This document shows, piece after piece, positions 1 to 34,671 of a DNA stretch of 34,671 bases. The DNA lies in assembly GCA_021793215.1 (NCBI GenBank), contig JAJYTE010000030.1:1-34671 (forward strand), given 5' to 3'. A program made the position numbers and the translations under genes. Each line of letters starts with the position of its first letter. Positions within the stretch are counted from its first letter, which is position 1. The notes beneath the pieces are model-generated. The model was given only the letters and a program-made list of their open reading frames with translations. It searched no databases and was not told the DNA's origin. This stretch comes from Bacillota bacterium (GTDB lineage: Bacteria; Bacillota; Sulfobacillia; JAJZYS01; JAJYTV01).

Positions 1-126
<126 letters not shown>

Positions 127-255
127 CGTAGACGCACTCTCCCTCGCATGAAGTTCCGCGTGACGATTCGATCCCAACCGCCCGTTTCCTGCGACCGGAC
201 GTCGCGATCCCGCGTAGACCCAGTCTGCCCAAGGGATCCCGGCGGCGCGCAAGTG

Positions 256-264
256 TGGTAGATT
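256..264 (+). promoter_or_regulatory. Candidate extended -10 promoter of hisC
   Basis: TGGTAGATT fits the TGn-TAnnnT extended -10 form and lies 36 bases before the hisC ATG. No good -35 hexamer lies 16-18 bases upstream. Very similar elements precede murE (18741) and the propeller lipoprotein (25701). Confidence 0.4.
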
Positions 265-300
265 CTGAAGTTGCGGACGAAGAGGCAAGGAGTGGTTCGC

Positions 301-1368
301 ATGCCGGAGCCGAGACCCGAACTCGCCGCGCTGGGGGCCTACCGCCCCGGGCGCCCGGAGGGGACGGCGGGAGCCACGCTCGTGAACCTCGCCGCGAACG
401 AGAACCCCTGGGGCCCCTCGCCGGGTGTCGCCAGGCGCCTCCTGTCGCTGGCGCTGCATCGCTACCCCGACATGGCCGGCGAGCAGCTGCTCGCGCAGTT
501 GGCCGACGACTGGCAGCTCGGGCCGGATGAACTCCTGCTGGGCACCGGCAGCGGTCACCTGATCAAGTGCCTCGCGGAGGCGTACGTGCGACCCGGCGAT
601 CCGGTCGTCGTCTGCGACCCCACCTTCTCGCTCTACCGCGCGGACGCGCAGCTGATGGGAGGACGCGTCGCTGCGCTTCCCGGCAGCGGGCACTCCGTGG
701 ACTTCTCGGGGCTCGCATCCTTCGTGCGGCGCACTGCCCCGCGCCTCGTCTTCGCCTGCAGCCCGAACAACCCGACGGGGGACGCGCTCGACGCCGCCCA
801 GGTCGATGCCCTTTGCGACGCACTGCCCGCAGGCTCCCTCGCGGTGATCGACGAGGCGTACGTGCACTTCGCCGAGAGCCCCGCCGACACCCTGGGATAC
901 GTGCGCCGGGGCGCGCCCATCGCCGTGCTGCGCACCTTCTCGAAGGCCTACGGCCTCGCGGGCATGCGCCTCGGGGTGCTTGCGGCGCCGCCGGGCGTCA
1001 TCGCCGACGTTCGGCGCGTGCGCGAACCGTTCCCCGCCTCCGTGCCGGCACTCGCGGCGGCCGAGGCGGCTGCCGCGGACAAGGACCACCTCGCGCGCGT
1101 GATCGCGGACACGCGCGCCGGACGGGGGGACCTCATGCGAGAACTCGGGGCACGCGGCTTCGACGTGCACCCCGGGCACGGCAACTTCGTCTGGGCCCGG
1201 GTACCGGGCGCAAGCGCCGAGGGGCTCGTCCTCGCGCTTCGGCGTGAAGGCGTGCTGGTTCGGGACGGCGCCGGGTTCGGCGTGCCGTCGCACGTCCGCG
1301 TCAGCGTCGGCACGCCGGCGGAGATTGCAGCGCTCGTCCAGGCGCTCGACCGCATCGACCAACGGTGA
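301..1368 (+). CDS. hisC: Histidinol-phosphate aminotransferase
   Basis: This 355-residue PLP enzyme converts imidazole-acetol phosphate to histidinol phosphate. Visible family features are the N-terminal [13 protein letters not shown], the SPNNPTGD motif, the DEAYVHF strand and the PLP-lysine motif [15 protein letters not shown] chose ATG 301 over an upstream in-frame start at 271 because AAGGAG sits 8 bases before it. It is the first gene of the his cluster, but a 95-base gap with its own likely promoter separates it from hisG. HisC can overlap functionally with tyrosine/phenylalanine aminotransferases; the his context favours HisC. Confidence 0.93.
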
Positions 1369-1386
1369 AGCGATCGCGATTGCGGG

Positions 1387-1416
1387 TTGACGGGAGACGA
1401 GGCAGCGTATTACGAT
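1387..1416 (+). promoter_or_regulatory. Candidate sigma-A-type promoter for hisG-hisIE
   Basis: TTGACG (1387-1392), an 18-base spacer and TACGAT (1411-1416) lie in the hisC-hisG gap, with the hisG start about 48 bases downstream. This suggests hisG onward can be transcribed separately from hisC. Confidence 0.45.
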
Positions 1417-1434
1417 CGCTCTACTCCATTACAG

Positions 1435-1446
1435 TATAGTGCTATA
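1435..1446 (+). repeat. Short dyad TATAG-TG-CTATA upstream of hisG
   Basis: A perfect 5-2-5 inverted repeat lies in an AT-rich patch within the GC-rich his leader. It falls between the candidate promoter and the hisG ribosome site (AAGGGAG, 1449-1455). It could be an operator or a chance dyad. Confidence 0.3.
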
Positions 1447-1463
1447 GCAAGGGAGTGCGAGAA

Positions 1464-2081
1464 ATGCTGCTTGCCCTGGCTACCGGAAGACTCGAGCAGC
1501 CGGGTTGGGACTGGTTGAACGCGCGCGGACTCGCGGTCGGACGGCGGTCCGGCAGGCGCCTCCTCTGGACGGCGCAGCCATCGCTCGAGGTCGCGCTGGT
1601 TCGCGGACGCGACATCCCGGCGCTGCTCGAACGGCAAGCCGTGGACGTGGCGATCGTCGGGCGCGACGTGGTCGAGGACTCCGGCATCGAACTCTCGCTG
1701 ACGGAGAGCCTCGGCTTCGGCGAGTGCAGGCTCGTGTTCGCGACGCCGCAAACGTGGGCCCCGGACCGCTCGCAGGCGCTGCGCATCGCCACGCGCTACG
1801 GCGAGCTGACGCGGCGCTGGGCGGCTGCGAAGGGGCTCCAGGTCGAGATCGTGTCCCTCGGTGGATCCGTCGAGGTCGCGCCGGCGCTCGGGCTCGCGGA
1901 CGCCGTCGTCGACATCGTGGAGACGGGCGCGACGCTGCGCTCGAACGGACTCATCGAACGCGAGGTGGTGCTCACCTCGTACGCCGGCCTCGCGACCCGC
2001 GCCGGCGAGGAGCACCGCGCACTCGCCCTCTCGTCCGGCTTCGCCGCGGCCAGCGAGCTCGGCCGGGCAGGCGGCGCGTGA
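1464..2081 (+). CDS. hisG: ATP phosphoribosyltransferase, short form
   Basis: HisG joins ATP and PRPP in the first step of histidine synthesis. At 205 residues it is the short form, which lacks the C-terminal regulatory domain and in known organisms needs HisZ as partner. It begins MLLALATGRL, as the family does, and carries a VDVAIVGRDVVED segment and the PRPP-binding region around DAVVDIVETGATLRSNG. ATG 1464 is preferred to GTG 1455 because AAGGGAG ends 8 bases before the ATG. Its stop overlaps the hisB start (GTGA). No hisZ is visible in the window. Confidence 0.93.
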   Translation: MLLALATGRLEQPGWDWLNARGLAVGRRSGRRLLWTAQPSLEVALVRGRDIPALLERQAVDVAIVGRDVVEDSGIELSLTESLGFGECRLVFATPQTWAPDRSQALRIATRYGELTRRWAAAKGLQVEIVSLGGSVEVAPALGLADAVVDIVETGATLRSNGLIEREVVLTSYAGLATRAGEEHRALALSSGFAAASELGRAGGA

Positions 2082-2683
2082 ACGGCGCACAGGATGAGGG
2101 CGGCGCAGTCGCGCTCTCCCCGGTCGCGCTGACGCGGACGACGCGGGAGACCGACGTTGCGGTGCGCCTGGGCGGCGACGGCTCGGAGGCGTCGACCCCC
2201 ATCCCGATCTTCACGCACTTCCTTGAGGCGATGCTGCGAACCTGGGGACAGCCTGCGGCGGTGCGCGCGACGGGGGACGTCGAGGTCGACCCGCACCACC
2301 TCGCGGAGGACGTCGGCATCGTCCTCGGCCAAGCGCTGGGACGCTTCCTCCCTGGCTACACCGGCATCGCGCGCTACGGCTGGTCGATCGTCCCGATGGA
2401 CGATGCCCTGGCGGAGGTCGCGCTGGACCTCTCCGGCCGCGCAGGCTGCCACGTGACGTCGGAACCGGAGGGACCGGTCGGCGGCGTGGACGGCGAGGTC
2501 TTCCTAGAGTTCTTCGAGGGATTTTGCCGCGGCGGCACCTTGACGCTGCACATCGCGTTTCGCGCCGGCAGCAACCGACACCACCGCTGGGAGGGCGCGT
2601 TCAAGGCGCTCGGCCTCGCGCTGCGTGCGGCCACGGCGCCGCGCGAGGGCGGTGTGCTGAGCACGAAGGGAATGATCGGGTGA
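2078..2683 (+). CDS. hisB: Imidazoleglycerol-phosphate dehydratase
   Basis: HisB (201 residues, normal for the monofunctional enzyme) dehydrates imidazoleglycerol phosphate to imidazole-acetol phosphate. The metal-binding motifs are recognisable: DPHHLAEDVG, TLHI and NRHHRWEGAFKALG, with the C-terminal STKG. The first motif reads FTHFLEAM where most homologues have FDHML, so the aspartate is replaced although the histidine is kept. The GTG start overlaps the hisG stop as GTGA, a sign of translational coupling. There is no fused phosphatase domain. Confidence 0.92.
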   Translation: MNGAQDEGGAVALSPVALTRTTRETDVAVRLGGDGSEASTPIPIFTHFLEAMLRTWGQPAAVRATGDVEVDPHHLAEDVGIVLGQALGRFLPGYTGIARYGWSIVPMDDALAEVALDLSGRAGCHVTSEPEGPVGGVDGEVFLEFFEGFCRGGTLTLHIAFRAGSNRHHRWEGAFKALGLALRAATAPREGGVLSTKGMIG

Positions 2684-3330
2684 TCGCGATCGCGGACCTC
2701 GGCATCGGCAACCTGAGCTCGGTGCGCTGGGCCCTCGAGCGTCTGGGGGCGCAGGTGGAGGTCACCAGTTCCCCTGCGGCGCTGCGCGGGGCGCAGGCCA
2801 TCGTGCTGCCCGGCGTCGGACACTTCGAAGCGGCAGCGCAGCGCCTCTCCCAGGGCGACCTCGGCGCTACGCTGCGCGAGCGCGCCCAGAGCGTGCCCCT
2901 GTTCGGCATCTGCCTCGGCATGCAGCTCCTGTTCGAGCGCTCGGAGGAGGGGGGCGAGGGCCTCGGCCTTCTGCCCGGCACCGTCCGGCGCATGGCGCCC
3001 CGCGGACTGCCGCTGCCCCACACCGGCTGGAACAGCGTCGAGGTCGAACCGAACGCGGGATTTCTGACGGCCTCGGGCTCCGGGGAGGCGTACTTCGTGC
3101 ACTCCTACGCCGTGGAGCCTGCACAGAGGGCGCACGTGGCGGCGCGAACCGAGTACGGCGAGCGGTTCGTCTCGGCCGTCCGCTCCGGGCATGTGGCCGG
3201 GGTCCAGTTCCATCCGGAGCGCAGCGGCGCCTACGGCCGCCGCATGCTCGCGTCGTTCCTCGAGGAGGTGGCAGTGTGTTCGAAGTCATCCCGTCCATCG
3301 ACCTCTTGGAAGGGCGCGTCGTCCGCCTGA
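2680..3330 (+). CDS. hisH: Imidazole glycerol phosphate synthase, glutaminase subunit
   Basis: HisH releases ammonia from glutamine for HisF. The class I amidotransferase features are all present: the N-terminal IADLGIGNLSSV, the oxyanion strand VLPGVGHFEAA, the nucleophile motif GICLGMQLLFE and the catalytic His-Glu pair in GVQFHPERSG. It starts at a GTG overlapping the hisB stop (GTGA). At 216 residues it is about 15 longer than usual, because the frame stays open past the LASFLEEV end and runs 55 bases into hisA before TGA. Confidence 0.93.
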   Translation: MIAIADLGIGNLSSVRWALERLGAQVEVTSSPAALRGAQAIVLPGVGHFEAAAQRLSQGDLGATLRERAQSVPLFGICLGMQLLFERSEEGGEGLGLLPGTVRRMAPRGLPLPHTGWNSVEVEPNAGFLTASGSGEAYFVHSYAVEPAQRAHVAARTEYGERFVSAVRSGHVAGVQFHPERSGAYGRRMLASFLEEVAVCSKSSRPSTSWKGASSA

Positions 3331-3989
3331 GCCAGGGCGACGCGGAGCGCCGGACCGACTACGGCGACGATCCCCTGGCGGTCGGCACCCGCTGGGTCGC
3401 AGGCGGCGCGCGCCGCCTGCACGTCGTCGACCTCGACGCGGCGTTCGGCGTCGGCTGCGCGACGGACGGAGTCGTCGCACAGCTCAGCGCACTCGGCGCT
3501 GCCGTGCAGGTGGGGGGAGGAATCCACGACCTCGCGACCGCGCGCTCGCGCCTCGCGGCTGGCGCCACGGACATCGTCCTCGGGTCGCTCCTGGCCATGC
3601 CGGGGAAGCTGCGGGACGTCGTCGAGTGCGTCGGCGCGCACCGCGTGATCGGGGCGATCGATGTGCGGCAGGGCCGACTGCAGATCGCCGGCTGGCGGCG
3701 GGCGGCATCGCTCGACCCGCTGGAGGCGTTCCGCTTCGCGCGATCGCTCGGCGTCGAGCGTTTCCTCGTCACCGCGGTCGAGCGGGATGGTACGGAGTGC
3801 GGTCCAGATCTCGCCTTCCTGCGGCGCTTCGTGGGCGTGGGCTGCACGGTCTGGGCGTCTGGAGGCATCGGGCGGCTCGAGGACCTCGCCGCGGTGGCCG
3901 CGCTCGGCCTCTCCGGGGCGATCGTCGGGCGGGCACTCTACGAGGGCCGATTCTCCCTCGAGCAGGCGCTGCAGGTGGCGGCGTGCTGA
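3276..3989 (+). CDS. hisA: Phosphoribosylformimino-AICAR phosphate isomerase
   Basis: HisA catalyses the Amadori isomerisation of ProFAR to PRFAR. The 237 residues form a TIM barrel, with the acid aspartate in PSIDLLEGRVVRLSQGD, the phosphate-binding VGGGIHD and the second half-barrel ASGGIGRLEDL. The GTG start lies inside hisH, with GAGGAGG 5-10 bases upstream within the hisH frame. The 3' end overlaps hisF by 7 bases (GTGCTGA). Confidence 0.94.
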   Translation: MFEVIPSIDLLEGRVVRLSQGDAERRTDYGDDPLAVGTRWVAGGARRLHVVDLDAAFGVGCATDGVVAQLSALGAAVQVGGGIHDLATARSRLAAGATDIVLGSLLAMPGKLRDVVECVGAHRVIGAIDVRQGRLQIAGWRRAASLDPLEAFRFARSLGVERFLVTAVERDGTECGPDLAFLRRFVGVGCTVWASGGIGRLEDLAAVAALGLSGAIVGRALYEGRFSLEQALQVAAC

Positions 3990-4744
3990 GGCGGCGGATC
4001 ATCCCATGCCTGGATGTCGCCGGAGACATCGTGGTCAAGGGGACGAGGTTCCAGGATCTGCAGGTGATGGGCGACCCGGCCGAGCTCGCCGCGCGCTACG
4101 AGGAGCAGGGCGCCGACGAGGTCGTCCTACTGGACATCACCGCGAGCGCAGAGGGGCGCGCGCCGCGCCCCGAGGTGGTGGAGAGGGTCGCGCGGCGCCT
4201 CGGCATCCCCCTGACGGTCGGAGGAGGGCTCGGGAGCCTCGCGGTGATCGGACAGGTGCTTGGCGCCGGCGCCGACAAGGTGTCGCTGAACACCCCGGCG
4301 CTGCAGCAGCCGGAGTTGATCACCGCGGCGGCGCAGCGCTTCGGGAGTCAGGCGGTCGTCGTGGCCGTCGACGTACGCCGCGTCGACGACGATTGGGCCG
4401 TCTTCGCGCGCGGCGGGAGCGAGCCGACCGCGTGGCGGCTCGCTCCATGGCTGAAGAAGGTCGAGTCGCTGGGTGCCGGGGAGATCCTGCTCACCTCGAT
4501 CGACCGCGACGGCACCGGCGGCGGTTACGACCTCGAGGCCCTGCGCTCCGCTGCTGCCACGGTCGGCCTGCCGATCACCGCCTCGGGAGGCGGCGCCTTT
4601 GCCGAGCAGATCGCCGCGGCGCTTGCGGTGCCCGGCGTCACTGGAGCCCTGATCGCCGGCATCCTGCACTCGGGTCGTACGACGGTTGCGGATCTCAAGT
4701 GCGAACTTCATGCGATGGGGGTGTCGGTGCGTGCAGCAGGTTGA
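3983..4744 (+). CDS. hisF: Imidazole glycerol phosphate synthase, cyclase subunit
   Basis: HisF forms imidazole glycerol phosphate and AICAR using ammonia from HisH. It has 253 residues, the standard length. The catalytic aspartate in RRIIPCLDV, the phosphate site VGGGLGS, LLTSIDRDGTGGGYD and ITASGGGA are visible. The GTG start lies within the last codons of hisA and its end overlaps hisIE by 14 bases, so this stretch of the operon has no intergenic DNA. Confidence 0.94.
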   Translation: MLRRRIIPCLDVAGDIVVKGTRFQDLQVMGDPAELAARYEEQGADEVVLLDITASAEGRAPRPEVVERVARRLGIPLTVGGGLGSLAVIGQVLGAGADKVSLNTPALQQPELITAAAQRFGSQAVVVAVDVRRVDDDWAVFARGGSEPTAWRLAPWLKKVESLGAGEILLTSIDRDGTGGGYDLEALRSAAATVGLPITASGGGAFAEQIAAALAVPGVTGALIAGILHSGRTTVADLKCELHAMGVSVRAAG

Positions 4745-5330
4745 CCCCGCCGCCCTGCGGCCGGTTGTGGTGCAGGACGTCGACAGCGGCGCCGTCCTGA
4801 TGCTCGCCTACGCGAACGAGGATGCGCTGGCGCTCACGCGGGCTACCGGCAGGGCGCACTTCTTCAGTCGCTCGCGCCAGGAGATCTGGGACAAGGGCAG
4901 CACCTCAGGCCAGATCCTCGAGGTGTGCGCGGTTTCTGTAGACTGCGACGGGGACGCGCTCCTCTACAAGGTGCGCGCGCCGCACGGCGCCTGCCACACG
5001 GGCGCGAGGAGCTGCTTCAGTGACGACGGTCCACCGGCGGGCGAGCTCGGGCGCCTGTGGCAGACGATGCGCCTGCGCATCGAGAGCGCGGATCCCACGG
5101 ACTCGTACACGCGCCGTCTCTACGACGCCGGTCTCGACCGGGTGCTTCGCAAGGTCGGCGAGGAGTCGGGCGAAGTGATCATCGCCTTTAAGGGGGGAAG
5201 GACGGAGGAGATCGCCGCCGAGGCGAGCGATCTCCTCTACCACCTTTGGCTCGCGCTGCATGCATCTGGGGTCAACCTCGCGGACATCGCGCAGGTTCTG
5301 CGCGCCCGCGCGGCGCAGCCCGCGCGCTGA
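4731..5330 (+). CDS. hisI: Bifunctional phosphoribosyl-AMP cyclohydrolase / phosphoribosyl-ATP pyrophosphatase
   Basis: This 199-residue fusion performs the second and third histidine steps. Residues 1 to about 105 are the HisI domain, with FFSRSRQEIWDKGSTSG and the zinc/magnesium cluster around VDCDGDALL, HGACHTGARSCF. The remainder is HisE, with RKVGEESGEVIIAFK and EASDLLYHLWLAL. GTG 4731 inside hisF is the best start, since it puts the conserved domain at the N-terminus. It is the last gene of the operon and converges on the anti-sigma gene with only 10 bases between; I see no terminator hairpin. Confidence 0.93.
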   Translation: MQQVDPAALRPVVVQDVDSGAVLMLAYANEDALALTRATGRAHFFSRSRQEIWDKGSTSGQILEVCAVSVDCDGDALLYKVRAPHGACHTGARSCFSDDGPPAGELGRLWQTMRLRIESADPTDSYTRRLYDAGLDRVLRKVGEESGEVIIAFKGGRTEEIAAEASDLLYHLWLALHASGVNLADIAQVLRARAAQPAR

Positions 5331-5340
5331 GCACCGCCGC

Positions 5341-5679
5341 CTAGACGGTCGCCCGGGGCGCGATCAGCTCGACGGCGAGCCACCCGACAAGCGCGGCCAA
5401 AAGCGCCGTAGAGACCGTGGGCAGCGCGCCCCCCGCTTCGTAGAACTGCACAGCCGACGCCGTGACGACGGCCGGCCCGAGCACTGCCATCAGCGCGACC
5501 GCAAAGAAGCAGACCGCGGCCGCCGCGCCGATCAGCACGAGGTCGCGCGTGCGCCATGGCACCCGCGGCAGCGAGCGGGGACGTTCCGGCAGAAACGGCG
5601 CGGCCATCGTGGGCACGGTGGGCTCCGGCATGGCGCGCAGCATCTCTGCGAGCTCTCGGTCAGACATGCGGTGCGACAC
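5341..5679 (-). CDS. Probable membrane anti-sigma factor
   Basis: A 112-residue protein with a cytoplasmic N-terminus (SDRELAEMLRAMPEP), a proline-rich linker and two predicted membrane segments at about 47-70 and 86-107. It directly follows and overlaps the ECF sigma gene by 20 bases, which is the usual place for a cognate anti-sigma factor. GTG 5679 has GGGAGGG 7 bases upstream. It lacks the HxxxCxxC zinc motif of ZAS-type anti-sigmas, so the function rests on position and topology only. Confidence 0.6.
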   Translation of the reverse strand: MSHRMSDRELAEMLRAMPEPTVPTMAAPFLPERPRSLPRVPWRTRDLVLIGAAAAVCFFAVALMAVLGPAVVTASAVQFYEAGGALPTVSTALLAALVGWLAVELIAPRATV

Positions 5680-6235
5680 GGACAGTCCCTCCCTGCGCGC
5701 GCGATTCCTCTGCGAGCGATCGCTTCAGGCGCTCGCGCGCCCGATGGACAAAAGTTTTCAGCGTGCCGAGCGGGACTCCGAGGATGGCAGCGGCTTCACG
5801 GTAGGAGAGCCCGTCGCGCAGCACGAGTTCGACGGCGACCCGCTGCGTCGGTGGGAGCGCGCGCATCGCCTCCTCGATCACCCGGCGCTGCTCCTTGCGC
5901 AGGATGCCCTGCGAGGCGTCCTCGCCCGCTGCGTCGGCACCGAGCGCTTCCTCCGGCACGGGATCCTCGCGCCTGCGGCGCAGGTCGTTCTTGGAGAGGT
6001 TGGCGGCGGTCTGCAGCAGCCAAGGGGCGAAGGCGGCGTCCTCGCGCAGCTGCGGCAGCCTCAGCCACGCGCGCGTGAGCGCCTCCTGGGCCAAGTCCTC
6101 GGCGCGGCCGGGGTCCAGCACGAAGCGCAGGCAGAGGCGGAAAAGACGCGGCCAAAGCGGCGCAACGAGCTCTGTGAACGCCTGTTTGTCTCCGGCGCGG
6201 GCGGCGCGCGTGAGCTTGAGCGTGCGATCCTCCAC
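5660..6235 (-). CDS. ECF RNA polymerase sigma factor
   Basis: A 191-residue sigma-70 family protein of ECF type. Region 2 spans about residues 10-80 with DPGRAEDLAQEALTRAW and FAPWLLQTAANLSKNDLRRR. Region 4 near the C-terminus reads LPPTQRVAVELVLRDGLSYREAA then GVPLGTLKTFVHRARERL, a complete helix-turn-helix. I chose GTG 6235 because GGAGGAGG lies 7 bases upstream; the frame is open to 6292, but that extension would translate the repeat at 6266-6309. It overlaps the anti-sigma gene and is divergent from the DUF4097 gene, which is a likely target. Confidence 0.9.
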   Translation of the reverse strand: MEDRTLKLTRAARAGDKQAFTELVAPLWPRLFRLCLRFVLDPGRAEDLAQEALTRAWLRLPQLREDAAFAPWLLQTAANLSKNDLRRRREDPVPEEALGADAAGEDASQGILRKEQRRVIEEAMRALPPTQRVAVELVLRDGLSYREAAAILGVPLGTLKTFVHRARERLKRSLAEESRAQGGTVRVAPHV

Positions 6236-6265
6236 CCGCACGCCTCCTCCCCGTCGGATCTCTGG

Positions 6266-6309
6266 GTTCCACAGTGTTCCAGAGTGGTCCACAGGGTTCC
6301 ACTAGGAAC
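6266..6309. repeat. Four 10-bp direct repeats plus GTTCC-N4-GGAAC dyad in the divergent ECF promoter region
   Basis: Consecutive units are GTTCCACAGT, GTTCCAGAGT, GGTCCACAGG and GTTCCACTAG, one per helical turn. The last unit is followed by GAAC, so GTTCC-ACTA-GGAAC is also a dyad. On the minus strand each unit reads GGAAC or GGACC, the usual ECF -35 core. The array is the only strong structure in the 188 bases between the sigma gene and the DUF4097 gene. Confidence 0.6.
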
Positions 6310-6423
6310 GACAACTGGACTCGACGCTAGGTTTCGCGCCGCGCTTCCAGTTCCTCCATGCGCAGACTCCCTGAAACCTTTGCGACCCGAGGGGGGTCCA
6401 GCGAATTGTGAGGAGGGTCGACG

Positions 6424-7281
6424 ATCAACCGCAAACACTACGCCCTGATCGCGTTCGTCGGCGCCGCCGCTGTCCTCGTGGCGATGTTCTTCGCGATTCG
6501 TCCGATCGACACGTGGCACTTCGGATTGCAGCCGAACGGCAACGTCAACGTCACGGGTCTCACGTTCTCAGGCCGGCCAATGCGGTCAGCGAGCCGAACG
6601 GTATCCGCGCAGGGGGTTCGGCAGGTGGAGATCGAAGCACCTCTTGGCAGCATCTCGCTGACGGCCACCTCTTCGCCCTCCGTGGCCCTGCATTGGACCG
6701 CAGCGACCGACACCGCGAAGGCGCTCAGTGTGACGCGCACGGGGGACGAGCTGATGATCCGGTTCACGCCCCCCAAGACCGTGAGCTACGGTGCTGGCTT
6801 CTCGAAGCTCGACGTCGGTCTTCCGCAAGGGCTCGGGGTGACCGCGAACCTCGACGCCGGGTCCATGAACGTCCAGGGCAACTTCTCGCGCCTGTCGGCG
6901 ACGCTGCAAGCCGGCGCCCTGAGCGTCAGCCAGTTCCACGGCACGCTCTCCGCGCACGACAACCTTGGAGCGATCAACGTGCAAGGCGCCACGATCACCG
7001 GTCCGCTCACCCTGATCGCGGACCTCGGACCGGTCACGTTCTCCGGCGATCCGGGGCTCGCGGCCACCGTCCGGGACCAGATGGGCCCGGTTTCCCTTTC
7101 GGTCGCGCCGCGCGGTCAGCTGGCTGTCCAGGGCAGCGTGCAGATGGGCCCGTTCTCCTCCGGCTTCCCCGGCATCGGCCTCCGCGGCGGTGGCGAGTTC
7201 TCCGGCTCGATCGGCCACGGCCAGCCCGGCTACCTGCACGTCTCGGACCAGCTGGGCCCGGTCACCATCAACCAGTTCTGA
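6424..7281 (+). CDS. DUF4097-type beta-repeat surface protein, probable ATC start
   Basis: A 285-residue protein with an N-terminal hydrophobic anchor (KHYALIAFVGAAAVLVAMFF) and an exported body rich in short beta strands with repeating turns (LDAGSMNVQG, LQAGALSVSQF, DNLGAINVQG, DLGPVTFSG, QMGPVSLSV, QMGPFSSGF). This resembles the DUF4097 putative-adhesin family. There is no ATG, GTG or TTG between the in-frame stop at 6409 and GTG 6478, which would cut the anchor. AGGAGGG at 6411-6417 sits 6 bases before ATC 6424, which restores a charged N-terminus (NRKH). The start is therefore ATC, or an error in the sequence. It is followed with 13 bases by another membrane gene. Confidence 0.72.
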   Translation: MNRKHYALIAFVGAAAVLVAMFFAIRPIDTWHFGLQPNGNVNVTGLTFSGRPMRSASRTVSAQGVRQVEIEAPLGSISLTATSSPSVALHWTAATDTAKALSVTRTGDELMIRFTPPKTVSYGAGFSKLDVGLPQGLGVTANLDAGSMNVQGNFSRLSATLQAGALSVSQFHGTLSAHDNLGAINVQGATITGPLTLIADLGPVTFSGDPGLAATVRDQMGPVSLSVAPRGQLAVQGSVQMGPFSSGFPGIGLRGGGEFSGSIGHGQPGYLHVSDQLGPVTINQF

Positions 7282-7294
7282 GGAGGCGGCCCGA

Positions 7295-7915
7295 ATGTTC
7301 GGTCTTTCGCAGTCCGTGCTCGGCGTCGCCTTCCTGGCGGTGCTGCTTCCGATCCTCGCCGTACTCGCCATCCCTGCGATCATCATCGCCGCGATCTACT
7401 TCCACCACCGCGAGCGCATGGCGTACTTCTCGCGCCCACCCTATCCACCGGGCGCAGACCCGTACGCCCCCCCGCCCGACAGCGAGGCGCCGCCGCCGGA
7501 GCCCTACCGCCCACCGTACTCCTACGCCTACAGAGAGCCCGGCTACTCGCGCCACCATCCCGCGCTCTACCACCCGATCGCCCGGATCGGCACCCTGATC
7601 GGGGTCGGACTCGGCATCACGCTCGGATTCCTCACGCTGGGACTCGGTCCATTGCTGCTGGCGGGACTGATCCCGCTCTTCGTCGGGCTGATCCGCCTCG
7701 GCGAATTGTACCTCGGACCAGGGGCCCCTCCGCCCCCCGACAGCGACCTCTCCGTCTGGCTGCACCGCAGCCTTTGGACCGGAGGCATCGGGCTCGCGCT
7801 CCTGCTCGGTCTCCTGACGCTCGGGCCGACGCCCCTCTTGCTCGTCGGCACGGTGCCGCTCGGATACGCCCTTGGACTCGTGCTCGCGTGGGCGCTCGCA
7901 AGGCACGCGACGTGA
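7295..7915 (+). CDS. Proline-rich multi-pass membrane protein, function unknown
   Basis: A 206-residue protein not assigned to a known family. It has a membrane segment at about 7-36, a basic FHHRERMAYF stretch, a proline/tyrosine-rich cytoplasmic or surface linker at 45-90, then hydrophobic segments at about 97-140 and 158-202. The two later halves share a GLxxxLGFLTLGLGPLLL / GLALLLGLLTLGPTPLLL pattern and look like an internal repeat. ATG 7295 has AGGAGG 8 bases upstream, overlapping the end of the preceding gene, so the two form an operon divergent from the ECF sigma. Confidence 0.65.
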   Translation: MFGLSQSVLGVAFLAVLLPILAVLAIPAIIIAAIYFHHRERMAYFSRPPYPPGADPYAPPPDSEAPPPEPYRPPYSYAYREPGYSRHHPALYHPIARIGTLIGVGLGITLGFLTLGLGPLLLAGLIPLFVGLIRLGELYLGPGAPPPPDSDLSVWLHRSLWTGGIGLALLLGLLTLGPTPLLLVGTVPLGYALGLVLAWALARHAT

Positions 7916-8014
7916 GCGAAGGACCGGCCGGGGGCGCTACACCCACTCCTTGCCGCCGGGCGGCGCCTCGGCACAGCGGAGCTCGGCTTCGCAAGAACAC
8001 GTCGCGCGATCAAA

Positions 8015-8045
8015 GAGGCCGGCACCCCCGAGGGGTGCCGGCCTC
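8015..8045. terminator. Hairpin terminator between convergent genes
   Basis: A 14-bp perfect stem (GAGGCCGGCACCCC and complement) with a 3-base loop lies between convergent genes ending at 7915 and 8061. No long T tract follows on either strand. It can serve both directions. Confidence 0.7.
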
Positions 8046-8060
8046 CCTGTCGTCGACCCG

Positions 8061-8708
8061 CTAGTTGCTGATCTGGATCGATCCCGTCATCCAGCCTGCC
8101 GTCGCCATCGTGCCGCCCCATCCGGCGCTGCCGGTGCCGCACGGCTGGTAGCACTGCCAGGTGTAGGTTCCCGCCTTGGCGGGCGTCTTGAAGGTTGCCA
8201 CCACGACCGCGGGCGAACTGGCGCTTGCCGCTGCGGGCAACGGGATGTTGAGGTTCAGGCCCGGCACCGTGAACGTGTGCGCGATCACGCCGTCCGCCTT
8301 GAAGCTGGTCTCCTGCTGGCCGTTCACGGTCTCGGTGTTGCCGACCGTGCCCGTGACCTTGGCGTAGGGAGCCGGGACCTGTCCGCCGCCGTCGTCGTAG
8401 TTCTTGATCGTCACCGTGACGAGCGTGTTCGCGGGAAGCGTCAGCGTCGCGGGGAACGGGTTCTTGCCATCCTGCGAGAAGAACGGCCAAGTCGAGTGCT
8501 GCGCGTTGCCGCCGTTCACGACTTCCCAGCTGAGGTTGACAGTCGCGGGCGCCGTCGTCGTCGAAGTCGACGTCGTCGTCGACGGTGCGGCTGCGCTGGC
8601 GTTGCCGGCGGCCTGCTGCTGTCCGCAGCCGGCGGCCGCGAGTCCGATCAGTGCGAATACGGCCGCAGCCGAAGCGATGCGTGAGAATGTACCAACGTTT
8701 CTCGTCAT
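8061..8708 (-). CDS. Cupredoxin-like copper lipoprotein
   Basis: A 215-residue exported lipoprotein: signal peptide with lipobox LAAAGC (Cys28), then a Thr/Ser-rich linker (43-56) and one beta-sandwich domain. Candidate copper ligands are His144 in IAHTF, Cys186 and Cys190 in WQCYQPCG, and Met201 or Met207. The CxxxCG spacing recalls the CuA loop of cytochrome oxidase subunit II, but the following histidine is missing, so a mononuclear site is more likely. It could be a sulfocyanin-like electron carrier or a copper-storing protein. ATG 8708 has GGGGGAAG upstream. It stands alone, ending at the shared terminator. Confidence 0.7.
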   Translation of the reverse strand: MTRNVGTFSRIASAAAVFALIGLAAAGCGQQQAAGNASAAAPSTTTSTSTTTAPATVNLSWEVVNGGNAQHSTWPFFSQDGKNPFPATLTLPANTLVTVTIKNYDDGGGQVPAPYAKVTGTVGNTETVNGQQETSFKADGVIAHTFTVPGLNLNIPLPAAASASSPAVVVATFKTPAKAGTYTWQCYQPCGTGSAGWGGTMATAGWMTGSIQISN

Positions 8709-9054
8709 CTCTGCTTCCCCCTCGAAGCGAATCTCCTGGACGGCCACATTGTCTCAAGCACCGTCCGGTTCGCAGAGGGGCGATCGGCCCAAAATAGGAC
8801 CGTCGGTACGGGGTCTGCGCCACATGACCATATGTCCTGGGCCACGTCCGTTTGCTGACCCTAGGCGGTCCATTTGTCGCCTGCAGAGGGCGGGCGTCGC
8901 ATCACAAGACCAAGCGGGCTGCACGCGTGCAAGCGTCCGGCCCACTCTCTTCAGCCAATCACCGTGCGTCAAAGGGCCCGCACGGACAAGTTCATCGCGG
9001 CATATGCAACGGCGCTTCGTCGCCCTGCGCTACGCTCGCGTAGCATCTGCGCGG
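8709..9054. other. 346-base gap without a supported gene
   Basis: This stretch separates the cupredoxin gene from mazG. Open frames here show no family resemblance and no ribosome site. I see no convincing -10/-35 pair for the cupredoxin gene, only a small hairpin next to mazG (9029-9044). Confidence 0.5.
9029..9044 (-). terminator. Weak hairpin after mazG
   Basis: GCTACGC-TC-GCGTAGC forms a 6-7 bp stem 11 bases past the mazG stop. It is short and has no T tract, so it may not terminate alone. Confidence 0.3.
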
Positions 9055-9351
9055 CTAGTCGCTTCGTTCGCCGCGCGCCGTCTGCTTTCGCAGCACCGCC
9101 TGTGCTGCCGCGCCAAGGTCTGTGCCGAGCTGGTACGCCAGCAAGGCGAGTACGAAGAGCGCGTCGCCGATCTCGGCCGCTGCCGGCTCGGCATCCGGCG
9201 CCAGGCGCTTGCGCCCCGCCTGCGCGTTCACGTGGCGCGCGATCTCCCCGACCTCCTCCACGAGGCGCGTCACGTTCTCGGCCGGGGTCCAGTACCCGCC
9301 GTTTCCGTCCACCCATGCCTCCGCGGCTGCCTGGAACTGCCCGATTTCCAT
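9055..9351 (-). CDS. MazG-like nucleotide pyrophosphohydrolase
   Basis: A 98-residue single-domain member of the all-alpha NTP pyrophosphatase superfamily. The metal-binding acidic residues appear as RLVEEVGEIARHV (EExxE) and EIGDALFVLALLAYQ (ExxD), in the standard order. Such proteins hydrolyse non-canonical NTPs to NMP and PPi. ATG 9351 has GAGGAGG 6 bases upstream, which overlaps the mutY stop, so it is translationally linked to mutY. The pairing suggests a joint role against damaged nucleotides; the exact substrate cannot be read from sequence. Confidence 0.85.
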   Translation of the reverse strand: MEIGQFQAAAEAWVDGNGGYWTPAENVTRLVEEVGEIARHVNAQAGRKRLAPDAEPAAAEIGDALFVLALLAYQLGTDLGAAAQAVLRKQTARGERSD

Positions 9352-9362
9352 GTCCCGCCTCC

Positions 9363-10409
9363 TCAAAGTACTGCGCGAAATGCACGCGGCACCGCGACCT
9401 CGGCGAGGCGTTCGGGTGGAAGCCACTGCGCCGGCGCGGCGATCGCTTGTGGATGCTCGGCGACGAGGGCGACGACCTCACCCTCCCAAACTTGGTGCGT
9501 GAACACGTGCCGCATCGGCCAGCGCGTGCCCACCGCGCACCCAAAGACGCCCCAGCGGCCCACCTCGCGGAGCAGATCTCCCAGCGTTGGCGGCTCGTCC
9601 GCACCGAACACGTGCGGCGGCTCCCACAGTCCACCGAGCAGCCCGCGCGGCGGACGCGGCCGCCAGGCCTGTCCTTGCGGCGAAACGAGCTGGGCCGCCA
9701 GGATCCGCCGAACCGGCGCGACGGCCTTCCGGGAACGCACGCCGAAGGCTTCCGGCGCGCCGCTCGCGGCGGCTGCACAGTCCCCCTGCAGCGGACATGC
9801 GGCGCACGCCGGGCGCCGCGCCGTGCAGACGCCGGCACCGAGGTCCATCAGCGCGTCGCCGAGCACGCTCGGCGGCGCCTGGGTGAACCAGGCTTGCAGG
9901 AGACCCTGCGCCGCGCGGGCGGACGCGGCGTCGAGCGGGTCGCCGGGCACACCGCCGAAGCGCAGCGCAATGCGGCGCAGGTTGGCATCGAGCGGGGGAT
10001 CCGCGATACCGAACGCGAAGCTGCGCAGTGCGCTGGCCACGTACGGTCCCACCCCGGGCAGCCGCAGCAGCGCCGTGCGCTCTGAAGGTAGCGCGGCACC
10101 GCTCGCCACGAGTTCTTGGGCGAGGCGATGCAGGTTGCGCGCCCTGGCGTAGTAGCCGAGTCCTTCCCAGCTGCGCAGCACCTCTTGGAGCGGTGCCGCG
10201 GCCAAGCACCCGAGGTCCGGGAAGCGCTGCACAAACGCCTCGTAGCGCGGCGCGACCGTTTGCGCGCGCGTTTGCTGCAGCATCGCCTCGGCGATCAGCA
10301 CGCGGTAGGGCGTGCGCGGCTCCCGGCGCCAGGGAAGATCGCGCGCCTGTTCGCCGTACCATTGCAGCACGGCCGTTGCGGGCGAGGTCTCGTGCGCGCT
10401 CCGGACCAT
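9363..10409 (-). CDS. mutY: Adenine DNA glycosylase
   Basis: MutY removes adenine mispaired with 8-oxoguanine. In 348 residues it shows DLPWRREPRTPYRVLIAEAMLQQT with catalytic Glu41, the helix-hairpin-helix LPGVGPYVASAL at 118-129, catalytic Asp141 in LDANLRRI, and the iron-sulfur cysteines 195, 202, 205 and 211 (C-x6-C-x2-C-x5-C). A NUDIX-like C-terminal domain with GLLGGLWEPPH follows, where MutY reads 8-oxoG. I used ATG 10409, which places the conserved core close to the N-terminus; the frame is open to 10526. It is co-directional with mazG 11 bases downstream. Confidence 0.93.
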   Translation of the reverse strand: MVRSAHETSPATAVLQWYGEQARDLPWRREPRTPYRVLIAEAMLQQTRAQTVAPRYEAFVQRFPDLGCLAAAPLQEVLRSWEGLGYYARARNLHRLAQELVASGAALPSERTALLRLPGVGPYVASALRSFAFGIADPPLDANLRRIALRFGGVPGDPLDAASARAAQGLLQAWFTQAPPSVLGDALMDLGAGVCTARRPACAACPLQGDCAAAASGAPEAFGVRSRKAVAPVRRILAAQLVSPQGQAWRPRPPRGLLGGLWEPPHVFGADEPPTLGDLLREVGRWGVFGCAVGTRWPMRHVFTHQVWEGEVVALVAEHPQAIAAPAQWLPPERLAEVAVPRAFRAVL

Positions 10410-10552
10410 TGAACTCTGGCACTCCCCTCGGACAGCGAGGTTCGTCCCGCGACGCGCGAATCCCTCGCGAGACTTGGCGAACGATGCGGAGAAGGGTTCA
10501 CGCGCGTCCTCTGTCGAATCAGGCACCCAGCAGCATCTAGGAAGGTGTGCGC

Positions 10553-12166
10553 GTGGCGGAGTTCCCCTTGGACCGCCTGCTCGCTTCCGCGGAGCAGCCG
10601 GACCTGACGGTGCGGCTGTCGGACGAGGACCCGGAGCTGGCCCCGCTCGACCGCTGGCTCGCGGCGCTGCAGGCGACCGTGCGCCACTTCACCAGCCAAA
10701 CGGCACGGGTCGCGATCCACGCGGCGCGCACGAGCCGGCACATCGTGGAGGTAGCCGACGGCGCGCGCGCCGTGCGCGAGCACGCGGAGGTCTCCTCGCA
10801 GATGATCGACCAGTCGCGACAGGCCGCGCAGGAGATCGCCGAGACGGCCTCCGCGGCCGCGGGGATCGGTGCCTTGATCGCGAGCGAGTCGGCCCAGGCG
10901 GCGGATCTCTTGGGGTCCGCCACCGAGTCCAGCCACGCGATCGCCCAAGAGGTTTCGACCACCGAGCAATTGATGGCGCAGCTCGCGCAGTCGGTCGGCA
11001 GGATCGCGGAGATGAGCGACCTGATCGAAGACGTGGCGAAGAGGACGAATCTCCTGTCGCTGAACGCGGCCATCGAGGCGGCGCGCGCCGGCGAGCACGG
11101 TCGCGGGTTCCGCGTCGTCGCCGACGAAGTCCGCCGCCTCGCGGACCGAACGCAGATCTCCACGCAGGAGATCGCGCAACTGCTCGCTGCCACCAAACAG
11201 GAACTTGCGGCGACGCTCGGCGCCGTGCAGCGCAGCGCGCACCTGGCCGGCGAGGTTGCCGGCCGCACGGAGCAGGCGAACCGCGCCACGGCCCACGTCG
11301 TCGGAGGCATCGGGGAATTCTCGCAGATGGTCCAGCGCATCGCGGCGGCCACGCAGGAGCAGACGGCATCGATGCAGGACGCCGCCGAGCGGCTGCAGGC
11401 GGTCGAAGGTGAGGCCCAGTCCCTCGCCGCCGCGACGAAAGGGCTCGAGGAGCAGGCGCGAAGGATGTCGAGCGATGCGGAGGCCGGCTACGGTGCGTTG
11501 GGACGCGTTCGGGCCGGCACGTTCGTCGACGACGTCCGCCAGGACCTCGAGGGCTGCGCCCGGGAGCTCGAGGCCCTCTTCGATGGGGCCATCTCGGACG
11601 GCCGGCTGACGGTCGACGACGCCTTGGACGTCGCCTACGTCCCGATCGTAGGAGACGAGGTGCGCAGCCTCTCGCGGCTGTTCCGCGTCGACCGCGTGCC
11701 TTTCTCCGGCTTCGGTCCGCCGAAGTACCGGACGCGCTACTCCGAGGTGCTGGACGGGGCCGCGATGCAGATCCTCGACCGCTACCTCGCGCACTCCCCC
11801 CGTTACCTATTCTTCATCGCCGCGGATCTCAACGCGTACTGTTTCACCCACAACCGGCGCAATGCGGCCGACTGGACAGGAGATGCGGCGCAGGATAACT
11901 TGCGAAGCCGACTCAAGCGGATTTACGATGAGCCCGTTGTGGTCGCCGCGTCGCGCGTCGGCCTTGCGGCCGACGGCGTTCCCCATCCGGCGACACGGCA
12001 TGACTTCGAACGCGCAGGCGCTCGCCTCGACGAGCGCGCTCCCGCGCTCTTCGCGCGAACCTACCTGCGCGACGATGGCGGCGCAACGACGCTCTTCTCC
12101 GTTCCGCTCTACGTAGCGGCGAGACGATACGGCGCGATCTGCGCCAGTTGGCAGGAGGATGGCTAG
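10553..12166 (+). CDS. Soluble methyl-accepting chemotaxis protein with C-terminal sensor domain
   Basis: A 537-residue chemoreceptor with no transmembrane segment. Residues 35 to about 310 are a long Ala/Glu-rich coiled coil whose hairpin tip reads [20 protein letters not shown] near residue 165, the CheA/CheW contact site. The C-terminal 200 residues form a separate domain with [27 protein letters not shown] and a final TYLRDDGG...[12 protein letters not shown] stretch, resembling the C-terminal sensor found in inverted-order cytosolic receptors. GTG 10553 has AGGAAGG 7 bases upstream, against 1 base for GTG 10547. The ligand is unknown. No other che gene is in the window. Confidence 0.87.
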
Positions 12167-12561
12167 CCGGCGGCGGCAAGCTGCTCGCGCAGATTGTCGC
12201 GCAGCCTGCGCCAGATGCTCTCCTGCATCATCGGCCAAAGCCTGCCGCCATGCAGGCGGCTCGCAACCTTGAGGGTGTCGTCCAGCAGATCCATCAGGTG
12301 CTGCGCGTCGTCCCGCGGCATGACGATGCGGCGCGGCGTGCAGACCTCCGTGTAGAGGTGCAGGGCAGCGCGATCGTAGCGGTTTGACGGAACGGCTCCT
12401 GGTGGCTCCGGCCTGCCCTCGATCTGGGCGTTCCGCCAGAGGAACCCTCCGACCCGGGCGAGCAGCGCCTCGTCGAGCGCGCAAGCCAGCGTGTTCGCGA
12501 GCCCGTTCAGCGCCAGTTCCTGTTCGGCCGGTCCAAGCGGTGGCAGTTCGAGGGACAGCAT
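12163..12561 (-). CDS. Conserved-looking hypothetical protein
   Basis: I do not recognise this 132-residue protein. It is mostly helical, with no signal peptide or membrane segment. The C-terminal half is amphipathic and charged ([35 protein letters not shown]). ATG 12561 has GGGGAG 8 bases upstream, and a TAGAAT -10 lies about 36 bases further up, which support it as a real gene. Its stop overlaps the chemoreceptor stop by 4 bases in convergent orientation. Confidence 0.6.
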
Positions 12562-12596
12562 GACTGACGCTCCCCAGAGAAGACGACCCAACGACG

Positions 12597-12625
12597 ATTC
12601 TACGCGTTTGCCAATTGTCAGTCGA
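12597..12625 (-). promoter_or_regulatory. Candidate promoter of the 12163-12561 gene
   Basis: On the minus strand TCGACT, a 17-base spacer and TAGAAT precede the gene, with the -10 about 36 bases from its ATG. The -10 is good and the -35 matches 4 of 6. Confidence 0.4.
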
Positions 12626-12650
12626 GCCTGACGGCGGGGAGGGCACCCGG

Positions 12651-13898
12651 TTGAGAAGAAGGTTCCGCTTGCGCGCCAAGTTCGTCTGGCTCGTGGTGAT
12701 CATACTCGTGCTCGTGGGCGGCTTCGCGTTCGCGAAGAGCTGGCTCGGGCAGTCTTCGGCACCAGGCGGTTCGACGGCGAAGAACTTCTCCCAGAACGTT
12801 CCCTACAACATCCTGCTGGTCGGCAACAACGCGCGCCAGGCGGGGGGGCCCCTCTCCCTGGGCACATCCGGTGGCCAGGCGGACATCCTGATCGTCGTGC
12901 ACATCGACCCGAAGACGCACGACGTCACGCTGATCTCGGTCCCCCGGGACCTCCTGATCGCGCTGCCCGGTTGGCGCGACCCGATCCCCAAGGTGAAGGA
13001 GAGCTTCTTCCTCGGCCTGCAGCAGAGTCCCCAGCGCGGGCCGCAGCTCGCGATGCAGGTCGTGAGCCACTTCACCGGCATGCCGATCCACGCCTACATC
13101 GCGACCGACTTCCAAGGATTCGTCGACGCCGTGAACGCCGTCGGCTGCGTCAACGTCTACATCCCGGCGCGGCTGTACGATCCATTGCATAGCGCGGCAG
13201 ACTTCCAGAAGGGCTGGCACTGCCTCTCGGGAACCTGGGCGCTCGCCTACATCCGCATCCGCCAGAACGCCGCCGGCAACAGCTTCCGCACGAACGACTT
13301 CCAGCGGATGGGTGCCGAGCAGCAAGTGCTGTTGGCCCTCAAGGACAAGCTGCTGAAGAACCCCGTGCAGGCGGCACTGCACCTGCCGTCCCTCATCTCC
13401 GCATGGAGCAAGGACGTCGCGACGAACCTGACGCACAGCCAGCTCCTCGCGCTCGGCATGAGCCTCGCGCACGCGCATCTGCAGAAGGTGACGCTCGGCA
13501 GCATCGCGGACTCCATGCAGCTCGCGGCGATGCCGCTGCCGGGCATCAACGCGGAGAACTCGATCGAGGGCGCCTACTACGACGTGCTCGACGTGGCGAA
13601 CGTCACGAAGGCGTTGAAGCCATACGGCTCGAAGGGCGCCTGGACCGGATTGCCGCCCTTCCCTGCCCCGAAGGACGTCCCGATCACGCTCTACGGCAGC
13701 CAATCCTGGATGGCCGAGCTGCAGAAGGCCGGCTTCACCGTGACGTACGGCGGCGCCTCCGCAGGCACCTCGCAGTTGACGGTCGTCTTCCCAAACGGCA
13801 ACCCGACGTCCGGCTTCGCCGTCGCACGCACGCTCGGGACCAGCAATGAGCTCGTGAAACCGGGCGCCGTCTCCCAGGTGACGGTGTACGCTCCCTGA
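12651..13898 (+). CDS. LytR-CpsA-Psr (LCP) family cell-wall ligase
   Basis: LCP proteins transfer lipid-linked glycopolymers to peptidoglycan outside the membrane. This 415-residue protein has a basic N-terminus, one membrane anchor (FVWLVVIILVLVGGFAF) and the LCP domain: YNILLVGNNAR, DILIVVHIDPKTHDVTLISV, PRDLLIALPG, then TWALAYIRIRQ. The usual RSD triplet reads GQAD, so the arginine is replaced. A C-terminal region of about 110 residues resembles LytR_C. TTG 12651 is chosen because GGGGAGGG lies 7 bases upstream; the TTG at 12615 has no such site. It ends at CTGA, where the next frame may begin. Confidence 0.88.
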   Translation: MRRRFRLRAKFVWLVVIILVLVGGFAFAKSWLGQSSAPGGSTAKNFSQNVPYNILLVGNNARQAGGPLSLGTSGGQADILIVVHIDPKTHDVTLISVPRDLLIALPGWRDPIPKVKESFFLGLQQSPQRGPQLAMQVVSHFTGMPIHAYIATDFQGFVDAVNAVGCVNVYIPARLYDPLHSAADFQKGWHCLSGTWALAYIRIRQNAAGNSFRTNDFQRMGAEQQVLLALKDKLLKNPVQAALHLPSLISAWSKDVATNLTHSQLLALGMSLAHAHLQKVTLGSIADSMQLAAMPLPGINAENSIEGAYYDVLDVANVTKALKPYGSKGAWTGLPPFPAPKDVPITLYGSQSWMAELQKAGFTVTYGGASAGTSQLTVVFPNGNPTSGFAVARTLGTSNELVKPGAVSQVTVYAP

Positions 13899-13951
13899 GC
13901 CGGCGGCACCCCAGACGACGCCTCAAACGGCCGCTGAGGGCGCTCGGCGCA

Positions 13952-15028
13952 TTGCTCGTGCTGGCTTTCGCAGTGACTGTCCTGCGGCCGGCGCCGAGCG
14001 TCTCCCTGCACGCGCTCCCGCGTCCCGCGCTTCCGAAGCCGCCAACGATCCACGCGCCCGCCTGGAGCGCAGCGTACGACGGCGCTCTGCTCACGGGCCA
14101 GGACCTTTCGACGCCGCGCCCGACCGGGTCGACAGTCAAACTCCTGACGGCGCTCGTGGTCGTGGCCGACCCCTCTCTGCCCCCCACCCGCGTCATCACC
14201 GTCAGCGCGCAAGAGGCCCTGGCTGCCGCGGTCGGTGCGCGCCGGGGCGACTCGGAGCTGCCGCTCGTACCGGGCGAGCGATTGACCGTCCATGACCTCA
14301 TGCTCGCGCTATTGCTGCCGAGCGGGGACGACGCGGCGGACCTGCTTGCGGCACACGCCGCCGGGGGAACGAGGGCCTTTCTTTCTCGCATGGACGCGCT
14401 CGCCCTGCGCCTGCACCTCGGCTGGTCGCGCTTCAACGACCCGTCCGGTCTCAGCGCGCAGGACCGCATCACCGCGGCTGGTGCAATCCGCCTCGCGACG
14501 GCCGCGCTGAAGAGCCCACGCATCGCCGCCATCGTGCGCCTGCGGACGGCGCGCCTGAGCGACGGCCAGGTCCTCCGAAACCTCAACCAGCTGCTCTTCA
14601 CCTACCCGGGCGCGATCGGCATGAAGACAGGCTACACGATCGCCGCCGGCCACAACCTCATCTTCGCCGCGCGCAGTGCCGGAGCGACGCTCGCTGGCAG
14701 CGTGCTGCACGAGGCGGACTTCCAGACCACGTTCGCCGACGCGGCGCAGATCCTCGACTATGACCGCCGCGCCGGATCCGCACGCACCCTGCCGGCAGGC
14801 ACGGTCGTCGCCACGGTGCGCTGGCCCTTCGGCCTACACCAGACCCTGCGCCTCGAGAGTCCCCTCTTCCTCGGCCCGGAAGGTGCGCCACGCCCGCGGG
14901 TCCAACTCGGCTCCGCCACTTTGCTCTCGCGGGGCGGCGCGGTCGGCACAGTGCGTGCGGCGGGAGCATCGGCGGCGGTTGCGGCAGCGGGGCTGCCACG
15001 CTGGCTTCAGATCTGGCGCAGCCTTTGA
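13952..15028 (+). CDS. D-alanyl-D-alanine carboxypeptidase (peptidase S11) with altered SxN motif
   Basis: A serine peptidase that trims the terminal D-Ala of peptidoglycan pentapeptides. From TTG 13952 it has 358 residues, with catalytic Ser60-Lys63 in GSTVK and KTG at 225-227. The second motif, SGN in the family, is SGD here (124-126). The start is uncertain: TTG 13952 leaves no basic n-region before the signal helix, while the frame is open upstream and encodes RRHPRRRLKRPLR. CTG 13895, overlapping the LCP stop as CTGA, would give a proper signal peptide. The C-terminal part is a beta domain followed by an amphipathic anchor (GLPRWLQIWRSL). Confidence 0.85.
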   Translation: MLVLAFAVTVLRPAPSVSLHALPRPALPKPPTIHAPAWSAAYDGALLTGQDLSTPRPTGSTVKLLTALVVVADPSLPPTRVITVSAQEALAAAVGARRGDSELPLVPGERLTVHDLMLALLLPSGDDAADLLAAHAAGGTRAFLSRMDALALRLHLGWSRFNDPSGLSAQDRITAAGAIRLATAALKSPRIAAIVRLRTARLSDGQVLRNLNQLLFTYPGAIGMKTGYTIAAGHNLIFAARSAGATLAGSVLHEADFQTTFADAAQILDYDRRAGSARTLPAGTVVATVRWPFGLHQTLRLESPLFLGPEGAPRPRVQLGSATLLSRGGAVGTVRAAGASAAVAAAGLPRWLQIWRSL

Positions 15029-15064
15029 CCGCTAAGAGCTGAACGCCCTCGGGTCCCCTCCCGG

Positions 15065-16018
15065 CTAGAGGCCGAACCCCGGTGGCGCCTTCAGCTCTGG
15101 GTCAACACCGTGCAGCACGGCGTAGAGGCGCGCCAGGTACTGCAGGGGCCTGAGCTGGAACGATTCCACATGGTGCGCGCCGGGCACGAGCCAGAGCTGC
15201 GCGTTCGGGTCGGTCCGCCGCAGCGTCTTGTAGAGGAGCTTCGCGTTGGCGTCCGGGACCGTTTTGTCCTTCTTCCCGGCGATCAGCAGGACGGGGCGCC
15301 CCCCAAGCGCCCGGAGGTGGGCCAAGGGGTCCACCGTCGCCGGGTTGACGCCCGTGAGCGGCGGAGTCAGCGTGAGGATGATCCAGTCGAAGGGGAAGGC
15401 GGGCAGACTCGTCCACACGGGCAGGCTGCGCTGCAGGTACGGCACGAGCGCGGCGAACGGCGAATCGGCCACGACCGCCGCGACGTGCGGATCCGCCTCG
15501 CCTGCCATCAGCGCGATCGTTGCGCCCATCGAGTAGCCGACGATCGCCACCTTCGACCGCGGCGCGTAGGTGCTGCGCACCGCCTGCACGGCGCCCAAGA
15601 GGTCCCGCACCTCGAACTCGCCGACCGACACGAGACTTCCGGGGCTGCGGCCCTCGGCGCGGTAGTCGAAGGTCAGGATGTTGGCGCCCCAAAGGTGGAC
15701 AGCCCGCATCATCAGGAGCCCCGGAACGCCGATGTCGGCGCGATTCGAGCCGTAGCCATGGGAGAATACGACGGTCAGGGACGTGGGCTCCCCCGCCGGG
15801 ATGAACCAGCCTCGCAGCTTCAGATGGTCAACGGCGCTGAAGAAGCGCACCTGTCGGTAGGGCATCCCCCAGAAGGACGGCGTCGTCGGCAGCTTCATCC
15901 TCGGCAGGTGCGTCAGGCTCCATCCGACGTAGACCCCGTACCCCGAAAGGCCGCAGAAGACCACCACAAGTCCGGTGATCACGTGCCGCCACCGGATGCG
16001 CCGACGCCACCAGGACAC
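15065..16018 (-). CDS. Membrane-anchored alpha/beta hydrolase
   Basis: A 317-residue alpha/beta hydrolase with an N-terminal membrane helix (HVITGLVVVFCGLSGYGVYVG). The fold is clear: oxyanion motif VVFSHGYGSNR, FDYRAEGRS, nucleophile elbow GYSMGA with serine near residue 164, acid region LIAGKKDKTVPD and catalytic histidine in GAHHVESF. It resembles the BEM46/YqkD-type group. GTG 16018 has GGAGGG 6 bases upstream. It is the last gene of the operon after the UbiB-like protein (36-base gap). The substrate is unknown. Confidence 0.87.
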   Translation of the reverse strand: MSWWRRRIRWRHVITGLVVVFCGLSGYGVYVGWSLTHLPRMKLPTTPSFWGMPYRQVRFFSAVDHLKLRGWFIPAGEPTSLTVVFSHGYGSNRADIGVPGLLMMRAVHLWGANILTFDYRAEGRSPGSLVSVGEFEVRDLLGAVQAVRSTYAPRSKVAIVGYSMGATIALMAGEADPHVAAVVADSPFAALVPYLQRSLPVWTSLPAFPFDWIILTLTPPLTGVNPATVDPLAHLRALGGRPVLLIAGKKDKTVPDANAKLLYKTLRRTDPNAQLWLVPGAHHVESFQLRPLQYLARLYAVLHGVDPELKAPPGFGL

Positions 16019-16054
16019 CGCATTCCCTCCAGGCGCGAACTCCGGCGAATGAGG

Positions 16055-17671
16055 CTATGCCCTGCGCTGGGTCGAGAGCGCAAGGAGGCCGCACGCGATC
16101 GCGGCGGCCACCAGGATGTCCCGCCAGACCGGCAGGCTGCCGCCGACGAGGGCGGCGGAGAGCGCGGCGAACCCGCCGACCGTCACGTAGGTCAGGGCAC
16201 GCAGGGCGTTTCGGCCACGCGCAAGCTCCTTGCGCAGAGGCTCGAAGTCGATCGGGACGCGGTACTCATTGCGATCCAGGCGCTGAAGGATCCGCAGCGC
16301 CTGCTGCAGCGGCTCCACGGCCCGGCGCAGGACTCCCTGGACCACGTCGCGGGAGCCGCCGCCCGGCAACGTGCCTGCCGTGTACCTACCCGCACCGTCC
16401 ATCAGCATGCGCACGAAATTCTCGCCCGGCGCAAGCCCCGCGACGATCCCTGAGAGTATGCCGAGTGCTCGTCCAAGGAATGTGTAGCGCGCAGGGATCT
16501 GGAAGGGCTGCTCGTAGAGGAAGTCGCGGATCTCTCGGACGAAGGCCTCGACCTCCGGGCCGCTCGCGCGGTAGAACGTCGTGCCGAGCATCCTGTCAAG
16601 GAGGTAGCCGAACGCCCGCCGCAGCTTCTCGAGGTCTGCGGTCGGCCGCACGAAACCGAGCTCGACGAGCCCAGCGACGGCGTCGTCCAGGTTCTTCGCG
16701 ATGATGCCGCGCACGAGCTTGCGCAGCGCCGCCTGGTCCTTCGGACGCATCTCGCCCATCATGCCGAAGTCCACGTAGACGATGCCGCCGTTCGGCTGCA
16801 CGAAGAGGTTGCCCGGATGCGGATCGGCGTGGAAGAACCCGTCGACCAGCCACTGCTTCATGTAGCTGCGGATCAAGAGGTTGGCGAGCTTCTTGCGGTC
16901 GATCCCGGCCTGATCGAGCTCCGTGATCTGGTCCGGTTTCATCCCCTCGATGAACTGCATCACGAGCACGCCGGGCCGCGTGAGGTCCTTGTAGATGCGC
17001 GGCGCCCCGATCATCGGCTCGTCCTTGAAGTTCTCCGCGAAGCGCTCGGCGCGCGATGCCTCGCCGAATACGTCGAGTTCCTGCTCCGTGACGTCGCGCA
17101 TCTCCTGCCAGATCGCCATGAGGTCGAACCGCTTGCCCCAGCTCGTCCAGCGCACGGCCCAGCCCACGGCGATCCGCACGGCGTCGAGGTCGATGCGCAC
17201 GGAACTGCCGATCCCTGGCCGCAGGACCTTCACGGCGACCTCGCCGCCGCCTTGGAGGCGCGCACGGTGCACCTGGGCGAGCGACGCCGACGCCGACGGC
17301 TCGCGCGCCACGTCGGAGAAGACGTCCGGAACGTAGCGGCTGCCGTACGCCTCCCGCAGGACCGCGTCCACTGCACCCCAGGAGATCGGCGGAACAACGT
17401 CCTGCAGTTCGCCCAGTTCCTGCGTGAACTCCTCCGGCAGCACGTCCGCACGCGTCGAGAGGAACTGCCCGAGCTTGATGAGCATGCCGCCTTGGCGCGA
17501 GGCGGCGACGCGGAGGCGGCGCCCCTCTGCGGCCCAGAGGGCGCGTTCCGCCTTGCGTTGCTCCTCCTCGTCCCGGAACCGGCTGGTGACGCGCGCGAGC
17601 CAGATGGCCCGCGCTGCGGCTCCAGCCGCGAGCCGCAGCACGACCGCGGTGCGGCCGATGCGGCTATCCAA
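16055..17671 (-). CDS. ABC1/UbiB family kinase-like protein
   Basis: A 538-residue atypical protein-kinase-like ATPase. Family signatures are IKLGQFLSTRADVLP (KxGQ, residues 66-69), SASASLAQVH, VAVKVLRPG (ATP-lysine), FFHADPHPGN (catalytic loop) and VDFGMMG (metal-binding DFG). Two membrane helices end the protein (about 490-535), as in UbiB. UbiB supports ubiquinone synthesis in proteobacteria; in quinone-poor or menaquinone organisms the role of this family is unclear. The TTG start has only a weak ribosome site, and lies 14 bases after the small upstream gene, suggesting coupling. Confidence 0.92.
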   Translation of the reverse strand: MDSRIGRTAVVLRLAAGAAARAIWLARVTSRFRDEEEQRKAERALWAAEGRRLRVAASRQGGMLIKLGQFLSTRADVLPEEFTQELGELQDVVPPISWGAVDAVLREAYGSRYVPDVFSDVAREPSASASLAQVHRARLQGGGEVAVKVLRPGIGSSVRIDLDAVRIAVGWAVRWTSWGKRFDLMAIWQEMRDVTEQELDVFGEASRAERFAENFKDEPMIGAPRIYKDLTRPGVLVMQFIEGMKPDQITELDQAGIDRKKLANLLIRSYMKQWLVDGFFHADPHPGNLFVQPNGGIVYVDFGMMGEMRPKDQAALRKLVRGIIAKNLDDAVAGLVELGFVRPTADLEKLRRAFGYLLDRMLGTTFYRASGPEVEAFVREIRDFLYEQPFQIPARYTFLGRALGILSGIVAGLAPGENFVRMLMDGAGRYTAGTLPGGGSRDVVQGVLRRAVEPLQQALRILQRLDRNEYRVPIDFEPLRKELARGRNALRALTYVTVGGFAALSAALVGGSLPVWRDILVAAAIACGLLALSTQRRA

Positions 17672-17685
17672 GGCGCACCCGAGGA

Positions 17686-17904
17686 CTACTCACCCGTCGG
17701 CGCGCCCTGCTCTTCCTCGTCATCCTCCGCGTCGGCGCTCGCGATCGCGTCGGCGATCCGGTGCAGCCGGCGCGCCGCGCGCCGACGCGCGCGACGGATG
17801 CGATCCGCATCATCGCGGCCCTCGGCGCCCGATCCGCGACACCGGCCGCCTGCACCGAGCAGGAACCCGAACCCGATCAGCTTGAGGATCCACTTGAGCA
17901 GCAT
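17686..17904 (-). CDS. Small single-pass membrane protein upstream of ubiB-like gene
   Basis: A 72-residue protein with an N-terminal hydrophobic segment (LLKWILKLIGFGFLLGAGG), an arginine-rich middle (RIRRARRRAARRLHRI) and an acidic tail (DAEDDEEEQ). I do not recognise it. AAAGGGG lies 7 bases before the ATG and a good promoter precedes it, and the next gene begins 14 bases after its stop, so it is probably a genuine partner of the UbiB-like protein. Confidence 0.6.
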   Translation of the reverse strand: MLLKWILKLIGFGFLLGAGGRCRGSGAEGRDDADRIRRARRRAARRLHRIADAIASADAEDDEEEQGAPTGE

Positions 17905-17935
17905 CCGAATGCCCCTTTCCCCATCCTACCTAGAA

Positions 17936-17963
17936 AGACTACCACCGCGAGTATGCTTGGCAA
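17936..17963 (-). promoter_or_regulatory. Promoter of the small protein-ubiB-hydrolase operon
   Basis: On the minus strand TTGCCA (17963-17958), 16 bases, then TAGTCT (17941-17936), which also carries the TGG extension (TGGTAGTCT). The predicted leader is about 25 bases. Confidence 0.55.
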
Positions 17964-18059
17964 GTGCCGTGGCGCGAAGAGCCCCGCAGCGCGACGAGCG
18001 GAAGGGCGATGGGCGTCCTCGGCGAGCGAATCGTGTCCACGATGCATGCAGCCGCACTC

Positions 18060-18089
18060 TTGCACGACACACCTTTCTTCACGTATACC
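18060..18089 (+). promoter_or_regulatory. Promoter of the redoxin-groES operon
   Basis: TTGCAC (18060-18065), 18 bases and TATACC (18084-18089). The -10 lies inside the palindrome at 18083-18102, so a bound repressor would block it. Confidence 0.5.
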
Positions 18090-18102
18090 CTATGGAGTAT
18101 AC
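18083..18102. promoter_or_regulatory. CsoR-like palindromic operator
   Basis: GTATAC-N8-GTATAC is a near-perfect 20-bp palindrome. Its core ATACCCTATGGAGTAT resembles the ATACCC...GGGTAT operators of the CsoR/CstR family, which sense copper or persulfide. No csoR gene is present in the window. Confidence 0.45.
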
Positions 18103-18133
18103 TCGACCCGCAACGACTGGAGGTGAGCGAGAA

Positions 18134-18370
18134 GTGGCTGTGCTCGTCTACACCACGCCAACCTGCCCGCATTGCCGCGCGGCGAAGCGCTTCCTGGCCG
18201 AGCGCCACATCCCCTTCCGTGAGGTGGACGTCGCCCGCAACGCCGCCGCCGCGGCGCAGCTGCGCCTGAGGTCTGGGCAGACCGGCGTACCGGTGATCGA
18301 CGTGAACGGGCAGGTGATCGTTGGCTTCGACCAGCCTAGGCTCGTGCGGGCGCTTGGCATTCGCAGCTGA
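18134..18370 (+). CDS. Glutaredoxin-like thiol protein (NrdH/UXX-star type)
   Basis: A 78-residue thioredoxin-fold redoxin. It has VYTTPTCPHCRAAKRFL with the redox pair Cys11-Cys14 (CPHC), FREVDV and the cis-proline loop TGVPVIDVNGQVIVGFD. This pattern is that of small glutaredoxin-like proteins often found with CsoR-type regulators in Firmicutes. GTG 18134 has an excellent GGAGGTGA 7 bases upstream. groES follows after 19 bases, probably in the same transcript. It probably reduces protein disulfides or handles persulfides or metals; the target is unknown. Confidence 0.85.
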   Translation: MAVLVYTTPTCPHCRAAKRFLAERHIPFREVDVARNAAAAAQLRLRSGQTGVPVIDVNGQVIVGFDQPRLVRALGIRS

Positions 18371-18389
18371 TACCTGAGGAGGCATCTAC

Positions 18390-18662
18390 ATGACGATCGC
18401 TCCGCTCGACGATCGGGTGCTCGTCCGCCCGGTGCAGCAGGATGAGAGGACCGCTTCCGGCATTATCCTGCCAGACACGGCGCAGGAGAAACCGCAGCAG
18501 GGTGTCGTGGTCGCCGTCGGCACCGATGAGGACCTGCGCGGCGTCCTCGCCGCGGGAGACGAGGTGCTGTTCACGAAGTACGGCGGCTCCGAGGTTAAGC
18601 TCGACGGCGTGGCGCACGTGATCCTTCAGCGGCAGGACATCCTCGGCAAGGTCGTCCGCTGA
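18390..18662 (+). CDS. groES: Co-chaperonin GroES
   Basis: GroES caps the GroEL chamber. The 90-residue protein has the standard order: APLDDRVLVRPV, the mobile loop ERTASGIILPD that docks to GroEL, GVVVAVG, GDEVLFTKYGGSEVKLDG and the C-terminal ILGKV. GAGGAGG lies 6 bases before the ATG. Unlike most bacteria there is no groEL after it: a terminator follows and then murE. No CIRCE element is seen. It appears to be the second gene of the redoxin operon. Confidence 0.94.
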   Translation: MTIAPLDDRVLVRPVQQDERTASGIILPDTAQEKPQQGVVVAVGTDEDLRGVLAAGDEVLFTKYGGSEVKLDGVAHVILQRQDILGKVVR

Positions 18663-18682
18663 CGCGCAGGACCGAAGGCATG

Positions 18683-18712
18683 GAGGAGGCCGGGCGTTCG
18701 CCCGGCCTCCTC
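18683..18712 (+). terminator. Hairpin terminator after groES
   Basis: A 13-bp GC-rich stem (GAGGAGGCCGGGC and complement) with a 4-base loop lies 20 bases after the groES stop. The following bases include only short T runs. Confidence 0.75.
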
Positions 18713-18740
18713 ACTTCTCGCTAATGGTCGAGTGCTACTC

Positions 18741-18749
18741 TGGTACAGT
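18741..18749 (+). promoter_or_regulatory. Candidate extended -10 promoter of murE
   Basis: TGGTACAGT fits the TGn-TAnnnT form, 27 bases before the murE start, just after the groES terminator. No clear -35 is present. Confidence 0.4.
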
Positions 18750-18776
18750 GGGCATATTGGAGGCAAGGGGTGTCCA

Positions 18777-20249
18777 TTGGCCAAGCTGAATGATCTGCTG
18801 CGGGCTATGCGCAGCCACAGTCTCGATGGAACGCGCGTCGCCGGCGTCACCGACCGTTCGTTCGACGTACGGCCGGGTTACGTTTTCGTGGCTCGACAGG
18901 GCCAACGGGTGGACGGCTCGCGGTACGCCCAGGATGCGGTGAGTCGGGGCGCCCTTGCCGTGGTCGCCGAGGTCCCGCTGTCGCTGAGCGTTCCAGTCGT
19001 CGAGGTCGAGAACGCCGTCCTGGCTCTGGGCCAGCTCGCGGCAGCCTTCTACGGCGAGCCCGCCAACCTGCTCAAGATGATCGGCATTACCGGAACGAAC
19101 GGCAAGACCACGACGGCCGCCCTCGTCACAAGCGCGCTGCGCGCCGCGGGTCACCGCGTTGGCACGCTGGGCACACTGGGTGCGCAACTCGACGGCGAGA
19201 TCGTCCGGACGCTGGGTCTGACGACCCCCGCAGCGCCAGACCTTCAGGCCTCCCTGCGCGAACTCCTGGACTACGGGGCATCCCACGCGGTGATGGAAGT
19301 CTCCTCGCATGCCCTGCGCCAGGGCAGAACGGCGGGGTGCAGCTTCGACGCCGGAGTCTTCACGAACCTGACGCGCGATCACACCGACTACCACGGCGAC
19401 ATGCAGCACTACCTCGAGGCCAAGGGCCTGCTCTTCGAGGGCCTCGGCGAAGGAGGACGCAAGGCTGTCGCCGTGCTGAACAGCGACAGCCCGGCCTTCT
19501 CGTACCTGCGCGGCGTGACGCGCGTACCCATCCGCACGTTCGGCAAGAACGCCGACGTCTCGCTCGTCTCGTGCGAAGACAACGGCCTCCAGGGCAGCTT
19601 CGTGACGCTGCGCATCGACGGCGAGAGGCACGGCTTCAGCCTCGCGCTGCCCGGCGCCCACAACGTCGAGAACGCGATGGCTGCTGCCGCGGTCGTCACG
19701 GCGCTCGGCGTGCCCGCAGACGTCGCGGTCCGCGGGCTCGCCGCGCTGCGTCATGTCGCTGGACGGCTGCAGGTGATCGAGGACATCGGGCGCCCCTACC
19801 GCATCGTCATCGACTACGCCCACAACCCCGCCGGCCTCGTCCAACTGCTGCGCCTCGCGCGCCGCGCCACGCCCGGGCGCGTGATCGCCGTCTTCGGAGG
19901 GCGCGGAGAGCGCGACCGCGGCAAGCGCCCGCTGATGGGCGCGATCGCCGCCGCCCTGGCGGATCACGTGATCGTCACGATCGACAACCCGCGCAGCGAG
20001 GATCCGACGCAGACGGCGCAGGAAGTGGCGCAGGGCGCCGAGGCGAGCGGAGTTCCCACCGAGATCGTGCTCGACCGCTACGAAGCGATCGGCCGCGCCA
20101 TGGCCCTCGCGCAGGCGGGCGATACCATCACGATCTCCGGCAAGGGCGGCGAGTTGTGGGACGAGCAGCACCAGGGCAATGCCATGACGGACGAGCAGGC
20201 GGTGCGCCAGCTCGCGGACGATGCGGCTGCATCCGGCTCAAGTGCCTAG
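18777..20249 (+). CDS. murE: UDP-MurNAc-tripeptide synthetase, probably meso-DAP-adding
   Basis: MurE adds the third residue to the peptidoglycan stem peptide. In 490 residues it shows the N-terminal domain (VTDRSFDVRPGYVFVA), the ATP loop GITGTNGKTTT at 103-113, SSHALRQGR, FTNLTRDHTDYHGDM, the C-terminal IDYAHNPAGL and GGRGERDRGKRPLM. DNPRSED near residue 403 is the motif that marks meso-diaminopimelate specificity. TTG 18777 has AAGGGG 6 bases upstream. The gene stands apart from the usual dcw cluster, so it may be a second copy or a relocated one. Its end overlaps the convergent aminotransferase by 12 bases. Confidence 0.92.
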   Translation: MAKLNDLLRAMRSHSLDGTRVAGVTDRSFDVRPGYVFVARQGQRVDGSRYAQDAVSRGALAVVAEVPLSLSVPVVEVENAVLALGQLAAAFYGEPANLLKMIGITGTNGKTTTAALVTSALRAAGHRVGTLGTLGAQLDGEIVRTLGLTTPAAPDLQASLRELLDYGASHAVMEVSSHALRQGRTAGCSFDAGVFTNLTRDHTDYHGDMQHYLEAKGLLFEGLGEGGRKAVAVLNSDSPAFSYLRGVTRVPIRTFGKNADVSLVSCEDNGLQGSFVTLRIDGERHGFSLALPGAHNVENAMAAAAVVTALGVPADVAVRGLAALRHVAGRLQVIEDIGRPYRIVIDYAHNPAGLVQLLRLARRATPGRVIAVFGGRGERDRGKRPLMGAIAAALADHVIVTIDNPRSEDPTQTAQEVAQGAEASGVPTEIVLDRYEAIGRAMALAQAGDTITISGKGGELWDEQHQGNAMTDEQAVRQLADDAAASGSSA

Positions 20250-21401
20250 TCGGTTCGCGCCGGTCTCCAGTTCCTGCGTCAGCTCCAGAATTCTTCCGAC
20301 GCCTTCCGCCACCGCGTCCTCGCCGGCGGCAAGGCTGAGGCGCACCTCATGCTCGGCGCGCCGGCCGAACGTTGAACCCGGGACGGCCACCAAACTCTTG
20401 CGCTCCAGTAGCAGCCGGCAGAAGCTCTCCGAAGACACCCCGCGCGGCGCAGGCATCATCAGGTAGAAGGCGCCCTCCGGCACGTAGCGCTGCCTTCCCG
20501 CCTGCGCGAGGATCGCGCAGGCCCGGTCCCGCGTCGCGCGGTAGGACTCGACCATCCGCTGGATCTCGTCGTCTCCCACCTCGGTGAGTGCGGCCATCGC
20601 TGCGCGCTGGGCCACCATCGACGAGGACGAGTAGCAGGACTCGACGATCTTCGTGGTCCACTCGCGCATGCCTGGCTGCAACACGGCGTAGCCGAGGCGC
20701 CAGCCGGTCATGGCGTAGGTCTTGGAGAAGCTGAAGCAGGCGAGGGTACCTTCGGGGTACACTTCCAGCATGCTTACCGGCCGTTCGCCGAAGTAGACTT
20801 GGTCGTACACCTCGTCGGAAATCACCCAAAGGTCGTGCTGGCGGGCGAACGCCGCGATGCGCTCGAGCATCCCGCGATCGAACTGGGCCCCGGTCGGGTT
20901 CGAGGGGTTGTTGATCAGCACTGCGCGCGTCCGCTCGTCGACCGGCCAGGACTCGGGCTCCGGCTGGAACCCCGCCTCGGCCGGTAGCGGGTAGAAGAGC
21001 GGCTCCGCGCCCAGCGTGTACACCTGTCCAAGCACGTTCGGCCAGCCGGGATCCGGCATGAGGATGCGGTCCGAAGGCCCCAGGACGCTGGCGAGCGACG
21101 CGTAGAGCGCGCCGACGCCGCCATGCGTGACGAAGACCTGGTCCGCGTCGACGCGTACGCGGTTCACGCGCTCCAGCTTCCGCGCGATCTCGCGCTTGAG
21201 ATCCGCTGGCCCGTCGGTCGGCGTGTAGACGATGCGCTCCTCGAGGACCGCCTGTGCGCCCGCGCGGCGCACGGCCTCCGGAGCGAAGAAGCCGGGCTCG
21301 CCGTACTCGAGGTGCAGCAGACCCTCCCTGCCCTCCGCGAGGGCGGCCATGGCGCGGATGCCGGAGCGCGGGATCGCTTCCGCAGCCGGCGAGAGACGCA
21401 T
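20238..21401 (-). CDS. Class I/II PLP-dependent aminotransferase
   Basis: A 387-residue fold-type I aminotransferase. It has LEYGEPGFFAPEAV, YTPTDGPADLKREIA, the NNPSNPTGAQF motif, ISDEVYDQVYF and the PLP-lysine motif SFSKTYAMTGWRLGY, plus the C-terminal arginine in HEVRLSLA. This matches the aspartate/alanine/aromatic aminotransferase I-alpha or I-gamma group (AspC/PatA-like); the amino-acid substrate cannot be fixed from sequence. ATG 21401 has AAGGTG 8 bases upstream. The lipoprotein gene upstream ends 35 bases before it on the same strand. Confidence 0.9.
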   Translation of the reverse strand: MRLSPAAEAIPRSGIRAMAALAEGREGLLHLEYGEPGFFAPEAVRRAGAQAVLEERIVYTPTDGPADLKREIARKLERVNRVRVDADQVFVTHGGVGALYASLASVLGPSDRILMPDPGWPNVLGQVYTLGAEPLFYPLPAEAGFQPEPESWPVDERTRAVLINNPSNPTGAQFDRGMLERIAAFARQHDLWVISDEVYDQVYFGERPVSMLEVYPEGTLACFSFSKTYAMTGWRLGYAVLQPGMREWTTKIVESCYSSSSMVAQRAAMAALTEVGDDEIQRMVESYRATRDRACAILAQAGRQRYVPEGAFYLMMPAPRGVSSESFCRLLLERKSLVAVPGSTFGRRAEHEVRLSLAAGEDAVAEGVGRILELTQELETGANRLGT

Positions 21402-21436
21402 TCCACTCACACCTTCCAGGTTGCGATAGGCGCTGT

Positions 21437-21970
21437 CTAGGGTAGGAACCTGAGCGTGTCGGCGATGCGTCGGATCAGCGCCGGGGGCGCGTCGATGATC
21501 AGAAAGCTGTACTGCGATCCTTGGATGGTACGCACCACGGGGTACTTCACGACGAGTTCGGCGCCCGGCGCCCCCGGAACGTTCACGTCTGCCGACGGAG
21601 TGATCAGGTAGGCCGCCTCGCCGCCTGCGCGCAGAGGTGTCAGCGTCGGGGAGGTGCCGAAGGGGTGGAGTTGCTGCGTCGCCTCGTGCGTGGCGGCCTG
21701 CTGGACCGTCCAGCCCGCACCGTCCAAGGCCTGCAACTGGAGGAAGCCGCCCGTCCCGCCGACGCGCCAAAGGTACCCCTGCACCGGACGCCAGCCCCTC
21801 GGGTGGTGCACCGACACGCCGACGACCTTGTTCGTGTACGTCACCCAGCCCGATGCCGGCTTCGGATGCGGTTTGGGCGTTGGTTTGGCGGCCTTCGGCG
21901 CGCCGCACGCGCCGAGCGCCAACGCAAGCGCCATGATGGCGAGGCCCCGCAGCCAACTGCGCGCCCTCAC
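21437..21970 (-). CDS. Small lipoprotein, function unknown
   Basis: A 177-residue exported lipoprotein, with lipobox LGAC (Cys22) after a hydrophobic signal, followed by a Lys/Pro linker (KPTPKPHPKPASG) that probably spans the wall. The rest is a compact domain with YTNKVVGVSVHHPRGW near its start, a pattern common in PsbP/LpqN-like extracytoplasmic proteins, but the match is weak. GTG 21970 is preferred, with GGGAGG 7 bases upstream; ATG 21991 has no ribosome site. It lies between a glycosylase gene and an aminotransferase gene on the same strand. Confidence 0.7.
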   Translation of the reverse strand: MRARSWLRGLAIMALALALGACGAPKAAKPTPKPHPKPASGWVTYTNKVVGVSVHHPRGWRPVQGYLWRVGGTGGFLQLQALDGAGWTVQQAATHEATQQLHPFGTSPTLTPLRAGGEAAYLITPSADVNVPGAPGAELVVKYPVVRTIQGSQYSFLIIDAPPALIRRIADTLRFLP

Positions 21971-21997
21971 ACGATCGCCTCCCAGGCCCATGGGTTT

Positions 21998-23140
21998 CTA
22001 GCGGCGAGACAACTCCACCTGCTGCACGGGTGCCGCCTGCACGCCGAGATCCGCCGCCAGACGGTCGACGGCCCGTCCGATGCGGCGACGATCCGACACC
22101 CGCACCGCCTGGCGCTCCACGAGACGCCAGCGCAGGACGCCGAGGACATCCCGCCGTGCGTCGACCTCGCCGATCAGGCGTCCGTCGAGCAGCACCGGCA
22201 TGCCGTACGGCCCGACCTTGCGGCGGGTCGCAGGCGTGTAGGCCTCCCAGGTGTACTCGAAGTCGAAGACGTCCCGCAGGCGCCGCCTGTCCCAAAGGAG
22301 ATTGTCGAGCGGAGAGAGGAGCCGCACGCCCCGCACGGTCGGCGGGTCCTCAAGCAGCTCCGCGAACTCGCTGGCGCAAAGGTAGGTTTGGTCGACGTCG
22401 TCGATGCGCAGTTCGACCCACGCACGCCGCGCGAGCATGTCCTCGACCACCTGACGTCGCCCGCGGGCCTCGTCCCCCGACCAACCGAGGTAGGGATCCG
22501 ACGCGCGAAAGAGCCCCATCGTTCGCCCGTAGTGCAGCGCGGCGAAGAGGCGTGTCGTCGCAGGCTCGGCGACGGTGTGCTCCATCTGAGGGAACATGCG
22601 GTCCGGCAGGTCGTAGCGCCGCTCGCCGCGCCTTCGAGCGGTCACGATGACCCGGCCCTCCTCGGCCAGGATGTCGAGCGCCATGGTGGTCGCCTTCATG
22701 CTCCGGGGATCCTCGTCCCAGAAGCTCGCAACGCGGTGCTCCGACCCGATCTGACGGCTGAAGCGGGGGCCGCGCGCGAGCGCGGCCAAGATCTCGGACG
22801 CGACGCCCTCGAGCCCGCGATCGGCGAGCTGGCGCCGCGCGCGCGCACGCGCGAACCGGGCCGCAGCCGCCGGAAGATCCTGCGACGCGATGATGCAGCG
22901 CTCCTTGAGGCGAACCTCGACGAGACTTCCCGCCGAGAGGGCGCGCGAGAACGCAGTCTCGGACGTCGGGCCGCGCCGCAGGCGGATCGTCAGGAGGTGG
23001 GCCGGCGCAACGACCCGCATGGGATCCATCTGCACGGCACCCAACCCCGCGACCGTCTGCGCGAACGACCGTCTTTGGACCTTCGCAAGCCCGAGGTAGG
23101 CGACGAGGGCACGGCGTACGCCTTCGCGTCGGGTGAACAT
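21998..23140 (-). CDS. YcaQ/AlkZ-family winged-helix DNA glycosylase
   Basis: A 380-residue HTH_42 protein. Members excise bulky alkylated bases or unhook interstrand crosslinks. The catalytic motif is Gln37-Met-Asp39 (AVQMDPMRVV), the Q-x-D form of YcaQ rather than the Q-x-Q of AlkZ proper. Further signatures are LLSPLDNLLWDRRRLRDVF, FEYTWEAYTPATRRKVG and GMPVLLDGRLIGEVDAR. ATG 23140 has GAGGTG 7 bases upstream. It may be the first gene of a minus-strand set with the lipoprotein (27-base gap) and aminotransferase. Confidence 0.88.
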   Translation of the reverse strand: MFTRREGVRRALVAYLGLAKVQRRSFAQTVAGLGAVQMDPMRVVAPAHLLTIRLRRGPTSETAFSRALSAGSLVEVRLKERCIIASQDLPAAAARFARARARRQLADRGLEGVASEILAALARGPRFSRQIGSEHRVASFWDEDPRSMKATTMALDILAEEGRVIVTARRRGERRYDLPDRMFPQMEHTVAEPATTRLFAALHYGRTMGLFRASDPYLGWSGDEARGRRQVVEDMLARRAWVELRIDDVDQTYLCASEFAELLEDPPTVRGVRLLSPLDNLLWDRRRLRDVFDFEYTWEAYTPATRRKVGPYGMPVLLDGRLIGEVDARRDVLGVLRWRLVERQAVRVSDRRRIGRAVDRLAADLGVQAAPVQQVELSRR

Positions 23141-23182
23141 TGGCTCCCACCTCGCCGTTGGTCTTTCGAACCCCACACCGCG

Positions 23183-23217
23183 CGTGACCCCGCCAGCCGA
23201 GAGCTGGCGGGGTCACG
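23183..23217 (-). terminator. Hairpin terminator after the 23266 carboxypeptidase
   Basis: A 15-bp perfect stem (CGTGACCCCGCCAGC and complement) with a 5-base loop lies 48 bases past the carboxypeptidase stop and just upstream of the glycosylase start. No T tract is evident. Confidence 0.65.
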
Positions 23218-23265
23218 TCTCTTGGCGGTACAAGTGTTCGAAGTACGATGCGTCTCTACCTGCTG

Positions 23266-24471
23266 TTAGAACCGCAGCAGGCGCCAGCGCAAAGACGGTG
23301 CCGACACGCCGCCGGAACTGATCAGCTTCACGGTCTGCGACTGCGCTCCAACCTCGACGCGCATCGTCCCAACCGCGCTGCCGCTCGGGAGCGGCGCCTT
23401 GAGCGGCTGCTCCTTCAGCGTCGTCTTGACCGGCAGGCCGCCCCAGCCGTACAACGTCACGGCGCTCGAGGCGTGCACTGCGATCGGCGCCTGCCACGGC
23501 GCGACGACGGTGCCGACGTCCGTTCCCCCAACCACCACACGCATGGGATGGACGGCGCTCAGGGCCGAACTGCCGAGGCTGATGCCCTGTGAGATCGCCG
23601 CGTCGAGCGGTGTGACGGTCCCCGCGCCCAGCACGGCTCCGTACACGACTACCGACTTGCCCGCGATCGACCGCTGCATCGCGAAGATGTAGCAGCCACC
23701 GGCCTGAAGGGTCGAACCGGTCTTCACGCCGATCACGACGTCCTGGCCGATCCTGTGGCCGATCTCCTTGTTGTAGTTGTAGACGAGCCCTTCGGGCGGG
23801 GGCAGCGTCACCTGCGGCTCGGCGACGATCTGCGCGAAAACGGGGTTCTGCATCGCGACCTCCGCGAGCTCTAGCTGGTCCTTGGCCGAGCTGACCGTCA
23901 GCGAACTCAGGCCGCTGGCGTCGGCGTACTTGGTGTGGGAAAGACCCATCGCCTTCGCCTTCGCGTTCATCATCCCGACGAACTTCGACTCGCTCCCGCC
24001 CACCCAGTGCGCCAGGATCTGCGCGAAGTTGTTGCCCGACGGCACGAGCAGCCCCTCAAGCAGCTGGTACTCCGACAGCTTCTCCCCAGCCGTCACGGCC
24101 ACGACCGACTGGTGGGTCACGTACTCCGACTGGTACTCCTGAACGTCGGCCGGCGTGACCGTGATCTGGGGACCCTGCTGGCCGATCGACAGCGGATGCT
24201 GCTGCAGCACCAGAAGAGCCGTCATCATCTTCGCAACGCTGCCGATCGGCACGGGTTGGTTGCCGCCGTGGCTGCCCATGAAGCCTACACCCTGCACCGC
24301 GACGGCCGCTTCCTCGCCCGAAGGCCAGGGCAGGTTCGGCCGCGCGCCGGGCACCGTCTTCGGCGCGGCGGACACCGAGACCGCCGGCGCCGGGGCGCCG
24401 CGTACCACCTGCACAGCGGCCAGGACCACCACGATCGCGATCAGTACCCCAAGGACCCGAAAAAAACGCAT
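23266..24471 (-). CDS. D-alanyl-D-alanine carboxypeptidase (peptidase S11, DacA/DacF-like)
   Basis: A 401-residue exported penicillin-binding carboxypeptidase. The N-terminal helix (FRVLGVLIAIVVVLAAVQVV) is a signal or anchor. All three active-site motifs are intact: Ser78-Val-Ala-Lys81, Ser145-Gly-Asn147 and Lys250-Thr-Gly252. A C-terminal beta domain follows, but I see no clear amphipathic C-terminal anchor. ATG 24471 starts the signal, with GAGGGAG 11 bases upstream. It is the second S11 enzyme here and, unlike the one at 13952, has the normal SxN motif. In spore formers such paralogues often shape cortex peptidoglycan, which is only a suggestion here. Confidence 0.92.
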   Translation of the reverse strand: MRFFRVLGVLIAIVVVLAAVQVVRGAPAPAVSVSAAPKTVPGARPNLPWPSGEEAAVAVQGVGFMGSHGGNQPVPIGSVAKMMTALLVLQQHPLSIGQQGPQITVTPADVQEYQSEYVTHQSVVAVTAGEKLSEYQLLEGLLVPSGNNFAQILAHWVGGSESKFVGMMNAKAKAMGLSHTKYADASGLSSLTVSSAKDQLELAEVAMQNPVFAQIVAEPQVTLPPPEGLVYNYNKEIGHRIGQDVVIGVKTGSTLQAGGCYIFAMQRSIAGKSVVVYGAVLGAGTVTPLDAAISQGISLGSSALSAVHPMRVVVGGTDVGTVVAPWQAPIAVHASSAVTLYGWGGLPVKTTLKEQPLKAPLPSGSAVGTMRVEVGAQSQTVKLISSGGVSAPSLRWRLLRF

Positions 24472-24642
24472 CGCCCGCCCGACTCCCTCACGAAAATTAC
24501 TCTTCCGCGTCCAGGCGCGCACTCTCAGCCTACCGTCTGCGAACCGGCTTGTCTCGGTCTCCTGGCGCTTCCGGCTTGGCAATATACGGTACTCACGTAG
24601 GATGCTTGCCAACTGTCCCAAGATCCGATACGCCGATCCGCT

Positions 24643-25554
24643 CTAGCCTCGCATCCGCCGCTGCAGTCGCGCGGCGCCCAGCACGAGGCGGTGGAACGCG
24701 ATGTTCGCTGGAAGCATCGGTCGGTAGGGCCTCGCGGGGGCAGGGAACTCCGCCTCGATCGCCGCCATCTCCTCGTCCCCCAGCACGATGTCACCGGCCG
24801 CGGCGTTCGCCCGCACGTGGGCAGGGGATACAGCCTTCGGGATCGCGACGATGCCGGGGCGCTGCACCGTCCAGGCGAGCGCGATCTGCAAGGGGGTCGC
24901 CCCGTGCGCCTCCGCCGCGGTGCGAAGGGACGGTTTCGTGTCCCATCCGCCGTAGTGACCATGCGCGAGCGGGCTGTATCCCAGAACGAGCCGCCCGTGC
25001 TCCGTCGCCTCCCCCATGACCCCCTGCTCGATGCCTCGCTGCGCCAAGCTGTACGGCACCTCGTTCGCGGCGAACTCCGAGGGCCGGCGCTCGAGCGCCG
25101 CAAGGCGTTTGAGCCAGGGCACATCGAAGTTGCTCACGCCGATGTGGCGGGCGAGCCCGGCGTCCCGCACGGCGCGCAGCCCGCGCACCGTCTCCTCGAG
25201 CGGCACGCTGCGCGAAGGCCAGTGCAGCAGGACGAGGTCGATGTAGGGGGTGCGCATGCGCGCGCACGCGGCGCGAACGGTCGCCTGCACATCGCGGGCG
25301 CTCGCGTGCGACGGCCAGACCTTCGTGACGAGAAAGACCTGCTCGCGGCCATCGCGGATTGCCTCGCCGATCAGTTCCTCGGCACCGCCTGCGCCGTAGT
25401 ACTCGGCGGTGTTGATCAGCGTCATCCCGAGCGAGACGCCGAGCCGCAGCGCGTCGATCTCCGCCGTCCTACGCGCCCTTTGATCGCCCATGAAGTAGGT
25501 TCCCTGGCCGAGGACGGGCAGAGGCGGCAAGCCGGCCCACTGCAGTGTGCGCAT
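24643..25554 (-). CDS. Aldo/keto reductase with Asp-to-Asn change in the catalytic tetrad
   Basis: A 303-residue TIM-barrel NADPH oxidoreductase most like the YeaE/AKR5 group. The tetrad positions are Asn48 (INTAEYYG; aspartate in the family), Tyr53, Lys78 (LVTKVWPSH) and His111 (LLHWPS). Other signatures are HIGVSNFDVPWL, ANEVPYSL, YSPLAHG and the cofactor-binding IPKAVSPAHVRANA. ATG 25554 has GGGGAG 8 bases upstream. The substitution may weaken or change activity, though Tyr and Lys are kept. It seems monocistronic, divergent from the propeller lipoprotein. Confidence 0.88.
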   Translation of the reverse strand: MRTLQWAGLPPLPVLGQGTYFMGDQRARRTAEIDALRLGVSLGMTLINTAEYYGAGGAEELIGEAIRDGREQVFLVTKVWPSHASARDVQATVRAACARMRTPYIDLVLLHWPSRSVPLEETVRGLRAVRDAGLARHIGVSNFDVPWLKRLAALERRPSEFAANEVPYSLAQRGIEQGVMGEATEHGRLVLGYSPLAHGHYGGWDTKPSLRTAAEAHGATPLQIALAWTVQRPGIVAIPKAVSPAHVRANAAAGDIVLGDEEMAAIEAEFPAPARPYRPMLPANIAFHRLVLGAARLQRRMRG

Positions 25555-25700
25555 CGGTCTCTCTCCCCCCAATCTGAACACTGGGCGCCCGGTTCGTGAC
25601 GATCCCTCGGCGGCAAGATACCGCTTGGAAGTCAGTTCCGCCCACGTCCTCGCGCCTCCTGCCGGGCATGTTGACTCCGAAGGACGAGCCCGCGCGGTCG

Positions 25701-25709
25701 TGGTAGACT
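25701..25709 (+). promoter_or_regulatory. Candidate extended -10 promoter of the propeller lipoprotein
   Basis: TGGTAGACT fits the TGn-TAnnnT form, 33 bases before the ATG at 25743. No good -35 is present. Confidence 0.4.
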
Positions 25710-25742
25710 TGGCTCGCCAACCGAGCTGGAGGTGGGGCAGCG

Positions 25743-26903
25743 ATGTCAGCGATCCGGATTCTGTCCCGCGCGGTGCTCGCGTTCACCCTGACCCTGCCGC
25801 TGGCCAGCTGCGGCACAAGCGCCCAGGCGCCCAAGCCGAAGCCGAACCAGGCAGCGAGCAAAGCCAAGTCCTCTCCCTCCGCGAAGCCCGCGGCAGCCAA
25901 GCGGTCCAATCTTCCCTGGGGCGCGTCGGCCCCAAGTTCCATCCTTCCCGGCGACGTCCTGATCGCGGACTCTCACAACAACCGGATCCTTCTCGTCACA
26001 CCGCAGCACAAGGTCGTCTGGCAGTACCCGGCGCCTGGCCAAAAGACCTCGATCCGCGACGACGACGACGTGTTCTTCAGCCCGAACTTCGGCGAGATCA
26101 TCACGAACGAAGAGGGCGACCAGACCCTCGCGATCATCGACTTCAAGACGCGCAAGATCGTCTGGACGTACGGCCACGCCGGCGTCGCCGGCTCGGCGCC
26201 CGGCTACCTCAACACACCGGACGACGCCTTCCTCTACAGCACTCCGCAGGGCCAGGTCGTGACGGTCGCCGACATCAAGAACCAGCGCATACTCTTCATC
26301 GATCGCACGACCCACAAGATCATCCAGCAGTACGGCCAAACCGGCGTCTACCGGGTGAACCCGCCGACGACCTACGGTGCGCCGAACGGAGACTTCCCCG
26401 CGCCCAATGGCGGCATGCTCGTCACGCAGATCGGCGGCAATGACGCCATTCTCCTCAACAAGCAAGGGAAGATGCAGTACACCGTACACTTCCCGAACTA
26501 CTTCTCCTACCCGTCCGACGCCAACTTCACCCCGTCCGGGAACATCATCTGCGCCTTCTACACCGATCCGGGCGCCGTCGTACTGATGTCGCCGCAGGGC
26601 AAGGTGCTCTGGCAGTACCACGTGACGTCGGGACCGGGCGCGCTGAATCACCCCTCGCTCGCCGTGCAGTTGCCGAACGGCCTCGTCATGCTGAACGACG
26701 ACTACAACGACCGGGTGATCGTGATCGACCCCAAGACGAACGCGATCGTGTGGCAGTACGGCCACACCGGTGTGCCGGGCACGGCCGCGGGATACCTGGA
26801 CATCCCAGACGGTATGGACCTGCTGCCGAACGGCGTCGTCCCCGGTGCCACGGGAAACGCAATCGGCGGCCACCTCTGGAGCTACCCCGGAAACGGCTAC
26901 TGA
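25743..26903 (+). CDS. Exported beta-propeller lipoprotein (PQQ/NHL-like repeats)
   Basis: A 386-residue lipoprotein with lipobox LASC (Cys23), a Lys/Pro/Ala linker to about residue 60, then repeated blades. Each blade ends in a tryptophan-type strand (KVVWQYPAPG, KIVWTYGHAG, KIIQQYGQTG, KVLWQYHVTS, AIVWQYGHTG), and the blades share DxxNNRIxxxxP and PDDAFLY / PDGMDLLPNG turns, giving about six repeats. Similar proteins are called PQQ-like or arylsulfotransferase-like; no ligand residues for PQQ can be assigned. ATG 25743 has GGAGGTG 8 bases upstream. It is followed by a strong terminator and appears monocistronic. Confidence 0.78.
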   Translation: MSAIRILSRAVLAFTLTLPLASCGTSAQAPKPKPNQAASKAKSSPSAKPAAAKRSNLPWGASAPSSILPGDVLIADSHNNRILLVTPQHKVVWQYPAPGQKTSIRDDDDVFFSPNFGEIITNEEGDQTLAIIDFKTRKIVWTYGHAGVAGSAPGYLNTPDDAFLYSTPQGQVVTVADIKNQRILFIDRTTHKIIQQYGQTGVYRVNPPTTYGAPNGDFPAPNGGMLVTQIGGNDAILLNKQGKMQYTVHFPNYFSYPSDANFTPSGNIICAFYTDPGAVVLMSPQGKVLWQYHVTSGPGALNHPSLAVQLPNGLVMLNDDYNDRVIVIDPKTNAIVWQYGHTGVPGTAAGYLDIPDGMDLLPNGVVPGATGNAIGGHLWSYPGNGY

Positions 26904-26916
26904 CGCTAGCAGTCTT

Positions 26917-26954
26917 CGGCTGCCCACGCCCGGCAGTGCCGGCGTGGGCAGCCG
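26917..26954 (+). terminator. Hairpin terminator after the propeller lipoprotein
   Basis: A long stem of about 17 bp with one bulged C and an AGT loop (CGGCTGCCCACGC...GCGTGGGCAGCCG) begins 14 bases after the stop. Confidence 0.75.
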
Positions 26955-27011
26955 TGCGCATTCCCTCTGATACGCCGCTTGACACAGTGCTCTATGAAAG
27001 GCGGTGGCTCG

Positions 27012-27375
27012 ATGGACGCACTTCTCCCGTCCTTGCCGGCTCTCCTGGTGCTCGCCGCCCTTGCGGAAGGACCGGCGCACGGCTACCAGATCGCGGCCCG
27101 CGTGAGTGAGCGGTCCGGCGATGTGCTGGCACTCAAAGAAGGCACGCTCTACCCGCGCCTCTACCAGTTGGAGCGCGAGGGGACTCGTGCGCGGCGACTG
27201 GCGGTGTGAATCCCCTCGCAGGGTGCGGGTCTACGAACTCACCGATGCGGGACGCGGCAGGCTTGAACGGGACCTCGCGGAGTGGCGGCGGCGGGTAGAC
27301 GCCGCCGACCGCGTCCTCTCGTTCGCGCCCCACGCGCCGTCCCTGGGAAGGAGACCTCGCCTTGGAGATGTATGA
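27012..27375 (+). pseudogene. PadR-family transcriptional regulator, frameshifted
   Basis: The N-terminal part reads as a PadR winged helix: LPALLVLAALAEGPAHGYQIA, then LKEGTLYPRLYQLEREG. After the run GGGG at 27179-27182 the frame ends within 10 codons, while the next frame continues the family (LVRGDWR, RVRVYELTDAGRGRLERDLAEW). Removing one G restores a single frame of about 120 residues. Either the gene is broken or a base was added in the run. PadR proteins of this type repress neighbouring membrane-protein genes; the next gene is also broken and overlaps this end by 14 bases. Confidence 0.75.
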
Positions 27376-28211
27376 CTACCTCGAGCGCGCAACGTCCAGC
27401 ATGCGGAGCAACGCCGCCGCGCGCCGCGCACGCGAAGAACTCTCTGCGCATCTCGAGTTCCTCGCGGGACGATACGTGGCGGAGGGCGTAGAGGCCGCCG
27501 TCGCCCACGAGCGCGCGAGGAGCAGCTCGGTGATCCGGATCGGCTTGCCGAAACGTTCGCGGCGCAGGACTTCAGCCTCTCCCCGCGCAGCTGGCTGCAA
27601 CTGGCGATCGGGCTCTCAACGGTCGCGGCCGCGCTCGGCGCAATTGCAAACCCGCTGCTCCTACTCGCTGTGCTGCTGGGCGGCGGCGTCTACGCATGGG
27701 TGAGGGCACCCCGCGAGCAGCGCCGCGCGCCCGCGTCGAGCGCACTTCAGCTTTGGGGTCGGCACGCGCCCACGGCGGTCGTCCTCGCGCTGGCAGGCTG
27801 CTTCATCGGCGCGGAGCCGATCTGGGCTGCCGGATCGTTCAGCCCATGGCCGGTGTCCGCGGCATGGTGGTCGATCGCTCCTGCTGCTTGCGGCAAGCGT
27901 GGTCGCGTACACGAGGGATCTTTGGCGTGAGCCATCCGAAGCCGGTTCCGTGATCGGCGTCGCAACCGCGATCTTCGGGCTGGCGTCCCTCGCGTCTGGA
28001 TGCGTCCTTTGGACGCTCTACCCCTCAAGTCCCTCGCCCTACGTCGACTGGTTCAGCAGCGCGTCAGGGCCCACGACGCTACAGCGTGCTGCACTGGAAC
28101 GTCGTCTACCACCCGGCCCTGGTCACCGCGCTCTGCCTGCTCGGTGCGCTTGCGCTCGCCGGGCTTGCAAGTGCCCTACGTACTGCCGGCCCCGCTGCGG
28201 AGCGAGCCTGA
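27362..28211 (+). pseudogene. PadR-associated membrane protein (permease prefix/HAAS-like), three frameshifts
   Basis: TTG 27362 with AAGGAG 8 bases upstream opens a frame with an N-terminal helical prefix (YDYLERATSSMRSNAAARRA, REELSAHLEFLAGRYV), as in proteins paired with PadR regulators. The frame is lost near 27515; the adjacent frame continues sensibly with EQLGDPDRLAETFAAQDF and hydrophobic segments. It shifts again near 27875 (LLLLAASVVAYTRDLW) and near 28078 (YSVLHWNVVYHPALVTALCL) before TGA at 28209-28211. With three corrections it would be about 280 residues with several membrane helices. Confidence 0.65.
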
Positions 28212-28245
28212 GCGCACGAGGAATCGAGGCGCCGCCAGCCTCGTG

Positions 28246-29241
28246 CTAGTGTGGCGCGCCGATCTCTACGTGCACTCCGCGGCCCTGCGCCACCGAAGCA
28301 TCGAAGACCCGTTGCGCGGCCGCGAGATCCTCCAGCGCCAGGCCGAGTGACTTGAAGAGCGTGATCTGCGCGGGATCCGTCCTCCCGGGGACGCTGCCCG
28401 TGACGAGTTCTTCTAGCTCCCCGATGAGGTGCGCCCCGTCGATCGCGCCCTCCTCGAGCGCTCCAAGGTAGTCCGCCGATTCCGCGCGCAGTGATGCCGC
28501 ACTGTCGGCGAACAGTCGGCTGCGCGCGACCGCCTGCGCATCGAGTTCGCGAAACGCCCGCGTCGACGCGCCGACGGCGTTGACGTGGGCGCCCTGCATG
28601 AGCCACTCGCCGCGCAGGACGGGACTCCTCGCCGCGGTCAGCGTGCAGACGATCTCCGCGCCCCGCACGGCCCGCTCGGCGGTCGAGACCGCGAGAACCC
28701 GCAGTCCCTCCACCTCCTCGGCCCGCCTCGCGAACTCCTGGGCGTGATCTGGGGTGCGACTCCACACACGGACCTCCCGGATGGGTCGCACCGTGCGCAG
28801 CGCGCGCAGGTGCTCTTTGGCCTGCACGCCGGTGCCCAGGAGGGCGAGGACCGACGCGTCCTCGCGCGCCAGAAGCCGAGTCGCGAGGGCACTCGCCGCC
28901 GCAGTGCGGATCGCGGTAATCTCCCCCGCGTCGATGATCGCCATGAGGCGCCCATCGGTCGGGTCGTGCAGCACGACGATTCCCTGGTGCGACGGCTTCC
29001 CGCGCTGTCTGTTGTCGGGGAAGACGGCGATCACCTTGGCGCCCAGCACCGCAGGCTCTCCGATGTACCCCGGCATGCCGGCAACCGCCCCTTGGGCGTC
29101 GGGACGCCATGCGACGGCTCGCAGCGGCTGCACGACGTCGCCGCGGGCCGCGGCCGTCAGGGCCGCTTCCAGCGCCTCGATGCAGTCTTCGGGCGAGAGC
29201 AGTTCACGTACCAGCGCAGCGCTGATGACCAGAGTATCCAT
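28246..29241 (-). CDS. Ornithine cyclodeaminase / mu-crystallin family protein
   Basis: A 331-residue NAD(P)-dependent enzyme. Visible are the substrate-domain GMPGYIGEPAVLGAKVIAVFP, the VLHDPTDGRLMAIIDAGEIT turn, TAIRTAAASALATRLL, the Rossmann motif LALLGTGVQAKEHL and GAHVNAVGAST. The family includes ornithine cyclodeaminase, alanine dehydrogenase and ketimine reductases, and the substrate is not fixed by sequence. ATG 29241 has GGGGAGGTG 7 bases upstream. It follows the MFS transporter gene by 18 bases, which suggests joint transport and metabolism of one amine or amino acid. Confidence 0.88.
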   Translation of the reverse strand: MDTLVISAALVRELLSPEDCIEALEAALTAAARGDVVQPLRAVAWRPDAQGAVAGMPGYIGEPAVLGAKVIAVFPDNRQRGKPSHQGIVVLHDPTDGRLMAIIDAGEITAIRTAAASALATRLLAREDASVLALLGTGVQAKEHLRALRTVRPIREVRVWSRTPDHAQEFARRAEEVEGLRVLAVSTAERAVRGAEIVCTLTAARSPVLRGEWLMQGAHVNAVGASTRAFRELDAQAVARSRLFADSAASLRAESADYLGALEEGAIDGAHLIGELEELVTGSVPGRTDPAQITLFKSLGLALEDLAAAQRVFDASVAQGRGVHVEIGAPH

Positions 29242-29259
29242 GCAGCAGCACCTCCCCGC

Positions 29260-30525
29260 TCACGCGGTTTCCTTGCGCGCCTCGTAACGACCCATCACCC
29301 GAGGGAAGAGCACAACGTAGCCAAGCTGCAGCGCCGAGGCCAGAAGGAACGGCCAGACGAGCGATCCTGCGCCGATCAGCAGGCCGCCGATCGCGGGACC
29401 GATCGAGGATGGCAAGCTCCAAGAGATGGAGTTCAGGCTGCTGGCAAGACCCCGCCGCCGGTCCCGCACGAGGCCGACGCCGAACGCCTGGCGAGCCCCG
29501 ACCGAGCCTCGGTTGAGGATGGAGCGCAGAACGTACAGCACGGCCGCAGCGGCGAAGGTCGGCATGAAGGGGATGCAGACCAAGAGGACCACCCCGAACG
29601 CGCGGGGTACGACGGTCGACCGGATCAGCCCGACGCGCTCCGAGATGCGGCCGATCACGAGCGACGATGCGCCGGTGAGGAAGAACGTCAGCGCGTACAC
29701 AGGCCCGATCGACTCCGGACCGGCGCCGAAGCGCAGGGAGAACCAGTACGGGAGCAGCGGCGCGATCAGCCCGCCGCCGAGCGAGTTGATCATGTTCACC
29801 CAAACGAGCGAGGCGAGCGCTCGGTTCTCTCGCCGCCGCACCGCCCGCTCAGCCGCGGCGCCGCCTGGGGCGACGTCCTCCTCGTCGCTCTCCCCGGGCG
29901 GCGTCTCCTTGAGGAGCCAGATCTGCGCGAGGTTCACTCCGGCGACCAGGAGGTTCAGGATGAAGAGCGGCAGGTATGCGGCGGCGCCGTGCACGCCGGG
30001 AGTGGCGTACGGCAGGAGCGCAGCCAGAAGGGAACCCACGCCCATGCCTGAGAACTGCAGTGCGGCATTCAGGCTGAACACTGTACCGCGGCGGTCGGAG
30101 GGCAGCACCTGCGCGAGCCAGGCCTGCTCCGCGGGCGCGAACGGCCCCGAACTGCCGTTCGCGCCGCGCCCGAACCCGAAGAGGGCGGCGACCGTGGCCA
30201 CCACCCAGGTGCTCGGCGCGAGGACGACCGCCGCCGTGCCGAGCACGAGACCCACCTCGTAGATCAGCAGGAAGCTTCGTCGACCGACCCGATCGCTCGT
30301 GACGCCGACGAGCAGGCTCAGGAGCGTGCCGAAGAGACCTCCCGCCATCAGCAGGAGGCCGATCTCCGGTGCGCTCCAATGGCGCGCGGCCAAGTAGAGC
30401 GTGAAGTCCACCGCGAACGCACCTTGGGCGATGCCGCGCAGGAAGCGAACGGTGATCAGCTGCCGCGCCACCGGACCGAGAAGCAGCCAGGCGGCGCGCG
30501 AGTAGGGAGAAGGGCTCTGGGCCAC
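29260..30525 (-). CDS. Major facilitator superfamily transporter
   Basis: A 421-residue protein with about 12 hydrophobic segments in two halves around an acidic/basic loop (PPGESDEEDVAPGG). The first half carries the MFS loop motif GVTSDRVGRRSFLL and the second has GRISERVGLIRS at the matching place. The start is GTG 30525, with GAGGAGG 7 bases upstream, not the earlier in-frame GTG 30555. The substrate is unknown; an exporter or amino-acid carrier linked to the downstream ornithine cyclodeaminase-family gene is possible. Confidence 0.88.
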   Translation of the reverse strand: MAQSPSPYSRAAWLLLGPVARQLITVRFLRGIAQGAFAVDFTLYLAARHWSAPEIGLLLMAGGLFGTLLSLLVGVTSDRVGRRSFLLIYEVGLVLGTAAVVLAPSTWVVATVAALFGFGRGANGSSGPFAPAEQAWLAQVLPSDRRGTVFSLNAALQFSGMGVGSLLAALLPYATPGVHGAAAYLPLFILNLLVAGVNLAQIWLLKETPPGESDEEDVAPGGAAAERAVRRRENRALASLVWVNMINSLGGGLIAPLLPYWFSLRFGAGPESIGPVYALTFFLTGASSLVIGRISERVGLIRSTVVPRAFGVVLLVCIPFMPTFAAAAVLYVLRSILNRGSVGARQAFGVGLVRDRRRGLASSLNSISWSLPSSIGPAIGGLLIGAGSLVWPFLLASALQLGYVVLFPRVMGRYEARKETA

Positions 30526-30564
30526 GCGAAGGCCTCCTCGTGTGGCTCGCCGCACACCTCACTT

Positions 30565-30593
30565 ATCCTAACGCGAACATTTCAGCACCTCAA
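30565..30593 (-). promoter_or_regulatory. Promoter of the MFS-cyclodeaminase operon
   Basis: On the minus strand TTGAGG (30593-30588), exactly 17 bases and TAGGAT (30570-30565) lie 40 bases before the GTG start. Confidence 0.55.
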
Positions 30594-30614
30594 TCAGTCC
30601 GTTCAGAGCCTCGG

Positions 30615-31691
30615 CTAGAATCCGCCTTCACCCCCGCCCGAGGATGATCCAGGGGTGACCTGCAGCGTGCCTTGCACGCCATCGCTGCCGAACAGCTGCA
30701 ACCGTCCGTTCAGCGTCAGCGGCGCAAGTCCAGCCGCGCTTACCGTCGCGTGGAACCGGTCGCCGCTCAGCGACGAGAGCGCACCCTGGTAGAGCCCGGG
30801 TTGGGCCGGCGTACCGAGGGCGACGCTGCTGCCCGTCAGCTGCACGCCGCCGCCGGAGATGGCTGTCCCTTGAAGGATCAGGGTCATGGAGCCGTACGGT
30901 CCGCCCTGGACGAGCAGGTTGAACTGCAGCGTGACATTTCCCTGGGCGTCCGGGCCCTGCTGCGTAACGGTTCCCTGGAACGTCGCGGAGTACGCGCTTG
31001 AGGTGCTGGCCACCACCTGAGCGGTGGCCACTCGACTGCCCGATCCCTTGCCGTTGTTCGCGATCTTGTTCCAGCCCGGACGGAGCGGCCCAGCGAGGGT
31101 GAACACGAGGCCGCCAACCGCCACGACCCCGGTGAGTGCCGCCCAGCCGGGAAACCGCCTGCTGCGCTCGCCGGGCGGCCGGAGCAGCCGCAGTATCGTG
31201 AGCCCGATGATCGCGGCAGAGCTCGCGCCGTAGATGTCGAGCGCCCAGGCCGTCCGCGTGTCGCTGCCGTCTCCCAGCCCGTGCAGCGTCGCGAGAATCC
31301 AGACGACGAACGTCAGGTAGTGCAGCCGGCGCCACCACGCGTAGCCGATCTTCGGCCGCAGCCAGCCGGTCGCGACGACAGCCAGTCCCACGTAGGCGGC
31401 GATGATGCCGAGCGCCATCCAGAGCGGCCGGTAGTGGCTCACTCCCGGGACGAGCACCTCAAACCAGGTGAACTTCGTGAACGGGTCGATCAGTACCGAG
31501 AGTCCGTGGATCGCCGTGAAGATGCCGGCGAGAAGCACGAGGTACTGGTGCAGCTGATCGTTCACCAGCCGTGGCCAGATGCGTCGAGACTGCCAGCGCT
31601 GGCTTAGGAGGAGGCCGAACACCGCCGCCAGCGTGACGAGGCCGTACGCGGTGAAGCCCGAGGCGCGCGCGACGATCCACTGCCACTCCAA
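30615..31691 (-). CDS. Ferric-reductase-like dihaem membrane protein with exported C-terminal domain
   Basis: A 358-residue protein. Residues 1-200 form about six membrane helices of the ferric reductase/YedZ type, with two histidine pairs on two helices, His48 and His62 (HQYLVLLAGIFTAIHG) and His124 and His137 (LHYLTFVVWILATLHG), fit for two b haems. No FAD- or NAD-binding domain follows. Instead there is a Ser/Gly-rich beta domain of about 130 residues (QGTVTQQG, VTLQFNLLVQG, LTLNGRLQLFG). TTG 31691 has AGGTGA 7 bases upstream. It follows apbE by 12 bases, so a flavin-linked electron path is likely. Confidence 0.82.
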   Translation of the reverse strand: MEWQWIVARASGFTAYGLVTLAAVFGLLLSQRWQSRRIWPRLVNDQLHQYLVLLAGIFTAIHGLSVLIDPFTKFTWFEVLVPGVSHYRPLWMALGIIAAYVGLAVVATGWLRPKIGYAWWRRLHYLTFVVWILATLHGLGDGSDTRTAWALDIYGASSAAIIGLTILRLLRPPGERSRRFPGWAALTGVVAVGGLVFTLAGPLRPGWNKIANNGKGSGSRVATAQVVASTSSAYSATFQGTVTQQGPDAQGNVTLQFNLLVQGGPYGSMTLILQGTAISGGGVQLTGSSVALGTPAQPGLYQGALSSLSGDRFHATVSAAGLAPLTLNGRLQLFGSDGVQGTLQVTPGSSSGGGEGGF

Positions 31692-31703
31692 CGCTGGCTC
31701 ACC

Positions 31704-32615
31704 TCACTCCTGCGGCCAGGGTAAGATCCGGATCGGGGACCCCGCTTCGGGGATCAGAAGGCCTGCGAGCCCACGTGAGAGCAGGAACTCGCCGCCCGCC
31801 TGCGAGCCCCGCAGGTAGGCGGTCGTGGCGGCCACATCGGCCTCCGCGCAGGTCGGGGCTACCACGGTCACCGTACTCAGTCCCGACGCCGCAGGAAAGC
31901 CGGTCGCCGGGTTCAGAAGGTGGTGCCTGGGCGCGCCGCCTTGCAGCCACCGTCGCCGTAGTGCACCCGAAGTCGCTACCCCGCCGCGCTGCAGCGGGAT
32001 CACCTCGCTGGGAAGGGAAGCGATCGCCACGGGCCACGCGTCGCTGCCGTCCGGCACGCCGCGTACTGCGAGGTCTCCACCGGCGTTGACGAGCGCTGGG
32101 GCGATGCCGGCCGCGACGAGCGCGTCGAGCGCGGCGTCGACCGCCATGCCCTTCGCGATGCCGCCGAGATCCACGCCACAGCCGACAGGCAGACGGATCG
32201 TCCGGCGCCCACGGTCGAGCGCCATGGCTCTCCACGCCCCGCCCGGCCCGATCGCCTCGGTGAGCGGCGCGAGTGGATCGCCCGCCTCGATCTCCTCGAA
32301 CGTGCGAACGTACCCGAGCCGTTCGATCTGGAGAAGGAGCGTAGGGTCGAACGTACCGTCAGTGACCGTCGCCCATCCGAGAGCCGCCTCGACCGCGCGG
32401 AACAAGAGGTCGCTCGCAGCGAAGGCGCGACCCGCGCTTCGGTTGAGCGCGGAGAGTTCGCTGCTCGGCCGGAAGCGGCTGAGCGCAGCGTCCCATGTCG
32501 CGAACAGCCGCTCCACGATCCCCGCCGCCTGCGCGATCTTCGCCGCGGGTGCATGCACTTCGACGGAGCAACCCATCGCGCGGAACGCGGAGGACGCGAG
32601 CGGACCCGAAGTCAC
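31704..32615 (-). CDS. apbE: FAD:protein FMN transferase, ApbE family
   Basis: ApbE attaches FMN from FAD to a threonine or serine of a target protein outside the membrane. The 303-residue protein has FRAMGCSVEVHAP, LSRFRPSSELSALN, TDGTFDPTLL, VDLGGIAKGMAVDAAL, PALVNAGGDLAVRG and HHLLNPATGFPA, all in family order. The N-terminus has no clear signal peptide, so the cell side is uncertain. GTG 32615 lies 2 bases after the stop of the preceding small gene and has only a weak ribosome site, suggesting coupling. Neither neighbour shows an obvious FMN-acceptor motif. Confidence 0.9.
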   Translation of the reverse strand: MTSGPLASSAFRAMGCSVEVHAPAAKIAQAAGIVERLFATWDAALSRFRPSSELSALNRSAGRAFAASDLLFRAVEAALGWATVTDGTFDPTLLLQIERLGYVRTFEEIEAGDPLAPLTEAIGPGGAWRAMALDRGRRTIRLPVGCGVDLGGIAKGMAVDAALDALVAAGIAPALVNAGGDLAVRGVPDGSDAWPVAIASLPSEVIPLQRGGVATSGALRRRWLQGGAPRHHLLNPATGFPAASGLSTVTVVAPTCAEADVAATTAYLRGSQAGGEFLLSRGLAGLLIPEAGSPIRILPWPQE

Positions 32616-32617
32616 GC

Positions 32618-32923
32618 CTACGAAACCGATGTCTGGGTGATCGGCTGCGAACTCGTGCCGCTGCCGAACCCGTACCCTTGACTGGGCGCCGCGGGCACGA
32701 AGCCTTGGTTGCCCTGCTGCTGGGATGTCGTAGCGGTCGAGCGGCTGGTCACGCCGGTCAGATGGTGCGCGGCCGCCTGCCACAGCACGATGAACGAGAT
32801 CGCGGCCGCGAAGAAAGCGCCCCGCTTGAATGTCCTCGCGCGCTGTTCCGCTTGCTCCTTTGTCATCGGTCTGGACTCGCGGCGACCGCTCGTGGGTGGG
32901 CGGCGCGCTGCCATGTCGTCCAC
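32618..32923 (-). CDS. Small membrane-anchored protein of the apbE operon
   Basis: A 101-residue protein of unknown function. A basic N-terminus (ARRPPTSGRRESRP, then TKEQAEQRARTFKRG) leads into one membrane helix (AFFAAAISFIVLWQAAAHHL) and a Ser/Thr/Gln/Gly-rich tail of about 45 residues that should lie outside. GTG 32923 has GGGGGAG 5 bases upstream. It is first in an operon with apbE and the ferric-reductase-like gene. The Thr/Ser-rich tail could be a modified or flexible segment, but it contains no clear SGA(S/T)xT flavinylation site. Confidence 0.65.
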   Translation of the reverse strand: MDDMAARRPPTSGRRESRPMTKEQAEQRARTFKRGAFFAAAISFIVLWQAAAHHLTGVTSRSTATTSQQQGNQGFVPAAPSQGYGFGSGTSSQPITQTSVS

Positions 32924-33112
32924 GATCGCTCCCCCTTCGATGGGTTCAGTATGGCGGTGCCGCCTTAAGGACGGCTGAGGGCGGACACATCCGAGATGAA
33001 TTCGCACAACATGTGGCGTGAAACTGGCGCTTGTCCTACCTCCGCTCCGGCGGGGGAACGCGCCGACGCGTTGTCTCAACGTCGGGCTACCTCGCCCTGA
33101 GGCAGACCTCCC

Positions 33113-33472
33113 CTACTTCTCCGCCGAGATCGGAGGCACTGGGAGGTTCGGGTTCACGCCGAACACCGCCTTGAAGTTGCGGTTGATCTTCGCGACGATG
33201 CTCGCGGCTTCGGCGGTGGCGGACGCGTAGAAGACGCTGGCCAGGTACCCGTTCGACTGCGCACCGAACCCGAACGCCAGTACGACGAGAATCTTCAGGA
33301 GGTCGCCTGCGACGAAGTCGGCCAAATAGGCGAGGTTGAAGTTGTGCTGCTTTACCGCAGCGGCCACGCCAAGGACGACGTTGGCGAACACCAGCGCAAG
33401 CAAGGTCACCATGGCTGTCTCTAGCGGCGGATACCCGGACACGAACTCGATGAGGCTTCGCAGCAACACCAT
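33113..33472 (-). CDS. Phage holin family-like membrane protein
   Basis: A 119-residue protein with three hydrophobic segments (about 18-40, 48-72 and 77-97) and a short charged C-terminus. The layout and the FANVVLGVAAAVKQ and EAASIVAKINRNF stretches resemble the phage_holin_4 group, whose chromosomal members may act in autolysis or protein release. No endolysin or other phage gene is nearby. ATG 33472 has AGGGAG 7 bases upstream. It is divergent from the ECF-like sigma gene. Confidence 0.6.
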   Translation of the reverse strand: MVLLRSLIEFVSGYPPLETAMVTLLALVFANVVLGVAAAVKQHNFNLAYLADFVAGDLLKILVVLAFGFGAQSNGYLASVFYASATAEAASIVAKINRNFKAVFGVNPNLPVPPISAEK

Positions 33473-33581
33473 CTGCCCACTCCCTCTGCAAGGGGGCCGC
33501 GTCCACGCAGCGCGGGGAGCTAGGTCGGCCCCGTGTCAGCGTATGGCGCGAAGGAGAGTCCGCTCCTGAAGGACAACCCAC

Positions 33582-33607
33582 GGAACCAACCGGCGGTGCG
33601 CGGCGTG
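33582..33607 (+). promoter_or_regulatory. Candidate ECF-type promoter of the anchored sigma gene
   Basis: GGAAC (33582-33586), 17 bases and CGTG (33604-33607) match the common ECF promoter layout. They lie about 40 bases before ATG 33647, consistent with self-activation. Confidence 0.35.
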
Positions 33608-33646
33608 TTAAGGGGTGAATGCAGTCCGAAAGGCGGGAACCGTTCG

Positions 33647-34321
33647 ATGCGCGCCGCGCATGAGCATGAATTCGACCGTTTCTACGGGCAGCGCGAACCT
33701 CAGGTCATGCGATTTCTCATCGGCATGCTCGGCGACCCTAGCCTCGCGGCCGACGCTGCCTCCCGCACCTGGCTTCGCTACCTGCGCTACGCAGAGCGGC
33801 CGACGCCGCGGCTTGATGTCGCACTCTTGATGGCTGTTGCCCGCAACGCCGTGCGTGAGACCATCCGGTGCCATCCTGGTGGGCTGGACCACGGGCAGTG
33901 GCCAGGCGAATGGGATCCGGGCGACGCGATCGCGCTCGCGCTCTGCGTCACCCGACTGCCGACAGTGGAACGCGCCGTCGTGCTCATGCATTACGCCCTC
34001 GGGCTGCGGCGGGAGGAAACACTCCGTGCCCTCGGGCTCAGCGAAGCAGCGCTTCAAGCACACCTTGGGGCCGCCATCGGGCGGCTGTGCGCCGAGTGCA
34101 GCACGCCTGCGCGAAGGCAAGGACACGCTGAGGATCGTCTGGAACGGGCGCTGCGTGGACTCGGGCCCGCCTACGATCGACTGATCGAGGGAGGTCCTGC
34201 GCTCACCGCGCATCGCCCGTTCCTGCATCGCTTGGGCGGCCGCAGGCGACTTGGTCGCCGGCTGCTGCTGGCGACCGCGCTCGGCGCCGCCATAGCCTTC
34301 ACGATCCTCGCCGCCCGTTAG
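33647..34321 (+). CDS. ECF-like sigma factor with C-terminal membrane segment
   Basis: A 224-residue protein. Residues 5-80 resemble sigma region 2 (FYGQREPQVMRFLIGMLGD, AADAASRTWLRYLRY) and about 105-155 resemble region 4 (LPTVERAVVLMHYALGLRRE, then LGLSEAALQAHLGAAIGRL). A basic stretch (GGRRRLGRR) and a single hydrophobic helix (LLLATALGAAIAFTILAA) end the protein, so it may be held at the membrane. ATG 33647 is the first start that keeps only the family core; the frame is open to 33533. No anti-sigma gene is adjacent. It lies between a holin-like gene and a spore-protein gene. Confidence 0.75.
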   Translation: MRAAHEHEFDRFYGQREPQVMRFLIGMLGDPSLAADAASRTWLRYLRYAERPTPRLDVALLMAVARNAVRETIRCHPGGLDHGQWPGEWDPGDAIALALCVTRLPTVERAVVLMHYALGLRREETLRALGLSEAALQAHLGAAIGRLCAECSTPARRQGHAEDRLERALRGLGPAYDRLIEGGPALTAHRPFLHRLGGRRRLGRRLLLATALGAAIAFTILAAR

Positions 34322-34360
34322 ACACCGCCGACTGGAACGTTGCCCGTCATCCCACGCAAC

Positions 34361-34391
34361 TGAACGACTTCGCCGTGTCCGGTGCACACTA
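34361..34391 (+). promoter_or_regulatory. Candidate sigma-G (forespore) promoter of the SASP gene
   Basis: TGAACG (34361-34366), 18 bases and CACACTA (34385-34391) resemble the Bacillus sigma-G consensus TGAATA-N17/18-CATACTA (4 of 6 and 6 of 7). A start near 34398 would leave the ribosome site GAGAGGGGG intact. Confidence 0.5.
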
Positions 34392-34420
34392 GGTTCGCCA
34401 CCGAGAGAGGGGGACTTCGA

Positions 34421-34600
34421 CTGGCGCAGCGGATGAGCGAGCGCCTGAAGTACGAACTGTCTCGGGAACTCGGCGTACGCGACATCGTCGATCGTGAGGG
34501 CTGGGGCGGTGTCTCCGCCCGCAACTGCGGGAGACTCGTGCAGTTGGCGATTCAACGAGCCGAAGAAGCACTCGCGAACGGTGGCGGGGAGGAGCGCTAA
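34421..34600 (+). CDS. Small acid-soluble spore protein, alpha/beta type
   Basis: SASPs coat and protect DNA in dormant spores and are degraded at germination. The protein has about 59 residues, with the N-terminal DNA-binding helix RLKYELSRELGVRD, then REGWGGVSARNCG and a second helix LVQLAIQRAEEAL, the layout of clostridial-type SASPs. The germination-protease site, E-I/F-A in Bacillus, reads E-L-S. The start is unusual: AGGGGG ends 7 bases before CTG 34421, while ATG 34433 is 19 bases away and GTG 34382 precedes the likely transcription start. ATG 34433 is the conservative alternative. It is strong evidence for an endospore former. Confidence 0.85.
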   Translation: MAQRMSERLKYELSRELGVRDIVDREGWGGVSARNCGRLVQLAIQRAEEALANGGGEER

Positions 34601-34614
34601 AGCGCTCCTCCTTT
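34588..34614 (+). terminator. Terminator overlapping the SASP stop codon
   Basis: GGAGGAGCGCT-AA-AGCGCTCCTCC, an 11-bp stem followed by TTT, begins inside the last SASP codons. The TAA stop lies at the loop. Confidence 0.75.
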
Positions 34615-34671
34615 GGGTCTCGTGTGCCAAGCAATGGCTCCGTGCACGAATGGCCCGGTCGTGTTGCGCTG

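Follow-up and report, generated by a model that had tools for sequence, protein, structure and literature searches.

The closest described counterparts of the locus considered here are the MsrQ-like flavinylation systems, in which a dihaem PF01794 protein is encoded together with ApbE and a protein with an FMN-binding domain (Meheust et al. 2021, PMC8238504); the FMN-binding gene is typical of the cluster and lies outside its published operational definition. The acceptor motif of ApbE was defined in the same survey as [S/T]GA[S/T], and FMN attaches to its last residue (PMC12052999). Changes of A to V or of G to A in this motif leave about 50% flavinylation each, and a change of D to A has a minor effect (PMC12052999). 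The enzymes tested accept Ser less well than Thr. The DUF2271 and DUF3570 substrates, which fall outside the FMN_bind family and were traced from orphan apbE genes, were experimentally shown to carry an internal [S/T]GA[S/T] in folded domains (PMC8238504), and in the FMN_red substrates the motif lies on an unstructured C-terminal extension adjoining a folded flavin-binding site (PMC11334425). In the engineered flavin-tag (Tong et al. 2021, as related in PMC12052999) a short, foldless terminal peptide receives FMN on its last residue, and a 7-residue version performs best at the N or C terminus of a protein (PMC12052999). The 2021 survey, which excluded ApbEs lacking a signal peptide or lipidation site, found that about 4% of genomes (670) possess apbE yet no known substrate (PMC8238504).

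A three-gene apbE cassette with a dihaem reductase

In the window, the whole 34,671-nucleotide stretch of DNA analysed here, we found a minus-strand cassette (30615-32866) that encodes, in order, a one-helix small protein, an ApbE and a ferric-reductase-like dihaem protein. Open reading frames, Pfam matches and helix prediction bear out this arrangement, which had been proposed by an earlier sequence-only reading. As the identical gene order recurs throughout the family and beyond it, the cassette is not a chance assemblage. No further partner gene is fixed in the neighborhoods across the family. In five loci of the sister genus a conserved membrane protein of 110-130 residues is encoded just downstream of the reductase, and is absent in the window; on the other strand the window also encodes a SigE-type sigma-70-family factor (33533-34321, plus strand) with a hydrophobic C-terminal segment that might be a membrane helix.

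The ApbE (31704..32615; PF02424, E 3e-52) aligns with solved ApbEs over its HHLLNP and ADVAAT stretches, retaining the HH and D-x-x-x-T residues of the active and metal sites, and by domain and active-site residues it is a putative FAD:protein FMN transferase. The reductase of the MsrQ/NOX type (30615..31691, TTG start) matches PF01794 just over the cut-off (E 2e-6). It has six predicted helices and the two haem histidine pairs claimed earlier, H48/H62 and H124/H137 (31281..31550), all four of which are invariant in an alignment with 17 homologues. In pairing a PF01794 gene with apbE, and in the helix number and haem histidine pairs of its product, the locus corresponds to an MsrQ-like system. 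PF01794 was the sole domain found in the protein, with neither FAD-binding 8 nor NAD-binding 6, and unlike in the MsrQ-like systems a NAD-binding domain is absent. A sequence search revealed no relative of solved structure, and Foldseek alone gave nothing below 0.001; the membrane part matches the transmembrane cores of SpNOX and STEAP2 in fold (Z about 10-11), from both of which the window reductase differs in lacking a cytosolic FAD/NADPH domain.

The C-terminal region of the reductase (residues 231-349; 30645..31001) is modeled as a predicted extracytoplasmic eight-stranded beta domain with pLDDT of about 85-92. In the model it resembles barrels of the allene-oxide-cyclase/dirigent type (VIA-align Z 8-10.7; not significant by Foldseek alone), and the matches include pyocyanin demethylase (Z 9.4). 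The earlier suggestion that this domain stands in for a flavin domain was not borne out. As the alignment with 17 homologues shows no invariant Ser/Thr in it (a TGSS stretch is confined to close relatives), as its predicted fold resembles the barrels just named, and as it is missing from the shorter reductases that related cassettes encode, the domain is unlikely to be the FMN site, and we rejected it as such. That it might bind FMN, covalently or otherwise, draws on the likeness to ligand-binding barrels, pyocyanin demethylase among them; given the same absence of a fixed hydroxyl residue and of the domain itself in relatives, we regard this as highly improbable.

The C terminus of the small protein

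The small protein (82 residues, 32618..32866) is an open reading frame with a conserved start, and is predicted to comprise a single N-in signal-anchor helix (residues 3-34) and a Ser/Thr-rich tail that is disordered. The gene itself stands as originally called; its earlier start at about 32917 lies upstream of the favored 32866, and the start is uncertain. The protein yields zero matches to Pfam and NCBIfam, and neither it nor any of 37 homologues matches FMN_bind (PF04205). Its tail ends in PITQTSVS, which departs from the D-x-x-[S/T]-G-A-[S/T] of canonical ApbE substrates, and the earlier statement that both neighbors of the ApbE are devoid of [S/T]GA[S/T] is correct for the window proteins.

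The comparison of homologous cassettes that had been proposed as a check was made with 60 small proteins picked by position alone, as small hydrophobic reading frames directly upstream of apbE in Bacillota, Chloroflexota, Actinomycetota, Dormibacterota and Thermomicrobiota; most of the genomes are metagenome-assembled, and small reading frames and starts were assigned by our own rules. The last residue is Ser or Thr in 57/60 (background S+T about 13%, n=521), nearly always Ser, and position -3 is Ser/Thr in 97% as against 25% for the tails generally. The pattern [ST]xx[ST] lies at the exact C terminus in 56/60, while 2000 shuffles of the tails give 5.2 expected and a maximum of 14, so that a chance outcome of Ser/Thr-rich tails is rejected; it recurs in 25 of the 29 clusters at 40% identity. 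Five further small proteins with Ser ends, chosen through a filter on the end itself, do not enter the 57/60. A wider search recovered cassettes in Ktedonobacteria, Sphaerobacter, Actinomycetota, Dormibacterota and Paenibacillus. Since codons, stops and gene spacing differ among loci, the conservation acts on the protein; an artefact of gene overlap is rejected on the same ground, even though in six loci the Val codon and the apbE start share nucleotides.

In all loci read, small proteins of the window type end in [S/T]-x-V-S, or in one case in STLS. In seven of the 60 the end is exactly [ST]GA[ST], and homologues accompanied by ApbEs of the window's clade end in S-G-A-T, S-G-A-S, S-G-G-S or S-A-V-S; therefore the known motif occupies the same C-terminal position in these relatives. 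In five related small proteins the ends are charged (RRS or RHS), several of them with a strongly acidic stretch.

ApbE relationships and the possible place of flavinylation

We placed the cassette ApbEs in trees built by quick searches without bootstraps. The ApbEs of tail-type cassettes cluster with moderate support under midpoint rooting (SH-aLRT 89; inner node 94), apart from those partnered with internal-TGAS, FMN_bind or classical substrates. The ApbEs of the five charged-tail loci fall outside the tail-type node in the midpoint-rooted drawing; in a smaller tree all 26 rows group together with support of 95. ApbE clades separate by acceptor type, with 12 label changes against 39 in shuffles. 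Four of the seven loci with an exact [ST]GA[ST] end were placed in the tree, all within the window's clade, where the ApbE beside an SAVS end is sister (97) to three beside SGA[ST] ends; this juxtaposition is a direct example of apparent motif drift.

Typical ApbEs carry an export signal or a lipid anchor, and cytosolic ApbEs are also known. The window ApbE has no N-terminal hydrophobic segment and hence none of the export signal of the typical forms. A hydrophobic N terminus is found in 0/55 cassette ApbEs as against 25/30 classical ones. Export signals are likewise absent from ApbEs adjoining exported FMN_bind proteins at six loci of Sulfobacillus-like genomes. The charge pattern places the tail of the small protein outside in 52/60 cassettes, which counts against the proposed pairing when set beside the ApbEs without export signals. 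Either the tail would be flavinylated before it is exported, or one of the two predictions, of ApbE location and of tail topology, is wrong; the missing signal suggests cytosolic flavinylation ahead of export.

A candidate C-terminal flavin carrier

Given that no known acceptor domain was found in the genome and that the terminal Ser/Thr is conserved, the candidate FMN site is the C terminus of the small protein (T-S-V-S, 32621..32632, minus strand), whose last residue is most likely the missing acceptor. The window genome is 97.7% complete and encodes two ApbEs, without any PF04205 FMN_bind protein, the typical FMN-binding member of MsrQ-like clusters; DUF2271 and NqrB/RnfD, which were considered as hidden substrates, were rejected, being absent from this genome and the 17 other cassette genomes searched. 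Across the class, ApbE is present in 100/154 genomes and FMN_bind in 68/154. Eight genomes have a single, cassette-borne ApbE and no FMN_bind, which favors the small protein as acceptor. We place at roughly 70% the probability that the cassette is an electron-transfer unit in which ApbE attaches FMN to Ser82. The core of the earlier proposal, an unrecognised FMN site within an electron-transfer unit, is well supported, whereas the role that it gave to the beta domain is not.

In this proposal ApbE would transfer FMN from FAD to the Ser82 hydroxyl, T-S-V-S being a drifted version of [S/T]-G-A-[S/T]; the helix would anchor the flavin carrier in the membrane, the unfolded tail would give FMN reach to the dihaem reductase, and through the latter electrons would cross the membrane. 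The sequence basis consists of gene linkage, the retained residues of the active site and of haem binding, and a C-terminal Ser/Thr that is conserved and coincides in position with the canonical motifs of homologues; FMN attachment, the outward-facing tail and the direction of electron flow are what we infer. Counting against the proposal, T-S-V-S departs simultaneously from several positions of the motif that was tested and ends in the weaker acceptor Ser, the charged RRS/RHS tails stray further still, three of the 60 small proteins have no terminal Ser/Thr, and the six overlapping apbE starts, the moderate clade support and the midpoint rooting also weigh on that side.

A canonical substrate elsewhere had been named as the outcome that would overturn the earlier reading, and candidates of this kind are partly in evidence: a second cassette of the window genome (G000:C31, L039, reversed-locus 7378-9722) encodes another ferric-reductase-like protein, the second ApbE and a pair of small, coiled-coil-like membrane proteins that carry TTGAS, and it and its relatives have small proteins with TTGAS or TVTGAS, i.e. 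[S/T]GA[S/T], near or at the C terminus. That the window ApbE serves these or some other protein, leaving its own small partner flavin-free, is nevertheless unlikely, for the TGAS proteins adjoin an ApbE that is their own and belongs to another clade, the eight genomes noted above contain a window-type ApbE only, and the small partner keeps its C-terminal motif from phylum to phylum. FMN on a different Ser/Thr of the small protein, such as the Thr of a juxtamembrane GVT, seems quite unlikely: H-x-x-G-V-T is conserved within the window-type subgroup, but a GVT/GTT-like motif occurs in just 31/60 proteins as against the 57 with a terminal Ser/Thr, and homologues have a canonical SGA[ST] at the C terminus itself. 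The charged ends, unlike the known flavinylation motif, would suit a terminal residue that acts as a docking or processing signal or bears a modification other than FMN; with SGAT and SGAS ends beside same-clade ApbEs fitting flavinylation directly, we hold this to be very unlikely.

Under the preferred reading, with FMN on Ser82, the cassette is inferred to be an MsrQ-like unit whose carrier, in place of a folded FMN domain, would be a flavin tag occurring naturally at a C terminus, so that it shares the dihaem PF01794 protein and apbE with the described systems and differs in the absence of an FMN-binding domain protein, its putative acceptor being a disordered tail. Foldlessness and a terminal FMN would be common to it and the engineered tag as related in PMC12052999, from which it would be set apart by being natural, membrane-anchored and relaxed in motif to [S/T]-x-x-S. 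Like the DUF2271 and DUF3570 substrates the small protein lies outside FMN_bind and was reached from an orphan apbE gene, but its candidate motif is terminal and outside any folded domain. As in the FMN_red substrates the candidate site lies on an unstructured C-terminal stretch; unlike them it has no predicted fold. In the open-access literature, to which our search was confined, we found no description of C-terminal flavin acceptors of this kind. More tentatively, and at somewhat less than even odds, such proteins may constitute a phylum-spanning class of fold-free ApbE substrates with one helix and with FMN on the last residue of a terminal [S/T]-x-x-[S/T] motif, a dedicated ApbE clade flavinylating them in the cytosol ahead of export. 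The cassette offers a specific, testable answer to part of the orphan-apbE gap, and a carrier with a terminal Ser would escape the usual motif searches. If the reading holds, flavin electron carriers are possible without any fold, the ApbE motif is wider than assumed, the site of flavinylation in such bacteria needs rethinking, and the cassettes are a source of new ApbE/tag pairs with differing specificities. As a separate observation, the small protein of one locus (L155:2527-2898) combines an SAVS end with TSGAS just after the helix, a possible second flavin site.
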